Both the position numbers and the translations under genes were made by a program. DNA of 64,000 nt from Geminicoccus roseus DSM 18922 (GTDB lineage Bacteria > Pseudomonadota > Alphaproteobacteria > Geminicoccales > Geminicoccaceae). Where the stretch lies: assembly GCF_000427665.1 (NCBI RefSeq), contig NZ_KE386572.1:1698196-1762195 (forward strand). The letters run 5' to 3'. Positions 1-64,000 of this stretch are shown here, in pieces (position 1 is the stretch's first letter; every line of letters begins with the position of its first letter). The notes under the pieces were generated by a model that did no database searches, had not been told where the DNA came from, and saw only the letters and a list, made by a program, of their open reading frames with translations.

Positions 1-455
1 ACGACGACGCCCAGTCGCTGTTCACCATCGGCAAGCGCTATGCCGACGGCGACGGCGTGACCGTCGACAAGGCCCGGGCGGTGGAACTGTTCGAGCGTGC
101 CGCCGACGCGGGCGACGTGCGCGCCTATGCCAGGCTGGGCGACCTCTATTCCGACACCTCCGCCTGGCCGACCGATCCGGCGCAGGCGGCGGTCTGGTAC
201 GAGCGCGCGGCGGGCGTCGGCGACGAGAAGGCGATGTACAAGCTGGCCGACCTCTACGACCGGGGCCGGCTCGGCCCGCGCGACCAGGTCGCCGCCTATC
301 GCTGGTACCTCCTGGCGGCGCGCAACGGCCATCCCCGTGCGCCCGAGCGCCTGGACCGGCTGACCGCCGCCTTGAGCGATTCGCAGCGGGCGGAGGCGCG
401 TGCGGCCGCCGATGCCTGGGCCATGCAGCGGGCGAGCCTCACGCCTGGAACGTGA
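1..455 (+). CDS. Sel1-repeat protein, C-terminal part
   Basis: The reading frame is open from the first bases of the window, so only the C-terminal ~150 residues are present and the start lies upstream. It contains Sel1/TPR-like helical repeats: alanine- and glycine-rich blocks of about 36 residues with the pattern A-x-x-x-L-G-x-x-Y-x-x-G, seen around 'YADGDGV', 'YARLGDLYS' and 'YKLADLYDRGRLG'. Such repeats form superhelical scaffolds that bind partner proteins, often in signalling or envelope processes; no catalytic motif is visible. It ends 85 bp before the DsbA-like gene. The family assignment is firm, the specific role unknown. Confidence 0.8.
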   Translation, partial: DDAQSLFTIGKRYADGDGVTVDKARAVELFERAADAGDVRAYARLGDLYSDTSAWPTDPAQAAVWYERAAGVGDEKAMYKLADLYDRGRLGPRDQVAAYRWYLLAARNGHPRAPERLDRLTAALSDSQRAEARAAADAWAMQRASLTPGT

Positions 456-540
456 ACCGCTCGTCTTCCGCTCGCCTGCCGATTATGGAATAGACGGAGC
501 GCGCGCAGCGCTTCCTGCCGCTCGATAGCCTGGAGATGTC

Positions 541-1134
541 ATGACGGATCGTCGCACGCTGCTGCTCGCCGGTGTCGCCGCCTGCTGCCTGGTCGGCCTG
601 CGTCCCGCCCAGGCGGAAACGGCGCCGGAATTCGTGATCGGCTCGCCGGACGCGCCGGTCACGATGGTCGAGTACGCTTCCCTGACCTGCCCGCACTGCG
701 CGTCCTTCCACAACGAGACGCTGCCGAAGCTGAAAGAGAAGTACATCGACACCGGCAAGGTGAAGCTGATCTACCGCGACTTCCCGCTGGACGAGGCCGC
801 GCTGACGGCTGCCATCCTGGCCCGCTGCGCCGGGCCGGAACGGGGACCGACCTTCCTGTCCGCCTTCTTCCAGAGCCAGGATCGCTGGGCGGTCGCCGAG
901 GATCCCCAGGCGTCGCTGCGCCAGCTCGCCAAGGTCGGCGGGCTGAGCGACGAGCGGATCGATGCCTGCCTCGCCGACAAGGAACTCGGTGATTCGATCC
1001 TGCAGATGCGCCTGGACGCCGAGCAGGAACACTCGATCCAGTCCACCCCGAGCTTCCTGATCAACGGCAAGCTCTATGCCGGGAATGCGGGCATCGACGG
1101 GTTCACCGAGATCCTCGAGCCGCTGGTGAACTGA
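541..1134 (+). CDS. DsbA-family thiol:disulfide oxidoreductase
   Basis: A 197-residue exported thioredoxin-fold protein. The first ~25 residues form a signal peptide (RR pair, hydrophobic stretch, cleavage near AQA). The active site CPHC is at about residues 50-53, and the cis-proline loop (STPSFLI) is near residue 165. This is the compact DsbA/BdbD-like layout (thioredoxin_4) expected to act in the periplasm, oxidising or isomerising disulfides in exported proteins. The ATG follows the Sel1 gene and the smc gene begins 14 bp after the stop, so the pair is probably cotranscribed; DsbA-like/smc adjacency is seen in related alphaproteobacteria. The partner that reoxidises it is not in the window. 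Confidence 0.88.
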   Translation: MTDRRTLLLAGVAACCLVGLRPAQAETAPEFVIGSPDAPVTMVEYASLTCPHCASFHNETLPKLKEKYIDTGKVKLIYRDFPLDEAALTAAILARCAGPERGPTFLSAFFQSQDRWAVAEDPQASLRQLAKVGGLSDERIDACLADKELGDSILQMRLDAEQEHSIQSTPSFLINGKLYAGNAGIDGFTEILEPLVN

Positions 1135-1148
1135 GCGGTTTCTCGGCG

Positions 1149-4100
1149 TTGCAGCTCACCCGGATCGTCATCCACGGTTTCAAGTCGTTCGCCGACAGGG
1201 TCGAACTGGCGCTGGAACCGGGGCTGACCGGCATTGTCGGCCCGAACGGGTGCGGCAAGTCGAACATCGTCGACGCGCTTCGCTGGGTGAGCGGCGAGGC
1301 CTCGGCGCGCGGCGTGCGCGGCGACGACATGGACGACGTGATCTTCGCCGGGACGGGCAGGCGGCCGGGCCGGGAGCTCGCCGATGTCATGGTGATGATC
1401 GAGGGCGATCTCTCCGACTATGCCCGCCACGCCACCGACGGCCGGGCGGAGGTCCGCCGCACCATCACCCGCGGGCATGGATCGACCTTCCGCATTGCCG
1501 GCCGCGAAGTGCGCGCCCGCGACGTGCAGCGCCTGTTCCAGGATGCCGGCGCCGGTGCCCGCGGCACGGCCATCGTGGCCCAGGGCCAGGTCCAGGCGGT
1601 CACCGAGGCCAAGCCCGAGGACCGCCGCCGCTTTCTGGAGGAGGCCGCCGGCGTCGGCGGCCTGCAGAGCCGCAAGCGCGAGGCCGAGAGCAAGCTCCTG
1701 CAGACCGAAGGCAACCTCGCGCGCATCGCCGATCTGATCGGCGCCCTGCAGGCGCGCATGGAGCAGCTGACCCGCCAGGCTGCCCAGGCCGAGCGCTACA
1801 AGAAGCTCGCCCATGAGCTGCGCGAGGCCGAGGCTGCCTTGGCCCTGGCCCGCCTCCTGGACGCCCGCTTCCGCCTGGAGCAGGCCGCCGCTGCCGCGCG
1901 CGCCGCCGACCAGGAGGCCGAGAAGGCGGAGATCGCCCACCAGTCCGACCTGCGCCGGCTGCAGGCCGCCGAGAACGCCGCGGAAACCGCCCGCGAGCAT
2001 CTGGCCCGGCTGGTTCCCCGCCATGCCGCCCTGGCCGAGCGGGTAGCGGCAAGGCGGGCCGAGGCCGATCGGGCCCAGGCCGACGCCGCCGACCTCGCCA
2101 GCCGGCTCGAAGCCGCTATCCGCGAGCAGGCCGAGGCGGAGCAGCGTCTCGCGACGCTGGCGGCGGAACGCGAGCTGCTGGCGGCGGAAGCGGCCGACGC
2201 CCGGCAGGTCCAGGCCGAGCGCTCGGCCGCCCTGCCTGGCCTGGAGGAAGCGGCGCAGGCTGCTTTACACGAACGAACCCGAGCGGAGGCAGCGGCCCTG
2301 GCAGCCCGCGAACGCCGCTTCGAGGCCGAGGCGATCCTGGCCCGGGCGCGCGACCGCCATGAGGGTCTGGTGCAGGTCCGTGCCCGCGCCGAGGCTGCCC
2401 TGCAGGCGGCCCGGCAGCGTCTCGCTAGCCTCATCCCGCCCGAGCAGGATCCCCAGGCCGACGAGCTCCAGCGCCGGCAGGAGGCCCTGCGGACGGAGCT
2501 TGCCGCCGCCGAAGGAGCCCAGCCGGAAACCGCCGACCGCCTTGCCGCCGCAGAGTCGAAGCTCGCCCGGGTGCAGGCCGAGCGCGAGGCGCTGGGCCAG
2601 GCGCTGCCGGCCCTGGAGCGGCGCCGGGGCGAACTGCTGGAACAGCGCCAGCGCCTGGAGCGGCGGCTAGCGGCGCTGGCCGACCGGCGGACGGCGCTCG
2701 AGCGGCAGCGCCAGGACCATATCCGGGGCAGCCAGGCGATCGGCGACCGGCCGGAGGATGCCGCCGCCCGGGCGGGTGCCGCGCTCCTGCAGGCGCGCCG
2801 GCACCTGCAGGACAGCGAGCAGGCCTTGAGCGACGCGCGGACCGGCCTTTCGGAGGCGGAAACCGAGCGCACCGGCAAGCTTGCCGCCGCCTCGGCCGCC
2901 GCCAGCGGCCTCGCCCGCCTGGAACAGGAAGCCCGCGAGCTGGCCAAAGTCCTGCCGCCGGTCCGGGCCGACGAGGTGATCGCCGCGATCGCGGTCGCCG
3001 AGGACCTGGCCGCAGCGCTCGCGGCGGCCCTGGGCGAGGGGCTGACGGCGTCGCTGGACCCGCTTGCGCCCCGTCACTGGCTGGCCGGCGAAGCCCCGCC
3101 AGCGCCGGAAGCCGCGGAGCTGGCCCATCTGCCCAAGCTCGCCGAGCGCGTCCGGGTGCCGCCGGCCCTGGCCCGGGCAATGTCCCTGGTCTGGCTGGCC
3201 GAGCCCGCCGAGGCCGCCCGTCTCCAGCGCCACCTGCCCGGCGGCGGTGCCCTGGTCAGCCCCGACGGCGGCTTGTGGCGCTGGGACGGCTATGTCCGGC
3301 TGCCAGGCGCGCGGGACGCCGCAGCGCTGCTGCTCGCCCAGCGCGACCGGCTGGAGCGGCTGACGGTCCAGCTGGACGCCGACCGCCCGGCCGTGGCGGC
3401 CCTGGACGCCGAACGCCAGGCAGCCGACCAGGCCGTCGCCGCTGCCCGCACGCAGCTGGGCCAGCGCGAGCAGGCCATGCGGCAGGCACGCTCGGCCCTG
3501 GAGCAGGCCGAACGGGCCGCCGCCGCGGCACTGGCGGCCGACCAGGCCTGGCAGCGCCGGCGCGTGGAGCTGGACGAGGCTGCCGCCCGGATCGAGGCGC
3601 TGGCCGGGACGCTGCGCGACGATCAGGCGGAAGCCGATACAGAGCAGGCCGCGCTGGTCGATCCGGCCGCGACCGAGGCGGAGCTGCGCCAGGCCCGCGC
3701 TCGCCAGGCAGAACTCGCCGCCGCCCTCCAGCAGGCCCAGGCGGAGCGCTCAGGCGCACGCCAGGATGGCGAGCGGCTGGCCGCCACAATCGCCCGGCTG
3801 CGCAAGGATTTGGCCGGAACCGTGGATGCCGTCCGCGCGGCGGAGGTCGCCTTCCAGGAAGAGCGCACCCGGATCATCGCCGAGCGCGCCACCGTCGAGG
3901 CGGCCCAGGCCCGCCATGAGGCCGAGCTGGCGGATGCTCTCGCCGGCCTTGGCCCTTCGGCGGAGGAGTTCCAGGCCGCGACGACCACCCTGGCGGAACT
4001 GCGCACAAGCGCCCAGGCGGCCGAGAAGACGCTGAACCTGGCGCGCGAGCAGGCGGACCGGGCCGAGCGGGCCTTGGGTGATGCCGGCACCGAGCTTCGC

Positions 4101-5213
4101 CTGGTCCAGGAGCGCGCGGTCCATCGCGACGAGCGCCGCCAGCGCCTGGACGCCGAGGCCGAGCAGCTGGGCAGGGCGATCGCCTCCGCGTCCCGTGCAG
4201 CCTCCGAACTGGCAGGCCGCGCGGCTTCGGCCGAGGCGGAGGCGCGCCGGCTGGGTGGAGAAGCCGAGGCGCTGGTGGCGGCCCTGGCGGCGGAGGCGCA
4301 GGCGGTGGAAGGCGCACGCGCGGCCGCCGATGCAGCCGACTTTACCACCAGGGAGCGGCGCGATGCCCTGACAGCCTCGGAACGCAGTGAGCGCTCGGCT
4401 GCTCTGCGCGCTGCAGAGACCCGCACCGCCCGGCAGGCCGCGCATGCCGCCCTGGCCGCGCTCAAGGAGGAGTTGAGCGAGCGGTTCGCCGACCACCCGC
4501 TGCCTGAGCCCGATCCGGCCATCGCGACTGCCCCGGTTGCCGAGCTGGAGGAGCGCGCCCGCCGGCTGCGCTCCAGCCGCGACCGGCTGGGCGCCGTCAA
4601 CCTGCTGGCCGCCGAGGAGGCGGTGGCAGCTCGCGAGGAGTTCGAGCGCCTGACCGGCGAGCGTGCCGAACTGGAGGAAGCCGCGGCCCGGCTGGTCAAG
4701 GCGGTGCGCTCCCTGGACGGCGAGGCGCGCCAGCGCCTGCTCGACCAGTTCGCCGTGGTCGAGCGCCATTTCGAGGACCTGTTCACCCGCCTGTTCAACG
4801 GTGGCAACGCGCGCCTGCGCCTGACCGACCCAAGCGATCCGCTGAAGGGCGGCCTGGAACTGGAGGCGAGCCCGCCCGGCAAGAAGCTGACCAGCCTGTC
4901 GCTGATGTCGGGCGGCGAGAAGGCGCTGACCGCGCTCTGCCTGATCTTCGCCTTCTTCCTGGCCCATCCCTCGCCGCTCTGCGTGCTGGACGAAGTCGAT
5001 GCGCCGCTGGACGACGCCAATGTCGGTCGCTTGATCGATCTGGTGCAGGAGATCGCGTCGCGCACCGGCACCCGCTTCCTGGTGGTGACCCACCATCCGC
5101 TCACCATGGCGCGGATGGACCGGCTTTATGGCGTCACCATGGTCGAGCGCGGCGTCAGCCGGCTGGTCTCGGTGGAACTGGGGCGGGCGATCGAGATGCG
5201 GCGCACCGCCTGA
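1149..5213 (+). CDS. smc: Chromosome segregation protein SMC
   Basis: A 1354-residue ABC-type ATPase of the SMC family, the chromosome-organising motor that works with ScpA/ScpB. The Walker A motif GPNGCGKS lies at residues ~31-38. The C-terminal head carries the signature LMSGGEKAL and Walker B CVLDEVDAPLDD, with the D-loop and a switch histidine in VVTHHPL. Between the heads are two long Ala/Glu/Arg-rich coiled coils broken near residues 600-720 by a hinge-like segment. The start is TTG; the next residues (QLTRIVIHGFKSF) match the canonical SMC N-terminus, which fixes it. The protein is longer than the usual 1150-1200 residues, the excess being coiled coil. Its extreme GC content generates many long antisense open frames that are not genes. 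Confidence 0.97.
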   Translation: MQLTRIVIHGFKSFADRVELALEPGLTGIVGPNGCGKSNIVDALRWVSGEASARGVRGDDMDDVIFAGTGRRPGRELADVMVMIEGDLSDYARHATDGRAEVRRTITRGHGSTFRIAGREVRARDVQRLFQDAGAGARGTAIVAQGQVQAVTEAKPEDRRRFLEEAAGVGGLQSRKREAESKLLQTEGNLARIADLIGALQARMEQLTRQAAQAERYKKLAHELREAEAALALARLLDARFRLEQAAAAARAADQEAEKAEIAHQSDLRRLQAAENAAETAREHLARLVPRHAALAERVAARRAEADRAQADAADLASRLEAAIREQAEAEQRLATLAAERELLAAEAADARQVQAERSAALPGLEEAAQAALHERTRAEAAALAARERRFEAEAILARARDRHEGLVQVRARAEAALQAARQRLASLIPPEQDPQADELQRRQEALRTELAAAEGAQPETADRLAAAESKLARVQAEREALGQALPALERRRGELLEQRQRLERRLAALADRRTALERQRQDHIRGSQAIGDRPEDAAARAGAALLQARRHLQDSEQALSDARTGLSEAETERTGKLAAASAAASGLARLEQEARELAKVLPPVRADEVIAAIAVAEDLAAALAAALGEGLTASLDPLAPRHWLAGEAPPAPEAAELAHLPKLAERVRVPPALARAMSLVWLAEPAEAARLQRHLPGGGALVSPDGGLWRWDGYVRLPGARDAAALLLAQRDRLERLTVQLDADRPAVAALDAERQAADQAVAAARTQLGQREQAMRQARSALEQAERAAAAALAADQAWQRRRVELDEAAARIEALAGTLRDDQAEADTEQAALVDPAATEAELRQARARQAELAAALQQAQAERSGARQDGERLAATIARLRKDLAGTVDAVRAAEVAFQEERTRIIAERATVEAAQARHEAELADALAGLGPSAEEFQAATTTLAELRTSAQAAEKTLNLAREQADRAERALGDAGTELRLVQERAVHRDERRQRLDAEAEQLGRAIASASRAASELAGRAASAEAEARRLGGEAEALVAALAAEAQAVEGARAAADAADFTTRERRDALTASERSERSAALRAAETRTARQAAHAALAALKEELSERFADHPLPEPDPAIATAPVAELEERARRLRSSRDRLGAVNLLAAEEAVAAREEFERLTGERAELEEAAARLVKAVRSLDGEARQRLLDQFAVVERHFEDLFTRLFNGGNARLRLTDPSDPLKGGLELEASPPGKKLTSLSLMSGGEKALTALCLIFAFFLAHPSPLCVLDEVDAPLDDANVGRLIDLVQEIASRTGTRFLVVTHHPLTMARMDRLYGVTMVERGVSRLVSVELGRAIEMRRTA

Positions 5214-5365
5214 ATCGCACGCTGCCCGGAAGAATCAGCCGGGCGGCCACCTTGTCGCGATCACGGAAGCTTGACCTGCGTGTCGTCCTGGGTAGGTTGC
5301 CGCTCGCCTCGGGTCGGACCGAACGGGCGTTGTCCGTTCGCGTGTGCCCCTGTGGTATGGGATGG

Positions 5366-5719
5366 ATGGCTGACGACGACCACGACCCTGCTTTCGCCGA
5401 TCTGGAGCAGCGCATCCGCGCGGCAAAGGGTGAGCGTGGAGCTGTGGGCAAGGGCGACGGCGCCGACCAGGACCGTCCGAAGCTGAATTTCGGCACGGGG
5501 CTCACCGTCGGGGTCGAGCTCGTCGTCGGGGTCGTGGCAGGGGTGGGGCTCGGTCTGGCGCTGGACAGCTGGCTCGAGACGCGCCCGTTCCTGACCATTC
5601 TGTTGTTCTTGCTCGGCACCGCGGCCGGCATGCTCAACGCCTGGCGCCACCTGGTTCGGATCGGCATGGTCGATCCGCACGGCGGCAAAGGGGATGGGCA
5701 GGATCGCGGGCCGGACTAA
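5366..5719 (+). CDS. atpI: ATP synthase accessory protein AtpI (F0 subunit I)
   Basis: A 117-residue AtpI/Atp-assembly protein with an acidic N-terminus (MADDDHDPAFADLEQRIRAAK) followed by two membrane segments: a glycine-rich one (about residues 42-62) and a second ending near AAGMLNAWRHL. In this family it supports assembly of the c-ring and possibly Mg2+ supply. It is the first gene of the F0 operon, 21 bp before atpB. I chose ATG 5366 because the acidic coiled start is typical of alphaproteobacterial AtpI; an ATG three codons earlier or the open frame back to 5252 are alternatives with less convincing protein sequence. Confidence 0.82.
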   Translation: MADDDHDPAFADLEQRIRAAKGERGAVGKGDGADQDRPKLNFGTGLTVGVELVVGVVAGVGLGLALDSWLETRPFLTILLFLLGTAAGMLNAWRHLVRIGMVDPHGGKGDGQDRGPD

Positions 5720-5740
5720 AAACCGGACGAGGGCGATCCC

Positions 5741-6463
5741 GTGGCCGACCCGCTGCATCAATTTGCCATCACCCCGCTCGTTCCCATCAACGTGGCGGGA
5801 CTGGACCTGTCGTTCACGCAGTCCTCCCTGTGGATGCTGATCAGCGTTGGCGCCGCCTACGGGCTGGTCATGCTCGGCACCCGCCATGCCGCCCTGATCC
5901 CGGGGCGCCTGCAATCGGTGGTCGAGCTCGCCTATGAATTCATCGCCGGGCTGATCAAGGACAATGCCGGTCGCGAGGGCATGCGGTTCTTCCCGGCGAT
6001 CTTCACGCTCTTCATGTTCATCCTGTTCGGGAACATGCTGGGCCTGATCCCGACCGCCTTCACCTTCACCAGCCACATCATCGTGACCTTCGCCATGGCG
6101 ATCACGGTGTTCGTGCTGATCACCGCGCTGGGCTTCGTCCTGCACGGCACCCATTTCGTGCACTTCTTCGTGCCGGCCGGGGCGCCCAAGGCAATGATCC
6201 CGTTGCTGGTGCCGATCGAGATCATTTCCTACTGCGTTCGCCCGATCAGCTTGTCCGTCCGTCTGTTCGTCAACATGATGGCCGGCCACATGATGCTGAA
6301 GGTGTTCGCCGGCTTCGTCACGGCGCTCGGCATCTTCGGGTTCGCGCCCCTGGCCGTGACCGTGGCCCTGGTTGGTTTCGAGGTCGTGGTGGCCTTCCTG
6401 CAGGCCTACATCTTCACGGTCCTCACCTGCATCTACCTGCACGACGCGATCCACATGCACTGA
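5741..6463 (+). CDS. atpB: ATP synthase F0 subunit a
   Basis: A 240-residue multi-spanning membrane protein forming the proton half-channels next to the c-ring. The essential arginine lies in ISLSVRLFVNMMAGH (about residue 172), and the final helix has the conserved polar stretch AYIFTVLTCIYLHDAI. It starts at GTG after an SD-like gacgaggg. Length and motifs match alphaproteobacterial AtpB. It lies between atpI and atpE in an F0-only operon; the F1 genes are elsewhere in the genome, the usual arrangement in this class. Confidence 0.97.
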   Translation: MADPLHQFAITPLVPINVAGLDLSFTQSSLWMLISVGAAYGLVMLGTRHAALIPGRLQSVVELAYEFIAGLIKDNAGREGMRFFPAIFTLFMFILFGNMLGLIPTAFTFTSHIIVTFAMAITVFVLITALGFVLHGTHFVHFFVPAGAPKAMIPLLVPIEIISYCVRPISLSVRLFVNMMAGHMMLKVFAGFVTALGIFGFAPLAVTVALVGFEVVVAFLQAYIFTVLTCIYLHDAIHMH

Positions 6464-6552
6464 TTGGGCTGAAGGTTCGCCAGGCCCCCATGTGGACGTG
6501 ACGTGACGGTGGACAATGGCGCATGTCCGCGCCCTATTCCGGAGTGAACTTC

Positions 6553-6777
6553 ATGGAACTCGACGCAGCAAAGATGATCGGTGCCGGCATCGCGACCTTC
6601 GCGCTGTTCGGTGTCGGCCTCGGCATCGGCAACATCTTCTCGACCCTGATCGCCACCGTCGGCCGCAATCCTTCGGTCCAGCAGCGGGTCTTCCCCTACG
6701 CGATCATCGGGTTCGCGCTCGTCGAGGCGGTGGCGCTGTTCGCCCTGCTGATCGCGTTCCTGATCCTGTTCACCTGA
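6553..6777 (+). CDS. atpE: ATP synthase F0 subunit c
   Basis: A 74-residue hairpin of two transmembrane helices forming the rotor ring. The first helix is glycine-rich ([10 protein letters not shown]), the polar loop contains GRNPSVQQ, and the proton-binding carboxylate is the glutamate in [13 protein letters not shown] (about residue 58). ATG 6553 is preceded by GGAG at a suitable distance; an upstream in-frame ATG at 6523 would add ten atypical residues. Sodium-type ligands (Q/E pair in the first helix) are not evident, so a proton-coupled enzyme is most likely. Confidence 0.96.
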
Positions 6778-6851
6778 TTTCCGAGAACGGGCGGCCGGGC
6801 GCGATCCCGGCCGCCCGATCTTCCTTGGATGTCTTCGGGAGAACGGGGCCG

Positions 6852-7448
6852 ATGCAGCGTCTGTTGCGTACAACCATCATGAGCCTGCCGGCTCTGCTGC
6901 TGGCGGCCCCTGTGCTCGCCGCGGTGGAGGCCGTCGAGACGCACGAGAAGGCCGGGCTGCCGCAGCTCGACGCCACGACGTTCCCGGGCCAGATCTTCTG
7001 GCTCATCGTCAGCTTCCTGCTGCTGTTCTGGCTGTTCCGGACCAAGGCCCTGCCGCGTGTCGGCGAGGTCCTGGAATCGCGTCAGGACCGGATCGCCGCC
7101 GATCTCGACCGCGCCACCAAGCTCCGCGAGGAGGCCGAGGCTGCGCTGGTGCGCTACCAGCAGGTCGTCTCCGAGGCGCAGGGCAAGGCCAGAAGCCAGA
7201 TCGCCGCGACCCGCGAGCGCCTGGTCGCCGAGAACAGCGCCCGTCAGGCCGAGCTCGACGCGACTCTGGCCAGCAAGGTCGCCGAGGCGGAGAAGCGGAT
7301 CGAGGCGGCCCGCGAGTCGGCGCTGTCGGAACTGCATTCGGTCGCCGTCGAGGTCGCCCAGGCCGCCACGGCGCGCCTGATCGGCCGCGAGGTTCCGCGC
7401 GAGAAGGCGGAAGCCGCCCTTGCGGCGGTGGTGAAGGAGGCCGCGTGA
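6852..7448 (+). CDS. atpG: ATP synthase F0 subunit b' (second b subunit)
   Basis: A 198-residue subunit of the peripheral stator stalk. It has a signal-like or hydrophobic N-terminus (residues 8-27), a membrane anchor near residues 50-67 (IFWLIVSFLLLFWLF) and a long charged coiled coil (residues 75-180). Two b-type genes in tandem (b' then b) are characteristic of alphaproteobacteria and photosynthetic bacteria, where b and b' form a heterodimer. The stop overlaps the start of the next gene (TGATG), indicating translational coupling. Gene naming (atpG, atpF2, atpX) varies between genomes. Confidence 0.92.
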   Translation: MQRLLRTTIMSLPALLLAAPVLAAVEAVETHEKAGLPQLDATTFPGQIFWLIVSFLLLFWLFRTKALPRVGEVLESRQDRIAADLDRATKLREEAEAALVRYQQVVSEAQGKARSQIAATRERLVAENSARQAELDATLASKVAEAEKRIEAARESALSELHSVAVEVAQAATARLIGREVPREKAEAALAAVVKEAA

Positions 7449-7924
7449 TGATCGAATATTTCTGGCTTCTGATCTCGATCATCATCCTGGCGCTGGTTCT
7501 CTGGAAGCCGGTCAAGGAGCAGCTCATCGGGGCGCTGGACAAGCGCGCCGACCAGATCCGCAAGGAGCTGGACGAGGCGCAGCGCCTGCGCGAGGAGGCC
7601 CAGAGCCTGCTCGCCAAGCACCAGCGCCAGTTGCATGACGGCGAGGGCCTTGCCGCCTCGATCCTGGAGCATGGTGCCGAGGAGAATGCTCGGGTCGAGA
7701 AGCAGCTCCGCGCCGACCTGGCCGCCTCCATTGAGCGGCGCACCCGTGCCGCCGAGGAGCGGATCGGCCAGGAGGAGGCCCGGGCGGTCGCCGAGATCCG
7801 CGGCAAGGCCGCCGACCTCGCGATCCGCACCACCCGCCGGCTGATCGCCGACCAGCTGGATCCCGCCAAGGAGCAGGATCTGATCGCCTCGGCCATCCAG
7901 GACGTGCGCCAGAAGCTGGCCTGA
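7448..7924 (+). CDS. atpF: ATP synthase F0 subunit b
   Basis: A 158-residue b subunit of the stator stalk: an N-terminal membrane helix (WLLISIIILALVLW, residues ~5-18) followed by an unbroken charged coiled coil to the C-terminus (IRTTRRLIADQLDP). ATG 7448 overlaps the b' stop by one base; GTG 7445 directly before it is an alternative start. It is the last gene of the F0 operon and is followed by two strong hairpins. Confidence 0.94.
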   Translation: MIEYFWLLISIIILALVLWKPVKEQLIGALDKRADQIRKELDEAQRLREEAQSLLAKHQRQLHDGEGLAASILEHGAEENARVEKQLRADLAASIERRTRAAEERIGQEEARAVAEIRGKAADLAIRTTRRLIADQLDPAKEQDLIASAIQDVRQKLA

Positions 7925-7928
7925 ACAG

Positions 7929-8000
7929 GCCGGGTGTCCGCACCCGGTCCGGCAGCTTTCCTGTTTCGGGGCCCCGGGTCTTTCAAACCCGCGGGCCCCG
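7929..8000 (+). terminator. Tandem hairpins ending the F0 ATP synthase operon
   Basis: Two inverted repeats follow the atpF stop: a short one (CCGGGTG/CACCCGG, about 7930-7948) and a stronger GC-rich one at 7968-7999 (arms GGGGCCCCGGGT and ACCCGCGGGCCCC, seven-base loop), followed by a modest T-containing tract. The position fits operon termination, though the U-tract is weak. Confidence 0.6.
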
Positions 8001-8044
8001 TTCCATTTGTGATGCTCGACAGTTTCCTTGGGGGCAGGGCGAGC

Positions 8045-8440
8045 ATGAGCGAACGAGGCTGGTATCCGCCGACGGCCGACGACATGGTCCGGCTGGGCCA
8101 GGAGATTCTCAGCGATCTGCCCGATCCGTTCCGGGGCCCTTTGAGCGATGTTCCGATCGTGGTGCAGGAACTCGCCGACGACGCCTTGATCCGCGAGATG
8201 GGGCTGGAGAACCCCTACGACCTGACCGGCCTCTATGCCGGCGTGCCCCTGGGCCTGCATGAATCGCGGGAGAGCGGAGCGCAGCCCGACATGATCTTCC
8301 TGTACCGGCAGGCGATCCTGGCCGAGTGGTGCGAGACCGACGTCGATTTCGCCGATCTGGTCCGCAACGTGCTCATCCACGAGATCGCCCACCATTTCGG
8401 CTGGAGCGACGAGGACATCGAGCGGGTCGAGTTCGGCTGA
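8045..8440 (+). CDS. Small zincin-like metallopeptidase family protein
   Basis: A 131-residue protein of the minimal zincin family (DUF1025, MMP-like). The zinc motif HEIAHHFGWSDEDIE is near the C-terminus: HExxH supplies two histidine ligands and the catalytic glutamate, and the following acidic residues act as the extra ligand set of this family. The middle part (ENPYDLTGLYAGVPL) is also typical. No signal peptide or membrane segment is present, so it is cytosolic. ATG 8045 is chosen because the preceding codons (including an ATG at 8012) look noncoding and lie against the atp terminator. The substrate is unknown for the family. Confidence 0.85.
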   Translation: MSERGWYPPTADDMVRLGQEILSDLPDPFRGPLSDVPIVVQELADDALIREMGLENPYDLTGLYAGVPLGLHESRESGAQPDMIFLYRQAILAEWCETDVDFADLVRNVLIHEIAHHFGWSDEDIERVEFG

Positions 8441-8456
8441 TCCCGCCGCCAGGACC

Positions 8457-9098
8457 TCAGCCGCCGGCCGGGGCGTCCGGCAGGCGGTAGAAGATCTGGT
8501 CGCCGATCTGGACAGTGCGCACCAGCCGGTCGGTCCAGCCCGGATGGACCGAGGACAGGTGGAAGCTCACGGCACCGTCCGTCGGGTCCGTGAGCTGCTG
8601 GTTGAGCGCCTTGCGCGCGATCTCGGTGGCCTCGGCATACTGGGTCGGCTCCTCGACATCGTCCGGCTTGCCGTCGCACCACCAGGAGAACTGGCAGGCG
8701 CCGGTCTCCTGGCCCTGGGTGACGACGCCGCAGACCGTCTTGGGAAACTCCGGCGTGGCCAGCCGGTTCAGCACCACCGCCGCGACCGCCGTCATCTCCT
8801 TGCTGCTCTGCCCCTTGGCCTCCCAGTAGATCGTCCGGGCCAGGCAGGTCAGCGGGTCGTCCAGGGCCTTGTCGCCCTCCGGGTCGACCTGCTCCGCCTC
8901 GGTGGCGGTGATCCGCTCGGGCCCCGCGGCCGGCTCGGGCTCCGGCCGGTCCGCGATCTTCTCTTCCAGGGTTTCCGCCTTCACTTCCGCGACGGGCGTT
9001 TCCTGCGCCTGGGCAGCCGACAACAGAAAGCTGGACGCCAGCACTCCGGTGGTGAACGCGATGACGGTCCGCATTGGCGCGCTGATCCTCTTCTTCAT
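8457..9098 (-). CDS. SleB-type cell wall hydrolase
   Basis: A 213-residue exported protein with a signal peptide (MKKRISAPMRTVIAFTTGVL to about AQA), a linker rich in Glu and Pro (residues ~32-75) and a hydrolase_2 (SleB/CwlJ) domain. The domain shows LARTIYWEAKGQ, with the catalytic glutamate, then VVLNRL, CGVVTQG and CQFSWWCDGK. Related enzymes cleave peptidoglycan glycan strands as lytic transglycosylases or amidases. The gene converges on the metallopeptidase gene with a gap of 16 bp. The longer open frame upstream of 9098 is antisense-like and not used. Confidence 0.86.
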   Translation of the reverse strand: MKKRISAPMRTVIAFTTGVLASSFLLSAAQAQETPVAEVKAETLEEKIADRPEPEPAAGPERITATEAEQVDPEGDKALDDPLTCLARTIYWEAKGQSSKEMTAVAAVVLNRLATPEFPKTVCGVVTQGQETGACQFSWWCDGKPDDVEEPTQYAEATEIARKALNQQLTDPTDGAVSFHLSSVHPGWTDRLVRTVQIGDQIFYRLPDAPAGG

Positions 9099-9156
9099 GG
9101 GCTCGCATCGTTCAGGCCCACAGAACCGGTCAGGCCTGCTGCCGTTCCGGCTGCCC

Positions 9157-9954
9157 TCAGGCAGCCGGGGTGAGGATGCCCTGGAACCGGCCCAGGAACT
9201 GCTGGAGCCGGGGTGTCTCCGGGTTCTCGAACACCTCGCCGGGCGGCCCGGCCTGGGCCACCAGCCCGCCATCCATGAACACGACATGATCGGCGACCTG
9301 GCGTACGAACAGCATCTCGTGGCTGACCACCAGCATGGTCATCCCGCTCTTCGCCAGGTCCTGCATCACCGCCAGCACCTCGGCCACCAGTTCCGGGTCG
9401 AGGGCCGAGGTGACCTCGTCGAACAGCAGCAGGCGCGGCTCCATCGCCACCGCCCGGGCGATGGCGACCCGCTGCTGCTGGCCTCCGGAGAGCTGGTAGG
9501 GATAGTGCTCGCTGCGCTCGGCCAGCCCGACCCTGGCCAGCCAGTGCCGGGCGATCTCCTGGGCCTCGGCCTTCGGCTTGCCGCGCACCTTGGTCAGGCC
9601 CAGCATCACGTTCTGCTCGGCGGTCATGTGCGGGAACAGGTTGTAGCTCTGGAACACCATGCCGATCCGGGCGCGCTGCCCGGAGACCTTCGCCTCGCTC
9701 AGCCGCCGCCGCTTGCCGCCCTCGTCCCGGTAGCCGATCTGCTCGCCGTCCAAGAGGATCTCGCCGTGGTCGTACTCCTCCAGGAGGTTGATGCAGCGCA
9801 GGAAGGTGGTCTTGCCCGAGCCGGACGCGCCGATCAGCGCCACCACCTGTCCCTGCTGGACCTCCAGATCGATGCCCTTGAGGATCTGCAGGTCGCCGAA
9901 GCTCTTCTTCACGCCCGTTGCCCGCAGGAGCGGCGCCGAGTTGGTTGTCGCCAT
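9157..9954 (-). CDS. Polar amino acid ABC transporter, ATP-binding protein
   Basis: A 265-residue ATPase of the GlnQ/HisP class. Walker A GASGSGKTT is at residues ~42-50, the Q-loop at VFQSYNLFPH, the signature LSGGQQQRVAIARA, Walker B LLLFDEVTSALD and the switch histidine in VVSHEM. It powers the importer whose two permeases and binding protein lie just upstream on the same strand; it is the last gene of that operon, separated from the permease gene by 7 bp. The polar amino acid class is clear; the substrate is not. Confidence 0.95.
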   Translation of the reverse strand: MATTNSAPLLRATGVKKSFGDLQILKGIDLEVQQGQVVALIGASGSGKTTFLRCINLLEEYDHGEILLDGEQIGYRDEGGKRRRLSEAKVSGQRARIGMVFQSYNLFPHMTAEQNVMLGLTKVRGKPKAEAQEIARHWLARVGLAERSEHYPYQLSGGQQQRVAIARAVAMEPRLLLFDEVTSALDPELVAEVLAVMQDLAKSGMTMLVVSHEMLFVRQVADHVVFMDGGLVAQAGPPGEVFENPETPRLQQFLGRFQGILTPAA

Positions 9955-9961
9955 GGTGACC

Positions 9962-10627
9962 TCAGTAGCGGAGATGGGCGAAGCGGCGCTCGAGCATGGC
10001 GCCGAACTGCGAGATCGTGAAATTGATCAGCAGGTAGACCCCCGTGGCGAACAGGTAGAACTGCAGCACCATGTAGTTCCGGGCGATTGCCTGCTGGTTG
10101 GAGAGCAGGAACTCGACCACCCCGATGATCGACAAGAGGGTCGTGTTCTTCACGATCTCGGCGCAGGTATTCATCCAGGGCGGCAGCACCCGCCGGGTCG
10201 CCAGCGGGATGATCACGTAGGCCAGGGTCTGGTGAAACTGCAGGCCGATCGATTTCGCCGCCTCGGTCTGGCCGTGGGGGAGCGACTGGATGCCGCCGCG
10301 GATCGTCTCGGCGATATGCGCGGTGGAGAAGGCCCCAAGCGCGATCACCCCGGCCCAGAAGGGCGGCACGTTGATCTTGAACAGCGACAGCCCGTAATAG
10401 GCGAACAGGATCAGCACCAGGACCGGGATGCCGCGCAGCATGTCGACATAGAGCCGGATCAGCCAGCGCAGCGGCCGCCAGCCATAGGTCAGGGCGATCC
10501 CGAAGATCATGCCGAGCAGGGAGGCGATGATGATGGTGAGCACCGCCGAGGAGACGGTGATGCCGAAGCCGGAAAGCAGCGACCAGCGCGCCACCCAGAC
10601 CTCGTAGAGAAAGGTTCCGCGTTCCAT
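9962..10627 (-). CDS. Polar amino acid ABC transporter permease
   Basis: A 221-residue inner-membrane subunit (HisM/GlnP family). Five hydrophobic segments are visible, with the cytoplasmic EAA-type coupling loop around QTEAAKSIGLQFHQTLAYVIIPLA. This loop docks to the ATPase encoded next. It pairs with the following (upstream-lying) permease gene to form a heterodimeric channel. The ATG lies 13 bp after the stop of the partner gene. Confidence 0.93.
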   Translation of the reverse strand: MERGTFLYEVWVARWSLLSGFGITVSSAVLTIIIASLLGMIFGIALTYGWRPLRWLIRLYVDMLRGIPVLVLILFAYYGLSLFKINVPPFWAGVIALGAFSTAHIAETIRGGIQSLPHGQTEAAKSIGLQFHQTLAYVIIPLATRRVLPPWMNTCAEIVKNTTLLSIIGVVEFLLSNQQAIARNYMVLQFYLFATGVYLLINFTISQFGAMLERRFAHLRY

Positions 10628-10640
10628 GTCCTGCTAACCT

Positions 10641-11309
10641 TCAGCGGATCGACGCGTAGCGCCGCTCGACGGCGCGCAGGGCCAGGGCGATGGCGTAGCA
10701 GGTGACGAGATAGAGGAGGCTGGCGGTCAGCCAGGATTCCATCACCCGGAACGTGTTGGCGTTCACCTGCCGCGCGGTGAAGGTCAGTTCCGGCACCGCG
10801 ATCGCGGCGGCCAGCGAAGTGTCCTTGAACAGCGAGATCAGGTTGTTGCTGAGTGCCGGCAGGGTGATGCGGAACATCACCGGCAGGACCACCCAGCGCT
10901 GCCGCTGCCAGGGGCGCATCCCGATCGACTTGGCCGCCTCGACATACTGCTTGGGGATCGAGGAAAGGCCCGCCCGGAACACCTCCGCCATGTAGGCCCC
11001 GGCATAGAGCGACAGGGTCAGGATAAAGGATTCGACCTTGTCCAGGAAGCGGATGCCGAACTCCGGCAGCACGAAGTAGCACATGAAGACCAGCAGCAGC
11101 AGCGGCGTGTTGCGGATCACCTCGACATAGGCCCAGGACGACCATTGCAGCCATTTGCTGGTGGAAGTGCGCGCATAGGCCAGCAGGAGGCCGAGCACGC
11201 AGCCGATCAGCAGCGACAGGATCGCCATGCCCAGCCCGAGCAGCAGCGCGTTCAGGAAGGCGTCCCAGTTGCGCCAGATGACGGACCAGTTGAAATTGTA
11301 ATTGATCAT
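10641..11309 (-). CDS. Polar amino acid ABC transporter permease
   Basis: A 222-residue permease of the same HisM family as its neighbour, with the EAA loop YVEAAKSIGMRPWQRQRWVV. The start ATG 11309 (MINYNFNWSVIWRNW) is preferred because this N-terminus is typical for the first permease of glutamate/aspartate-type systems; the frame remains open upstream but that part overlaps the intergenic hairpin. Expression is probably lower than that of the binding protein because of that hairpin. Confidence 0.93.
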   Translation of the reverse strand: MINYNFNWSVIWRNWDAFLNALLLGLGMAILSLLIGCVLGLLLAYARTSTSKWLQWSSWAYVEVIRNTPLLLLVFMCYFVLPEFGIRFLDKVESFILTLSLYAGAYMAEVFRAGLSSIPKQYVEAAKSIGMRPWQRQRWVVLPVMFRITLPALSNNLISLFKDTSLAAAIAVPELTFTARQVNANTFRVMESWLTASLLYLVTCYAIALALRAVERRYASIR

Positions 11310-11359
11310 CCACAGGTCCCGCAGCCGGCCTGTCCAGGACCGGGCAAGCCCGGTCGGCG

Positions 11360-11394
11360 CCGGACCCGCCGGCAAGGCCTGCCGGCGGGTCCTT
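11360..11394 (-). terminator. Intercistronic hairpin between binding-protein and permease genes
   Basis: A perfect 13-bp inverted repeat (GGACCCGCCGGCA / TGCCGGCGGGTCC at 11362-11374 and 11380-11392) with a five-base loop lies between the binding-protein gene and the first permease gene. It lacks a long U-tract, so it more likely stabilises the upstream mRNA 3' end or causes partial termination, producing the excess of binding protein common in ABC importers. Confidence 0.6.
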
Positions 11395-11409
11395 GTCGAG
11401 GAGACCCGA

Positions 11410-12324
11410 TCAGGAGAATTCGGTCGGGAAGCCTACCTTGGGGGTTTCCAGGTCGATGCCGAACCACTTCTTGTAGGAAGCGGCGAACAGGTCGAAGTCG
11501 ACCCCCAGCATCGCCTCGCGATAAACGGTGTTCACCCAGTTCAGCCAGGTCGGATCACCCTGCTTCACTGCGGAGGCATAGGAGTTGGGCATCCAGCCAT
11601 AACCCGAATCCGCGAACCGACCCGGGTTTTGCGCCATCAGCCAACGTATCGCCGACTGGTCGGCGAGATAGGCGTCCACGCGGCCGGCATTGAGCGCCTG
11701 GAGGGTGGCGTCCGGGCTCTCGAACTGGTCGACCTTGGTTTCCGGCAGGGCCTTGTGCGCCCAGTCTTCGATGAAGACGTTCTGCATCGCGCCGACCGTG
11801 AGATCGCTGCCGGCTTCCTTGAGCTGGTCGAACGTCTGGTACTTGCCGTCGGCCATCAGCATCAGGCCGACGCCCTCGCGATAGTAGGGGACGGTGAAGG
11901 CGCATTGCTGCGCGCGGCCAGGCGTGATCGTCATCCACTGGCAGATCACGTCGACCTTGTCGGTGATCAGGCTCGGGATGCGCGCATCCGACCCCTGCAG
12001 GACAAACTCGACCTTTTCCGGATCGTCGAACAGGCCGCGGGCGAGCAGCCGGGCCATGTCGATGTCCATCCCGACCAGCGTGCCGGTCTCATCCTCGAAA
12101 TGCCAGGGCGGATTGGTGCTGCCAGTGCCAACGATCAGGTAGCCGCGGTCCAGGACCGTCTGGAGGCGGCTGGGGCCCGCCTCCTGGGCAACGGCCTGCC
12201 TGGGCGCCAGCAGGCCGAGTCCGGCGCCGGCCACGCCGCCGATCGCGGTCGCCGCGGCCGACAGGCCGAGCACCCCGCGGCGGACCATGCTGCCTTCAAT
12301 CGTGGGAATATTCTTGTCGGTCAT
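11410..12324 (-). CDS. Polar amino acid ABC transporter, substrate-binding protein
   Basis: A 304-residue family-3 solute-binding protein. The N-terminus has a twin-arginine-like export signal (VRRGVLGLSAAATAIGG, cleavage near AVAQ). The mature part has typical motifs: LIVGTGSTNPPWHFEDETGTLVGMDID near the start, ICQWMTITPGRAQQCAFT and DAYLADQSAIRWL. It captures an amino acid in the periplasm for the permease/ATPase encoded downstream. The neighbouring D-amino acid dehydrogenase gene, in the same orientation upstream, suggests a link to D- or neutral amino acid use. Confidence 0.93.
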   Translation of the reverse strand: MTDKNIPTIEGSMVRRGVLGLSAAATAIGGVAGAGLGLLAPRQAVAQEAGPSRLQTVLDRGYLIVGTGSTNPPWHFEDETGTLVGMDIDMARLLARGLFDDPEKVEFVLQGSDARIPSLITDKVDVICQWMTITPGRAQQCAFTVPYYREGVGLMLMADGKYQTFDQLKEAGSDLTVGAMQNVFIEDWAHKALPETKVDQFESPDATLQALNAGRVDAYLADQSAIRWLMAQNPGRFADSGYGWMPNSYASAVKQGDPTWLNWVNTVYREAMLGVDFDLFAASYKKWFGIDLETPKVGFPTEFS

Positions 12325-12413
12325 CTGGCTTGCATCCCATCTTTTTTGACCCTGATCACCAAGGTCTATCGATCAGGACATGATGGAGCAAGAAGCGCAC
12401 CAGATTGATCGAA

Positions 12414-13661
12414 TCATGCTGCAGATGCGAAAGATCCCGGTTTGCCTCCGGCCCGGATCGCCTCGGCCAGCCTTCGTCCGGAGCCCGCCGCCATGGTCCA
12501 GCCGGTATGGCCGTGACCGGTATTGAGGTACAGGCCGGGCAGCGCGGTGGCGCCGATCGCCGGTCGGCCGTCGGGCTTGGCCGGCCGCAGGCCGGCCCAG
12601 GTGACGGTCCGCGGGCTCTGCGCCACCGCCTGGAAAGCGGGAAAGAGAACGCTGACCTTGTCGACCAGCGCCCGGATCCGGCCCGGATCCGGCGTCACGT
12701 CGTAGCCGGTGATCTCGGCGGTTCCGACCGCCCGGATCCGGTCGCCGACCGGCGTCAGCGCGTAGTGGCCGGCATCGTCCAGGATCGCGTTGCGGATCGC
12801 GCCCTCCCAGAGGTCGCGCGGCGCGGTCAGCGAGACGCCCTTGATCGGGTAGATCGGCAGCCGGAGCCCGAGGTCGCGCACCAGGAACGGGCTGAACGCG
12901 CCCAGCGCCACCACCACCGCGTCCGCCGGGATCCGCCCTTGGGAAGTGACCACGCCGGTCACCTTGCCGCCCGAGACCTCGATCCGCTCGACCGTGCGGC
13001 CAAAATGAAGCTGTGCGCCGTGCTCCGCACACCAGGCTGCCAGGCCTTGCGCGAATTTCGGGCAGTCACCGATCTCGTCCTGGGGGAAGTATAGGCCCCC
13101 GGCCAGCCTGTCCCGGGCATCGGCCAGGGCCGGCTCGCGCGCGACGCAGGCGGCGACGTCGAGCCGCTCGGTAACGAGGCCGTAGGGTGCCAGCGCCTCA
13201 TGGGTGGCCGTGGCCGCGGCCAGGGACGCCGGATTGCCGAACGTCTTCATCACGCAGTCGCGGGCATGGTCGTAGCGGATGCCGGTCGCCTCGCGGATCT
13301 CCGCCATCGAGCGGGCGCTCAACAGGGCCAGTTCCAGGTTGGCGCGCGCATTGTCCCGGTGTCGGGTCTCGGCGCAGTTGCGCAGGAACTCCAGTCCCCA
13401 GCGCCACATCTGCGGCAGGGCGCCCAGGCGCAGCAGGAAGGGCGCATCGTCCTGCCCGATCCAGCGCAGCACCTGCAGCGGCACGCCCGGCGCCGACCAT
13501 GGCTCCACGGAGCTGACATGGATGACGGCGCCGTTGCCCCAGCTGGTCTCGAGCCCGGCCGCCTCGCGGCGCTCGACCAGTTCGACCTGATGCCCGTCCC
13601 GCATCAGCCAGTAGGCCGAGGCGACGCCGACCACGCCACCCCCCAGCACGACGATGCGCAT
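12414..13661 (-). CDS. D-amino acid dehydrogenase-like FAD oxidoreductase
   Basis: A 415-residue DAO-superfamily flavoprotein resembling DadA. The dinucleotide-binding motif is GGGVVG at residues 8-13, followed by the acidic end of the second strand (ELVERREAAGLETSWGNG), and the C-terminal FAD contact is GLYLNTGHGHTGWTMAAGSGRRLA. DadA-type enzymes oxidise D-amino acids to 2-oxo acids at the membrane and feed electrons to the respiratory chain. ATG 13661 is preceded by GGGAG; a GTG codon sits directly before it. It lies upstream of the amino acid ABC operon with an 89-bp gap, suggesting uptake and oxidation of the same compounds. Confidence 0.85.
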   Translation of the reverse strand: MRIVVLGGGVVGVASAYWLMRDGHQVELVERREAAGLETSWGNGAVIHVSSVEPWSAPGVPLQVLRWIGQDDAPFLLRLGALPQMWRWGLEFLRNCAETRHRDNARANLELALLSARSMAEIREATGIRYDHARDCVMKTFGNPASLAAATATHEALAPYGLVTERLDVAACVAREPALADARDRLAGGLYFPQDEIGDCPKFAQGLAAWCAEHGAQLHFGRTVERIEVSGGKVTGVVTSQGRIPADAVVVALGAFSPFLVRDLGLRLPIYPIKGVSLTAPRDLWEGAIRNAILDDAGHYALTPVGDRIRAVGTAEITGYDVTPDPGRIRALVDKVSVLFPAFQAVAQSPRTVTWAGLRPAKPDGRPAIGATALPGLYLNTGHGHTGWTMAAGSGRRLAEAIRAGGKPGSFASAA

Positions 13662-13727
13662 CACGAACTCCCGAGGATGAAGCGGAGATGGGACGGGTGG
13701 AAGCTGCCAGCGCTGCCGGTGGGCGGA

Positions 13728-14078
13728 TCAGGGAACCACGACGCCGTCGCCGTCCGTGTCGGCCGCCTCGAAATCCTTGCGGGCGCTGGTCAGGAACTCG
13801 TCCAGGGTGATCTGGCCATCGCTGTCCGCGTCGACCTGGGGCGGCAGGGACAGGACCGTCGCCTCCTGCTGGTCGAGGGCGCCGTCGGCATTGTTGTCCG
13901 CATGGGCGAACGCGGCCCCCATCGCCACGCCGTGCTCGGCGGCATCGACCTGCCCGTTGCCGTCGATGTCCATCACCGCGAAGGTTTGCGGCGATACCTG
14001 CTGCGCGCCGGCCGGCAGCGCCATGACCGTGACCAGGGCGGCGATGGGGATGATCGCGAGGATCCGGTGGTGAAGCAT
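13728..14078 (-). CDS. Exported EF-hand calcium-binding protein
   Basis: A 116-residue protein with a signal peptide (residues 1-25, cleavage near AGAQ) and four EF-hand-like calcium loops: DIDGNGQVDAAE, DNNADGALDQQE, DADSDGQITLDE and the C-terminal DTDGDGVVVP, which is cut short after the loop start. The acidic residues at loop positions 1, 3, 5 and 12 are largely kept, so Ca2+ binding in the periplasm is likely for the first three. The gene is monocistronic. No enzymatic domain is present. Confidence 0.85.
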   Translation of the reverse strand: MLHHRILAIIPIAALVTVMALPAGAQQVSPQTFAVMDIDGNGQVDAAEHGVAMGAAFAHADNNADGALDQQEATVLSLPPQVDADSDGQITLDEFLTSARKDFEAADTDGDGVVVP

Positions 14079-14245
14079 GCTTGAGCCTCTCTGGCGCGCC
14101 GGCCGTCCGCCGGCTCGGCGCAGGATGACAGGGCGAAGGAGACGACATTCGCCGGATACATGGCCCGTTCCACGCTAGCCGCCCTGCCAGCACCTGACCA
14201 GCAATCGGATGGCCGCCCCGCTCCGAGGTTGCCGTAACAGTGGAG

Positions 14246-14290
14246 CGTCTTGACCGAGGTTCATCATCTATACGATGTAGCGTATCCAAC
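14246..14290 (+). promoter_or_regulatory. Possible promoter/operator upstream of aqpZ
   Basis: A TTGACC box (14249) is followed by a TATACGAT-like stretch, and an inverted repeat ATACG-N6-CGTAT covers 14270-14285. Spacing between the boxes is shorter than ideal for sigma70, so the reading is tentative. Confidence 0.3.
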
Positions 14291-14318
14291 CCGCCGCGGC
14301 GGCCTTGGGGAGATCGTC

Positions 14319-15041
14319 ATGGATTTGTCGCGCAAGTGCTTTGCTGAATTCCTTGGGACGCTCTGGCTGGTTCTTGGAGGATGCGGGAGTGCGGTCCTGG
14401 CGGCGACCTATCCGGAACTCGGCATCGAGTTCCTGGGGGTCGCGTTGGCCTTCGGGCTGACCGTGCTGACGATGGCCTATGCCATCGGCCACATCTCCGG
14501 CTGTCATCTCAACCCGGCGGTCTCGGTAGGCCTGTGGCTGGGCGGACGCTTCGATGCCAGGGAACTGCTGCCCTACATCCTCGCCCAGGTGCTGGGCGGC
14601 CTGCTCGGCGCCCTGCTGATCTATCTGATTGCTTCCGGCAGACCGGATTTCGTCGCCGGCGGCTTTGCTGCCAATGGCTATGGCGAGCACTCGCCCGGCG
14701 GCTACTCGCTGTTCGCCTGCTTCATCGCCGAAGTGGTCATGACCTTCATGTTCCTGATCATCATTCTGGGCGGCACGGATCAGCGGGCGCCCAAGGGCTT
14801 CGCGCCGCTCGCCATCGGTCTTGGCCTGACCCTGATCCATCTGATCAGCATCCCAGTCACCAATACCTCGGTGAACCCCGCCCGCAGCCTGGCGGTGGTG
14901 CCCTTCGCGGAAGGTTGGGCGCTCGGCCAGCTCTGGCTGTTCTGGATTGCGCCGATCCTGGGCGCCGCTTTGGCCGGTCTGACCTACAAGGCCTTGGAGG
15001 GCAGCGCCGAGACCATCGGCATTGTCCAGCCGAAAACTTGA
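14319..15041 (+). CDS. aqpZ: Aquaporin Z
   Basis: A 240-residue major intrinsic protein with six membrane helices. Both pore motifs are present: NPAVSV (N65-A67) and NPARS (about residue 188). The selectivity-filter residues of water-specific AqpZ are recognisable: a phenylalanine in ALAFG, the histidine in LIHLIS, a threonine in NTSVNPARS and the following arginine. This points to water rather than glycerol transport. The start is fixed by GGGGAG six bases upstream of ATG 14319; the open frame back to 14250 is leader. Confidence 0.95.
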
Positions 15042-15086
15042 TCCACAGGGGCGGCGGACAGTCCCGCCGCCCGCCTGCCCGCTTCG

Positions 15087-15827
15087 TCAGCGCAGGCCGA
15101 TCCGCCCGATCCCGGGCAGCTTGATGGCCATGTCGAGCGGGTCCAGGCCGACCACCAGCCCCAGCAGGTTGACCTCGACCCCCTCGTCCAGGGCTACGGT
15201 CAGCCCGAGCAGGCCGAACAGCGACAGCTGCAGGCCGGTGCGGCTGGTGGCCAGGGCCACCGGGTAGAAGCTCGCCAGCCAGTCCTTGCCGACCGCCTCC
15301 GCCGGCATCTCGGTGGCGAGGGCCGGCACCTGGCGGATGATGTAGCTGACGAAGGTGTTGGAATTCGGCCCCGGCCAGATCACGTAGCGCTCGGGGTAGG
15401 GATAGCGCGCGATCGCCTGCTCGATCTGCGGAATGGCCTCCTCCGCCGCCTCGCCCGTGAACATCCGGACGATGCTGGGCGGGTTGCCGGCCCAGGGAGC
15501 ATCGGGCGGCCGCATGTTCTGGCGCACCGCGCGCACGCCGCGCTGCACGCCCCAGCCGACCACCTCGTAGCGCTCGTAGCGCGCGGCCCCCTGCGGCTTC
15601 ACCACCAGCCAGGTGTGCACGGCGAAGGTGCCCCGCCACCCCCAGGCGCGGGCCGCCAGGATCGCCACCACCGCCTCGTCGTGCGCGGCGGGCGAGGGAA
15701 GGATGTCGGTGGGCGCGTAGCTGGCGCTCCGCCAGTCGACGACCACTGGCCGTGCATAGTTCGCGACCAGGAGGGGGCCCACGAACAGCACCAGCACGAG
15801 GAACAGGATCTCCACTGCGCGTCGCAT
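15087..15827 (-). CDS. DUF3750 family protein
   Basis: A 246-residue protein with an N-terminal membrane anchor (LFLVLVLFVGPLLVANYA) and a soluble part with the DUF3750 pattern: WRSASY, AARAWGWRGTFAVHTWLVVK, YEVVGWG, PDAPWAGNPPS, IARYPYPERYVIWPGPNSNTF and a final GKDWLASFY. Family members are membrane-anchored periplasmic proteins of unknown function. The C-terminal ~60 residues are hydrophobic and glycine-rich. It converges on aqpZ with a gap of 45 bp. Confidence 0.75.
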   Translation of the reverse strand: MRRAVEILFLVLVLFVGPLLVANYARPVVVDWRSASYAPTDILPSPAAHDEAVVAILAARAWGWRGTFAVHTWLVVKPQGAARYERYEVVGWGVQRGVRAVRQNMRPPDAPWAGNPPSIVRMFTGEAAEEAIPQIEQAIARYPYPERYVIWPGPNSNTFVSYIIRQVPALATEMPAEAVGKDWLASFYPVALATSRTGLQLSLFGLLGLTVALDEGVEVNLLGLVVGLDPLDMAIKLPGIGRIGLR

Positions 15828-15940
15828 GTCTCACACCGGTGCCGGGATGATGAACATGGCGGGAGAGCGTCTGGAAATCCAGCCCGAACTGACGTGCCTG
15901 CGACGGACGGACGCCGCTGGTCGCGCGACAGGCGGACCGG

Positions 15941-16186
15941 TCAGATCATGCCCAGCGCGGCCTTGTAGAGGTCGAGCAACTCGTCCTGTTCCTGCCGGTC
16001 GTTCGGCCTCATCTTGCGCAGCGAGATCAGCTTGCGCAGGATTTTCACGTCAAAGCCTTCACCTTTGGCCTCATTGTAGACATCCTTGATCGTCTCCTGG
16101 AGTTCCTTTTTCTCTTCTTCCAGGCGTTCGATCTTGTCCACGAACAGGCTCAGCTGTTCAGCGGCGATCCCGGCGACGTCGGGCAT
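15941..16186 (-). CDS. gapR: GapR-family nucleoid-associated protein (DUF2312)
   Basis: An 81-residue DUF2312/UPF0335 protein. It is nearly all helical, with IERLEEEKKELQETIKDVYNEAKGEGFDVKILRKLISLRKM as the conserved core (segments given from residues ~18-58). In Caulobacter the family member GapR is an essential DNA-clamping protein that marks positively supercoiled DNA ahead of replication and transcription and stimulates type II topoisomerases. The core lysines expected to contact DNA are kept. ATG 16186 is preceded by an AGAGGA ribosome site. A probable ncRNA gene with its own terminator lies immediately upstream on the same strand. Confidence 0.88.
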   Translation of the reverse strand: MPDVAGIAAEQLSLFVDKIERLEEEKKELQETIKDVYNEAKGEGFDVKILRKLISLRKMRPNDRQEQDELLDLYKAALGMI

Positions 16187-16240
16187 CGGCGAGCATTCCT
16201 CTCATTGGGATCAGGGCCAGAACCGGCGGGTGCCGACTCA

Positions 16241-16274
16241 CGAAAAAGGGGCCCGCATGGAGCCCCTTTTTCGA
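16241..16274 (-). terminator. Intrinsic terminator of the candidate ncRNA
   Basis: A 12-bp perfect inverted repeat (CGAAAAAGGGGC / GCCCCTTTTTCG) with a nine-base loop. On the minus strand the GC stem is followed by TTTTT; the symmetry also gives U-runs on the plus strand, so it can act in both directions. Confidence 0.8.
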
Positions 16275-16398
16275 GCCTTGCCAGCCCGCGGACTGATTGT
16301 CCGTCGTGCGGCACCCCCTACCTACTCGGTCCACAGACCGTGGACGATCCACCAGGTGCAAGGCACTTCGCCGCACGGGTGAACCCCCAGTCTTGCGG
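16245..16398 (-). ncRNA. Structured small RNA gene, 6S-like architecture
   Basis: About 155 nt with promoter, foldable body and intrinsic terminator, and no protein-like frame. The predicted 5' end pairs with the 3' region (CCGCAAGACTG with CAGTCCGCGG), then comes an asymmetric open region (GGGGGTTCACC opposite GACGGACAAT), then a helix CGTGCGGC/GCCGCACG, and an apical part with CGGTC-TGTG-GACCG and TGGATCGTCCA hairpins. A closing stem, a central bubble and a long irregular arm of this size are the hallmarks of 6S RNA, the RNA polymerase mimic. I could not confirm 6S by sequence motif; a different housekeeping or regulatory RNA is possible. Confidence 0.55.
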
Positions 16399-16403
16399 TC
16401 CCG

Positions 16404-16433
16404 TGCATAGCGGGACGTCGCCAGGAAATGCAA
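16404..16433 (-). promoter_or_regulatory. Sigma70-like promoter of the candidate ncRNA
   Basis: On the minus strand TTGCAT (16433-16428) and TATGCA (16409-16404) are separated by 18 bp. The expected start falls at about 16398, exactly where the closing stem of the RNA begins, which supports both calls. Confidence 0.5.
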
Positions 16434-16547
16434 GGGTCCAATGCGCCACGGGCATGGCCGGGCAGGCCGGTGCCCTTTCGCTCGCGCGTGGGCGGCGACG
16501 CCGTTATCCAGGCGAGGCCGTTCCAGGTTGGGAAAGGATGGGGATCG

Positions 16548-17453
16548 ATGTTGAGGGCCGCCGTGATCGGTGCCGGACATTTCGGACGCTGGCATGTCCA
16601 GAAATGGGCCTCGATGCCAGGAGCGGAACTGGTGGCGGTGGTGGACCGCAACCCCGCTCATGACCGGGGCGAGGGCAGGTTCATGACCGAATGGCAGCCC
16701 TTGCTCGGCAAGATCGGCGCGGTGAGCATCGCCACGCCCACCGAATCTCATGCCGAGATCGCGGCGGCCTTCCTGGAAGCCGGCACCCATGTGTTCGTGG
16801 AGAAGCCGATCACCGGCGACGTCGCCTCCGCTGCCGCCCTGGTGGACCATGCCGAGCGGCTGGGCCGCATCCTCCAGGTGGGTCATGTCGAGCGGTTCAA
16901 CCCGGCCTGGCTGGGTGGCCGGTCCGCGATTCGCACACCCCGTCGGATTTCAATGGTTCGCCAGGCCGCCTTCCAGCCGCGCTCCCTCGACGTGTCGGTG
17001 ATCCTGGACCTGATGATCCACGACCTCGACCTGCTCCTCGACGTCGTGCGCAGCCCGCTCGACAGCCTGGAGGTGATCGGCCAGCCGGTGCTCTCCACCC
17101 GGCTCGACCGGGTCGACGCGCGGCTGCGGTTTGCCTGCGGCACCGTCGCCGATGTCGCCGCCAGCCGGGTGGCCCAGTCGACCGCCCGGCACGCGGTCTT
17201 CCTGGAGCCGGACGGCGGCGCGGTGGAGATCGACTTCCAGAACCGATCGGTCACGAAGGTCACCCCGGCGGAGGGGCGGATGGATGCGGCCATCCAGACC
17301 TTCGAGCCGGTCGACACGGTCCGGGCCGAGCTCGAGGCGTTCACCGCTGCGATCCGGGGCGAGCGGGATTGCGCGGTGCCAGGCCGCTCGGGCCTCGCCG
17401 CCCTGGAGCTCGCGCTCAGGATCGAGGCGGCGGCGCGGCCGCTGTCGGGCTAG
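16548..17453 (+). CDS. Gfo/Idh/MocA family NAD(P)-dependent oxidoreductase
   Basis: A 301-residue dehydrogenase with an N-terminal Rossmann fold (AAVIGAGHFGRWHVQKW, residues ~4-20) and the family motif EKPITGDVASA (the E-K-P lysine) near residue 90. A GHVERFNPAW segment follows, as found in members related to UDP-N-acetylglucosamine or inositol dehydrogenases. No pathway neighbours fix the substrate. ATG 16548 follows a purine-rich GGAAAGGATGGGG; the open frame upstream overlaps the ncRNA promoter and is not used. The 3' end overlaps the convergent hydrolase gene by 38 bp. Confidence 0.85.
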   Translation: MLRAAVIGAGHFGRWHVQKWASMPGAELVAVVDRNPAHDRGEGRFMTEWQPLLGKIGAVSIATPTESHAEIAAAFLEAGTHVFVEKPITGDVASAAALVDHAERLGRILQVGHVERFNPAWLGGRSAIRTPRRISMVRQAAFQPRSLDVSVILDLMIHDLDLLLDVVRSPLDSLEVIGQPVLSTRLDRVDARLRFACGTVADVAASRVAQSTARHAVFLEPDGGAVEIDFQNRSVTKVTPAEGRMDAAIQTFEPVDTVRAELEAFTAAIRGERDCAVPGRSGLAALELALRIEAAARPLSG

Positions 17454-18348
17454 CGCCGCAGGGCTGTCCCGGCCGCTCGCCCTCCAGCACGGCCAGCACG
17501 TCCTGGAACACGACCTCGCGCTGCAGGTCGCGCAGGAGCAGGTGCCAGCCGGCCGGGTAGCGGATCTCCCGGCAGGTGTCGGCCGGCATGCTCGCCACGA
17601 AGGCCTGCTGGATCTGCAGCACGATCACCTGGTCGTTCTCCCCGTTCAGCACGGTGACCGGCAGGCGCAGGCGAGGTCCCAGCCGGGCGGCCTCGTCCAT
17701 CAGCGCGACGATTCCGGCCAGCGCATCGACCCGGGCGCCCGGCAGGTAGAGCGGGTCCTGCCCGAGCTCGATCAGCATCGGGATGTTGTCGGAAGCCAGG
17801 ATGTCGAGGTTGCGCCCGGTCACGACCATGTCCGGGGCCACCATGGCGAGCGTCGCCAGGGCCGCCCGGTAGGTCGGGCCCATTGCGTCGCCGCCCCAGA
17901 CTGCCGGCGCGCTCAGGATCAGGCCGGCCACGTCCAGATTGCCGGCGGCCCGGGCCGCCGCCACGACCGCCACCGCCGCCCCCATGCTCTCGCCCAGGAT
18001 CCAGACCGGCCGGTCCGGGGCTCCGGCCTTGGCGACCCGCACCCGGTGGACCAGGTCGCGCACCAGCTGCTCGGTGCCCGGCCAATAGCCACGGTCGGTC
18101 CGCGCGCCATAACCGGCCTGGTCATAGGCGACCAGCCGGTAGTCCCGCTGGGCCAGCCAGCTCCCCAGGTCGTCGAACGCGGCCTTGCGGTCGTTGAAGC
18201 CATGCAGGGCGATCACCGTGCCGCGCGAAGGGCTGGCCGGCTGGTACACGATCTCCGGCAGCGGCCCGGTCACCGGTGCCGGCGGTGGCGCCATGCCGCT
18301 GCAGCCCGCCAGGAGCAGGATGCCGACCGCGAGTCCCAGGAGCTTCAG
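17416..18348 (-). CDS. Alpha/beta-hydrolase lipoprotein (monoacylglycerol lipase-like), probable CTG start
   Basis: A 310-residue serine hydrolase of the hydrolase_4 type. If translation starts at CTG 18348 the N-terminus is a perfect lipoprotein signal (MKLLGLAVGILLLAGCSG) with lipobox LLAG-C. The catalytic motifs are GESMG (nucleophile serine), NGENDQVI (aspartate) and YPAGWHLLLRD (histidine), the triad order of monoglyceride lipases; LHGFNDRK forms the oxyanion loop. No ATG, GTG or TTG in frame gives a sensible N-terminus. The CTG overlaps the gluQ stop as CTGA, and GGGAG lies about ten bases upstream. It is predicted to be membrane-anchored facing the periplasm. Confidence 0.8.
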   Translation of the reverse strand: MKLLGLAVGILLLAGCSGMAPPPAPVTGPLPEIVYQPASPSRGTVIALHGFNDRKAAFDDLGSWLAQRDYRLVAYDQAGYGARTDRGYWPGTEQLVRDLVHRVRVAKAGAPDRPVWILGESMGAAVAVVAAARAAGNLDVAGLILSAPAVWGGDAMGPTYRAALATLAMVAPDMVVTGRNLDILASDNIPMLIELGQDPLYLPGARVDALAGIVALMDEAARLGPRLRLPVTVLNGENDQVIVLQIQQAFVASMPADTCREIRYPAGWHLLLRDLQREVVFQDVLAVLEGERPGQPCGASPTAAAPPPRS

Positions 18349-19289
18349 ACCACCGGCACTCCCTTGAGCCCCGGGTCGGCATCGGCCGGCGGATCCACCG
18401 CCGGGGTCGACACGTGCCGGAACAGTTCGTCGATCCGGTGGCCGGTATCGCGGAAATGGCGCAGGGTCACGGCCCGGTTGCGCTTGCTCATCCGCTGGCC
18501 GGCCCGGTCGACGATCAGGTTGTGGTGGTAGTAGCGCGGCGTCTTCAGCCCCAGAACCGCCTGGAGCAGGCGGTGGATATGAGTGGCGTGGAACAGGTCC
18601 TCGCCGCGGGTCACCAGGGTGACCCCCTGCAGGGCATCGTCGATCGTCACCGCCAGGTGATAGCTGGTGCGCACGTCCTTGCGCCCGAGCACCACGTCGC
18701 CCAGCGACAGGGGATCGGCCTCGATCTCGCCGGCCCGGCAGTCGAACCAGGTGAGCGGCCCGGTTCGCTCCAGGCAGGCGGCGACGTTCAGACGCCAAGC
18801 GCAGGGCTCGCCCCGCTGGATCCTTGCGTGGCGCTCGTCGTCGGACAGGTCGCGGCACGTGCCGGGATAGATCGGCTCGCCCGAGGGCCCGTGGGGGGCC
18901 CGGCTGGCATCCTCGACCTCCGCCTTGACCTGCTTGCGCGTGCAGAAGCACGGGTAGACCAGCCCCTGCTCCACCAGCCACTCGATCGCCCGCTCGTAGA
19001 CCGGCAGGTGCTCGGACTGCCGGCGCACCGGCCGCTCGAACTGCAGGCCCAGCCAGTTCAGGTCGTCGAAGATGGCGTCGGTGAATTCCGGGCGGCAGCG
19101 CCCGGCGTCGATGTCCTCGATCCGGACCAGGAACCTGCCGCCGCAGAACGCGGCCGCGTCGTGGGCGAACTGGGCGGAATAGGCATGGCCCAGATGGAGA
19201 TAGCCGGTGGGCGAAGGCGCGAACCGGGTCACGCGGACCGGCTCGTCGTCGAACCGTTCGGGCAGTCTGTCCTGACCTGTGAGCGGCAA
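18345..19289 (-). CDS. gluQ: Glutamyl-Q tRNA(Asp) synthetase
   Basis: A 314-residue truncated class I synthetase that attaches glutamate to queuosine at the anticodon of tRNA(Asp). The HIGH-type motif is GYLHLGH, the KMSKS-type motif GQRMSKRN, and the zinc site CFC...YPGTC distinguishes GluQ from GltX; the anticodon-binding domain is absent. TTG 19289 is preferred: AAGGGA lies seven bases upstream. GTG 19310 (21 bases further) or the GTG at VTRFAPSP are alternatives. The much longer open frame upstream is antisense to the esterase. The stop overlaps the CTG start of the downstream hydrolase gene. Confidence 0.9.
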   Translation of the reverse strand: MPLTGQDRLPERFDDEPVRVTRFAPSPTGYLHLGHAYSAQFAHDAAAFCGGRFLVRIEDIDAGRCRPEFTDAIFDDLNWLGLQFERPVRRQSEHLPVYERAIEWLVEQGLVYPCFCTRKQVKAEVEDASRAPHGPSGEPIYPGTCRDLSDDERHARIQRGEPCAWRLNVAACLERTGPLTWFDCRAGEIEADPLSLGDVVLGRKDVRTSYHLAVTIDDALQGVTLVTRGEDLFHATHIHRLLQAVLGLKTPRYYHHNLIVDRAGQRMSKRNRAVTLRHFRDTGHRIDELFRHVSTPAVDPPADADPGLKGVPVV

Positions 19290-19379
19290 ACTCCGGTCCC
19301 TTCCGTTCACAGCGCGTTGCACGCTGGACCCGCGGCCATCATGGTTGGTGAGAAAGACACGCCGCAAGTGCCGAGGAAC

Positions 19380-20042
19380 ATGACCGATCTGCCGAGTCTC
19401 ATTCATGCACCACTGGCCGGTGGACCGCCCAAACATCTGGTGGTCCTGCTGCACGGCCTGGGCGCGGAAGGCGCCGACCTGATCGACCTGGCGCCCATCC
19501 TGGCTCTCTCCCTGCCGGATGCCCTGTTCGTGGCGCCGGACGCGCCGTCGCCCTGCGACATGGCTCCGTTCGGCCGGCAATGGTTCTCGCTGCAGTCGCG
19601 CGCGCCGGCGGACATGGCGGCCGCCATCTCGACCGCCGGCCCGGTCCTTCAGGCATTCCTGGCGGGGCTGCTGGAGCGCCACGGCCTGCCCACCAGCGCC
19701 ATGGCGCTGGTGGGCTTCTCGCAAGGAGCCATGATGGCGCTGCATGCCGGGCTGCGCATGGACCCGCCGCCGGCCGCCCTGGTCGGCTTCTCCGGCAGGT
19801 TCGTCGAGGCGGCGGCGCCGGAATCGCCACCGTCCGGCCGGCCGCCGGTCCTGCTGGTCCATGGCGATGTTGACGACGTCGTCCCCTACGCGGAGATGGC
19901 CGCCGCCGAAGCGGCGCTTGCCCGGCGCTCGGTGCCGGTGGAATGGATCGCCCGCCCGGGCCTGGGCCACGCGATCGACCCGCCGGGGCTGGCCGCCGCC
20001 ACGACCTTCCTCGTCCGCCACCTCACCCCCCGATCTCCCTGA
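19380..20042 (+). CDS. Carboxylesterase/phospholipase family protein
   Basis: A 220-residue cytosolic alpha/beta-hydrolase of the abhydrolase_2 (PnbA/YpfH-like) type. It shows LLHGLGAEGADLIDLAP at the oxyanion loop, GFSQGAMMALHAGLR with the catalytic serine, HGDVDDVVPY with the aspartate and LGHAIDP with the histidine. Members hydrolyse short acyl esters. ATG 19380 is used; ATG 19341 in the same frame would add 13 residues and cannot be excluded. The gene is divergent from gluQ and converges on, and overlaps by 20 bp, the LysR gene. Confidence 0.86.
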   Translation: MTDLPSLIHAPLAGGPPKHLVVLLHGLGAEGADLIDLAPILALSLPDALFVAPDAPSPCDMAPFGRQWFSLQSRAPADMAAAISTAGPVLQAFLAGLLERHGLPTSAMALVGFSQGAMMALHAGLRMDPPPAALVGFSGRFVEAAAPESPPSGRPPVLLVHGDVDDVVPYAEMAAAEAALARRSVPVEWIARPGLGHAIDPPGLAAATTFLVRHLTPRSP

Positions 20043-20889
20043 TCCGGCCGGCATTGGCGAGGATCGCATCGGCCAGGGCGCTGGTCGCGTGGTCCTGGTG
20101 GCCGGGGCCGACCACGACGAACTCGATGCGGCCGAGCGTCGGCAGGTGGCGGGATGCCTCGATCGGCGCCAGGCCCGGCGGGATCAGCCGCGCCGAATGA
20201 GGAGCCAGGCCCAGCCCGGCCATCGCCGCCGCCCGCAGGCCGCTCAGGCTGCCGCTGGTGCAGGCCACCCGCCATGGCCGGCCGGCCTTCTCCAGGGCCG
20301 CGATCGCCAGGGCGCGGGTGATGCTGGGCGGCGGGAACAGGACCAGGGGCAGGGGGGCCTTGGGGTCCGGGCGGATGCCGGGCCGGCCCATCCAGACCAC
20401 CTCCTCTTCCCATGCCACCCGGCCGCGGACGTCGCCCTGCCGCCGCTTCACGAAGATCAGGTCGAGTTCGCCCGCATCGTATTTCTCGTAGAGCACCCCG
20501 CTCAGCCCCACGGTGAGTTCCAGGTCGACCGAGCTGTGCTGCTTGGCGAATTCCGCCAGCACGTCCGGCAGGGTGGACAGAGCGAAATCTTCCGAGGCGC
20601 CGAAGCGCAGATGCCCGCGCAGTTCCGAGCCGGCCAGGAACGCCTCGATCCGGGCGTTCGCGCGCAGGGCGTCGCGGGCCAGCGGCATGATGGCGTCGCC
20701 ATAGGGGGTGAGCGCCACCGCATGGGTGTCGCGGGCGAACAGATGGCGCGCCAGGGCCTTCTCCAGCCGCGCCACGTGCTGGCTGACCGTGGACTGGCCG
20801 AGCCCCAGATGCAGCGCCGCCGCGGTGAAGCTCTTGCGCTCCGCCACCGCCACGAAGGTGCGAAGCAGCACCGGATCGAGCAGTTGCAT
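20023..20889 (-). CDS. LysR-family transcriptional regulator
   Basis: A 288-residue LTTR with an N-terminal winged helix (LLRTFVAVAERKSFTAAALHLGLGQSTVSQHVARLEKAL, core segment residues ~6-45) and a periplasmic-binding-like effector domain. ATG 20889 is preceded by GAGGGACGTGG. It is transcribed away from the SBF symporter gene with a 77-bp gap, the standard layout for an LTTR that controls its neighbour. The effector is presumably the symporter substrate. Confidence 0.9.
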   Translation of the reverse strand: MQLLDPVLLRTFVAVAERKSFTAAALHLGLGQSTVSQHVARLEKALARHLFARDTHAVALTPYGDAIMPLARDALRANARIEAFLAGSELRGHLRFGASEDFALSTLPDVLAEFAKQHSSVDLELTVGLSGVLYEKYDAGELDLIFVKRRQGDVRGRVAWEEEVVWMGRPGIRPDPKAPLPLVLFPPPSITRALAIAALEKAGRPWRVACTSGSLSGLRAAAMAGLGLAPHSARLIPPGLAPIEASRHLPTLGRIEFVVVGPGHQDHATSALADAILANAGRIREIGG

Positions 20890-20966
20890 CCACGTCCCTC
20901 GCCCCGTGCCCTGCGGCTGGTCATCACGATACTGGAATTCTGTTATCGATTCCATTCCATGTCCGG

Positions 20967-22040
20967 ATGACCGATCCTCGAGCCGCCCCCCGAACGACAG
21001 AAAGCCCAGCCTCCGTGTCGATCCGTCCGTTCCTGTCCCGCATGGGGATCGATCCCTACCTGATCGCCCTGATCGCCACCGTGACGCTCGCCTCGCTGCT
21101 GCCCGTCCACGGGCTGGGTGCCGAAATCATGGACAAGGTCGTCTATGCGGCGGTGGCGCTCCTGTTCTTCCTCTACGGAGCCAAGCTGTCGCCCAAGGCG
21201 GTGGCCGCCGGGCTGCTGCACTGGCGGCTGCAGTCGCTCGTGTTCCTGAGCACCTTCGTCCTGTTCCCCCTGATCGGCATCGGGCTGACCCTCCTGCTGC
21301 AGGACGAGCTGCCGCAGGAACTGGTGGTCGGCCTGATGTTCCTGTGCGTGCTGCCCTCCACCGTGCAGTCGTCGATCGCCTTCACCTCGATCGCGCGCGG
21401 CAACGTGCCGGCCGCCCTGTGCAGCGCCTCGATCTCCAACCTGGTCGGGATGTTCCTGACCCCGGTGCTGGTCGGCCTGCTCCTGACCACGAGCGAGTTG
21501 AGCTTCAGCCTCGATTCGATCTGGAACATCGTGCTGCAGCTGTTCGTGCCGTTCCTGGCCGGGCAGGCGGCGCGCCCGCTGATCGGGCGCTGGCTGGAAA
21601 AGCGCAAGCCGGTGGTCTCGCTGGTCGACCGCGGCTCGATCCTGCTGGTGGTCTACGCCGCGTTCAGCGAGGGCATGGTGGCGGGGATCTGGTCGCAGCT
21701 CGAATGGGAGGATCTGGCGATCGTCATCGGCCTGGACGTGCTGATCCTGGGACTGGTGCTGGCGCTCACCACTTTCGTGAGCCGCCGCGGGGGCTTCTCC
21801 AAGGAGGACGAGATCGCGATCGTGTTCTGCGGATCCAAGAAGAGCCTGGCCGCCGGGATCCCGATGGCCAACATCCTGTTCCCCGCCGGCGTGATCGGCA
21901 TGGTGGTCCTGCCGCTGATGCTGTTCCACCAGCTCCAGCTGTTCGCCTGCGCGACCCTGGCGCAACGCTACGCCCGGCGGACCGACGATCCCGCGCCGCG
22001 GCCGGCCGGCGAGACCAGCGCCGTCCCTTCCGCGCCGTGA
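20967..22040 (+). CDS. Bile acid:sodium symporter-like (SBF/YfeH) transporter
   Basis: A 357-residue inner-membrane protein with nine or ten hydrophobic segments. The conserved parts of the YfeH-type SBF family are visible: FFLYGAKLSPKAV after the first helices, LPSTVQSSIAFTSIARGN at the substrate/sodium site, and FCGSKKSLAAGIPMANILFP. These proteins import organic anions with sodium; the substrate for this clade is not established. A divergent LysR gene probably regulates it. The last ~25 residues are a disordered Ala/Pro-rich tail. Confidence 0.86.
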   Translation: MTDPRAAPRTTESPASVSIRPFLSRMGIDPYLIALIATVTLASLLPVHGLGAEIMDKVVYAAVALLFFLYGAKLSPKAVAAGLLHWRLQSLVFLSTFVLFPLIGIGLTLLLQDELPQELVVGLMFLCVLPSTVQSSIAFTSIARGNVPAALCSASISNLVGMFLTPVLVGLLLTTSELSFSLDSIWNIVLQLFVPFLAGQAARPLIGRWLEKRKPVVSLVDRGSILLVVYAAFSEGMVAGIWSQLEWEDLAIVIGLDVLILGLVLALTTFVSRRGGFSKEDEIAIVFCGSKKSLAAGIPMANILFPAGVIGMVVLPLMLFHQLQLFACATLAQRYARRTDDPAPRPAGETSAVPSAP

Positions 22041-22055
22041 TCCCGCAGGGCAGCC

Positions 22056-22085
22056 CCTCGCTCAGACCCGCCTCGCTCAGACCCG
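22056..22085. repeat. Exact 15-bp tandem duplication over the chrR stop
   Basis: The 15-base unit CCTCGCTCAGACCCG occurs twice back to back (22056-22070, 22071-22085). The second copy contains the chrR stop codon on the minus strand; the first copy lies just after it and repeats the stop. Confidence 0.85.
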
Positions 22086-22715
22086 GATGATCCCGTTGAG
22101 CAGGCGCAGGATCGGGTCGGTCAGCTTGCGGCCGGCATCGGTCACCGCCAGGCAGAAGCAGTCCTCGCCCCGCTCCGCCCAGGGGCGGTGGTCGATCGCG
22201 GCATCGGCGATCGCCATGTCGCCGCGCAGGTAGCGCCCGGTATTGTCGCTGTAGGCGCCGCGCACCACCACGGTCAGCTCCAGCCCTTCATGGGTATGCT
22301 TGGGCACCGGCCATCCGGCCTTGAGGCGGAAGAACCGCGTGTCGAAGCCGTCCATGTCGGTGAGCAACGGATACTCGCAGAGCGGTCCGCGCCAGGTCCA
22401 GGGCATGTCGTCCAGCGGGGCCGGCAGGTGCCGCGCCAGGACCGGCGGGATCCCGGATTCCAGGCCATGCATCGGGGGCGGCGGTGGCGGGGGCTCGTCC
22501 AGGCGGGCCAGCATCGCCTCCAGGCTGCCGGGCGCCAGCGGCTCGGGCTTCAGGTCCGCCAGGAACGCACCGCCGATCTCCTCGTAGCCGCGCACAATGC
22601 CGCGGGCCCGGGGGTTCAGGGCGGCATGGGTCGCCACCGCGAGCGCCATCGGCGCCGGCAGTTGCCCCGCAGCGTACCCCATCAGCAGTTCCTGGCGGAC
22701 CTCGTCCATGTCCAT
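22077..22715 (-). CDS. chrR: ChrR-family cupin anti-sigma factor lacking the N-terminal zinc cysteines
   Basis: A 212-residue homologue of Rhodobacter ChrR, which holds the ECF sigma factor RpoE inactive until singlet oxygen is sensed. The N-terminal anti-sigma helix bundle is present (LLMGYAAGQLPAPMALAVATHAALNPRAR), but the zinc-binding H-x3-C-x2-C of the ZAS motif reads H-A-A-L-N-P-R-A: both cysteines are missing and no early histidine replaces H6. The C-terminal cupin keeps its metal ligands (KHTHEGLE and DHRPWAE). It lies 16 bp downstream of the sigma gene, the usual operon order. Confidence 0.88.
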   Translation of the reverse strand: MDMDEVRQELLMGYAAGQLPAPMALAVATHAALNPRARGIVRGYEEIGGAFLADLKPEPLAPGSLEAMLARLDEPPPPPPPMHGLESGIPPVLARHLPAPLDDMPWTWRGPLCEYPLLTDMDGFDTRFFRLKAGWPVPKHTHEGLELTVVVRGAYSDNTGRYLRGDMAIADAAIDHRPWAERGEDCFCLAVTDAGRKLTDPILRLLNGIIRV

Positions 22716-22731
22716 AGTGGCTGCTACGATC

Positions 22732-23316
22732 CTAATCGTTCACGTCGATCATCATCGAGCGCATCTTTCCTAGAGCCAGCCGCAATCGTGACTTCACCGT
22801 GCCGAGCGGCAGGGCCATCTCGTCGGCGATCGTGCTGTGTGACTTTTCCTCGAAATAGAACACCTTCAGGAGCGCTGCCTGGTCCGGCGGCAGGGTCTGG
22901 ACGGCCGCCATGATCTTGTCGCGCATCTCGTTCGCCATCACGACCTCCTCGCCCAGCGGCGCACCATCGGGCTCGCTCTCGATCAGATCGTCGGTCATCG
23001 TCTCGGTGCCGCGGTCGCGGCGGAGCGAATCGATCCGCTTGTTGCGGGCGATCGTGTAGATCCAGGTCGCTGGCGAAGCCAGGCGCCGGTCGTACTGCTC
23101 GGCGCGCCGCCAGACCGACAGCATCGCCTCCTGGCACAGGTCGTCGGCGGCAGGCTCCGTGGCGCCCAGGCGGCGGAGATAGGCTTTGATCCGGGGCGCG
23201 AAATGCTGGAACAGCGCCGCGAACGCCTGACGGTCCTTGCGCACAGCCACCCGCTCGATCAACTCGGCGAAGTCCGTCTCTGGCTGATCGCCCGGAGGCT
23301 GTGGCGCGGTTCCCAT
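22732..23316 (-). CDS. rpoE: RpoE/ECF11-type RNA polymerase sigma factor
   Basis: A 194-residue ECF sigma factor. Region 2 is around DDLCQEAMLSVWRRAEQYDRR and TWIYTIARNKRIDSLRR (-10 recognition); region 4 is LPPDQAALLKVFYFEEKSHSTIADEMALPLGTVKSRLRLALGKMR in segments near the C-terminus (-35 recognition). Pairing with a ChrR-type cupin anti-sigma gene identifies it with the singlet oxygen and peroxide response group. ATG 23316 is used; the in-frame ATG 23394 would add 26 atypical residues. Confidence 0.92.
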   Translation of the reverse strand: MGTAPQPPGDQPETDFAELIERVAVRKDRQAFAALFQHFAPRIKAYLRRLGATEPAADDLCQEAMLSVWRRAEQYDRRLASPATWIYTIARNKRIDSLRRDRGTETMTDDLIESEPDGAPLGEEVVMANEMRDKIMAAVQTLPPDQAALLKVFYFEEKSHSTIADEMALPLGTVKSRLRLALGKMRSMMIDVND

Positions 23317-23415
23317 CCCGGCAATCTGCGTGGCGTCCCGCCTGCATTCAAGATGCTGCCGCCAAGACTGCGACAGCCGTGTGCGGCCGCCCACATCCGG
23401 ACGGCCCGCAGGCGG

Positions 23416-24816
23416 TCAGCCGGTCTGGACCGCCTGTTTCCACTGCGCCTGATAGTCCTCGAGCCCGGGGATCCGGGCGGGTGCCACCGGGGTGAGCGCG
23501 ATCGTCGGGGTCGGCCGCACCAGCCGCCAGTGCAGTTCCGCGGCTCCAAGGGCGGTGCTGTCGGGCTCGGACGAGCAGCTCAAGGGCTGCGGCGCCCGCA
23601 GGGCGGCCAGGATCGGCGCGTACTGGCGGTCCTTGGCGAGGCCGCCGGCCAGGATCAGCTGCGACTTGCTCTTGAGCAGGTCGAGAACGACGTCGGTACC
23701 GAGCGCCACGTACAGGGAGGCCAGCGCACGGGCCTCGTTGGCGTCGGCGAGCGGGGGACCCACCACCCGGCCCTTGCCGCCGGTGCCCGGGAAGGTGTCG
23801 CCGTTCATGTTGAAGGTCGGCAGGGCCATGGTGCCCCGGGCGATCAGCCGCGCGACCGTGGCCTCGTCCGGCTCCGCCCCGCCCGGCCCCATGAGCTGGG
23901 AAACCAGGTCGAACTCGCGGCCGGCCATGAACCGCGCGGTGGCGACCGGCTTGCCGGTGAAGTCGGTGTTGCTGACCATGTCGCGCGCCGGGTCGAGCTC
24001 GCCCAGCGGCAGGTCGGTGTCGAAGGTGATCAGCCAGGTGCCGGACGAGAGCAGGGTGAAGTGCTCCAGCCCCGCCATCCGGTAGCGGCCGTAGTCGGCG
24101 TTGCTGTCATGGATGCCGACCCGGACCGGCGTCCCGGTCGGGACGCCGGTAGCCTCGGCAATCTCCGGGCGGATCCTGCCCAGCACATCGCCGGCGCGCA
24201 GCCGCTTGGGAAACAGCCGGTCGAATCCAAACTTGCGGGCGACGCTCGACCACTCGCCGGTGGAGGTGGCGATCAGCTGGGTCTGGGCGCCGAGCGCGCA
24301 CTGTTCCCAGGCAAGCTCGCCGGTGAGCCGGAACCCCCAGTACTGGCCGAGCGGCACCACCGTGGCGACCTTGGCAAACTGCTCGGGATGTTCCCGCCGG
24401 GCCCGCCAGAGCTGGCGCGCCAGCAGCATCCCGTTCGGCGCCACCGAGCAGAAGGTCTCGTTGAACGGCGGCGCCTCCCGGGCGTAGCTCTCGATCACGT
24501 CGGCCGAGTGCTCGTCCTCGTAGTCCATGATCGGGAAGGCCAGCTCGCCCTGCGCATCCAGCATCGCGCAGGTCGACCCGTAGGCGGTCGGCACGATCGC
24601 CACGACGTTGACCTGCCGGGCCAGGTCGCGAAGCGCCTCCATCAGCCAGGCCTCGGTCGCCTCGACGTCGGGATGCTGCCAGGGCGGTCCCGGCAGCGGC
24701 CGGTTCGGGGCGCGGCTCTGCCCCAGGATCGTTCCTTCGGTATCGATCGCGAGGAGCTTCATGTTGGTCTTGCCGACATCGAGCACCAGCACCGCGTCCC
24801 GCTGTCCTTCGCTCAT
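23416..24816 (-). CDS. FGGY-family sugar kinase (fuculose/rhamnulose kinase-like)
   Basis: A 466-residue FGGY kinase with the N-terminal phosphate motif VLDVGKTNMKLLAID (residues ~11-25), variant of D-x-G-T-x-x. Further conserved parts are YGSTCAML, GIHDSNADYGRYR, LLSSGTWLI and the C-terminal nucleotide segment LILAGGLAKDRQYAPIL. The D-V-G-K-T-N variant is typical for deoxy-sugar kinases of alphaproteobacterial rhamnose/fucose pathways. It is divergent from a class II aldolase gene, so kinase and aldolase probably work in sequence on L-fuculose or L-rhamnulose. ATG 24816 has a strong GAGGGAGG site. Confidence 0.85.
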   Translation of the reverse strand: MSEGQRDAVLVLDVGKTNMKLLAIDTEGTILGQSRAPNRPLPGPPWQHPDVEATEAWLMEALRDLARQVNVVAIVPTAYGSTCAMLDAQGELAFPIMDYEDEHSADVIESYAREAPPFNETFCSVAPNGMLLARQLWRARREHPEQFAKVATVVPLGQYWGFRLTGELAWEQCALGAQTQLIATSTGEWSSVARKFGFDRLFPKRLRAGDVLGRIRPEIAEATGVPTGTPVRVGIHDSNADYGRYRMAGLEHFTLLSSGTWLITFDTDLPLGELDPARDMVSNTDFTGKPVATARFMAGREFDLVSQLMGPGGAEPDEATVARLIARGTMALPTFNMNGDTFPGTGGKGRVVGPPLADANEARALASLYVALGTDVVLDLLKSKSQLILAGGLAKDRQYAPILAALRAPQPLSCSSEPDSTALGAAELHWRLVRPTPTIALTPVAPARIPGLEDYQAQWKQAVQTG

Positions 24817-24906
24817 CCCGACCTCCCTCGGATCCTGATCTGTTGACAGGTGCCCTGGCCGCAGCCCAGCCTCCGCCTCACTTGGGGGCAGGGGATTGGC
24901 AGGAAC

Positions 24907-25608
24907 ATGGCGAAGGTCAAGCATCGTAAGCTTCGGCAGGAAATCATCGACGCCTGCCTGCGCATGACCGAACTCGGGATCAACCAGGGCACCGCCGGCA
25001 ACATCAGCGCCCGCATCGACGAAGGCATCATCATCACCCCGACCGGGATGCCCTACGAGGACCTGAAGCCTTCCGACCTGCCGGTGGTGTTTTGGGACGG
25101 CACCTACGAAGGCGAGCGGATGCCGTCCTCGGAGTGGCGCTTCCACTGGGACATCCAGCGCTCGCGCCGCGACATCGACGTGGTGGTGCACAACCATGCG
25201 ATGCATTGCGTGGCGCTGGCCTGCATGAACGCCGACATCCCACCCTTCCACTACATGGTCACCATCGCCGGCGGCCACGACATCCGCTGCGCGAAATACG
25301 CGCGCTACGGCACCCAGGAACTGTCCGACAACGCCATCGAGGCGCTGAAGGACCGCTATGCCTGCCTGCTCGCCAACCACGGCATGATCGCGATCGGCGG
25401 GACCGTGAAGAAGACCCTGGGCCTCGCCCACGAGGTGGAGGTCATGGCGGCGCAGTACTGGCGCGTCCTGGCGGCTGGCAAGGCGAAGCTCCTGAACGCC
25501 GAGCAGATGGACGACGTGCTGGTCCGCATCCGCAACTACGGCAAGCAGCCCGAAGACATCCTGGACGGCACGCCGCCCGCCATGGAGCCGCCGCCCAGGC
25601 GGCGCTGA
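24907..25608 (+). CDS. Class II aldolase (L-fuculose-phosphate aldolase-like)
   Basis: A 233-residue zinc-dependent aldolase/epimerase-fold protein. The phosphate-binding N-terminal segment GINQGTAGNISARI, the loop TPTGMPYEDLK, catalytic SSEWRFHWDIQ, metal-binding HNHAMHC and the later histidine LLANHGMIAIG are all in place. It cleaves a ketose-1-phosphate into dihydroxyacetone phosphate and an aldehyde. ATG 24907 follows AGGAAC. With the divergent FGGY kinase and the FucU mutarotase 3 kb downstream it suggests L-fucose or a related 6-deoxy sugar as substrate. Confidence 0.88.
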   Translation: MAKVKHRKLRQEIIDACLRMTELGINQGTAGNISARIDEGIIITPTGMPYEDLKPSDLPVVFWDGTYEGERMPSSEWRFHWDIQRSRRDIDVVVHNHAMHCVALACMNADIPPFHYMVTIAGGHDIRCAKYARYGTQELSDNAIEALKDRYACLLANHGMIAIGGTVKKTLGLAHEVEVMAAQYWRVLAAGKAKLLNAEQMDDVLVRIRNYGKQPEDILDGTPPAMEPPPRRR

Positions 25609-25612
25609 ACCC

Positions 25613-26074
25613 CTGAAGCTGTTCGCCCGCATCTGCGCGATCTATGGCCGGCCGGGCGTGGCCGGGCACTGCCTGCGCCTGCAGGACGAGCACGGCTTCG
25701 ACGTGAGCCTGGGCCTGGCGGCGCTGGTGGACGGCCAGGCCGGCCGGGCATGGTCGCCGCCCTTCCTGGCCGAGCTGCGTGCTACCGGATGGGACGAGCG
25801 CAGCGCCGTCACCAGCGCCCTGCGCCATGCCCGCCGCCTGGCCAAGCCCCTGGCCTCCGTCGACCCCGCCATGGCCGAGCTGCGCACCGCGATCCTGCGC
25901 CAGGAGCTTGAGGCGGAGCGGCTGGCGGTGGCGTGGCTGGAGGAGCGGCTGGGACCGCTGCCGGACCCGGACCGCACCGATCCGGTGACGGCTTCCGCCA
26001 ACCTGCGGCTGGTGACAGGCCCGAACCCGCCACAACACCTTCTCGATCCGCTGCTCGGGTTCGACGACGGTTGA
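25613..26074 (+). CDS. TIGR02444 family protein, probable CTG start
   Basis: A ~153-residue alpha-helical protein with the TIGR02444 (DUF2390) pattern: a Y/F-x-R-P-G-V-A start region followed by CLRLQDEHGFDVSLGLAAL, then W-x-x-x-F-L-A-E-L-R and a basic helix RHARRLAKPL. Function is unknown. The first annotated start, GTG 25658, would remove the conserved LFARICAIYGRPG segment, and no ATG, GTG or TTG exists upstream in frame. CTG 25613, four bases after the aldolase stop, gives MKLFARIC and keeps the whole domain; CTG 25619 is the only close alternative. Confidence 0.7.
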   Translation: MKLFARICAIYGRPGVAGHCLRLQDEHGFDVSLGLAALVDGQAGRAWSPPFLAELRATGWDERSAVTSALRHARRLAKPLASVDPAMAELRTAILRQELEAERLAVAWLEERLGPLPDPDRTDPVTASANLRLVTGPNPPQHLLDPLLGFDDG

Positions 26075-26140
26075 CAGGTGGCTGTCCCTGACCCGATCGA
26101 AGAACTGATCGGGTGGCATCGACTGGACCCAGCGGATCGC

Positions 26141-27055
26141 ATGGAACTGTACCTTCCGATCGCCGAGATGTCGGTGGACATGGTCGTCCTGCTGGGCCTG
26201 GGAGCCATCGTCGGATTCCTGTCCGGGATGTTCGGGGTGGGCGGCGGCTTCCTGATGACGCCGCTGCTGATCTTCATGGGGATCCCGCCGGCCGTCGCCG
26301 TGGGGACCCAGGCCCTGCAGATCCTGGCCTCCTCGTTCAGTTCCGTCCTCAACCACATCCAGCGCGGCTCGGTCGACCTGAAGATGGGCGCGGTGCTGGT
26401 GGGCGGGGGCATCCTGGGCTCCAGCCTCGGCATCGTGATCTTCCGGATCGTGCGCGACCTCGGCTATATCGACGTCACCATCGCGTTCTCCTACGTGATC
26501 CTGCTGGGCACGGTCGGCGCCACCATGCTCAACGAGAGCCTGCGCACCGTCCTGCAGACGATCCGGCCCCGTGGCTCCAGCCAGCCCAAGCGCAGCCAGC
26601 GCCACGGCTTCGCCCATCGCTGGCCGCTGAAGCTGCGCTTCCCCCGTTCGCGCCTCTACATCAGCGCGCTCCTGCCGGCGCTGATCGGGGGCGCGGTCGG
26701 CATCCTGACCGCGATCATGGGCGTGGGTGGCGGATTCGTGATGATCCCGGCCATGATCTACCTGATCAAGATGCCGGCATCGATCGTGGTCGGCACCTCC
26801 CTGTTCCAGATCACCTTCGTCGCGGCGCTGACCACCTTCCTGCAGGCCACCTTCAACCACACGGTCGACATCGTGCTGGGCCTCCTGCTGATCGTGGGCG
26901 GCGTCATCGGCGCCCAGATCGGCACCCGGGTCGCCCTGCAGCTGCGCGGCGAGTACATGCGCCTGGCCCTGGCGCTGCTGATCATCCTGGTCTGCCTGAA
27001 GCTGGTCTGGGACCTGATCTCGACCCCGACCTTCCCCTTTGAACTCGTGAACTGA
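26141..27055 (+). CDS. TauE/SafE-family sulfite or organosulfonate exporter
   Basis: A 304-residue membrane protein with two related four-helix halves, each carrying the family motif: GFLSGMFGVGGGFLMTPLLIF in the first and LTAIMGVGGGFVMIPAMIYL in the second. The family exports or moves small anions such as sulfite, sulfoacetate or 3-sulfolactate. The start ATG 26141 (MELYLPIAEMS) matches the conserved N-terminus of close relatives; a GTG at 26078 would extend it by 21 residues. It lies in the deoxy-sugar region, but no sulfur-metabolism gene is nearby. Confidence 0.86.
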   Translation: MELYLPIAEMSVDMVVLLGLGAIVGFLSGMFGVGGGFLMTPLLIFMGIPPAVAVGTQALQILASSFSSVLNHIQRGSVDLKMGAVLVGGGILGSSLGIVIFRIVRDLGYIDVTIAFSYVILLGTVGATMLNESLRTVLQTIRPRGSSQPKRSQRHGFAHRWPLKLRFPRSRLYISALLPALIGGAVGILTAIMGVGGGFVMIPAMIYLIKMPASIVVGTSLFQITFVAALTTFLQATFNHTVDIVLGLLLIVGGVIGAQIGTRVALQLRGEYMRLALALLIILVCLKLVWDLISTPTFPFELVN

Positions 27056-27147
27056 CCCAGGATCCGCCCCTTCGGGCACCGGGGCAGCCGGCCCGGGTTG
27101 TGCGGGAGGCGGGCGCGCGTGCCCGCCGCAGGGACGAGGTCGTCAGC

Positions 27148-28575
27148 ATGGTCGAACGGCTCGCGGTTGTCTGGGAGAGGCTTCGCACCGATCTCTGGCC
27201 GATCCCCCTCGGCATGCTGCTCCTGACGCTCCTGCTCTACCTGGCGACGGCCAGGATCGATGCGATGATCCCCGACGAGGTGGCGCTGCGCCAATGGTGG
27301 CTGAACAGCGGCAGCGGCGACGACGCGCGCAACCTGCTCTCGACGCTGGTCACCGCCATCATCACCATGTCGAGCCTGGTCTTTTCGATCACCGTGGTGG
27401 CGCTGTCCGTGGCGGCAAGCCAGTTCGGCTCCCGCCTGATCCGCAGCTACATGACTGATCCCTGGACCAAGCTGGCGCTCGGTCTGTTCACCATGACGGT
27501 CATGTACTGCGTCCTGGCGTTGCGCGAGGTCGGCGCCGACATGGCGCCCGAGGACGTCCCGCATCTGGTCGTCACGCTGGGGCTAGTCATGGGGCTGGGC
27601 TGCGTGCTGGCGCTCCTGTTCTTTCTCCAGACCCTGGCCCGCTCGCTGATGGCCGGCGAGGTGATACGGCGGGTCGCCCGCGAGCTGGAGCAGGGCGTCG
27701 GGGAACTGCCGCCGCTGACGGAACCGTCTGCCCGGGTGCCGGCGGCAGGTATGCTGCCCGTGGATTTCGAGGCGCGTGCCGTTTCCCTCACGTCACAGGA
27801 ACAGGGCTACATCCAGGCCATCCAGCACGAGCGCCTGGTCGATCTCGCGCGGGACCATGGCGTGCTGATCCGGCTGGCCGACCGCGCCGGAACCTTCGTG
27901 AGCAAGGGAGAGCGGCTGGCGGACGTTTGTCCGGCCGCGGCGGTGGGCCCGGGCTTCGCCCAGGCGCTTCAGGACGCCATTGTGATCGGCTCCAGGCGGA
28001 CCGCGAACCAGGATCTGGCCTACTCCATCCGCCATCTGGTCGACATCGCGCTGCGCGCCCTTTCACCGGCCATGAACGATCAGAACACCGCCATCGTGGT
28101 GATCGACCACCTGCGCGGGGCCCTGGCCCATCTCCTGGCGCGGCAGCTGCCGTCCGGGCTTCATCGCGACGCGGCGGGCGACGTGCGGGTGGTCGGCCGG
28201 CAGGTCAGCCATGGCGAGATCTTCGCCGCGGCGTTCCACCAGATCCGGCACGCGGCGGCCGGCTATCCCGCGGTGATCATCGCGCTGCTGCACGCTCTCG
28301 GCCGCCTGGCGGAGCATGTCCGCCTGCCGGAGCAGGGCGAGGCCCTGCTGCACCACGCCCGGCTCGCCGCCGCGGCCGGGCTCCGCGGCCTGGAGGAGCC
28401 CAGCGACCGCGCCGACATCGAGGCAGCGTTCGCCGCCGCGGAGCGCCGGCTGCGGGAATGTTCCGCCCATCCGGTGGGGAGGGACCGTCTGGCCGGCTGG
28501 AGCGGCAGGCACCTCCAGACATCCGGCTTCGGCCCGGCCGCAACCGCGGCCGGCAGCGCAGATGCCTCTTCTTGA
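27148..28575 (+). CDS. DUF2254 membrane protein
   Basis: A 475-residue predicted inner-membrane protein of DUF2254. It has four N-terminal membrane segments (around PIPLGMLLLTLLLYL, LVTAIITMSSLVFSITVVALS, LALGLFTMTVMYCVLAL and VVTLGLVMGLGCVLALLFFL in short stretches) and a soluble C-terminal half with the conserved DIALRALSPAMNDQNTA, a hallmark of the family. Function is unknown. ATG 27148 follows GAGG about nine bases upstream. The C-terminal 30 residues are low complexity. Confidence 0.85.
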   Translation: MVERLAVVWERLRTDLWPIPLGMLLLTLLLYLATARIDAMIPDEVALRQWWLNSGSGDDARNLLSTLVTAIITMSSLVFSITVVALSVAASQFGSRLIRSYMTDPWTKLALGLFTMTVMYCVLALREVGADMAPEDVPHLVVTLGLVMGLGCVLALLFFLQTLARSLMAGEVIRRVARELEQGVGELPPLTEPSARVPAAGMLPVDFEARAVSLTSQEQGYIQAIQHERLVDLARDHGVLIRLADRAGTFVSKGERLADVCPAAAVGPGFAQALQDAIVIGSRRTANQDLAYSIRHLVDIALRALSPAMNDQNTAIVVIDHLRGALAHLLARQLPSGLHRDAAGDVRVVGRQVSHGEIFAAAFHQIRHAAAGYPAVIIALLHALGRLAEHVRLPEQGEALLHHARLAAAAGLRGLEEPSDRADIEAAFAAAERRLRECSAHPVGRDRLAGWSGRHLQTSGFGPAATAAGSADASS

Positions 28576-28653
28576 GTGGCCCGGCATTCGCTATGGCCGT
28601 TGCCTGCGACCGCAACCAGACGAGAAGCGCCGGTTGGTGCCGAGGGAGGCTGA

Positions 28654-29094
28654 ATGCTCAAGGGAATCGATCCGCTCCTGAACGCGGACCTGCTCTACGC
28701 CCTGCGCGCCATGGGCCATGGCGACGACATCGTGATCGCCGATGCGCATTTCCCCTCGGAAACCATGGCGACGCGCCGGCTGATCCGCATGGATGCCGCC
28801 AACGGTCCGCGGGTGCTGGAAGCGATCCTCTCGGTGATGCCGCTGGACGACTTCGTCCCGGACCCGGCCCTGCGCATCGAGGTGGTGGGCGACGAGCAGT
28901 CGGTGCCGGAGGTGTGCGCCGAATATGCCAGGCAGGTCGACCGAGCGACCGCCGGGGCCGTCCAGCTCGGCCAGATCGAGCGCTTCGCCTTCTACGAGCG
29001 GTCGAAGAAGGCCTTTGCCGTGGTCGCGACCGGCGAAACCCGGCTCTATGGCTGCATCCTGCTCAAGAAGGGCGTGATCCGTCCGGACAGCTGA
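28654..29094 (+). CDS. fucU: RbsD/FucU-family sugar mutarotase
   Basis: A 146-residue decameric-type mutarotase that interconverts anomers of fucose or ribose to supply the right form to isomerases or kinases. The motif ALRAMGHGDDIVIADAHFP holds the catalytic histidine and aspartate, and YERSKKAFAVVATGE plus LYGCILLKKG are conserved FucU parts. ATG 28654 follows GAGGGAGG. It belongs functionally with the FGGY kinase and class II aldolase upstream, and is followed 11 bp later by the DUF1349 gene. Confidence 0.9.
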   Translation: MLKGIDPLLNADLLYALRAMGHGDDIVIADAHFPSETMATRRLIRMDAANGPRVLEAILSVMPLDDFVPDPALRIEVVGDEQSVPEVCAEYARQVDRATAGAVQLGQIERFAFYERSKKAFAVVATGETRLYGCILLKKGVIRPDS

Positions 29095-29105
29095 GGAGGA
29101 ATAGC

Positions 29106-29681
29106 ATGTTCTCGCGATGCCACTGGCTGAACGAGCCTGCCGACTGGCGGGTCGACGGCGACACGCTCCGGGTGGTGACCGGCCCGAAGACCGATTTCTG
29201 GCGCGAGACCTATTACGGCTTCACCCGCGACAGCGGCCATTTCTTCGGCGAGCGCGTGGAGGGCGACTTCACCGCGGAGATCCGGGTCCGGGCCCGCTAC
29301 GAGACCCTGTACGATCAGGCCGGGCTGATGGTGCGGGTCGACGAGGCGAACTGGGTCAAGGCAGGGATCGAGCTGTCGGACGGCCATCCGCTGCTCAGCA
29401 GCGTGCTGACCGTCGGTCGGTCGGACTGGGCGACGGGTCGCTTTGCCGGCGATCCCGGCGACTTCCGGCTGCGGGCGACGGTGGAGAAGGGCGTTCTGCG
29501 CCTGCAGGTCTCGACCGATGGCCGGACCTGGCCGCTGCTGCGCCTGGCGCCCTTCCCGGTGGCCGGTTCCTGCAGCGTCGGCCCGATGTGCTGCACGCCG
29601 GAGCGGGCCGGCCTGGAGGTCGAGTTCTCCGACTTCTCGATCGGTCCCCCGAACGGCAAGGACCTGCACGACCTTTCCTGA
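29106..29681 (+). CDS. DUF1349 (concanavalin-like) protein
   Basis: A 191-residue protein of DUF1349, a beta-sandwich fold. Conserved elements are [57 protein letters not shown] and [19 protein letters not shown]. There is no signal peptide, so it is cytosolic. It has an excellent ribosome site (GAGGAGGAAT) and follows fucU closely, suggesting an accessory role in sugar use, for example carbohydrate binding; this is inference. Confidence 0.82.
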
Positions 29682-29788
29682 AAACGTGTGCCGCCCACAC
29701 CGATGCATGGCAGCCATCGCTGCTTGCTGCGCTGCGGCATGAGGGTGGAATCTGGACCCGTTTTGGTTTATAGGGCCGGCCACGACTA

Positions 29789-29807
29789 CGCGAGCAACCT
29801 GCTCGCG
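29789..29807 (+). promoter_or_regulatory. Leader hairpin upstream of typA
   Basis: A perfect 8-bp inverted repeat (CGCGAGCA-ACC-TGCTCGCG) with a three-base loop lies 30 bases before the typA start, in the presumed leader. There is no U-tract, so it is not a terminator. Confidence 0.45.
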
Positions 29808-29836
29808 CCCCCCTATCACGGCCGAGCACCAGCTTC

Positions 29837-31660
29837 ATGGATCTGCGTAACATCGCGATCATCGCGCATGTCGACCACGGCAAGACCACGCTTGTCGACA
29901 AGCTTCTCCAGCAGTCCGGACTGTTCCGCGATAACCAGCAGGTCCAGGAACGGGCCATGGATTCCAACGACCTGGAGCGCGAGCGCGGGATCACGATCCT
30001 GGCCAAGTGCACCTCGGTTGCCTGGAAGGACGTCCGGATCAACATCGTCGACACGCCTGGCCACGCCGATTTCGGCGGCGAGGTCGAGCGCATCCTGGGC
30101 ATGGTCGACGGCGTGGTCCTCCTGGTCGATGCGTCGGAAGGCCCGATGCCGCAGACCAAGTTCGTGCTGGGCAAGGCGCTGCGCCTCGGCCTGCGCCCGA
30201 TCGTGGTGATCAACAAGGTCGACAAGCCCGACCAGCGCGCCCACGAGGTGCACGACGAGGTATTCGACCTGTTCGCGGCGCTGGACGCCACCAACGAGCA
30301 GCTGGACTTCCCGACCGTGTTCGCCTCGGCCAAGAACGGCTGGGCCGCCAACGACCCGGATGGCCCGCGCGAGAACCTGGCCCCGCTCTACGACCTGATC
30401 GTCTCGCATGTCCGCCCGCCGCAGGTGGACCTGGAGGCGCCGTTCTCGATGCTGGCCACCACGCTGGAGGTGAACCCCTATCTGGGCCGCCTGCTCACCG
30501 GCCGCATCACGTCCGGCCGCATCAAGCCGAACACCACGATCAAGGCGATGAGCCGCACCGGCGAACTGCTGGAGCAGGCCCGCGTCACCAAGATCCTGGC
30601 GTTCCGCGGCCTGGAGCGCACCCCGGTCGAGGAGGCCGAGGCGGGCGACATCATCGCGATCGCCGGCATCCAGAAGGCGACCGTGGCCGACACGCTGTGC
30701 GACCTGGCGGTTTCCGAGCCGATCCCGGCCCAGCCGATCGACCCGTCGACCATCGCGATGACCTTCTCGGTCAACGACAGCCCCTATGCCGGCCAGGAAG
30801 GCACCAAGGTCACCTCGCGGGTGATCCTGGACCGCCTCCGCCGCGAGGCCGAGGGCAACGTTGCGATCAAGGTCACCGAGAGCGCCGGCAAGGATGCCTA
30901 CGAGGTGTCGGGCCGGGGCGAGCTGCAGCTGGCCGTGCTGATCGAGCAGATGCGCCGCGAAGGCTACGAGATGTCGATCAGCCGCCCGCGCGTGCTGATG
31001 CAGGTCGACGAGGAGACCGGCCAGAAGCTCGAGCCGATCGAAGAGGTCACCATCGACGTCGACGAGGAATATTCCGGCATCGTCGTCGAGAAGCTGACCC
31101 AGCGCCGTTCCGAGCTGAAGGACATGCGCCCGGCCGGAGCCGGCAAGCAGCGCATCGTGTTTCACAGCCCATCGCGCGCCCTGATCGGCTATCTCGGCGA
31201 GTTCCTGACCGACACCCGGGGCACCGGCGTGCTCAACCGGATCTTCTTCGCCTTCGAGCCCTACAAGGGCACGATTGCGCAGCGCCACACCGGCGTGCTG
31301 ATCAGCAGCGAGCTGGGCGAGGCGGTCGCCTACGCGCTGAACTACATCTCCGAGCGCGGCCCGCTGTTCGTCAATCCCGGCGAGAAGCTCTATGCCGGGA
31401 TGATCATCGGCGAGCACACCCGGGAAAACGATCTCGAGGTCAACCCGATCAAGACCAAGAAGCTCACCAACATCCGCGCCGCCGGCAAGGACGACGCGAT
31501 CAACCTGACGCCGCCGATCCGGATGACCCTGGAAAAGGCGATCGCCTACATCGCCGATGACGAGCTGGTCGAGGTGACGCCCAAGGCGATCCGCCTGCGC
31601 AAGCGCTACCTGGACAGCAACGAGCGCAAGCGTATGTCCCGGCAGAGCGAAGCGGCCTGA
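29837..31660 (+). CDS. typA: Translational GTPase TypA/BipA
   Basis: A 607-residue ribosome-binding GTPase of the EF-G superfamily required for ribosome assembly and growth under stress such as low temperature. G1 AHVDHGKTT (residues ~10-18), G2 RGITI, G3 DTPGHADF and G4 NKVD are intact. The C-terminal domain specific to BipA is present ([25 protein letters not shown] and [17 protein letters not shown] in parts). It is a single gene with its own leader hairpin and a terminator-like repeat after it. Confidence 0.97.
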
Positions 31661-31680
31661 GCCGTTTCGCGGCTTTAAGA

Positions 31681-31712
31681 CGAGGAAGGCGGGAGCAATG
31701 CCGCCTTCCTCG
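31681..31712 (+). terminator. Hairpin downstream of typA
   Basis: A perfect 12-bp inverted repeat (CGAGGAAGGCGG / CCGCCTTCCTCG) with an eight-base loop, 20 bp after the typA stop. No U-run follows, so termination may be partial. Confidence 0.55.
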
Positions 31713-31864
31713 CCCAGGCGATCGGAGCGTCGTTTCCTGCTGATCGCAGAACCCCTCCAGGCAGCGCGTCCACTCCGCTTGGCGGTTAAATCACGCAGCT
31801 CGATATCTTTACGCCGTCCGAAGCCCTATATGTCGGGTCACAGCTCGACCTGACAGGCAGCGTC

Positions 31865-33745
31865 ATGGACCGCAAGCTTGCCGCCATCATCGCCGGGGAC
31901 GTGGTCGGCTACAGCAGGCTGATGGCCGAGGACGAGGCGGCGACCCACAGCGAGGTACGCTCGGCCTTCCGCGAGATCGTCGAGCCGATCGTGGAACGGC
32001 ACCGCGGCTGGACCTTCAAGCATACCGGCGACGGGTTCCTCACCGTCTTCGCCAGCGTGAATGCCGCGCTGGAGGCGGCGATCGAGATCCAGCAGGGCTT
32101 CGCCGCCAGCCGCCTCGACCTGCGCCTCGGCCTCAACCTGGGCGATGTCATCGAGGACGACGGCGACATCTTCGGCGACGGCGTGAACGTGGCGGCCCGG
32201 CTCCAGGCCATGGCCGAGCCAGGCAGCATCTATGCGAGCGCCGCCGTGATCCGTAGCGCGGACAAGGAGCATGCCGCGCAGTTCTGCCGGATCGGACACC
32301 GCCACGCCAAGAACCTGCCCCAGGCGATCGAGGTGTTCACGCTGCGCCCCGGCGATCCCGCCATGCGCCCGGCCGGCGTGGCGGTTGTCCATGGCGGCCG
32401 TCCCTGGCTGCACGCGCGCCCGACCTTGTATGCCAGCCTCTGCGCCGGCCTGGTCCTTACCGGCGTGATGGTCGGCGACAGCCGGCCCGGCCGCATCGCC
32501 GCAGGTGACCGGCAGCAGGCATCGTCGGAGCGCCTAGCCGCCGAAACCCGCCCGACCGTCGCGGTGCTGCCCTTCGACAATCTCAGCCCGGACGCCAGCC
32601 AGACCTATTTTGCCGACGGCCTGACCGAGGACGTGATCGCCAACCTGGCTCGGAACCGGGAATTGATGGTGATCGCGCGGAACTCGACCTTCGCCCTGGC
32701 CGACGAGCCTGCGGACATCCGCGAGGTCGGCGCGCGGCTGGGCGCCGAATACGTGGTGGAAGGCAGCGCCCGCCGTTCCGGCGACCAGCTGCGGGTGGTC
32801 GCGCAGCTGATCGATGCGGGGACCGGTATCCATCTCTGGTCCCACAGCTACGACCAGCGGATCGAGGACGTGTTCGCCGTCCAGGCCGACCTCACCGCGC
32901 GGATCGTTTCCTCGCTGGTCTCCTACGTCCGGCAGTCGGAAGCGGCGGCTGCGGTCAGCCGGCCTACCGAGAACCTGCGCGCCTATGACCTGGTGCTGCA
33001 GGCACGCGGGCGCCACAAGCACGGCCCGGCTGACCGGGCCGCCCTGCTGCAGGCGCGGGCGCTCTACGAGCGGGCCATCGGGCTGGATCCGGGCTATGCG
33101 GCCGCCCATGCCTATCTGGGCCTCACCTACATCGCCGAGTCGTTCGGACGTTCTGGCGCCGCCGCGATGGAGGGCCATGAACGAGGGCTGGCCCTGGCCC
33201 GGCAGGCGATCCGCCTGGAGCCCGACCTGCCCCTGGCCTACCAGGTCCTGAGCTTCGGCCTGGCCGGCAGCGGCGCCTATGCCGACAGCATGCGCGCGGC
33301 GCAGCGTGCGGTGGACCTGAACCCGAGTGATCCCGACAGCCTGATGGCGCTGGCCAAGGCGCAGCTCCGGTTCGGTGCCTATGCCGAAGCAGTCCTCAAT
33401 GCCGAGCGGGCGCGCCGGCTTCACCCGATGGCGCCGGAATACTACGCTTACATCTATGGCCAGGCGCTCTATGCGGCCGATCGGGCTGGCGAGGCGGACG
33501 AGGTGCTGGCGGAGTGCCTGCTGCGTGCGCCGCGTAATGCCGACTGCCTGAAGATCCATGCCGCCGTGCTGGTGCGGATGAACCGCCTGGACGAGGCGCG
33601 GGCAGTCATGATGCAGCTGCTGGACAGCGAGCCCGGCTTCTCGCTGGCGGCTGAGGAGGAGGGGCGGCGCTTTGGCGATTCGCCGCTGATGCAGCGCTTC
33701 CTGGCCGATCTCGACCAGGCCGAGGCGCCTCCCTCCGCGGCGTGA
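31865..33745 (+). CDS. Class III nucleotide cyclase with TolB-like and TPR regions
   Basis: A 626-residue signalling protein. Residues ~1-160 form a class III cyclase domain: metal aspartates in AGDVVGYSRLM and KHTGDGFLTVF, adenine-selecting lysine before HTGDG and aspartate in IFGDGVNVAARL, with the transition-state arginine in NVAAR, all consistent with active adenylate cyclase. One membrane helix follows near residues 185-205. The C-terminal part has a TolB N-domain/FlgO-like region (VAVLPFDNLSPDASQTYFADG) and TPR-type repeats (residues ~370-600), expected on the periplasmic side. Such proteins are common in rhizobial and rhodospirillar genomes; inputs are unknown. Confidence 0.88.
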   Translation: MDRKLAAIIAGDVVGYSRLMAEDEAATHSEVRSAFREIVEPIVERHRGWTFKHTGDGFLTVFASVNAALEAAIEIQQGFAASRLDLRLGLNLGDVIEDDGDIFGDGVNVAARLQAMAEPGSIYASAAVIRSADKEHAAQFCRIGHRHAKNLPQAIEVFTLRPGDPAMRPAGVAVVHGGRPWLHARPTLYASLCAGLVLTGVMVGDSRPGRIAAGDRQQASSERLAAETRPTVAVLPFDNLSPDASQTYFADGLTEDVIANLARNRELMVIARNSTFALADEPADIREVGARLGAEYVVEGSARRSGDQLRVVAQLIDAGTGIHLWSHSYDQRIEDVFAVQADLTARIVSSLVSYVRQSEAAAAVSRPTENLRAYDLVLQARGRHKHGPADRAALLQARALYERAIGLDPGYAAAHAYLGLTYIAESFGRSGAAAMEGHERGLALARQAIRLEPDLPLAYQVLSFGLAGSGAYADSMRAAQRAVDLNPSDPDSLMALAKAQLRFGAYAEAVLNAERARRLHPMAPEYYAYIYGQALYAADRAGEADEVLAECLLRAPRNADCLKIHAAVLVRMNRLDEARAVMMQLLDSEPGFSLAAEEEGRRFGDSPLMQRFLADLDQAEAPPSAA

Positions 33746-33909
33746 GCGGCGCTGCTCCGCCCCGCCCTGAAGCGGATCTCCACCCTCCCACCGGAACAGG
33801 CAGCGAGGCTGCCCTGGTGCCGACCAGGCTCGACCGGACGAGCGGGCAGGCCTGGCTGATCCCCCAGCATCGGTCGCCGGTTGACACCGATCGCGCCTGC
33901 ACCCAAAAG

Positions 33910-33927
33910 TCATCAGACGTCTGATGA
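33910..33927. promoter_or_regulatory. Perfect 18-bp palindrome, likely GntR operator
   Basis: TCATCAGACGTCTGATGA is fully self-complementary and lies 7 to 16 bases before the possible starts of the GntR regulator gene. GntR/HutC proteins bind such palindromes. A TTGACA box at 33881 lies upstream, so the site would overlap the promoter or start region and allow autorepression. Confidence 0.7.
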
Positions 33928-33942
33928 GTTGAGGTGCTGAGC

Positions 33943-34683
33943 TTGCTTGCTGCCGACCTGCCTCCCCCTGCGGCCTCCACGGCGGTCCATCGCGCGCGCC
34001 AAGCGGTGGCAGCCTTGATCGGCGAAGGCGGTCTGCGGCCGGGCGGTCGTCTCCCCTCGGAAGCCGAACTCGGTCCCCGGCTCGGCGTCTCGCGGGCGAC
34101 GCTGCGCGAGGCGATGAAGCTCCTGGAGCAGGACGGCCTGATCCAGACCCGCCACGGCAGCGGCCGCTACGTGACCGCCGCTGCCGCGCTCCGGGTCGAG
34201 CGGCCGATCACCACCTATGAAAGCATCAGCCAGATGCTGCGCCGGCAGGGCTGGGAGCCGCGCGTGGACTTGCTGGAGGTCGAGGTCGAGGCAGCCTCGG
34301 CGGAGGTCGCCCAGGCCCTGCAGCTTCCCTCCGAAGCCCCGGTCGTCCGGATCGAGCGCCTGTACCGGCACGACGACAAGCCGCTGGTGTTCTGCGTGGA
34401 TCAGGTGCCGGCCGACCTGCTGCCCGGCCTGCCGGCGCCGGGCGACCTCGCCGCCTCACTCAACGACCTGCTGGAGCGCCATGGCTGCCGACCGCGCATG
34501 TCGACCGCGACGGTCTCGGCGACCGTGCTGCCCAAGGCCCTGGCGCAGCGCTACCGGCTGGCCGGGCTCGATCCCTGGCTGCTGGTCACCGAGACCTGCC
34601 TGGCCGACGACGGCCGCCCGGTCATGCACGCCCGCGACCATCACCGCGGCGACATCTTCTCCTTCAACTTCTCTCGCCGGTGA
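33943..34683 (+). CDS. GntR-family regulator with UTRA domain (FrlR/FraR-like)
   Basis: A ~246-residue HutC-subfamily repressor. The winged helix covers residues ~25-85 (LRPGGRLPSEAELGPRLGVSRATLREAMKLLEQDGL in part), and the UTRA effector domain follows (residues ~90-245), ending in HARDHHRGDIFSFNFSRR. UTRA domains bind sugar phosphates or related small molecules. TTG 33943 has GAGG eight bases upstream; GTG 33934 is an alternative adding three residues. A perfect palindrome sits just upstream and the SIS and PfkB genes follow, so it probably represses this operon until the phosphorylated substrate appears. Confidence 0.88.
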   Translation: MLAADLPPPAASTAVHRARQAVAALIGEGGLRPGGRLPSEAELGPRLGVSRATLREAMKLLEQDGLIQTRHGSGRYVTAAAALRVERPITTYESISQMLRRQGWEPRVDLLEVEVEAASAEVAQALQLPSEAPVVRIERLYRHDDKPLVFCVDQVPADLLPGLPAPGDLAASLNDLLERHGCRPRMSTATVSATVLPKALAQRYRLAGLDPWLLVTETCLADDGRPVMHARDHHRGDIFSFNFSRR

Positions 34684-34727
34684 ACGGCGAGGGCCATTTC
34701 TCCCGACGCTAATCGGAGTTCCAGGAC

Positions 34728-35771
34728 GTGGAAGAACTCGCCACCTACGTGGCCAAGGCCAAGCAGTCGCTCTACTTCAGCGGTGCCGTGATCGAGCGCG
34801 ATCTTAGCGGCTTCCTGAAGGACCATGGTGCCGCTGCGACGGCGATCGGCAAGGACCTCGCCGGCAAGATCGACGGCATCGCCCTGATCGGCAGCGGCGG
34901 CTCCTGGGCCACCCTGCAGACCGCGAAATACGCGCTCGACGGCGTCCTGGACATCCCGGTCGAGTGCTATTTCAGCTTCGACCTGCTCTGGCGCCAGCCC
35001 CGCCGGATCGGGCCGAACATGCTCTACGTGTTCGCCAGCTATTCCGGCGAGACCGACGACGTCGTCCGGGCGCTGCGCTTCGCCAAGTCCAAGGGTGCCC
35101 GCACGCTCGGGATCGTCGGCAAGGCCGGCAGCACGATCGACCGGGAATGCGACTTCTCGATCGTCTACGGCAACGGCGCGATCTTCGAGATCCCGGTGGC
35201 CGCCCTGGTCCTCCTGGCCCAGGGCCTGCAGCCCGGCTCGGTCGACGAGCTGGCCGCCGCCCTGCCGGCCGTCCCCACCGCGCTCGGCAAGGTGCTGGCG
35301 GGTGCCGACGCGCGCGCCGAGGCCGATGCCCGCCGCTTCCTGTCGGCCACCAGCATGATGGTGATGGGCGCGGGCCCGCACAGCCCGCTCGCCTACAAGG
35401 TGGCGCTGACCGTGGTGATGGAGAACATCCGCATCAACGGCACCTATTGCGACGCCGCCGAGTTCCGCCACGGTCCCGCGGAGGCGTTCGAGCGCCTCAA
35501 GCCCGACATGATGTTCTTCCTGGGCACCGACCAGTCGCGCGAGACCACCGAGATGGTGCTGGGCTTCTGCGAGAAGCAGGGTGCGCGCACCCTGGTCTAC
35601 GATGCCCGGGACTATGGCGACGTCCATCCGCTGCTGGCGCCGCTGGTCACCAACAGCCTGACCCAGTACTTCACCGTCTACTCGGCGATCCTGCGCGGCA
35701 TCACCGACCTCGACCCGCGCGTGTTCATGGGCCACGGCGTGCTCAACGCCGCCGGCGCCTCCTGGCCGTGA
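34728..35771 (+). CDS. SIS-domain sugar isomerase/deglycase (FrlB/FraB-like)
   Basis: A 347-residue protein with two SIS domains. The first holds ALIGSGGSWATLQTAKYAL; the second begins near MMVMGAGPHSPLAYK and carries CDAAEFRHGPAEAFERL, where the glutamate of A-E-F-R-H-G-P is the catalytic residue in glucosamine-6-phosphate synthase-like and fructosamine-6-phosphate deglycases. FrlB-type enzymes split 6-phosphofructose-amino acids into glucose-6-phosphate and an amino acid. It starts at GTG behind GGAG, and its stop overlaps the kinase start. No glutaminase domain is present, so it is not GlmS. Confidence 0.82.
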   Translation: MEELATYVAKAKQSLYFSGAVIERDLSGFLKDHGAAATAIGKDLAGKIDGIALIGSGGSWATLQTAKYALDGVLDIPVECYFSFDLLWRQPRRIGPNMLYVFASYSGETDDVVRALRFAKSKGARTLGIVGKAGSTIDRECDFSIVYGNGAIFEIPVAALVLLAQGLQPGSVDELAAALPAVPTALGKVLAGADARAEADARRFLSATSMMVMGAGPHSPLAYKVALTVVMENIRINGTYCDAAEFRHGPAEAFERLKPDMMFFLGTDQSRETTEMVLGFCEKQGARTLVYDARDYGDVHPLLAPLVTNSLTQYFTVYSAILRGITDLDPRVFMGHGVLNAAGASWP

Positions 35772-36589
35772 GCGGCCTCGCCCCGGGCGACGGCCAGGGC
35801 GGTCTGGTCGCCACCCTGGGCGACAACTGCATCGACCGGTTCGAGCCGCCGATGGACCACTCGCTGGTCGGCGGCAATGCGGTCAACGTGGCGGTCCAGC
35901 TGGCGAGGCTGGGCCGTCCGGCCGCCTATTTCGGCGCGGTGGGCGACGACGCGGCGGGCCGCCGCACGATCGCGGCTTTGGCAGGCCAAGGCGTGGCCAC
36001 CGGCCACGTCCAGGTCCTGGACGCGCCCACTGCCTATACCGTCATCGAGGTGGATGCGCAGGGTGAGCGCCGCATCGGCTTCGAGGAGTTCGGCGCCTGT
36101 GCCCTCTACCGGCCAGGCGAGGCCGATCTCCTGGCTCTCTCCAAGGTCCGCCATGTCCATGTCGGCTGGCTTCCGGAGGCTAGGCACTGGGGCGAGCGGC
36201 TGGCCGCCATGGGCGTTTCGGTGTCGCAGGACCTGGCGGTCAACCGCAGCATCGGCCCGCTCGAGATAGCCTTCGATTCCGCCGGCGAGGACCGGGAGCG
36301 CGCCCGGCAACTGCTGGACGAGGCGCTGGCCGCCGGTGCCAGGCTCGCGGTGGTGACCATGGGGGCTATGGGTGCGATCGCCGGTGCCGGTCGCCGGATC
36401 TGGGCGGTCGAGGCCAGTCCGATCGACCCCGTCGACACCACCGGTGCGGGGGACAGCTTCATCGCGGGCTTCCTCCATGCGCGTCTTCAGGGCAAACCGG
36501 TGGAAGACAGCCTTGCCGCCGGGCGGGACGCAGCGGCCAGAACCTGCCTGCACCCCGGCGGCTTCCCGCAGCCGCTTGAAAGGCTCTGA
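35768..36589 (+). CDS. PfkB-family sugar kinase (fructoselysine 6-kinase FrlD-like)
   Basis: A 273-residue ribokinase-fold kinase. N-terminal substrate motif GDNCIDRF...VGGNAVNVAVQLARLG (residues ~18-50) resembles FrlD, and the C-terminal signature DTTGAGDSFIAGFLHARL includes the catalytic aspartate. GTG start overlaps the SIS-gene stop (GTGA), so the two are translationally coupled. In the inferred pathway it phosphorylates an Amadori compound at C6, giving the substrate for the SIS enzyme. Confidence 0.84.
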   Translation: MSGLAPGDGQGGLVATLGDNCIDRFEPPMDHSLVGGNAVNVAVQLARLGRPAAYFGAVGDDAAGRRTIAALAGQGVATGHVQVLDAPTAYTVIEVDAQGERRIGFEEFGACALYRPGEADLLALSKVRHVHVGWLPEARHWGERLAAMGVSVSQDLAVNRSIGPLEIAFDSAGEDRERARQLLDEALAAGARLAVVTMGAMGAIAGAGRRIWAVEASPIDPVDTTGAGDSFIAGFLHARLQGKPVEDSLAAGRDAAARTCLHPGGFPQPLERL

Positions 36590-36596
36590 CCGCACC

Positions 36597-37538
36597 ATGT
36601 TGATCGGAATCGAGGACGTCCGCGCCGCCGCCGCCACGCTGGACGGCAAGGTTCGCCGCACGCCGATGATGCGTGCCGACCAGTTCCTGAACCCGCCGGC
36701 CGATGCGTCGATGTGGCTGAAGCTGGAATGCCTGCAGGCCACCGGCTCCTTCAAGGCGCGCGGCGCCACCAACCGGCTGCTGCGGACCCCGCCCGAGAAG
36801 CTGAAGAACGGGATCGTTACCGCGTCCGGGGGCAATCACGGCCTGGCGGTGGCGCGGGCCGGCCATCTGGCGGGCGTGCGCACCACCGTGTTCCTCCCGG
36901 AGACCTCCTCCCCGGCCAAGCGCGCCAAGATCGCCGCCTGGGGCGCGGATGCCCGGGTGGTCGGGCCGCAATGGGACCAGTCCAATGTCGCGGCGCTGGC
37001 CTTCGCCGAGGAAACCGGCGGCACCTATTTCCATCCGTTCGGCGACAAGGACGTGGTCGCCGGCCAGGGCACCGTCGCCCTGGAGGTGCTGGAGGAGCAT
37101 CCCGACACCAACGTGTTCCTGATCGCGATTGGCGGCGGCGGCCTGATCGCCGGCATGTCGACCGCGATCCGCGCGCTCAAGCCCGATGCCCGCATCATCG
37201 GCATCGAGCCCACCGGCTCGCCGACCCTGCATGCCAGCCTCGCCGCCGGCCATGTCGTGACCCTGCCGGCGGTCACCACCACCATCCCGACCATGGGTTG
37301 CGGCCGGACCATCGACCCGATCTACGAGATTGCCGCCCGCAACGTCGACGAGGTCGTCCTGCTGGAGGACGAGCAGATGGCGGAAGCGGCGAGGTGGCTC
37401 TGGTTCGAGTTTGGCCTGGCCGCCGATTGCAGCGGTGCCGCCGCCGCCGCGGCCCTGCGCACCGGCAAGGTCCAGGTGGACCGGGGCGACAAGGTCTGTG
37501 TCCTGGTCTGTGGCTCCGGCACCGACGGGATCGGCTGA
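36597..37538 (+). CDS. PLP-dependent threonine/serine dehydratase-like enzyme
   Basis: A 313-residue fold-type II PLP enzyme. The PLP lysine is in TGSFKARGATNRL (about residue 55), phosphate contacts in SGGNHGLAV and GGGGLIAGMSTAI, and the C-terminal ring-nitrogen region is CVLVCGSGTDG. No regulatory ACT domain is present, so it is a catabolic dehydratase or a serine/hydroxy-aspartate racemase type. It follows the kinase gene by 7 bp and may process the amino acid released by the deglycase; that link is inference. Confidence 0.83.
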   Translation: MLIGIEDVRAAAATLDGKVRRTPMMRADQFLNPPADASMWLKLECLQATGSFKARGATNRLLRTPPEKLKNGIVTASGGNHGLAVARAGHLAGVRTTVFLPETSSPAKRAKIAAWGADARVVGPQWDQSNVAALAFAEETGGTYFHPFGDKDVVAGQGTVALEVLEEHPDTNVFLIAIGGGGLIAGMSTAIRALKPDARIIGIEPTGSPTLHASLAAGHVVTLPAVTTTIPTMGCGRTIDPIYEIAARNVDEVVLLEDEQMAEAARWLWFEFGLAADCSGAAAAAALRTGKVQVDRGDKVCVLVCGSGTDGIG

Positions 37539-37552
37539 GCCGGCTAGCCGGC
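37539..37552. terminator. Palindrome between convergent genes
   Basis: GCCGGCTAGCCGGC is a perfect 14-bp palindrome that contains the stop of the minus-strand cyclase and directly follows the dehydratase stop. It could form a short hairpin in either transcript but has no U-tract. Confidence 0.35.
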
Positions 37553-38371
37553 GTCGCCCGCGCGGTCCTGCACCTGGAACAGCGGGACCGCGAGGGGAAA
37601 TCCCTTGAGCTGGCTAGGGCCGAGCTCGATCCAGCCCCCGTGGTTCTGGCAGGCTTGCCGCACCTCGGCGGAGGCGACGATGGCTCCCGCCTCGGCGGCC
37701 CCGCAGATCCTGGCCGCCATCTGCACGGTGGTGCCGAACAGGTCGCGGCTGTCCTCGATCGGCTCCCCGGCGTGAAGGCCGATTCGCACCTGGATGGGCT
37801 GGGCGCTCGACCGGTTGAACGCGGCGAAGGAGCGCTGGATCTCGCAGGCGCAGGCGATTGCGGCATCGACCTCGAAGAACGAGGCCATGATGCCGTCGCC
37901 GGTATGCTTGACCTCGCGGCCCTGGTGGCGGCCGAGTGCCCGGCGCACCAGCGCGTCGTGCGCCCGCACGATCTCCACCGCGAACCGGTCGCCCAGCCGC
38001 GCGGTCATCTCGGTGGACCCGACGATGTCGGTGAACATCACCGTCCGGAAGGCCGGTTCCAGGTCGACCGGCTGGTCCGGCGCCGGCGGCGCCGGATCGG
38101 CGATCCGGCCGAGGAACGCTTCCACCGCGCTGAGCTCGACCTCGACCAGGACGTTCGGGATCCCGCCATGGGAGTCCTGGTGCACGCGCGTGACCGTTTC
38201 CCGGTCCGGGGCGTCGACCAAGCAGAACACCGTCCCCCGCGCCTCATCGAACCAGTAGGTCAGGAACTTGACGCCATAGCGGTCCTGGATCGCAATGTCC
38301 TGGCGATGCGCTTCCGCGGCGGCTTCCGCGGTGGTGCCGTTGAAGTCGTGGCGATCCATGAAGATGGGCAT
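37544..38371 (-). CDS. DUF4242-class III cyclase fusion
   Basis: A 275-residue soluble protein. Residues ~1-95 match DUF4242 (MDRHDFNGTTAEAAAEAHRQD, FLTYWFDEARGTVFCLVDAPD), a ferredoxin-like domain of unknown function. Residues ~105-270 form a class III cyclase: FTDIVGSTEM and VKHTGDGIMASF carry both metal aspartates and the lysine. The usual D-x-x-N-x-A-A-R segment reads DLFGTTVQMAARICG: the adenine-binding aspartate position is threonine and the ribose-contacting asparagine is glutamine, while the arginine stays. Activity and nucleotide preference are therefore uncertain. ATG 38371 was chosen at the DUF4242 start. Confidence 0.83.
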   Translation of the reverse strand: MPIFMDRHDFNGTTAEAAAEAHRQDIAIQDRYGVKFLTYWFDEARGTVFCLVDAPDRETVTRVHQDSHGGIPNVLVEVELSAVEAFLGRIADPAPPAPDQPVDLEPAFRTVMFTDIVGSTEMTARLGDRFAVEIVRAHDALVRRALGRHQGREVKHTGDGIMASFFEVDAAIACACEIQRSFAAFNRSSAQPIQVRIGLHAGEPIEDSRDLFGTTVQMAARICGAAEAGAIVASAEVRQACQNHGGWIELGPSQLKGFPLAVPLFQVQDRAGDAG

Positions 38372-38468
38372 CGGCTCCGCCTCCTTCCGGGCCTGGATTC
38401 CCCTCCAGTCTAGCAGCATCGGAAGCGATGCGCGCAGATCCCCATCACACCCCGTCAGGAATCCTGGC

Positions 38469-39452
38469 TCAGCCCCACAGGGCCGGCGTGGCCGCCGCCA
38501 TCACCCCGGGCTCGACCGCCATGCCAGGATGGCGGTCCTCGCGCAGCAGGAACGGCGCGTCCAGGTCGACCAGCATCGTCCCGGCGACCAGCAGGCTGGC
38601 CGGCGCCATCGCCAGCGAGGTGCCGAGCATGCAGCCGACCATCAGCTTCATCCCGCGCCGCTCCGCCTCGGCCCGCAGCGCCAGCGCCTCGGTCAGGCCG
38701 CCGGTCTTGTCGAGCTTGATGTTCACGCCGTCATAGAGGCCGGCCAGCCGTTCCACGTCCGCCCGGACATGGCAGGATTCGTCGGCGATCAGCGGCACCG
38801 CGCTTCGGAACCCGCGCAGCGCCTCGTCCCCGCCGGCCGGCAGCGGCTGCTCGATCGCGATCACCCCGAGATCGGCCAGCCTGGCGTGCACCTCCCCCAG
38901 CAGTTCCACCGGCCAGGCCTCGTTGGCGTCCACGATCATCCGCGCCCCCGGGACTGCGGCCGCGATCGCCGCTACCCGTTCGACCACGAGGTCCTGGTCG
39001 AGCTTGATCTTCAGCAAGCGGCCCGGCCCCAGCCGCCGCGCCGCTTGCGCCATCGCATCCGGGGCATCGATGCTCAGGGTGAGCGCGGTCTCGAACCGGT
39101 CCGGCACCTGCACCCCCGCCCGCCGGGCCGCCGGCACCCCGGAAAGCTTCGCCTCCAGGTCCCAGAGCGCGCAGTCCAGGGCGTTGCGGGCGGCACCGGG
39201 ATGGAGCCGGTCCTGCAGCCGCGCCCGCCCGGCCCCGTCGGGCGTGAGCCCCTCCAGTTCCACGGCCGCCAGCTCGGCGGCCACGCTTTCCGGGGTCTCG
39301 CCGTAGCGGCTGTTCGGCCCGCACTCGCCGCGGCCGGTCCTTCCCTCGGCCGAGAGCGACGCCACCACCACCGAGGTGGCGGTCCGGCTGCTGCGTGAGA
39401 TCCGGAACACGCCGGCAAGCTCGTGCCGCTCGATGACGACCTGCAGTTCCAT
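38469..39452 (-). CDS. dgcA: Dipeptide epimerase-like N-acetyl-D-glutamate racemase (DgcA-type)
   Basis: A 327-residue enolase-superfamily enzyme of the muconate/epimerase branch. The catalytic pair is in LLKIKLD (K-x-K) and the far lysine in GVNIKLDKTGG; metal ligands are in MIVDANEAW, AIEQPLP and IADESCH. It resembles L-Ala-D/L-Glu epimerases, but adjacency to a DgcN-like gene argues for the DgcA role, racemising N-acetyl-D-glutamate to the L form in D-glutamate catabolism. It lies 6 bp after the dgcN stop in the same operon. Confidence 0.82.
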   Translation of the reverse strand: MELQVVIERHELAGVFRISRSSRTATSVVVASLSAEGRTGRGECGPNSRYGETPESVAAELAAVELEGLTPDGAGRARLQDRLHPGAARNALDCALWDLEAKLSGVPAARRAGVQVPDRFETALTLSIDAPDAMAQAARRLGPGRLLKIKLDQDLVVERVAAIAAAVPGARMIVDANEAWPVELLGEVHARLADLGVIAIEQPLPAGGDEALRGFRSAVPLIADESCHVRADVERLAGLYDGVNIKLDKTGGLTEALALRAEAERRGMKLMVGCMLGTSLAMAPASLLVAGTMLVDLDAPFLLREDRHPGMAVEPGVMAAATPALWG

Positions 39453-39458
39453 CGCCGC

Positions 39459-40463
39459 TCAGCCCGGCAGGTTGTCGACGATCGCCGCCGTGCCGTGCAC
39501 GACCGGATCGACACAAGGGAGCTGGAACTCCTGCTCCAGCTCCCGGCAAAGGCGGTCGGCCTCCGCCCGCGCCATGTGCTGGGTGTTGAGCGCGATGCCG
39601 ATGAACCTGGCGTCGGGGTTGGTCAGCCGGGCGGCAGCGAGGTTCGCCTCCATGCAGCGGTCCAGCGGTGGGACGGGAAAGTCCGGCATGTGGCGCATGT
39701 GCGGCCGGGTCGGCTCGTGGCACATCACCAGCGCGTCCGCCGCCGCCCCGTGCAGGAGGCCCAGCGACACCCCGGCATAGGAGGGATGGAACAGCGAGCC
39801 CTGCCCTTCGACCACCCACCAGTGGCCCGGATCGCGGTCCGGGGTCAGCCACTCGACCGAGCCGGAGATGAAGTCCGACACCACCGCGTCGAGCGGCACC
39901 CCGCCGCCCGCGATCAGGATGCCGGTCTGCCCGGTGGCCGCGAAGGTCGCGTCGATGCCGCGCCGCTTCATCTCCGCCTCCAGCACCAGCGAGCTGTACA
40001 TCTTGCCGATCGAGCAGTCGCTGCCGACCGTGAGCAGCCGGCGGCCGGTCCGCCGCTTGCCCTTGCCGATCGGGTAGGGGCCGCCGGCATGGCGCACGTC
40101 GTGCAGCGTGCGGCCGAGTTCCTCCGCGCGCCGGCGCACGATGTCGATGTCCGACAGCCGGGCGTGCAGCCCGTTGGCGACGTCCATGCCCAGTTCCAGC
40201 GCCTCCAGGATCGCCGGGATCCAGGCCTGGTCGATATAACCGCCATGATTGGCGATCCCGAGCACCAGGGTCTTGGCACCCCGCGCCGCCGCCTCCTTCA
40301 GGTCGAGGTCCGGCAGCCCGACCGAGAGCGTGCAGCCCGGCAGCCGGTGCTGGCCGACGCAGAGCTCCGGCCGGAAATAGGCGATCCCGCGCGCGGTCTT
40401 GGCGCTGATCGGGTCCTGCACGTCGCCGAGATAAAGGAGATAGGGGCTGGCCAGCATCGTCAT
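39459..40463 (-). CDS. dgcN: DUF1611 protein, D-glutamate N-acetyltransferase (DgcN-type)
   Basis: A 334-residue DUF1611 protein: an N-terminal Rossmann-like region (LLYLGDVQDPISAKTARGIAYFRPE in parts, TLVLGIANHGGYID) and a C-terminal P-loop-like domain with VGSDCSIGKMYSS and WWVVEGQGSLFHPSYAGVSLGLLHG. In marine bacteria DgcN is reported to N-acetylate D-glutamate before DgcA racemises it. ATG 40463 and ATG 40457 are both possible; the longer frame to 40550 runs into the divergent LysR promoter region. Confidence 0.82.
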   Translation of the reverse strand: MTMLASPYLLYLGDVQDPISAKTARGIAYFRPELCVGQHRLPGCTLSVGLPDLDLKEAAARGAKTLVLGIANHGGYIDQAWIPAILEALELGMDVANGLHARLSDIDIVRRRAEELGRTLHDVRHAGGPYPIGKGKRRTGRRLLTVGSDCSIGKMYSSLVLEAEMKRRGIDATFAATGQTGILIAGGGVPLDAVVSDFISGSVEWLTPDRDPGHWWVVEGQGSLFHPSYAGVSLGLLHGAAADALVMCHEPTRPHMRHMPDFPVPPLDRCMEANLAAARLTNPDARFIGIALNTQHMARAEADRLCRELEQEFQLPCVDPVVHGTAAIVDNLPG

Positions 40464-40595
40464 GAAAGCAACCACGGGCTGAAGCGAAGGGTCCTGGCCA
40501 GGATAGGGCGGCCGGACGCGCGCGTCGCATATCAAGAACGACAAGGCCATGAGCCTGGGTTATGGCTTGGGGGCCACCGATCGAAGTCCGACCCG

Positions 40596-41495
40596 TTGCG
40601 CCTGCGTCACCTCGAGATCTTCAACACCGTCATGCTGACCGGCTCCGCCAGCGGCGCCGCTCGCCTCCTGCACGTCTCCCAGCCGGCCGTCACCAAGATG
40701 CTGGCCCAGGCCGAGGATCAGGCCGGCTTCCGCCTGTTCGAGCGCAGCGGCGGCCGGATCCTGCCCACCGCCGAGGCGCAGGCCCTGTTCGCGCTGACCC
40801 GCCGGGCGTTCTCGGCCATGGACGATGTCCGCCGGCTTGCCGCCAACCTGCGGGATGGCCAGGCCGGCCGCATCCGGATCGCGACCATCCCCGCCCTCAG
40901 CCTGGGGGTGCTGCCGCTGGCGGTGCAGCGCTTCCTGGCGGCCCATCCGGGGGTGGGCTGCGACGTCGCCACCCACCATACCCACGAGATCGTCCAGAAC
41001 CTGCTGCACCACGAGCTGGATGTCGGTTTCGTGTTCAACGCGCCGCCGCACGAGGCGGTCCGCGCCGAGGCGATCGCCCAGGCCCGCATGGTGGTGGTCG
41101 CGCCCGGCGACCGGTCGCAGGACGGGCCCGTGGCGCTGCGGGATCTGGCGGGCGGGAAGTTCATCGGCCTGGACCAGGCCGACCCGCTCGGCGGCCTGCT
41201 GCACGGCGCCTGCCAGAAGGCCAGGGTCGAGCTGGACGTGGTGGTGCGGGTGCAGACCTACCATACCGCCCTGCAGATGGCCGGCGCCGGGGTCGGCCTG
41301 GCGGTGATCGACCCCTACACGGCGCAGGCCGCGCGCGGCGCCGTCGCCATCCGCGAGTTGGACCCGCCGCTGCCCTTCACCCTGCACGCGCTGACCGCCC
41401 GCTCCCGGCAGTCCAGCAACCTGGTCGACCGGTTCGTCGCGCATCTGAAGGCGGCCGAGCGCGAGATCGCGCGCCCCTGGCGCCAGCCCGGCTAG
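40596..41495 (+). CDS. LysR-family regulator (probable DgcR-type)
   Basis: A 299-residue LTTR starting at TTG 40596 (MRLRHLEIFNTVML). The winged helix is GSASGAARLLHVSQPAVTKMLAQAEDQAG in part (residues ~14-45), the rest an effector domain with GLAVIDPYTAQAA. It is divergent from dgcN with a 132-bp gap; a LysR regulator in that place controls D-glutamate catabolism in species studied. No ATG or GTG fits the conserved N-terminus. Confidence 0.87.
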   Translation: MRLRHLEIFNTVMLTGSASGAARLLHVSQPAVTKMLAQAEDQAGFRLFERSGGRILPTAEAQALFALTRRAFSAMDDVRRLAANLRDGQAGRIRIATIPALSLGVLPLAVQRFLAAHPGVGCDVATHHTHEIVQNLLHHELDVGFVFNAPPHEAVRAEAIAQARMVVVAPGDRSQDGPVALRDLAGGKFIGLDQADPLGGLLHGACQKARVELDVVVRVQTYHTALQMAGAGVGLAVIDPYTAQAARGAVAIRELDPPLPFTLHALTARSRQSSNLVDRFVAHLKAAEREIARPWRQPG

Positions 41496-41505
41496 GCCGC
41501 CGGCG

Positions 41506-42498
41506 TCACAGCCAGCGCTTCAGCTTGAACAGGAGCCACGGCACGAAGGCCGAGGCCAGCATCAGCAGGAGCGCATAGGCATAGCCCCAGCGCCAGTGCA
41601 ACTCCGGCATCAGGTCGAAGTTCATTCCGTAGATGCTGGCGATCACCACCGGCGGGGTCAGCACCATGCTCATGATCGACAGGATGTAGATCACCTTGTT
41701 CTGCTGGACGTCGATCAGGCCCACCGTCGCGTTGACCATGAAGTCCATGCTGTTGTTGAGGTCGTGGTCGTAGTCCGCGATCGCGCGCAGGTCGTCCTCG
41801 ATGAGGTGGAACTGCGTGGTCGGCGGATGGTCCCGGCCATGGCTGCGCCGGAATGCCAGGAGCCGCTCCAGGCTGTGCAGGCACTCGCGCAGGCCGAAGC
41901 TGGTCATGTGGTGGATGCCGATCCGCTCTAGCACCTCCTGGAGCACGCGGATGCGCCGGGTGACGTTCGGCCCGCGGTGGCGGTCCGGGCCGCTCGTCCC
42001 GCGCCGGAAGATCGCGCGCTCGATCTTCTTCAGGTCGCTGCCGATGAACTCCAGCCGGTCGGCGATCCGGTCGACGATCACCTCCAGGAGGGCCGCCAGG
42101 ATGCTGTCGGCATCGCTCAGCTTCCACTCCCGGTTGCCGGCGCGCTCGACGAACCGGTCGACCGCGTCCGGCTCGCCGTAGCGGACCGTGATCAGCCATT
42201 CACCGGTGCGCACGAAGATCACCGGCAGGGTCCGCAGCGGCTCCATCTCGCGCCCGTAGGCGACGATGGCGCTCATGTAGAGCGTGCCGTTGCGGGCGAT
42301 CAGCCGGCTGGAGGTCTGGATTTCGCTGGCGTCCTCCCGCGAGGGCACGTTGACGCCGAGGAGGCGCTCAAGCTGCGCTTCCTCGGCCTGGGTCGGATCG
42401 ATCACGTCGATCCAGGCCACCTCTCCGGGAAAACTCCCTGGCGTTGGGGCCGCCGCCCGGTGCAGGCTTCCGTCCGCGATCTGGAAGTAGCGTAGCAC
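41506..42498 (-). CDS. corA: CorA-family magnesium/cobalt transporter
   Basis: A 330-residue pentameric-type channel. The N-terminal cytoplasmic part and long stalk helix (IADYDHDLNNSMDFMVNATVGLIDVQQNKVIYILSIMS in part) precede two membrane helices near the C-terminus; the pore signature YGMNF lies between them, followed by a loop MPELHWRWGY, and the protein ends in basic KLKRWL. The GMN motif is diagnostic for CorA/ZntB. It starts at GTG 42498. Mg2+ uptake is most likely; zinc efflux (ZntB-type) cannot be excluded from sequence alone. Confidence 0.92.
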   Translation of the reverse strand: MLRYFQIADGSLHRAAAPTPGSFPGEVAWIDVIDPTQAEEAQLERLLGVNVPSREDASEIQTSSRLIARNGTLYMSAIVAYGREMEPLRTLPVIFVRTGEWLITVRYGEPDAVDRFVERAGNREWKLSDADSILAALLEVIVDRIADRLEFIGSDLKKIERAIFRRGTSGPDRHRGPNVTRRIRVLQEVLERIGIHHMTSFGLRECLHSLERLLAFRRSHGRDHPPTTQFHLIEDDLRAIADYDHDLNNSMDFMVNATVGLIDVQQNKVIYILSIMSMVLTPPVVIASIYGMNFDLMPELHWRWGYAYALLLMLASAFVPWLLFKLKRWL

Positions 42499-42593
42499 CC
42501 TGCACCTGCGCCCTGGCCCGGAGCGAGCCTAGCGCCCGCCGGACCTCCCGGCCACGGCGAACATGAGGCAACGGCTCCGGGCGCCGCCGGGCG

Positions 42594-43355
42594 TCAGATC
42601 GAGCCCGCTTCGACCATGTAGTTGTTGGCTGTGCACATCGCGGCATCGTCGGAGGCCAGGAACAGCACCATCCGCGCCAGGTAGACCGGCTCGATCGGGA
42701 AGGGCAGGCACTGCCGCTTCATGGTGTCCTCCAGGGCCTCCGGCGTCACCCACAGCTCCTTCTGCCGCTCGGTCATCACCCAGCCCGGCACCACCGTGTT
42801 GACCCGGATCCGGTGCGGGCCCAGGTCGCGGGCGAACGAGCGGGTCATGCCGTGCACCGCCGCCTTGGCAGAGGTGTAGACCGGCATGCCGCCACTCGCC
42901 TGCCACCAGGAGTTCGAGCCGAAATTGATGATCGAGCCTTTGTTGGCCTTGATCATGCCGGGCGCCACCGCCTGGATCGCGAACAGCATGTGGCGCAGGT
43001 TGGTGGCGATCCGCTCGTCGTAATATTCCGGCGTCACGTCCTGCCAGCCGTGCCGGTCGTCGCGCGCGGCGTTGTTCACCAGCACGGTGGCCGGCCCCAG
43101 CGCCGCCTCCAGCGCCGCGAAGGCCCGCTTCAGGTCGGGGATGTCGCGCAGGTCGCAGGCCTCGAAGCGGATGTCGGCGCCCTTGGCGGCCAGCTCGTCG
43201 ACGACTGCCTGGCCACCCTTGGCGTCGATGTCGACGAAGCCGATCCGGGAGCCCTGCTCCGCGAAGGCCCGGACGATCTCCAGGCCGATGCCCGAGGCAC
43301 CGCCCGTGATGAAGACGACAGCCTCTTTCAGGCTGGGATAATGGGCAAACGACAT
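42594..43355 (-). CDS. SDR-family NAD(P)-dependent oxidoreductase (sugar dehydrogenase-like)
   Basis: A 253-residue classical short-chain dehydrogenase. The cofactor motif is TGGASGIG (residues ~14-21) with an acidic residue after beta-2 (GFVDIDAKGG), indicating NAD preference. NNAARDD and the catalytic S-Y-x3-K are visible (GSNSW, YTSAKAAVHGMTRS), and VNTVVPGWVMT follows. Close relatives oxidise aldoses such as L-fucose, L-rhamnose or galactose. ATG 43355 has a perfect AGGAGG site. A hairpin lies in its leader. Confidence 0.88.
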   Translation of the reverse strand: MSFAHYPSLKEAVVFITGGASGIGLEIVRAFAEQGSRIGFVDIDAKGGQAVVDELAAKGADIRFEACDLRDIPDLKRAFAALEAALGPATVLVNNAARDDRHGWQDVTPEYYDERIATNLRHMLFAIQAVAPGMIKANKGSIINFGSNSWWQASGGMPVYTSAKAAVHGMTRSFARDLGPHRIRVNTVVPGWVMTERQKELWVTPEALEDTMKRQCLPFPIEPVYLARMVLFLASDDAAMCTANNYMVEAGSI

Positions 43356-43390
43356 GGAAAAGCCTCCTGATCCGATGCGGGGCAACCTCT

Positions 43391-43411
43391 GACGGCCGGG
43401 GTCAGGCCGTC
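43391..43411 (-). promoter_or_regulatory. Hairpin in the leader of the SDR gene
   Basis: GACGGCC-N7-GGCCGTC is a perfect 7-bp inverted repeat 36 bases upstream of the SDR start; it may be an operator or an mRNA hairpin. The rest of the 238-bp gap holds only AT-richer sequence around 43480-43500 that could contain promoters in either direction. Confidence 0.35.
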
Positions 43412-43593
43412 AATGCCGCGCGTGCGGCCTGATGGGCGGCGGGAGAGGGAGGCAATCCGCGCCGTACGGGAGGCGCAAAATCTAATAGAGCATGTTGTGC
43501 AACCTCCGCCGCGTCCGTCCGTTGAAGCGGCCGGTGGCGAGGCTCCACCCTTTTGGGGCCGGCGATGCCACGACCGGTGCGGTGAGAAACATT

Positions 43594-44673
43594 ATGAAGC
43601 TCTTTGAGTGTCAGCATTGCGGGCAGATGCTCTACTTCGAGAACACGGCCTGCGTCCGCTGCGGGCACCGCCTTGGCTACCTTCCCGACCCCGCCATGCT
43701 GTCCGCCCTGGAGCCGGAGGGCGACCACTGGCGTGCGCTGGCGGCACCCGACCGGCCGATGAAGTTCTGCAGCAATGCCGAGCTCGACCTGTGCAACTGG
43801 ATGCTGCCGGCCGACAGCCCGGACCAGTTCTGCAAGGCCTGTCGTCACAACCGCACCATCCCGGACCTGTCGGAGCCGCGGAACGTCGAACTGTGGCGCA
43901 AGATCGAGATCGCCAAGCACCGGCTCTTCTACACGCTGATCGCGCTGAAGCTGCCGCTGGACAACCAGGAGGACGATCCCGAGCACGGGCTGGCGTTCGA
44001 CTTCCTGTCCGACCAGCCGGCCGGGCCGGCCCAGCCACGTCCGGCCCCGGTGCTGACCGGCCATGACCAGGGCCTGATCACCCTCAACATCGCCGAGGCG
44101 GACGACGCTCATCGCGAGCAGACCCGCAAGGAGATGGGCGAGCCCTACCGCACCCTGCTCGGCCATTTCCGCCATGAGGTCGGCCACCACTACTGGGATA
44201 TCCTGGTGCTGGCGCGGCCCGACGTGCTGGAGAAGTGCCGCGCGATCTTCGGCGACGAGCGCGAGGACTACGGCGAGGCGCTCAAGCGCCACTACGACCA
44301 CGGCGCGCCCCCCGACTGGCAGGAGAACTATGTCAGCGCCTACGCGACCACCCATCCGTGGGAAGATTTCGCCGAAACCTGGACCCATTACCTGCACATC
44401 GTCGACACGCTCGAAACGGCTTCCGCGTTCGGCCTGAAGGTCGATCCCAAGGTCGGCAACGACGACGATGACCTCAGCGCCGACATCGACAACCTGAAGG
44501 CGACCCGCGTCCGCCATGTCCAGGAATTGATCGACGCCTGGCTGCCATTGACCTTCGCCGTGAACAGCCTGAACCGGTCGATGGGGCAGCCGGACCTCTA
44601 CCCGTTCGTGCTGTCGCCGGTGGTGATCGAGAAGCTGGGCTTCATCCACGACCTGGTGCACCGGAAGATCTGA
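43594..44673 (+). CDS. Zinc-ribbon and zinc-metallopeptidase family protein
   Basis: A 359-residue protein. The N-terminus is a zinc ribbon with two C-x2-C knuckles (CQHCGQ at residues 6-9 and CVRCGH near 22), and two more cysteines lie in FCKACRH. The peptidase part carries RHEVGHHYWD (HExxH, about residue 197) and the downstream EDFAETWTHYLHI glutamate-containing helix as the third ligand. This is the putative zinc-binding metallopeptidase family (DUF2248/zinc_ribbon_6) of unknown substrate, cytosolic. ATG 43594 gives the ribbon directly at the N-terminus. Confidence 0.88.
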   Translation: MKLFECQHCGQMLYFENTACVRCGHRLGYLPDPAMLSALEPEGDHWRALAAPDRPMKFCSNAELDLCNWMLPADSPDQFCKACRHNRTIPDLSEPRNVELWRKIEIAKHRLFYTLIALKLPLDNQEDDPEHGLAFDFLSDQPAGPAQPRPAPVLTGHDQGLITLNIAEADDAHREQTRKEMGEPYRTLLGHFRHEVGHHYWDILVLARPDVLEKCRAIFGDEREDYGEALKRHYDHGAPPDWQENYVSAYATTHPWEDFAETWTHYLHIVDTLETASAFGLKVDPKVGNDDDDLSADIDNLKATRVRHVQELIDAWLPLTFAVNSLNRSMGQPDLYPFVLSPVVIEKLGFIHDLVHRKI

Positions 44674-44760
44674 GCGGGCGAGGGCGACCGGGGGTGATTG
44701 GCGCTTTCGCCCTTGGGCAGATGCGGTAGTCTGGATCGAGAAGCAGCGGGAGACGAACCG

Positions 44761-45165
44761 ATGTCAGCAAGGGTCTGTCCGAAGGACCGGCGCTCCGTCC
44801 TGGGGTTGCTGGCTGCCGCCACCATCGCCCTGGCCAGCCTGCCGGCCCTCGCCCACCATGGCTGGTCCTGGGCCGAGAGCGAGCAGATGACCCTGGAAGG
44901 CACCATCCAGTCGATCTCCATGGCGCCGCCGCACCCGGTCCTGCAGGTGATGTCGAGCGACGGCGTCCTCTGGCAGGTCGACCTCGGCAACCCCCGCCAG
45001 ACCGAGCGCTCCGGCTTCACCGGCGACACCGCCGCACCCGGCGACGCGATCACGGTGCTGGGCAACCGCTCCAGCGATCCGGACGACATGCACATGAAGG
45101 CCGTCCGCATCACCATCGACGGCCAGAACTACGACATGTACCCGGAGCGGATCCAGGGCAACTGA
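44761..45165 (+). CDS. DUF6152 exported small protein
   Basis: A 134-residue exported protein. The signal peptide has an RR pair and a hydrophobic core (RRSVLGLLAAATIALASLPALA); cleavage after ALA would leave mature HHGWSW at the N-terminus, the defining motif of DUF6152. The remainder is a small OB-like beta domain (MTLEGTIQSISMAPPHPVLQV, ITVLGNRSSD, MHMKAVRITIDG). An N-terminal His-His suggests metal (copper) binding, but this is inference. ATG follows GGGAGACG. The membrane-protein gene starts 7 bp later. Confidence 0.75.
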   Translation: MSARVCPKDRRSVLGLLAAATIALASLPALAHHGWSWAESEQMTLEGTIQSISMAPPHPVLQVMSSDGVLWQVDLGNPRQTERSGFTGDTAAPGDAITVLGNRSSDPDDMHMKAVRITIDGQNYDMYPERIQGN

Positions 45166-45172
45166 ACCGGCT

Positions 45173-45649
45173 TTGTCCGCGACGTTGATCGAGTGGCTGG
45201 GTGCCTGGCCTGGAGCCGTGCTCCTCCAGAACTCGGGCACCTTCTATCTGTTCGTCAACGCTGCCCACATCCTCGGGATCGGCCTGATCCTGGGTGCCAT
45301 CCTGCCGCTCGACCTCCGGCTGCTCGGCCTGTTCCGCTCCGCACCGCTCGCCGTGCTGGGCCCGTTCTTGTCCCGTGCCGCCGCCTTTGGCGTCGTGCTC
45401 GCGATCCTGACCGGGCTGTGGCTGTTCTCGGTTCGGCCGGCGCATTACCTGGGCAATGCCGCCTTCCTGTGGAAGCTCGGGCTGCTGGCGCTGGCGCTGG
45501 TCAACATCGGCCTCCAGCACGGCAACCGCCACTTCCGGACCGCCGGCACGGCCGGGTCGATCCACCCCAGCGTCCGGGTGCTGGCGTTCCTGTCGATGGC
45601 GCTCTGGCTTTCCGCCCTCGTGGCCGGCCGGTGGATCGGCTTCCTCTAG
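45173..45649 (+). CDS. Four-helix membrane protein, partner of DUF6152
   Basis: A 158-residue integral membrane protein with about four helices, including TFYLFVNAAHILGIGLILGAIL with a histidine within the helix and FLWKLGLLALALVNIGLQHGN. DUF6644/DUF2214-like proteins often sit next to DUF6152 genes. Buried histidines hint at heme or metal binding, unproven. It starts at TTG 45173, seven bases after the upstream stop, so coupling is likely. Confidence 0.68.
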   Translation: MSATLIEWLGAWPGAVLLQNSGTFYLFVNAAHILGIGLILGAILPLDLRLLGLFRSAPLAVLGPFLSRAAAFGVVLAILTGLWLFSVRPAHYLGNAAFLWKLGLLALALVNIGLQHGNRHFRTAGTAGSIHPSVRVLAFLSMALWLSALVAGRWIGFL

Positions 45650-45718
45650 GCTCGCGTGCGCGCGACCGCCTGAAGCTGCGGCGCCTCCGCCCAGGGCGGG
45701 CCATCGGCCATGGCCGGT

Positions 45719-46636
45719 TCACGGCAGGACCGGATCGGGACCCAGGGCGGCGCTCAGCATGTCGATCACGGCGCGCACCGCCGGGGTCATCCCGCGCCTG
45801 GAGGCGAACACCAGGTGGCGCAGCCCCTCGCCGGCATGCCAGCCGTGCAGGATGCGGACCAGGCGGCCATCCGACACCGCCGGGGCGGCCACCTGCTCCG
45901 GCAGGCAGGCGACGCCCAGGCCCGCGATCGCCGCCTCGACCAGGATCACGAAGTCGGTGGTGGCCAGCCTCGGCTCCTGGACCACCGTGGCGCTGGCGCC
46001 ATGGCGGTCCTGCAGGTGCCAGCTCGTCGGGCCGGGCTGCTCGGTATGGGCCAGCATCGGCAGGGCTGCCAGGTCCTCGGGCGTCGAGGGAGCGCCGTGG
46101 CGCGCGAGCAGGCCCGGGCTCGCGACCAGGATCGTCGCGTTCCGCCCCAGCATCTTCAGGATCAGGGACGCATCGGTATCCAGCCGGGTGCGCACCCGGA
46201 TGGCGACGTCGACGCGGTCCTCGATCAGGTCGAGCGGCTGGCTGGAGAACAGGAACTGCAGGCGGACCTTGGGGTGGGCGGCCAAAAACGGCGGCACGGC
46301 CTCGGCCAGGGCCCGCACGAAGCCGGGCGGGCAGCCGATCCGCACGATCCCCTGGGGCTGCGCCTGGATCCGCGCCGCCGCCTCGTCGGCGGCCTCGGCC
46401 TCGGCCACCATCGCCCGGCAGTGCCGGTAGTAATGCTGCCCGGCCTCGGTGACGCTCACCTTGCGGGTCGAGCGCTCCAGAAGGCGCAGCCCCAGCCGCT
46501 CCTCCAGCCGCGCCACCCGCCGGCTGAGCTGCGACTTGGGCAGGGCGAGGGCGCGGGCCGCTGGGGAAAAGCCCCCGTGGCGGACCACGGCTGCGAAGCA
46601 CGCCAGGTCGTTGAGGTCCTGCACCAGTCCCTCCAT
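45719..46636 (-). CDS. LysR-family regulator of the azoreductase
   Basis: A 305-residue LTTR: DNA-binding helix segment FSPAARALALPKSQLSRRVARLEERLG in part (residues ~22-50) followed by the effector domain (RIGCPPGFVRALAEAVPPFL, VRTRLDTDASLIL). The sequence belongs to the DhcR/PgrR-like group that often controls divergent oxidoreductases. ATG 46636 immediately abuts the inverted repeat TGTTCCA-N4-TGGAACA, suggesting autoregulation. Confidence 0.9.
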   Translation of the reverse strand: MEGLVQDLNDLACFAAVVRHGGFSPAARALALPKSQLSRRVARLEERLGLRLLERSTRKVSVTEAGQHYYRHCRAMVAEAEAADEAAARIQAQPQGIVRIGCPPGFVRALAEAVPPFLAAHPKVRLQFLFSSQPLDLIEDRVDVAIRVRTRLDTDASLILKMLGRNATILVASPGLLARHGAPSTPEDLAALPMLAHTEQPGPTSWHLQDRHGASATVVQEPRLATTDFVILVEAAIAGLGVACLPEQVAAPAVSDGRLVRILHGWHAGEGLRHLVFASRRGMTPAVRAVIDMLSAALGPDPVLP

Positions 46637-46654
46637 TGTTCCATCAGTGGAACA
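46637..46654. promoter_or_regulatory. Probable LysR operator between the divergent genes
   Basis: TGTTCCA-TCAG-TGGAACA is a perfect 7+7 inverted repeat with the T-N11-A spacing expected for LysR regulators, located between the LysR gene and the azoreductase gene. A half-like GTTCCAC recurs at 46689-46695. Confidence 0.6.
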
Positions 46655-46753
46655 GTGTGGTCGACATTGTGGGACTAACCGGACGATCGTTCCACGCTTA
46701 ACTCCGTAGGCAGACAACACGGCATCCGCCGCGCCCTTCGGAGACACGAAGCC

Positions 46754-47368
46754 ATGAAGCTCCTGCACGTCGATTCCAGCATCCTCGGCGCCGCCTCGGT
46801 GAGCCGTACCCTGTCGGTAGGGATCGTCGAGAAGCTGGCCCGCACCATCCCGGGCCTGGAGATCACCTATCGCGATCTCGCCGCTGAGCCGGTGCCGCAT
46901 CTGTCCGGCGCCTATCTGGCCGCGGGCAGCACGGCGCCCAGCGCGCACGAGCCGGCCCTGCAGCACGACCTTGCACTGAGCGAGGCGGTGCTGGAGGAGT
47001 TCCTGGCCGCGGACATCGTGGTCATCGGCGCGCCCATGTACAATTTCACCATCAGCACCCAGCTCAAGGCCTGGATCGACCGCCTGGCCGTCGCGGGGCG
47101 CACCTTCCGCTACACCGAGAACGGGCCCGAGGGCCTGGCCGGCGGCAAGCGGATCGTGGTCGCGTCCAGCCGGGGCGGCTTCTATGGCGCCGGCACCGCG
47201 CTGGCGGCGATCGACCATCAGGAGCCCTACCTGAAGACCATCTTCGGCTTCTTCGGCATCACCGACATCGAGTATGTCCGCGCTGAGGGCGTGGCCACGG
47301 GCGAGGCGCAGCGCACCAAGGCGCTGGACGACGCCCGCGAGGTGATCACCCTGTTGCAGGCGGCCTGA
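46754..47368 (+). CDS. azoR: FMN-dependent NADH-azoreductase
   Basis: A 204-residue flavodoxin-like quinone/azo reductase. Conserved parts are [19 protein letters not shown] for the FMN phosphate, [37 protein letters not shown] in parts, and SSRGGFYG. It reduces quinones and azo compounds with NADH and is usually induced by electrophiles, matching control by the divergent LysR protein. The start is ATG 46754. Confidence 0.93.
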
Positions 47369-47398
47369 CCGGCCCACGCCGGGACGGGTGCCCGCCGT

Positions 47399-47418
47399 TT
47401 TACACGAACGAACCCGAG
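47399..47418 (+). repeat. 20-nt sequence shared with the smc coding region
   Basis: TTTACACGAACGAACCCGAG occurs here, next to the azoR terminator, and again at 2264-2283 inside smc, in the same orientation. No other copy was noticed in the window by eye. Confidence 0.85.
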
Positions 47419-47452
47419 AGCGGCCGCGAAGGGCATCCTCCCTCGCGGCCGC
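47419..47452. terminator. Bidirectional hairpin between azoR and the 105-aa gene
   Basis: GCGGCCGCGAAGGG and CCCTCGCGGCCGC form a strong stem with a short loop between the convergent azoR and minus-strand small gene. U-tracts are lacking. Confidence 0.5.
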
Positions 47453-47457
47453 GCCGT

Positions 47458-47775
47458 TCAGGGCAGGTCGCCATCGATCCGCTCGCCGGTCGCCGCCAGC
47501 CAGCGCCGGCAGAAGACGTGCCATTCGGCTTCCTCCAGGCTGCCGAACACGCGCCCATCCTCGACCTCGACCGGGCCCGAGCGGTCGCCCGGCAGCCGGA
47601 CGAGCACCCAGCCGCCGGCATCGCCCGACCTCATGACGGTCAGTGGCCGGCCGGCATCGGTGGCACGCAGGCTGTTCAGCACCCGCTGCAGCCCGGGGCT
47701 GTGCCGGCCCGTGGGAGCGCGCCGGAACTCCTCCACGAAGTCCCGGTCGCGCTCCGGGTCGATCCGGTAGGCCAC
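47458..47775 (-). CDS. Hypothetical protein, 105 aa
   Basis: A short soluble protein starting at GTG (MAYRIDPERDRDFVEEFRRAPTG start) with a pattern of polar and hydrophobic residues typical of a real gene: LQRVLNSLRA, WVLVRLPGDRSGPVEVEDGRVF and a helical end SLEEAEWHVFCRRWL. I do not recognise a described family; similar small proteins appear in alphaproteobacteria as conserved hypotheticals. It lies 10 bp after the HAD gene stop, so it is likely the last gene of that transcript. Confidence 0.6.
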   Translation of the reverse strand: MAYRIDPERDRDFVEEFRRAPTGRHSPGLQRVLNSLRATDAGRPLTVMRSGDAGGWVLVRLPGDRSGPVEVEDGRVFGSLEEAEWHVFCRRWLAATGERIDGDLP

Positions 47776-47785
47776 CGCCTTCGGC

Positions 47786-48463
47786 TCAGGCGGCGGGCGC
47801 GGTCGCCACCAGCGCCGGGAGTTCGTCCAGGCGCTGGATCAACCGGTCGGCAAGCGCCCGGAACTCGGGCTTGCCGGCGATGTGGGGGTTGGCGGCAAAG
47901 CCGATCGTGCGCAGCCCGGCGGCTCTGGCGGCCATCAGCCCGGTGATGCTGTCCTCCACGGCAACGGCCCGTTCCGGCGACACGCCGAGCAGCATGCAGG
48001 CCCGCGCATAGGGATCGGGGGCGGGCTTGCCGTTGGCCACGTCGTCCAAAGTCACCGTTGCGGCCAGGTAGGGCAGGATGCCCAGCGTGGCCAGGTTCGC
48101 GGCGACCACGGCGGCGCCCGAGTTGGAGGCGCAGGCCTGCCTGATGCCGGCGGCATCCAGGGCCTGCACCACCGCCAGGGCATCCGGCATCGCGGCCAGG
48201 CTGCCCTGGTCGGCCAGATACTCGGCATCCAGGTCGGCCAGCCAGGCATCCCGGTCGACATGCGGTGGGAAGCGATGGGCCACCGCCTCCCACACATCAT
48301 ACTGGTGCACGCCGACGAACACGCCGGCGTCCAGGTCCGACAAGTCGACGCCGTGCCGCCGGCAGGTCGCGTAGAAGACCCGCTCGTGGAGCGGCTCGCT
48401 GTCGATCAGCGTGCCGTCCACGTCCCACACCACCGCCTCGGCGGCAAAACGCGCGTCTTCCAT
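47786..48463 (-). CDS. HAD-superfamily sugar-phosphate phosphatase
   Basis: A 225-residue HAD subfamily IA hydrolase. Motif I VVWDVDGTLIDSEP (nucleophile and acid aspartates), motif II ACASNSG, motif III lysine in GKPAPDPY and motif IV VAVEDSITGLMAARAAG are intact; a helical cap lies between I and II. Close relatives (YniC/beta-phosphoglucomutase type) act on 2-deoxyglucose-6-phosphate, hexitol or pentose phosphates. It starts two bases after the BtpA-like gene stop, so both are cotranscribed with the DeoR gene. Confidence 0.88.
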   Translation of the reverse strand: MEDARFAAEAVVWDVDGTLIDSEPLHERVFYATCRRHGVDLSDLDAGVFVGVHQYDVWEAVAHRFPPHVDRDAWLADLDAEYLADQGSLAAMPDALAVVQALDAAGIRQACASNSGAAVVAANLATLGILPYLAATVTLDDVANGKPAPDPYARACMLLGVSPERAVAVEDSITGLMAARAAGLRTIGFAANPHIAGKPEFRALADRLIQRLDELPALVATAPAA

Positions 48464-48465
48464 GA

Positions 48466-49263
48466 TCAGCGCAGCGTGCCGACCTTGTCCATGAACCGGC
48501 GTACCCGTTCCTTGTCGACCGGGTTCCAGGTATTGCCGTCGACCTTGAAATGCGTGCCGATGATGCAGCCGTCGGCCAGCTTCATGGTCTGCTCGACATT
48601 GTCGATGCGCACGCCGGTATTGGCGAACACCGGCGTGTCCGGCAGCGCCTCGCGGACCTTGCGCAGCTCGGTCTGGTCGGCTTCCTGGCCGGTGATGGCG
48701 CCGGACACCAGGATCGCGTCGGCGAGCGAGGAGAACACGGCACTCTTGGCGCGCAGCTCGATCGGGCGCTTGTCGAGCGAATCGGCGAACTCGGCGTTGA
48801 TGTTGAAGAACAGTTTCAGGTCCGGCCGTCCGAGATTGCGGCGCGCCAGGAAGGCGCTTTTGCAGTCCGGCTCCCAGATGCCCATGTCGGAAGCGTACAC
48901 GCCGGTGAAGATCTCGCGCACGAAGGCAGCGCCGGTGGCGACCGCGATCTCGACGCTGGCGGTCGGATCCCACAGATAGTTGACCCCGAACGGCACCTTC
49001 AGCTCGGGCTTCACCGTCGAGATGATCGAGCTCATGGCCACGGCAGAGGCCAGCGGCGCCTTGAGCGAGTAGGGCCGGTCGTTCTCGTTGCCGAACATCA
49101 CGGCATCCACGCCGCCTTCCTGCAGCGCGCGGATGTCGGCGAGGACGCCCTCGACCAGCTTGGCCATCCCGCCCTTCTCGTCATAGAGCGAGGTGCCCGG
49201 CAGCGCGCCGATATGCACCATGGCGATGACGAGCTTCTTCCGCTCCTGCAACAGATCGAACAC
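48466..49263 (-). CDS. BtpA/SgcQ-family TIM-barrel protein
   Basis: A 265-residue (beta/alpha)8 protein of the BtpA/SgcQ family. Conserved: VIAMVHIGALPGT at the N-terminus, GVDAVMFGNENDRPY, GVNYLWDPTASVEIAVATGAAFVRE in part, and the C-terminal phosphate site ANTGVRIDNVEQTMKLADGCIIGTHFK. BtpA was first linked to photosystem I assembly in cyanobacteria, but SgcQ-type members lie in sugar-phosphate operons and their reaction is unknown. Starts at GTG. Located between HAD phosphatase and DeoR genes. Confidence 0.87.
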   Translation of the reverse strand: MFDLLQERKKLVIAMVHIGALPGTSLYDEKGGMAKLVEGVLADIRALQEGGVDAVMFGNENDRPYSLKAPLASAVAMSSIISTVKPELKVPFGVNYLWDPTASVEIAVATGAAFVREIFTGVYASDMGIWEPDCKSAFLARRNLGRPDLKLFFNINAEFADSLDKRPIELRAKSAVFSSLADAILVSGAITGQEADQTELRKVREALPDTPVFANTGVRIDNVEQTMKLADGCIIGTHFKVDGNTWNPVDKERVRRFMDKVGTLR

Positions 49264-49305
49264 GATCGCACAACCTTTCCAATAGCAACGCGCTGGGATG
49301 AGCCC

Positions 49306-50178
49306 TCAGCCGTCGACTTCCTGATCGCCCTCGGCGATGACGATCTTGACCCCGTGGCGCCGCAGCGGCTCCTCGATCTCCGGCGGCGGCATCCGGTCGG
49401 TGACCAGGGTGGAGATCGTCTCCAGGCCGGCCACCCGCGCGAAGCTGCGCCGGCCGAACTTGCTGCTGTCGCAGAGCACGATCACTTCCGTGGCCCGGCG
49501 GATGTAGCCGAGCGTCACCTGGACCTCTTCCACCGAGTAGTCGAACATGCCCTCGGGCGTGATCCCGGCCACGCCGACGAACGCCTTGTTCAGCCAGTGG
49601 TCGGCCAGCTGCCGCTGGGTGATGGCCCCGCACAGCGAGCCTTCCCGCGAGCGGAGATAGCCGCCCACCACATAGACGTCCGACATCACCGGGTGCCGGG
49701 TGAGGGCGGCCACTGCCTGCAAACTGTTGGTGACGATGCTGAGCCCGGTGCGCGAGCCGATCTCGGCCGCCAGATAGGCGACGGTCGAGCCGACATCGAG
49801 GCCGACCACGTCGCGCTCGCCGATCAGCGCCGCCGCGGCGCGCGCCACGGCCTGCTTGGCCTTGGCACGGACATTGCGGCGGGCGGCGAAGGAGGGCTCT
49901 GCCGGCGCCGCGGCCGGCCGGGCCAGGACCGCGCCACCATGGGAGCGCTCGATGGCCCCGCTTTGCTGCAAGGAATCCAGGTCGCGCCGGACGGTCATCT
50001 CCGAGATGCCGAACTCCTTGGCGATGTCGGATACCGAGATCTCGCCCCGCTCGGTGATCGCCGCATGCAGCGCGCGCCGACGGGCTGCCGCGATCACCGC
50101 GACGCCCCGCCGTCCTTCTCCCTCCGGGGTAAGCGGCGGCATGTTGGTGTTGGTCGAGCGTCCAGCCTCGCCGTCCAT
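49306..50178 (-). CDS. DeoR/GlpR-family transcriptional repressor
   Basis: A 290-residue DeoR protein. The helix-turn-helix is RRRALHAAITERGEISVSDIAKEFGISEMTVRRDLDSL in part (residues ~30-68), and the sugar-phosphate sensing domain has GLDVGSTVAYLA, IVTNSLQAV, VVGGYLRSREGSLCG, and the C-terminal LCDSSKFGRRSFARV. DeoR repressors respond to phosphorylated sugars. It is divergent from the SDR-ABC operon and probably controls both sides of the 276-bp gap. ATG 50178 follows AGGAG. Confidence 0.92.
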   Translation of the reverse strand: MDGEAGRSTNTNMPPLTPEGEGRRGVAVIAAARRRALHAAITERGEISVSDIAKEFGISEMTVRRDLDSLQQSGAIERSHGGAVLARPAAAPAEPSFAARRNVRAKAKQAVARAAAALIGERDVVGLDVGSTVAYLAAEIGSRTGLSIVTNSLQAVAALTRHPVMSDVYVVGGYLRSREGSLCGAITQRQLADHWLNKAFVGVAGITPEGMFDYSVEEVQVTLGYIRRATEVIVLCDSSKFGRRSFARVAGLETISTLVTDRMPPPEIEEPLRRHGVKIVIAEGDQEVDG

Positions 50179-50312
50179 CCTGCCGCTCCTAGCTGTTCTG
50201 CCCGCCTGCGGGCACATCCTCGAATGATGTGCCGAGGATAGCGGCACGCTGATGCTTCCGCAACCAGACCGAACAGATACGAACATGGAGCGGTGTGAGC
50301 TGTGTTAGAAAG

Positions 50313-50335
50313 TGTTTGACCTGCTGTTTGATCTG
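50313..50335 (+). promoter_or_regulatory. Direct repeats, candidate DeoR binding site
   Basis: TGTTTGACCTG and TGTTTGATCTG occur as direct repeats with a 12-bp period; a related TGTGTTAGA lies just upstream. DeoR-family repressors frequently bind such tandem T/G-rich repeats. Confidence 0.4.
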
Positions 50336-50357
50336 AATAGCCTCGTCATCCGGGGGA

Positions 50358-50400
50358 GGCGCTTCGCGCATCGATCGGCAAGAGAGACGCGCGAAGCGCC
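50358..50400 (+). promoter_or_regulatory. Strong leader hairpin before the SDR-ABC operon
   Basis: A perfect 12-bp inverted repeat (GGCGCTTCGCGC / GCGCGAAGCGCC) with a 19-base loop lies about 55 bases before the SDR start. There is no U-tract; it may be a regulatory leader or a protein-binding site. Confidence 0.45.
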
Positions 50401-50454
50401 AGCATCTCCGGCGAGGCCGGGACGGCATGGCCGGAGCAGGACGAGGAGAACCCG

Positions 50455-51240
50455 TTGACCGGCATCGGCGCCGACCTGGCAGGCAAGACCGCTCTGGTGA
50501 CGGGGGGCGCCACCGGCATTGGCCTGGCGATCGCACAAACCCTCGCCAAGCAGGGCGTGCGGGTCGCCGTTGCCGATCTGAACCTCCCGGCCGCACAGGA
50601 TGCCGTGAAGGCGCTGGGCGCCGGCCACCACGCCCTTGCCATGGATGTCCGCGAGCGCGTCAGCGTCGCCGAGGGCTTCGCAGCGGCGGTCCGCGACCTT
50701 GGCGAACTCGACTATCTGGTCGCGAACGCCGGCGTCTCCACGATGAACCGTGCGGTGGACCTCACCGACGACGAGTGGGACTTCAATTTCGACGTGAACG
50801 CCCGCGGGGTGTTCCTCACCAACCAGTATGCGGCCCGCTACTTCCTGGAGACCGGGCGCAAGGGGGTGATCTGCAACACCGCCTCCCTGGCGGCCAAGGT
50901 CGGGGCGCCCCTGCTCGCGCATTACTCCGCCAGCAAGTTCGCGGTGCTCGGCTGGACCCAGGCCCTGGCGCGCGAGCTGGCGCCGAACGGCATCCGGGTG
51001 AACTGCGTCTGCCCGGGCTTCGTGAAGACCGGGATGCAGGAGCGCGAGGTGGTCTGGGAGGCCGAACTGCGCGGCATGACGCCGGAGGCGGTGCTGGCCG
51101 AATATGTCGCGCTGACGCCGCTTGGCCGGCTGGAGACGCCCGAGGACGTTGCCGGCGTGGTGGCTTTTCTTTTGTCGGATGCCGCCCGGTTCATGACCGG
51201 GCAGGGGATCAACGTCACCGGAGGCGTCTATACGGGCTGA
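50455..51240 (+). CDS. SDR-family sugar alcohol/sugar dehydrogenase
   Basis: A 261-residue classical SDR. TGGATGIG (residues ~16-23) binds the cofactor; VAVADLNLP places aspartate after beta-2, indicating NAD. Catalytic region: NTASLAAKVGAPLLAHYSASK (serine, tyrosine, lysine), then VNCVCPGFVKTGM and the C-terminal RFMTGQGINVTGGVY. Similar enzymes oxidise sorbitol, galactitol or aldoses. TTG 50455 is chosen because GAGGAG lies about six bases upstream and no ATG fits. First gene of the transport-catabolic operon. Confidence 0.88.
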   Translation: MTGIGADLAGKTALVTGGATGIGLAIAQTLAKQGVRVAVADLNLPAAQDAVKALGAGHHALAMDVRERVSVAEGFAAAVRDLGELDYLVANAGVSTMNRAVDLTDDEWDFNFDVNARGVFLTNQYAARYFLETGRKGVICNTASLAAKVGAPLLAHYSASKFAVLGWTQALARELAPNGIRVNCVCPGFVKTGMQEREVVWEAELRGMTPEAVLAEYVALTPLGRLETPEDVAGVVAFLLSDAARFMTGQGINVTGGVYTG

Positions 51241-51255
51241 AGGGCCCGGGGGAAA

Positions 51256-51275
51256 TTCGTCGGAGACGAAGTTTT
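51256..51275 (+). terminator. Small hairpin after the SDR gene
   Basis: TTCGTC-GGA-GACGAA followed by GTTTTCGTT, 15 bp after the SDR stop. It is short and could give partial termination or mRNA stability before the ABC genes. Confidence 0.35.
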
Positions 51276-51375
51276 CGTTCGTCAATCCATCCTTGAGGGG
51301 CGCACACCAGGCGGTGGTGTTCCGGTCAGGTAAATCGATTGCGAGCCTCAGTCCTGTCGATGAAGCGGAGGATAC

Positions 51376-52722
51376 ATGAAACGGCGTGAATTCGGACTGC
51401 TGGCGGGTGCCGCCAGCATGGCGTTGCTGAGTGGGACCTCGCGCGGCCTCGCCCAGGACATGGACCTGAAGCCGACCAGCGGCGAGACGGTCTTCATGCG
51501 CGGCTGGCAGTTCCGCACCGACGTGGTGCAGTCCAACGTTGAGCGCTACAACCAGGAACTTGGCGGCCACGTCGACTACGCCACAGTGACCGGCGACTAT
51601 CCGGCGCTGATGGAGCAGAACCTGATGGCGAATGCCGAGCTCGACATGCTCTACGCCAATCCGTCGTCGGCTGCCCGCTACTTCGATGCCGGCTGGATTG
51701 TCCCCATGGACGAGCTGCCGAACTACGAGCAGATCAAGGCGGACATGCTGCCCAACCTGCTGGATGCCTGGAGCTACAAGGGCAAGCAACTCGGCCTGTC
51801 CTACTTCGCCAGCACCCGCGGCACGATCGTGGTCAACCTGAAGGCCTATGAAGAGGCCGGGATGAGCCCGGCCGACTATCCGAAGAACTGGGACGAGCTG
51901 TACGACCAGATCTACGCGCTGCAGGAGAAGGGCGTGGAGCGCCCGTTCCTGCCGCACTGGTTCAACGAGTGGTTCGGCATCTCCTGGGGCTTCGTGCTCG
52001 AGGTCATGAACCGTGGCGGCACGATCGCCGACCCGGAGACCCATGAGCCGACCATCACCACCGACGAGGATGGTCCGTATTACAAGACCCTGGCTGCGTG
52101 GAAAAAGCTCTGGAACTCCGGCATGGTTCCGGAGGAGGTCTTTACCTACAACGAAGCCGGCTACATCGATGCCTTCGCTTCGGGACGCTACATTTTCAGC
52201 CCGCAGCAGATCTACGACATTGCCACCTTCAACAGCCCGGAGCGCTCCCAGGTCGCGGGCCAGACCAGCCTGCTGCCCTTCGCCGGCCAGCCCTGGGGCA
52301 TCATCGACTCCGGCATCTACTTGATGAGCAACCGCGAGCGCAGCGAGGCGCTCACCGAGGACGTCAAGAAGTTCACCTCCTGGTACGGCTACAAGGATCA
52401 TACGGGCGACTTCTACGTCGCCAAGCGCTGGATGCAGGAGAACATGCTGTTCTCCGGCTACCGGTCGGTCATGGAATCGCCCGAGACCGAGGAGCGCATC
52501 AAAGCCGCGATCGCCCGTCCGGAGGACTACAAGGCCATCCTTGACGTCTACCAGAACACGCCGTTCCCGAAGGGCGTGTGGAGTGTGGTATGGTCTGAAG
52601 AGTTCAATCCTTGGCTCAAGGAGAATCTGGCGTCCTTCCTGCTCGACGACGGTGACATCGTCGAGATGCTGGAGGCCATGACGGCCAAGATCGAAGAACT
52701 CAACGACAAGTACGGTATCTGA
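51376..52722 (+). CDS. Sugar ABC transporter, extracellular binding protein (family 1)
   Basis: A 448-residue substrate-binding protein with a twin-arginine export signal (KRREFGLLAGAASMALLSGT, cleavage near LAQ). The mature protein has the family-1 pattern: NVERYNQELGGHVDYATVTG near the start, LDMLYANPSSAARYFDAGWI, and aromatic clusters (LPHWFNEWFGISWGFVLEVM in parts) that usually stack on sugar rings. It supplies substrate to the two permeases and MsmX/UgpC-type ATPase downstream. The substrate is not evident. Confidence 0.92.
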   Translation: MKRREFGLLAGAASMALLSGTSRGLAQDMDLKPTSGETVFMRGWQFRTDVVQSNVERYNQELGGHVDYATVTGDYPALMEQNLMANAELDMLYANPSSAARYFDAGWIVPMDELPNYEQIKADMLPNLLDAWSYKGKQLGLSYFASTRGTIVVNLKAYEEAGMSPADYPKNWDELYDQIYALQEKGVERPFLPHWFNEWFGISWGFVLEVMNRGGTIADPETHEPTITTDEDGPYYKTLAAWKKLWNSGMVPEEVFTYNEAGYIDAFASGRYIFSPQQIYDIATFNSPERSQVAGQTSLLPFAGQPWGIIDSGIYLMSNRERSEALTEDVKKFTSWYGYKDHTGDFYVAKRWMQENMLFSGYRSVMESPETEERIKAAIARPEDYKAILDVYQNTPFPKGVWSVVWSEEFNPWLKENLASFLLDDGDIVEMLEAMTAKIEELNDKYGI

Positions 52723-52725
52723 GCC

Positions 52726-53664
52726 ATGATGGCTGCGGGCAGCACTGGACAGCCGGTCGAAGCCGTCGCCGCTCCAAGAAAGATGCGGCGCGAGGTATCG
52801 GATACACGCTTCGCTCTCGTGATCGGGCTGCCCGTCTTCATCTTCCTGGTACTGGTGGTGGCGTATCCTCTGGGGTACGCCATCTACATGAGCCTCCACA
52901 AGATTGTGTTCTTTGGAGGTTATCGGGCGACCTTTGCCGGGATCGAGAACTTTGAGAAGGTTCTCTACGACAAGGGTTTCTGGAACTCGGCATGGATCAC
53001 GGTCCGGTTCACGATCGAATCGGTGGTCCTCACCATGATCCTGGGCCTCCTGCTGGCGCTCTTGCTGAATCAGCGTTTCCCTGCAGCAGGCCTGATCCGG
53101 ACGGTGATCTTCCTGCCGTGGTGCGTCTCGGCCTACGGCGCAGGCCTGATGTTCGCCCAGCTCGTCAAGGGCCAGACCGGCGTCTTCACCTCGCTCTCCT
53201 TCGCGCTCGGCTACGATTCGGCGGTGGACTTCATGACCCGGGCGACGGTGATCGAAGTTCTGGCCGTGGCCAACGCCTGGCTGATGGCGCCCCTGGTGGC
53301 GTTTTTCATCCTGGCCAACCTGAAGACGATCCCGAAGCGGCTCTACGACTTGGCGGCGATCGACCGGCTGACAAGCTTCGAGACCTTCCGCTACGTCACG
53401 CTGCCGCCGCTCCAGTTCAGCCTGTTCGTGTTCGCCTCGATCACGACCGTGCTGTCCATGAAGCTGTTCGACATGATCTTCGTGATGACCGGTGGGGGTC
53501 CCGGCACCGCCTCGGCGACGCTCACCTATCAGATCTACAAGCGCAGCTTCAAAGATCTGAACCTGGGCTACGGCGCCGCGATGTCGTTCTTCCTCCTGTT
53601 CCTGATCTTGGGCTCGACCTTCCTTCTCTTCCTGGTCTGGGGCCGCAGGGTGTCGCGCCAATGA
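52726..53664 (+). CDS. Sugar ABC transporter permease (MalF/UgpA type)
   Basis: A 312-residue permease with six membrane helices and the coupling loop YDLAAIDRLTSFETFRYVTLPPL (first part of the E-A-A motif reads D-L-A-A-I-D). N-terminal ~30 residues are cytoplasmic and basic. It forms the channel with the next gene product. The start ATG lies 4 bp after the binding-protein stop; the stop overlaps the next start (ATGA). Confidence 0.93.
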   Translation: MMAAGSTGQPVEAVAAPRKMRREVSDTRFALVIGLPVFIFLVLVVAYPLGYAIYMSLHKIVFFGGYRATFAGIENFEKVLYDKGFWNSAWITVRFTIESVVLTMILGLLLALLLNQRFPAAGLIRTVIFLPWCVSAYGAGLMFAQLVKGQTGVFTSLSFALGYDSAVDFMTRATVIEVLAVANAWLMAPLVAFFILANLKTIPKRLYDLAAIDRLTSFETFRYVTLPPLQFSLFVFASITTVLSMKLFDMIFVMTGGGPGTASATLTYQIYKRSFKDLNLGYGAAMSFFLLFLILGSTFLLFLVWGRRVSRQ

Positions 53665-54521
53665 CAAAACGCTCGATCTTCCTGCCGCTGGCGATCCTGG
53701 TGGCGATCGTCTGGTCGCTGTTCCCGATCTACTGGTTCTGCCGGATGGCGTTCATGACGCCGGACCAGATCCGGCTGTTCCCGCAGCCGCTGGTGCCGGC
53801 CAGCTTCGAGCCGGGCGCCTTCTACAACATCTTTGGCTACGGCTATACCTACGCCGCCGGCTTCGAAACCCTCGCCTCGGGCCAGGCGAACCAGATCATC
53901 CGTGGCCTGATCAACAGCCTTTTGGTCAGCGTGATCGTTACCCTCATCACGCTCGTGATCGTGCTGCCGCTGGCTTATGTGTTCGCGCGCCTGGAGTTCC
54001 GCCACAAGAACAAGCTCCTGTTCGCGATTCTCCTGGCCGTGGCGCTGCCGCCGGTGTCCACGCTGATCCCGTTCTACGCGATGTATGTCCGGCTCGGCCT
54101 GTCCGGGACGCTTACCGGCCTGATCATCGTCACGCTCACGATCACCGTGCCGTTCGTGGCCTGGATGCTGATCGGCTACTTCCGCAACATGCCGCCGATC
54201 GAGCGGCTGGCCCGGATCGACGGCTACAGCCGGCTGGCCTGTTTCGTCACGCTGGTGATCCCGCTGGCCAAGAGCGGTGTGGCTGTCGCGGCGGTCATCT
54301 CGTTCCTGTTCGCCTGGAACGAGTACACCTATGCGTTGATGCTGGTGAACGGCACCTCCGCCAACACCCTGGCGACAGCGATCTCTGGCTTCCTGTTCCA
54401 GTATCCCGAGCCCGGCAACCTCGCGGCCTCGATCATCATCACGATCCTTCCGCCGGCGCTGTTCGCCTACTTCCTGCAGCGGCACGTGACCGAGATGAGC
54501 CTGGTCGACCCCGTACGGTGA
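53661..54521 (+). CDS. Carbohydrate ABC transporter permease (MalG/UgpE type)
   Basis: A 286-residue permease with six helices and the coupling loop IERLARIDGYSRLACFVTLVIPLA. It starts at ATG 53661 overlapping the preceding stop by four bases, so the two permeases are translationally coupled and made in equal amounts. A long periplasmic loop after the first helix (FEPGAFYNIFGYGYTYAAG in part) is characteristic for the clade. Confidence 0.93.
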   Translation: MTKRSIFLPLAILVAIVWSLFPIYWFCRMAFMTPDQIRLFPQPLVPASFEPGAFYNIFGYGYTYAAGFETLASGQANQIIRGLINSLLVSVIVTLITLVIVLPLAYVFARLEFRHKNKLLFAILLAVALPPVSTLIPFYAMYVRLGLSGTLTGLIIVTLTITVPFVAWMLIGYFRNMPPIERLARIDGYSRLACFVTLVIPLAKSGVAVAAVISFLFAWNEYTYALMLVNGTSANTLATAISGFLFQYPEPGNLAASIIITILPPALFAYFLQRHVTEMSLVDPVR

Positions 54522-54535
54522 AATGAAGAGACCCG

Positions 54536-55606
<1,071 letters not shown>

Positions 55607-55628
55607 TCTTTCGCACGGATATGCATTC

Positions 55629-57200
55629 ATGAACTACGATGTGATCGTCGTCGGCGCCGGCTCCGCCGGCGCTGTCCTGGCCGCCCGGTTGAGCGAGGAC
55701 TCCGGCCGCAACGTGCTGCTCCTGGAGGCCGGCCTGGACTATCGCAGCGCCGACGCGCCGCCGGAGATGCAGAGCCCGAACCCGTTCAACCTGCTGCTGC
55801 CCGAGCGCTTCCAGAAGCAGTTCATGTACGCCGACCTGAAGTCGCGCCGCACCAAGAGGCAGGACCATCGCATCTACTGGCGCGGCAAGGGCATGGGCGG
55901 GTCGTCCAGCGTGAATGGCCAGATCGCCATCCGCGGCGTCCTGCACGCCTTCGACCGCTGGGCCGAAATGGGCTGCGAGGGCTGGTCGGCCGCCGGCGTG
56001 CTGCCCTACTTCAACCGCCTGGAGGACGATCCGGTCGCCGCCGAGCACCACGGCAAGGGAGGCCCGATCCCGATCCACCGGGCGCCCGTGGAAAGCTGGG
56101 GCAATGTCGACAGGGCACTGCGCGAGGCGGCGATGGCGCTGGGCCATCCCTGGCACGACGATTCCAACGCCCCGGATGCCGACGGCGTGTGCACCTATGC
56201 GATCAACAACCGGGGCGGGAAGCGCGTCTCGGTGAACGACGGCTACCTTGAGCCGGCGAGGGGCCGCGCGAACCTGACCATCCTGGGCGACGCCAACGTC
56301 GACAAGGTCCTGCTCGACGGCAAGCGGGCCACCGGCGTCAGCGCCATCGTCAGGGGCGAGCGGCAGGACTTCCACGCCCCGCTGGTGATCCTTTCGGCAG
56401 GCGCCATCCACTCGCCGCCGATCCTGCAGCGGTCGGGCATCGGCCCGGCCGGGCTCCTGAAGCGGCACGGCATCGACGTCGTGGCCGACCTGCCGGTCGG
56501 GCAGGGCTTCTTCGACCATCCCTATTGCCGGTTCGAGCTGAAGCTCAAACAGGAGTTCAAGGCGACCGATCCGGACGAGCGCCACACCAATTGCTGCGTG
56601 AAGATGAGCTCAGGGGTGCCCGGCGGGGTGCCGCAGGACATCTTGCTGATCGCGATGAACCATGGCGGCATCGGGGTGGAGAGCGACAGCGCCCAGTTCG
56701 GCGAGGCGATGCTCAACCTGATCCTGATGGAGGCCAAGAGCCGCGGCAGCGTCGAGCTGTCCTCCACCGATCCGTTCGCCCAGCCGATCGTCGAGGAGAA
56801 CATGCTGGACGATCCGACCGATCTGGCCCGGATGCGCCTGGCCTACCGGCGTCTGGGCGAGATCGCGAAGCAGGAGGCGGTCCAGCGGATCAGCGAGAAA
56901 ATCCTCCTGGCCGATACCGACCTGCCGCTGTCCTGGCTCGATGGCGCCAGCGACGACAAGGTCGATGATTTTCTCCTGGAGCATTCCTCCGACGCCCAGC
57001 ACGGCACCGGCGGCTGCTGCATGGGGCCGGCCGACTATGACGACCGCAAGAGCGTGATCGACCCGCACTGCCGGGTGCGCGGCTTCACCGGCCTGCGGGT
57101 GGTCGATGCCTCGATCATGCCGCTGGACTGCCAGGCCAACACCAATCTCTCCACGATCATGATCGGCGAGAAGATGGCCGACGAACTGCGCCGGGCATGA
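55629..57200 (+). CDS. GMC-family FAD oxidoreductase
   Basis: A 523-residue GMC oxidoreductase (choline/alcohol dehydrogenase type). The FAD motif VVGAGSAGAVLAARL is at residues ~7-21, the GMC signature 1 around YWRGKGMGGSSSVNGQIAIRG, and signature 2 around LSAGAIHSPPILQRSGIGP. The catalytic histidine of the C-terminus is in SDAQHGTGGCCMG and the second near NTNLSTIMIGEKMAD, where asparagine takes the partner position. Substrate is likely a sugar, polyol or alcohol imported by the neighbouring transporter. It overlaps the next gene by four bases (ATGA). Confidence 0.9.
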   Translation: MNYDVIVVGAGSAGAVLAARLSEDSGRNVLLLEAGLDYRSADAPPEMQSPNPFNLLLPERFQKQFMYADLKSRRTKRQDHRIYWRGKGMGGSSSVNGQIAIRGVLHAFDRWAEMGCEGWSAAGVLPYFNRLEDDPVAAEHHGKGGPIPIHRAPVESWGNVDRALREAAMALGHPWHDDSNAPDADGVCTYAINNRGGKRVSVNDGYLEPARGRANLTILGDANVDKVLLDGKRATGVSAIVRGERQDFHAPLVILSAGAIHSPPILQRSGIGPAGLLKRHGIDVVADLPVGQGFFDHPYCRFELKLKQEFKATDPDERHTNCCVKMSSGVPGGVPQDILLIAMNHGGIGVESDSAQFGEAMLNLILMEAKSRGSVELSSTDPFAQPIVEENMLDDPTDLARMRLAYRRLGEIAKQEAVQRISEKILLADTDLPLSWLDGASDDKVDDFLLEHSSDAQHGTGGCCMGPADYDDRKSVIDPHCRVRGFTGLRVVDASIMPLDCQANTNLSTIMIGEKMADELRRA

Positions 57201-58366
57201 TCACCGACGACGACGTCATCGAGCTGCTTTCCGCCCTGGTCCGGATCCCCTCGGTCAACCCGGCCTTCCGCCAGGCCAACGATCCGGCGGAATGGTTCGG
57301 CGAGGCCGAGGTCGGCCACGAGGTCGCCCGGCGCCTGGAAGGCATGGGCCTCGTGCCGGAGCAGGACGAGGTCCTGCCCGGCCGCGCCAACGTGCTGGCG
57401 ACGCTGAAAGGCAGGAACGCCAACGGCCGCCGGATCGTGTTCGAGTGCCACATGGACACCGTGCAGGTGTCGGGGATGAGCATCGAGCCGTTCACGCCGG
57501 TCGTGCGCGACGGCCGCCTCTATGGACGGGGGGCGGTGGACGACAAGGCCTGCATCACCATGATGCTGCTGGCGATGCGCGAGCTGGCGACAAACCCGCC
57601 CGAGATCGATGTCGAGTTCGTGGCCGCGGTCGACGAGGAGTTCCAGTTCACCGGGGTCCTCCACCACCTGCACCGCAAGGAAGGCCTGATCGGCGGGATC
57701 GCCGGGGAGCCGACCTCCCTGCAGGTCGTGACCGCCTGCAAGGGCTGCGTGCGCTGGACCATCGAGGTGCGCGGCAAGGCGGCGCACACCTCGCAGCCGC
57801 AGGAGGGCATCGACGCGATCACCATCGCCACCGACCTGCTGGCCCATCTGCGCCTGACCGTGGATCCGGAACTGCGCCTGCGCTCCCACGATCTGGTCGG
57901 CCAGCCGAGCCTGGTATGCACCATGATCGAAGGGGGGCAGGGGCCGAACACCGTGGCGGCCCGCTGCGTCATGACCTTCGACCGCCGCACCCTTCCGGGC
58001 GAGACCGGCGAGGATGCCTGGCGCGAGATCGACGCCGCGGTCCGCTCCTTTGCGGAGAACCTGCCGCAGGGTGCCGGGATCACCATGCACCCGCCCTTCA
58101 TCGATTCCATCTCGATGGAGGTGGCGCCGAACGCCCTGATCGCCGAGGCCGCCCGCGCCGCCTGCCGCGCCCGCGGCCTGCCGGACGACCTCATCGGCGT
58201 TCCCTACGGCTCGGACGCCACCAAGCTCACCACGGCCGGTGTGCCCACCATCATCTTCGGCCCGGGCTCGATCGATCAGGCCCATACGGCCGACGAGTTC
58301 GTGCCGATCGCCGAGGTCACGACCGCTGCCCGGATGCTGGTCGACATTGCCCGCCACTTTGCCTGA
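57197..58366 (+). CDS. M20-family metallohydrolase (ArgE/DapE-type deacylase)
   Basis: A 389-residue di-zinc aminoacylase/peptidase. Metal ligands are visible in VFECHMDTVQ (histidine, then aspartate), YGRGAVDDKACI (bridging aspartate), the catalytic VDEEFQFTG (EE) and the C-terminal GSIDQAHTADEFVP (histidine). A lid domain begins near GGIAGEPTSLQVVTACKGC. Relatives deacylate N-acyl amino acids or split dipeptides. Its place inside a sugar operon, coupled to the GMC gene, suggests removal of an acyl or aminoacyl group from the substrate. Confidence 0.9.
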   Translation: MITDDDVIELLSALVRIPSVNPAFRQANDPAEWFGEAEVGHEVARRLEGMGLVPEQDEVLPGRANVLATLKGRNANGRRIVFECHMDTVQVSGMSIEPFTPVVRDGRLYGRGAVDDKACITMMLLAMRELATNPPEIDVEFVAAVDEEFQFTGVLHHLHRKEGLIGGIAGEPTSLQVVTACKGCVRWTIEVRGKAAHTSQPQEGIDAITIATDLLAHLRLTVDPELRLRSHDLVGQPSLVCTMIEGGQGPNTVAARCVMTFDRRTLPGETGEDAWREIDAAVRSFAENLPQGAGITMHPPFIDSISMEVAPNALIAEAARAACRARGLPDDLIGVPYGSDATKLTTAGVPTIIFGPGSIDQAHTADEFVPIAEVTTAARMLVDIARHFA

Positions 58367-58375
58367 AGTGATCCC

Positions 58376-59884
58376 ATGAGCCTCGTGATCGGCCTCGACA
58401 TCGGCACCACCTCGACGATCGGCATCCTGGTCGAGTTGCCGGAAACCATCGTGGCGGTGGTGAGCAGGCCCGTCACCTTCTCGGCGCGCCATCCCGGCTG
58501 GGCGGAGGAGAACCCGGAGGAATGGTGGGCGAATGCCTGCTCCATCCTGCGCGAGCTTGCCGGCCATGTCGCAGGCCGGGAAGCCGAGCTGAAGGGCATC
58601 TGCGTCACCGGCATGCTGCCGGCGGTGATCCTCCTGGACGAGGCCCGCAACGTCCTGCGCCCGGCCATCCAGCAGAGCGACGCACGCTGCAGCGCCGAGG
58701 TCGAGGAACTGGCGGCGGAGGTCGACCAGGACTGGTTCCTGAAGACCACCGGCAACGGCGTGAACCAGCAGATCGTCGCCACCAAGCTGCGCTGGATCGA
58801 GAAGCACGAGCCCGAAGTCTTCAGGCGCATTGCCACCGTGTTCGGCTCCTACGACTACATCAACTGGCGCCTGACCGGTAAGCGCGTCGCCGAGCACAAC
58901 TGGGCACTCGAGGCCGGCTTCATCGACCTTGCCACCCATGCCATCGACGACCGGCTGGTGGCGCTGGCCCATGTCCCGCGCGGCGCGATCCCGGCCAAGT
59001 CGGTACCGCACGAGGTGCTGGGGACGATCCTGCCGGAGGTCGCGGCGGCGACCGGCCTGCCGCCCGGCCTGCCGGTGATGGGCGGTGCGGCCGACCATAT
59101 GTGCTCGACCTTGGCGGCGGGCATCATCGCCCGCGGCGATGTCCTCCTGAAGTATGGCGGTTCCGCCGACATCATCATCGCGACCGACCTGCTCGTCCCG
59201 GATGCAAGGCTCTATACCGATTACCACCTGATCCCCGGCCTCTACGCGCCGAACGGCTGCATGGCATCGGGTGGATCCGGGTTGAACTGGCTGGCGACGG
59301 TGCTGGCCCATGAGCGGCTTGAGGGCGAAAGCGCCCATCAGGCGCTGGACCGGCTGGCGGAGGCGGTGCCGCCCGGCAGCGAGGGGCTGACCTGCCTTCC
59401 TTATTACCTGGGAGAGAAGACCCCCATCCACGACCCGCTGGCCCGGGGCACGCTGACCGGGTTGAGCCTGAACCACACGTCCGGCCATATCTGGCGCGCC
59501 ACGCTGGAAGCCTTCGCCCTGGCGCAGCTCCACCATGTCGAGGTCCTGCGCGAGATCGGCCATGCGCCGCGCCGCTACTTCGCCTCGGACGGCGGCGCCA
59601 AGAGCCGGCTGTGGATGCAGATCCAGGCCGACATCCTCCAGGAACCGATCCGCCTGCTCGAGAACCACCACGGCTCCTGCGTCGGGGCAGCCTGGGTGGC
59701 CGCGGTCGGCACCGGTTGCGAGGTTGCCTGGGCCGATATCACCCGGCTTTGCCGGCACGGCCGCCTGATCGAGCCGAACCCGGCGCATGCCGACGTCTAC
59801 CGTCGGGCCTATGCGGATTATCGCGCGCTCTACCCGGCCCTGCAGCCGTTCTTTCACCGGCCGGACGCTGCAGGCCAGGCATAA
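58376..59884 (+). CDS. FGGY-family carbohydrate kinase (xylulokinase-like)
   Basis: A 502-residue FGGY kinase: GLDIGTTSTIGILVE at residues ~5-19 for phosphate binding, GWAEENPEEWW, the catalytic aspartate in VMGGAADHMCSTLAAG, and the C-terminal nucleotide region YFASDGGAKSRLWMQIQADIL. Kinases of this group act on ketoses, ribitol, erythritol or autoinducer-like polyols. It is the last gene of the island operon and begins 9 bp after the M20 gene. Phosphorylation by this kinase would give the sugar phosphate expected to relieve DeoR repression. Confidence 0.9.
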   Translation: MSLVIGLDIGTTSTIGILVELPETIVAVVSRPVTFSARHPGWAEENPEEWWANACSILRELAGHVAGREAELKGICVTGMLPAVILLDEARNVLRPAIQQSDARCSAEVEELAAEVDQDWFLKTTGNGVNQQIVATKLRWIEKHEPEVFRRIATVFGSYDYINWRLTGKRVAEHNWALEAGFIDLATHAIDDRLVALAHVPRGAIPAKSVPHEVLGTILPEVAAATGLPPGLPVMGGAADHMCSTLAAGIIARGDVLLKYGGSADIIIATDLLVPDARLYTDYHLIPGLYAPNGCMASGGSGLNWLATVLAHERLEGESAHQALDRLAEAVPPGSEGLTCLPYYLGEKTPIHDPLARGTLTGLSLNHTSGHIWRATLEAFALAQLHHVEVLREIGHAPRRYFASDGGAKSRLWMQIQADILQEPIRLLENHHGSCVGAAWVAAVGTGCEVAWADITRLCRHGRLIEPNPAHADVYRRAYADYRALYPALQPFFHRPDAAGQA

Positions 59885-59948
59885 GCCCGTCGATCTGTCA
59901 TTCGCGACACGTCAAGGAGCTGCACTTTCCGCATCCCGCCCGACGTCC

Positions 59949-59973
59949 GGAACCGCGCGCATGCTGGACGGTT
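59949..59973 (+). promoter_or_regulatory. EcfG-type promoter before the entericidin-like gene
   Basis: GGAAC (59949-59953), 16-bp spacer, GGTT (59970-59973). This matches the alphaproteobacterial general stress consensus GGAAC-N16/17-CGTT except for the first base of the -10 box. The ATG lies 47 bp downstream. Confidence 0.65.
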
Positions 59974-60019
59974 TTCCGCACGAACCAATCATGACGATTG
60001 ACGATTGTTGGAGAGCAAG

Positions 60020-60199
60020 ATGTCGGGCGATGCCATGTCGATCAGTTCCAGGACGAAGTTCACGCGTTTCGCGATGGCGCTGGCTCTCTTGCTGAGCCTG
60101 GGCACGCTGTCGGCCTGCAACATGATCGAAGGCGCCGGCGAGGACCTTTCGCAGGGCGGCGACGCGATCGACGACGCAGCGGAGGACGCCCAGGACTGA
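60020..60199 (+). CDS. Entericidin A/B-family small lipoprotein
   Basis: A 59-residue lipoprotein with a basic N-terminus, hydrophobic core (FAMALALLLSLGTLS) and lipobox TLSAC; the mature peptide is short, acidic and ends in AIDDAAEDAQD, with the G-A-G-E-D pattern of entericidins. Entericidins are outer-membrane-associated small lipoproteins induced in stationary phase or envelope stress. ATG 60020 has GGAGAG five bases upstream; TTG 60005 in the same frame is less likely. It is preceded by an EcfG-type promoter and followed by a strong terminator, so it is a single stress-induced gene. Confidence 0.85.
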   Translation: MSGDAMSISSRTKFTRFAMALALLLSLGTLSACNMIEGAGEDLSQGGDAIDDAAEDAQD

Positions 60200-60239
60200 G
60201 CCAGCTTGGCTCGGATCCGACGCTGATCCCCACGAAATG

Positions 60240-60275
60240 AGGGGCGGCTCCCAGAGAAGGAGCCGCCCCTTTTTC
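60240..60275 (+). terminator. Intrinsic terminator of the entericidin-like gene
   Basis: A perfect 11-bp stem (GGGGCGGCTCC / GGAGCCGCCCC) with a seven-base loop is followed directly by TTTTTCTG. This is a textbook rho-independent terminator on the plus strand. Confidence 0.9.
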
Positions 60276-60297
60276 TGTCGAATGTCCACGATGGAAC

Positions 60298-60386
60298 AAA
60301 AAGAACGGGCCGCCTGCCTGGGGGGGATGGCGGGCGGCCCGGAACTCGAGGGAGGGTTGAAACGTACCGGCATCACATCCGGTCGC
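60298..60386 (-). ncRNA. Candidate stress-induced small RNA
   Basis: About 90 nt on the minus strand with an EcfG-type promoter immediately upstream and an intrinsic terminator at the end: stem CGGGCCGCC/GGCGGCCCG (60341-60333 and 60314-60306) followed by TTCTTTTTG. The body has no protein-like frame. It carries two C-rich stretches, CCCTCCCTCG before the stem and CCCCCC in the loop, both able to pair with Shine-Dalgarno sequences. This resembles in logic the sigmaT-dependent GsrN of Caulobacter, but I cannot show homology. Confidence 0.5.
60306..60341 (-). terminator. Minus-strand intrinsic terminator of the candidate small RNA
   Basis: Nine-bp GC stem with C-rich loop followed on the minus strand by TTCTTTTTG (60305-60297). 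No U-run exists on the plus side, so its orientation is clear. Confidence 0.65.
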
Positions 60387-60392
60387 GATCGA

Positions 60393-60418
60393 AACGTCTA
60401 TACACCGCATGCGGTTCC
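60393..60418 (-). promoter_or_regulatory. EcfG-type promoter on the minus strand
   Basis: On the minus strand GGAAC (60418-60414), 17-bp spacer, CGTT (60396-60393): a full consensus match pointing into a stretch without any gene. The start would be near 60386. Confidence 0.6.
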
Positions 60419-60457
60419 CAGGACGAAAGCGAATAGTTGGCGGCAAAGCTGTTGCTC

Positions 60458-60482
60458 GGAACCCTGTCGCCGCCTCGCCTTT
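60458..60482 (+). promoter_or_regulatory. Weak EcfG-type promoter before the DUF1328 gene
   Basis: GGAAC (60458-60462), 16-bp spacer, CTTT (60479-60482). The -10 box has one mismatch to CGTT. The DUF1328 start lies 57 bp downstream. Confidence 0.4.
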
Positions 60483-60538
60483 GGTGAAGCACGTGTGGCT
60501 CGGGCTTCGTGGAAGCTGTTCGACCAGAGGGCGCTCCG

Positions 60539-60700
60539 ATGCTGTGCTGGACATTGTTGTTCTTCTTCTTTGCCCTGATCGCAGGCATCATCGGGTTCGC
60601 TGGTGTGGTTTCTGTGTCCGTGGGCATAGCGAAGATGCTGTTCTTCGTGTTTCTTCTGATGGTGGCAGCGACTTTCTGTGCCTACCTCGTCCGCGACTGA
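60539..60700 (+). CDS. DUF1328 small membrane protein
   Basis: A 53-residue protein of two transmembrane helices: LLFFFFALIAGIIGFAGV and AKMLFFVFLLMVAATFCAYLV, with the conserved G-F-x-G-V between and a short charged end. This is the DUF1328/YtjA family, usually induced by stress in alphaproteobacteria; function unknown. ATG 60539 follows GAGGG; a GTG at 60509 in frame would add ten polar residues. It lies between the stress small RNA/entericidin genes and nepR. Confidence 0.85.
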   Translation: MLCWTLLFFFFALIAGIIGFAGVVSVSVGIAKMLFFVFLLMVAATFCAYLVRD

Positions 60701-60745
60701 CGGTGGCGGACGAGCACTGGCATATCAGTTGTGCGGTGCAGGAGG

Positions 60746-60770
60746 GGAACCTCCCGGAGCCTCAGCCGTT
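60746..60770 (+). promoter_or_regulatory. EcfG-type promoter of nepR-phyR
   Basis: GGAAC (60746-60750), exactly 16 bp, CGTT (60767-60770): a perfect match to the general stress consensus, giving positive feedback on the nepR-phyR operon. Confidence 0.75.
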
Positions 60771-60951
60771 GAGTTGACGGCCTGTTACGCTTGCGGGCCG
60801 TCAGCGAGGGGCCGCCTTGAGTACACGCACCGTTTCCATCAAGATGGACACGCCGCAACCGAAGCGTTGTAGGCGTGAAACCCTCGCTGGTCACAATTCA
60901 CCTGCGTGGCTGCTTTTTCCTGAGCAACTTGTGTCGAGAAGGGGCTGGGCC

Positions 60952-61173
60952 TTGTCGAGTTCGTCGAACCAGCGTCGCCCGGCGAGTAGCAAGACCTTCA
61001 CGCCCCGCGGAGGCAAGCAGCGTTCGGCGACGGAGAGCGATTACGACCGCTGGCTCGATCGCCGGCTCCATCAGCTCTATGATCCGGTCCTGAACGAGAA
61101 GATTCCCGACGAGCTCGCCAGTCTCCTGTTGCAGTTCGATGAGAAGCCCCAGGGCGACGACGACCAGAACTGA
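60952..61173 (+). CDS. nepR: NepR-family anti-sigma factor
   Basis: A 73-residue anti-sigma factor that sequesters EcfG until phosphorylated PhyR takes it away. The conserved NepR core is present: DRWLDRRLHQLYDPVLNEKIPDE (two helices, residues ~32-55) followed by LASLLLQF, with a disordered basic N-terminus. TTG 60952 is used because AAGGGG precedes it and family members are 60-75 residues long. TTG 60817 in the same frame also has an SD (GAGGGG) and would give 118 residues, but the extra segment is compositionally unlike coding sequence of this genome. It precedes phyR by 69 bp. Confidence 0.88.
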   Translation: MSSSSNQRRPASSKTFTPRGGKQRSATESDYDRWLDRRLHQLYDPVLNEKIPDELASLLLQFDEKPQGDDDQN

Positions 61174-61242
61174 GCGTGTCGTGGCTTGTCAGATTGCGCC
61201 TCGACGCGGCATCGAGGCGGGAGTTGTTCGGGGGAAGTTCAA

Positions 61243-62022
61243 ATGGCGTCCATGGCGGCGGAGATCGCCCAGTCCCTGCCTTACCTGCGTCGGTACGCGC
61301 GTGCGATCACCGGCGACCAGCGGCGTGGCGATATTCAGGTCCAACGATGTCTCGAACGGCTGCTGACCGACCGCGGCAACAGTGGTGGGCTCCCCCTGCG
61401 CACGCTCCTGTTCCGGACGCTCACGCGGAGCTGGAACGACCAGCCGGAAGCGGAGGCCATGTTCGCGGCGCCGATTGCCAACGACGCCATCCTGGATCAC
61501 CGGGTGCGTGAGATCGCGCCCGCACGCCGTCAGGCCCTGGTGCTCTCCGTCCTGGAAGGTTTCTCCACCGACGAGATCGGGCTGATCCTGGAAATCTCCC
61601 AGGCGGAAGCCGAGCAGCTCCTGGTCCTGGCGAAGAACGATCTGCGCGACCAGCGTCCGACCCGGATCATGATCATCGAGGACGAGCCGATCATCGCGCT
61701 CGACCTTGCGGGGATCTGCGAGCGCCACGGCCATCAGGTGGTCGGCTTTGCCGCCACGCGGGCCGAAGCGGTGGCCAAGGCTCGCGAGGAGAGGCCGGGG
61801 CTGATCCTGGCCGACATCCAGCTCGCCGACGACAGCTCCGGCATTGACGCAATCACCGACATCCTGGAGCACATGACGGTGCCGGTGATCTTCATCACTG
61901 CCTTTCCTCAGCGCCTCCTCACCGGTCAGCGCCCGGAACCGACCTTCCTGATCACCAAGCCATTCGACGCGGATACGCTGGCGGTGTCGATCTCCCAGGC
62001 GCTCGCGACCGCTGCGGCGTGA
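61243..62022 (+). CDS. phyR: General stress response regulator PhyR
   Basis: A 259-residue anti-anti-sigma factor. Residues ~1-135 mimic an EcfG sigma factor (ASMAAEIAQSLPYLRRYARAITG; later LSVLEGFSTDEIGLILEIS as sigma4-like helix). Residues ~140-258 form a receiver domain: acidic pair in IMIIEDEPIIALDL, phospho-acceptor aspartate in LILADIQLADD, the FxTAFP signature in VIFITAFPQR and the lysine in LITKPFD. When phosphorylated, the sigma-like part binds NepR and frees EcfG. ATG 61243 follows GGGGAAG; ATG 61252 is possible. The stop overlaps the kinase start (GTGA). Confidence 0.95.
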   Translation: MASMAAEIAQSLPYLRRYARAITGDQRRGDIQVQRCLERLLTDRGNSGGLPLRTLLFRTLTRSWNDQPEAEAMFAAPIANDAILDHRVREIAPARRQALVLSVLEGFSTDEIGLILEISQAEAEQLLVLAKNDLRDQRPTRIMIIEDEPIIALDLAGICERHGHQVVGFAATRAEAVAKAREERPGLILADIQLADDSSGIDAITDILEHMTVPVIFITAFPQRLLTGQRPEPTFLITKPFDADTLAVSISQALATAAA

Positions 62023-63773
62023 CCACCCGGCCTGGTGCGCCATCCTCCCAATTGCTGGCCCGGTGGCTTCCGGCCCGGCTGCGTGGGTTGAAGGGACGGC
62101 TGGCCCTGATCGTGGCGCTCGTGCTGCTGGTGCCGACGGCCTTCGCCGTGGCGCAGGCGATGCGGGTGCTCAAGGAGGATGAGCAGCGGCAACGGGCCAC
62201 GCTGGAGCGCACCCTGGCGCTGATCGGGGGGTACCACGATCAGGTGGCGCTGCAGGCGACCCGCCTCCTCCTCAGTCTCTCGGCGCGACCCGCCATCGTC
62301 GGTGCCGATCTGGACGCGTGCAACGAGGCGCTGAAAGTCGAAACCCAGCAGAACGCCTTGTTTCTGACCCTCAACCGTGCCGACCGAGACGGCAACGTGG
62401 TCTGCAGTTCCTGGCCGGATGCCCAGGGCATCTCCTACGCCGACCGTCGCTGGTTTCAGGAACTGGCCACGGGGACGGGTCGCATCACGTCCAGCGGCGT
62501 CCTGATCGGGCGGCACCCACTCACCGGTCCGACCCTCGTCGTGGGCGCTTCGGTTCTTGGCCCGGACGATCAGTTCCGCGGCACTCTCAGCGCCGGCCTC
62601 AGCCTGGAAGCGTTGATCGCCCTGCCGCGCTCGGTCCAGCTTCCCGCCGACGCGGTGGCGGCGGTGGTGGACCGCGACGGCGTGATCGCCACCAGCCGGG
62701 GGGATCTCGACCGGGTCGGCCTGGACGAGAAGACGGTCCGCCGGTTGCTGGAGCATCCGATGGTCCCGCAAGTCTGGGCGAGCAAGGCTGGGCGAGCCTG
62801 GCAGTTCCTCGCCCGTCCGAGCCACGTTCCCGGCATGCAGACGATGGTGGTCGCAGGCCTGCCGGTCGAACCCTGGGGCTGGCTGGATGCCCGGTTCCAG
62901 AGCGGTATCCTCCTGCCGACCTCGATCCTGTTCCTCTCGGTCTTCGTGGTGTGGGTGGCGACCGACATCCTGATCACCCGTCCCCTGCTCAAGCTGGCCA
63001 GGGCGGTCCGCCAGTGGCGCCGGGAGGGCGAGATGCCGCCTTTGATGCTGGAAGGTGCGCCCGAGGAACTGGGGGAACTGGCGCAGGCATTCGCCCGGGC
63101 CGCCAAGGAGATCCGCGAGCGCGACGAACTCCTGCAGGCCTCCCTCCAGGAGAAGGACCTCCTGCTCCGGGAGATCCACCACCGGGTCAAGAACAACCTG
63201 CAGATCGTCACCAGCCTCTTGAACCTGCGTGCCGGGTCCCTGCGCAACACCCAGGCGCAGCGGGCGATGCGCGAAGCGCAGCTCAGCATCAAGGCGCTGG
63301 CGCTCGTGCACCGCAAGCTCTACGAGCGGCCGGACCTGAAGCAGGTGTCGCTCGACGAGCTGCTGGAGGAACTCAGCTCGCTGGTCCATGACCTCTCCGC
63401 CGACCTGTCGCCCCGGGTGACCCTGACCCTGGCACTCGATCCCGTGGTGGTGGTCAGCGATCAGGCCACGCCGCTGGCCCTGTTCTGCACCGAGCTGCTG
63501 ACCAACTCCGTCAAGCATGCCTTCCCCCGCGATCGGGAAGGCTGCATCGAGGTGCGGCTGGAGCGGATCGCCGACCACCAGGTCCGCCTCACCATCTCCG
63601 ACGACGGCATCGGCACCCAGGCCAGCCGTGTCGGCCGCAACTCGGACGTAGCGGGCGGGATGGGGCTGAAGCTCGTGCAGATGTTCGCCCGCCAGATCGG
63701 CGGGGAGCTGGTCAGCGAGAGCGACGAGCGGGGAACGCGCACCTCGCTGGTGTTCACCCCCGCTACGGCGTAA
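62019..63773 (+). CDS. Membrane histidine kinase of the general stress response (HisKA_2)
   Basis: A 584-residue sensor kinase. Two membrane helices (GRLALIVALVLLVPTAFAV at ~26-44 and LLPTSILFLSVFVVWVATDIL at ~298-318) enclose a dCache-like periplasmic sensor domain (residues ~45-295). A HAMP-like linker is followed by HisKA_2 with phospho-histidine in LREIHHRVKNNLQIVTSLL and an HATPase_c domain (ELLTNSVKHAFP as N-box, ISDDGIG, GGMGLKLVQMFA). Kinases of this type (PhyK/PakF-like) phosphorylate PhyR. It starts at GTG overlapping the phyR stop, so the pair is coupled. Confidence 0.93.
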   Translation: MTTRPGAPSSQLLARWLPARLRGLKGRLALIVALVLLVPTAFAVAQAMRVLKEDEQRQRATLERTLALIGGYHDQVALQATRLLLSLSARPAIVGADLDACNEALKVETQQNALFLTLNRADRDGNVVCSSWPDAQGISYADRRWFQELATGTGRITSSGVLIGRHPLTGPTLVVGASVLGPDDQFRGTLSAGLSLEALIALPRSVQLPADAVAAVVDRDGVIATSRGDLDRVGLDEKTVRRLLEHPMVPQVWASKAGRAWQFLARPSHVPGMQTMVVAGLPVEPWGWLDARFQSGILLPTSILFLSVFVVWVATDILITRPLLKLARAVRQWRREGEMPPLMLEGAPEELGELAQAFARAAKEIRERDELLQASLQEKDLLLREIHHRVKNNLQIVTSLLNLRAGSLRNTQAQRAMREAQLSIKALALVHRKLYERPDLKQVSLDELLEELSSLVHDLSADLSPRVTLTLALDPVVVVSDQATPLALFCTELLTNSVKHAFPRDREGCIEVRLERIADHQVRLTISDDGIGTQASRVGRNSDVAGGMGLKLVQMFARQIGGELVSESDERGTRTSLVFTPATA

Positions 63774-63807
63774 GGTGACGCCTTCAACCGAATTCGAAAG
63801 TTTTGCG

Positions 63808-63832
63808 GGAACCGGAGACGTCTCCGGCCGTT
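63808..63832 (+). promoter_or_regulatory. EcfG-type promoter of ecfG with palindromic spacer
   Basis: GGAAC (63808-63812), 16-bp spacer, CGTT (63829-63832): full consensus. The bases CCGGAGACGTCTCCGG at 63812-63827 form a perfect 16-bp palindrome that fills the spacer, so another protein may bind on top of the promoter. ecfG starts 82 bp downstream. Confidence 0.75.
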
Positions 63833-63913
63833 GATCGCAGGACAGAGCATCATCCTGGTCGTGCTTCTCCATGGGGGCTGCCGGGGAACGTCGAACGAGG
63901 GAGCGAACGACTC

Positions 63914-64000
63914 ATGTCAGTTTTCCGGCAGGATATCGTCGCGCTGTTGCCGCATCTGCGGGCATTCGCACGAAGCTTGACCTCCGGTAATAGTGCTCTC
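63914..64000 (+). CDS. ecfG: EcfG general stress sigma factor, N-terminal 29 residues
   Basis: The gene runs off the window. The visible residues (MSVFRQDIVALLPHLRAFAR then SLTSGNSAL) match the start of region 2 of EcfG/SigT proteins, where helix 1 reads L-x-x-L-P-H-L-R-A-F-A-R-S-L. Its position after nepR, phyR and the kinase, and a perfect EcfG promoter upstream, support the call. PhyR's own N-terminus (SLPYLRRYARAITG) mirrors this segment, as expected for sigma mimicry. The identification rests on a short stretch but the context is strong. Confidence 0.85.
   Translation, partial: MSVFRQDIVALLPHLRAFARSLTSGNSAL

Follow-up and report, generated by a model that had tools for sequence, protein, structure and literature searches.

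The spacer beside nepR and phyR of Geminicoccus roseus DSM 18922 raised the question of whether the general stress response (GSR) locus of this bacterium also encodes a small RNA (sRNA). A sequence-only reading of the stretch analyzed here (the window, 64,000 nucleotides of a 5.7 Mb genome that is in five contigs and 99% complete) had placed such an element amid the stress genes of the nepR-phyR locus, and a complete GSR locus was indeed found around it. All its genes lie on the plus strand: nepR (60817..61173; PF18557 at 30.3 bits against a cut-off of 25.7, though below the NCBIfam threshold for NepR), phyR (61228..62022; PF22029, PF22233 and PF00072, with NF006623 at 310.6 bits against a cut-off of 240), a gene of a sensor histidine kinase of the HisKA_2/HWE type (62019..63773; PF07568, PF07536) and the start of an ECF sigma factor gene, probably ecfG (63914..64000), which continues past the window end and is complete in L081 (110-739). 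The ECF sigma protein scored above the cut-off of TIGR02937 (sigma70-ECF) and none of the EcfG-specific models reached its own cut-off with it; the name ecfG was given because of the place of the gene in the locus, as only the general ECF model was passed. EcfG-type promoters precede nepR (60746..60770, plus) and the ECF sigma gene (63808..63832, plus).

The putative sRNA gene lies 0.4 kb from nepR and 3.5 kb from the ECF sigma gene. Its neighbors are a convergent gene for an entericidin-type lipoprotein (60005..60199, plus; PF08085 at 23.8 bits against a cut-off of 23.3) and a divergent DUF1328 gene (60539..60700, plus; PF07043 at 33.7 bits against a cut-off of 27), and the spacer has these two flanks in all three Geminicoccus species. 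The stretch had been called geneless, and the minus strand does lack a gene there, the next one downstream being the convergent entericidin gene.

The full EcfG consensus claimed for the minus strand (GGAAC-N17-CGTT) was matched exactly at 60418-60393 (promoter 60393..60418, minus), with the −35 box GGAAC at 60418-60414, a spacer of 17 nt and the −10 box CGTT at 60396-60393. With spacers of 16-18 nt, three EcfG sites occur in the window against 0.86 expected; two of them (60746 and 63808) precede nepR and the ECF sigma gene, and the third faces the opposite way, into the spacer. Because at least three sites were reached in 9 of 100 shuffles, the promoter motif taken alone is weak evidence. With a spacer of 16/17, the whole genome of the window has 91 sites, and the backwards pattern occurs 44 times; in the G. 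flavidas genome the counts are 77 and 37. Chance would thus account for about half or so of the genomic EcfG consensus sites. Both boxes are retained in G. flavidas and G. harenae, which keep GGAAC, TGTATAGACGTTTC and the RNA, with a promoter spacer of 16 nt as against 17 nt in the window. As judged from the sequences, the support beyond chance comes from conservation and not from the promoter motif.

What would be transcribed from this promoter is a predicted RNA of ~89 nt (60298..60386, minus), supported by the conserved block and the fold, its start being put ~7 nt past the −10 box. The predicted fold of the 89-nt RNA has a free energy of −38.1 kcal/mol (z −3.8), and the z values across the three species are −3.8, −4.9 and −5.1. 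The RNA would begin with a 5′ hairpin, GCGACCGG...CCGGUaCGU (60362..60386, minus), whose five core pairs are invariant in the three species. An unpaired core follows, UUUC-AACC-CUCCCU (UUUCAACCCUCCCU; 60349..60362, minus), identical in all three species and collinear with RF00519; it equals the alphaR8 10-mer UUUCCUCCCU split by AACC. The C-rich single-stranded segment described earlier (CCCUCCCUC) falls at 60356-60348, in or at this predicted unpaired core. The motif appeared on shuffled linkers in 16 of 100,000 cases, a count made after the motif had been seen.

The intrinsic terminator with a 9-bp stem, also proposed for the minus strand, was recovered with three additional inner pairs and an end at 60298. 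Its hairpin (60306..60341, minus) has a C-rich loop and 11 of 13 pairs invariant in the three species; the stem is followed by TTCTTTTT, and the U-tail UUCUUUUU (60298..60305, minus) keeps UUCUUU in all three. The loop had been described as C6: the C-rich run is there, but in the window it is C7 (60326-60320), the loop being 10 nt long and the run numbering seven C in the window and in G. harenae and six in G. flavidas. Among the 22 pairs compared across the three species, 18 are invariant, two are altered on one side and two are missing from the window species. Across these 22 pairs no compensatory (two-sided) change was found, three sequences being too few for covariation.

The conserved block comprises 105 bases that are 88% identical in G. 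flavidas (E 1.7e-29), and G. harenae carries a near copy of the G. flavidas block. In the three-way alignment, segments of 40 columns within the RNA showed 88-90% identity to the window species, and the two overhanging its ends 80% and 70%. The upstream spacer gave 30-53%, the downstream one 11-65%, highest at the entericidin terminator, and the DUF1328 gene 55-75%, below the sRNA. In the same segments the identity between G. flavidas and G. harenae was 0.55-1.00; as these two are close to each other, they count for hardly more than a single independent comparison. Under a binomial model, 92 identical bases of 105 have an estimated probability of 4e-16 if the background is 0.5 and of 3e-6 if it is 0.68. 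The earlier proposal had asked, as a test, whether close relatives conserve the promoter and the stem; both were kept in both other Geminicoccus species available.

This pattern bears on two readings without an sRNA. A chance EcfG-like site could lie beside the terminator of another transcript, or beside a hairpin that blocks transcription, with no functional RNA involved; in its favor, the genome has many copies of the promoter motif and the RNA is limited to one genus. However, the promoter is conserved jointly with the hairpin, the core and the terminator, above the level of the DUF1328 gene, and a separate terminator (60239-60271) serves the entericidin gene, so we consider this coincidence very improbable. 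That the block is a small-protein gene is hardly credible. An ATG CCG GT... frame would, in each of the three species, begin the peptide MPVRFNPPS, with the first nine residues identical, but no Shine-Dalgarno sequence was seen by eye before the ATG. The protein-coding reading was rejected, as one-base indels (window versus G. flavidas, and G. flavidas versus G. harenae) shift the rest into different frames.

We conclude from the sequence comparison that the small RNA gene is real, apparently undescribed, and found so far in Geminicoccus only; it is probably under EcfG control. The candidate had been put forward as a possible undescribed general-stress sRNA, and this description was supported: the block of promoter, RNA and terminator is conserved in place, and the Rfam scan of the window returned no family at its gathering score. 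Nothing linking Geminicoccus with a small RNA was found in the open-access literature searched.

The suggested model search of related genomes succeeded in part. Among the 31 Geminicoccales genomes, which also make up the family set, R1, a model built from this sRNA, detected the gene in two, both of one genus. In 385 genomes of the class, R1 gave two matches besides the window (both at E 8.7e-4). The first follows groEL and the second sits at another terminator; the single strand that was scanned showed no EcfG-like site, and both were judged to be unrelated terminators. The exact 18-base core occurred in four contigs of the genome collection, from which records very close to the genome of the window were possibly left out. 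Two of the contigs are from Geminicoccus; the other two, from a Parabacteroides bin and from a region beside lspA in a proteobacterial bin, were dismissed as unrelated. DNA matches in other genomes of the family were short, and the one inspected (L003) proved to be an ABC-transporter region. L036 represents the closest genus that shares this gene order, and no such RNA was found in its corresponding spacer.

A weaker R1 relative was noted in G. flavidas (L084/L097; 27 bits, E 0.044). The L097 element (1480-1583, minus, contig C751) has the same build, with a 5′ hairpin, GUUUCAAC, a pyrimidine run and a terminator (z −7.8), and its terminator loop CCAUCCCCCCC is the same as in the Geminicoccus sRNA. 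No EcfG consensus was seen in the 250 bases before it.

How does this RNA compare with those already known from the same regulon? According to PMC5869019, sigma-T directly activates GsrN, an RNA of ~100 nt that pairs with the katG mRNA and exposes a C-rich loop at its 5′ end. Taking an EcfG site and nearness to the GSR locus as criteria, the same paper predicts GsrN-like RNAs in Rhizobiaceae, Brucella, Bradyrhizobium and Rhodopseudomonas, and it reports BLASTn hits of GsrN in Caulobacteraceae only. ReC64 of Rhizobium etli (PMC3892343) is an EcfG1-dependent RNA of the ecfG1-phyR region with a promoter consensus and a mapped start, and 23 sRNAs of S. meliloti with a predicted RpoE2 promoter are mentioned in PMC3616915. 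The sequence-only reading had held that sigmaT-dependent GsrN is known in Caulobacter and that none was known to be encoded here. The undescribed status stood, but the kind is better known than claimed, given ReC64 and the predicted GsrN-like RNAs.

The Geminicoccus RNA resembles GsrN (PMC5869019) in its EcfG-type promoter, its size (~90 versus ~100 nt), its exposed, unpaired C-rich segments and its place in the GSR locus, GsrN-like RNAs typically lying near ecfG, nepR or phyR. A true ortholog, sharing descent, C-rich pairing and a role in peroxide survival through katG, is nonetheless unlikely in our view. No PF00141 peroxidase (the katG family) was found in the window genome, 99% complete as it is, whereas the control search found one in Caulobacter vibrioides; as no such peroxidase was found, the GsrN target katG cannot serve here. 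Compared by description and not by sequence, GsrN has its loop at the 5′ end, and the Geminicoccus RNA has its core behind a 5′ hairpin; this core looks closer to alphaR8/MmgR than to the published account of GsrN. ReC64, again by description and not by sequence, differs in sitting 3′ of phyR-tcrY. In kind, the sRNA would be an EcfG-controlled RNA of a GSR locus like GsrN and ReC64, and its unusual point is the alphaR8-like core.

The likeness to alphaR8 (MmgR, SisA-D; RF00519) consists of a hairpin, an unpaired UUUC...CUCCCU core and a Rho-independent terminator in the same order. PMC12559287 describes the Caulobacter RNAs SisA-D as alphaR8 RNAs with a terminator and the unpaired 10-mer UUUCCUCCCU 3′ of a weak hairpin, through which they repress. 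In a sensitive Rfam scan of 136 bases of the window, RF00519 (suhB/MmgR) scored 21.3 bits (E 0.012) and did not reach its gathering score of 41; the G. flavidas sequence scored 16.5 bits (E 0.27). The match is collinear over the 5′ hairpin, CGUUUC, CUCCCU and the GGGCCGC terminator. The 6C family (RF01066; gathering score 47) gave 29.4 bits (E 0.015) in the window and 27.5 bits (E 0.045) in G. flavidas, outscoring RF00519 in bits because of the C-rich loop or loops, and CcsR1 (RF02791; gathering score 65.3) gave 15.2 bits in G. flavidas. C-rich unpaired motifs are common to CcsR1, 6C and the sRNA, and both matches are weak and far below the gathering scores.

The comparison was also made in the reverse direction. 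RF00519 scored above its cut-off in 163 of the 385 class genomes, and 30 over-cut-off loci among those listed (L099-L128) served as the sample. R1 marked the alphaR8 site in 17 of these 30 (10/20 and 7/10; L126 via a tandem copy), with weak E values of 0.016-0.68. A decoy model, R2, which shares the terminator and the hairpin core of R1 and carries its linker reversed, marked it in 3 of the 30, with the caveats that one of its outer pairs is at columns 49-86 and not 50-85 and that its linker still contains CTCCCT. R2 has 18 pairs versus 22 in R1, as the reversed linker loses the outer pairs of hairpin 1. Among 10 of the 19 sub-threshold Geminicoccales loci, R1 marked one (L135) and R2 none. 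Off-target matches in the 40 loci numbered three for R1 (L100, L121, L122) and five for R2 (L100, L117, L121, L129, L140). The difference between R1 and the decoy suggests that the likeness to alphaR8 rests on the linker, but the likeness is weak.

The RNA might then be a true, diverged member of alphaR8 that came under EcfG control after a duplication. The collinear build, with its RF00519 match at E 0.012, and the linker-dependent reciprocal matches speak for this, as does the free variation of promoters among alphaR8 siblings described in PMC12559287. Against it, the 10-mer is broken by AACC and the scores stay below the cut-off; for the split 10-mer the sRNA was not filed as alphaR8. Two better RF00519 matches lie elsewhere in the window genome (33.4 and 32.5 bits, also below the cut-off), so that the Geminicoccus sRNA is at best a diverged sibling. 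Convergence on an anti-Shine-Dalgarno motif is possible as well. The sRNA further differs from canonical alphaR8 copies, which usually adjoin an FGase gene (PMC12559287), in not lying beside one, and from MmgR, listed with RpoD and RpoN promoters in the review PMC7143759, in having an EcfG promoter. In the open-access literature searched, nothing linked alphaR8 with EcfG, and mmgR and RpoE2 were met together only in that review. We rate membership as conceivable but rather unlikely; by analogy, the sRNA probably works like an alphaR8 RNA.

Other alphaR8-like elements were noted in these genomes. L132 and L139 (window genome), L130 and L140 (G. flavidas), and L134 and L138 (family) have a variant core, CCUCCCUGAUC(U/C)AC(U/T), followed by a GGCCGG terminator; these elements occur in more than one copy per genome and score below the RF00519 cut-off. 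L129, L131, L133 and L135 have GGCGUUUCCUCCC and then a terminator, score below the Rfam cut-off and are probably the canonical alphaR8 RNAs of Geminicoccales. An EcfG consensus lies 5′ of L135; none was seen at its G. flavidas counterpart, L133.

Which messages might such a core reach? Perfect 9-mer complements (GAGGGAGGG) before start codons showed no excess over the reversed pattern (5 versus 5 and 7 versus 7). In ranking sampled gene starts for predicted pairing with the core, phyR came 3rd of 193 in G. flavidas, 5th of 193 in G. harenae and 13th of 220 in the window genome; the starts were taken from samples by a home-made gene finder, the G. flavidas sample also serving for G. harenae. 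Earlier ranks of phyR over ATGs were 3/306, 3/204 and 27/1657. The pairing predicted in G. flavidas and G. harenae spans the G-run and the start codon region. With shuffled linkers, too, phyR took a rather high place (median 14-21%, best 5% at 2-4%); the phyR pairing beats this best 5% in the two relatives only. Pairs have been lost in the window species. The alphaR8 core equals the sRNA's own core for phyR pairing in G. harenae (5/193). We treat phyR as a possible target suggested by predicted pairing, a lead and not a finding. A scheme in which the stress sigma factor drives an RNA descended from, or convergent on, the alphaR8 blockers, which masks the phyR start so that the response limits itself at translation, appears doubtful to us. 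The best-pairing leaders in the samples appear, by eye, to include sugar-uptake genes.

The reading that we favor, and hold to be fairly likely, is a gene for a trans-acting sRNA of the general stress response, driven by EcfG, ~89 nt long and endowed with a split alphaR8-type core that masks Shine-Dalgarno regions. As the conserved promoter suggests, RNA polymerase with EcfG would start near 60386 on the minus strand, and the conserved terminator would stop transcription to give the ~89-nt RNA. The pyrimidine core would most likely pair with purine-rich Shine-Dalgarno regions as alphaR8 RNAs do, Hfq would bind at the U-tail and probably aid the pairing, and translation of selected mRNAs would be lowered during stress.

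The RNA would extend the EcfG-controlled locus RNAs to Geminicoccales, beyond Caulobacteraceae, Rhizobiaceae, Brucella and (as predicted) Bradyrhizobium and Rhodopseudomonas. It touches two stories, that of the nepR-phyR stress RNAs, recognized less by sequence than by place and promoter, and that of alphaR8, a widespread group of anti-Shine-Dalgarno RNAs. Should the core derive from alphaR8, putting a translation blocker under the stress sigma factor may be one way for stress RNAs specific to a lineage to emerge.

Units of an EcfG site plus a terminator were sought at 13 PhyR loci (L035-L046, L048), and besides the Geminicoccus RNA the sole compact intergenic unit accepted was in L037 (genome G009). 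It lies on the minus strand upstream of nepR, in the same orientation as that gene, with an exact EcfG consensus at 7477, a terminator within 60 nt and an end near 7410; this unit could be a second, unrelated stress-locus RNA. The EcfG consensus was also seen upstream of DUF1328 genes at L036 (4931) and L038 (11193), and with one mismatch at L044 (8789), L035 (6921) and L048 (511). An EcfG-like site thus lies 5′ of DUF1328 in five of the six loci where DUF1328 was found, and DUF1328 is probably a gene of the stress regulon.
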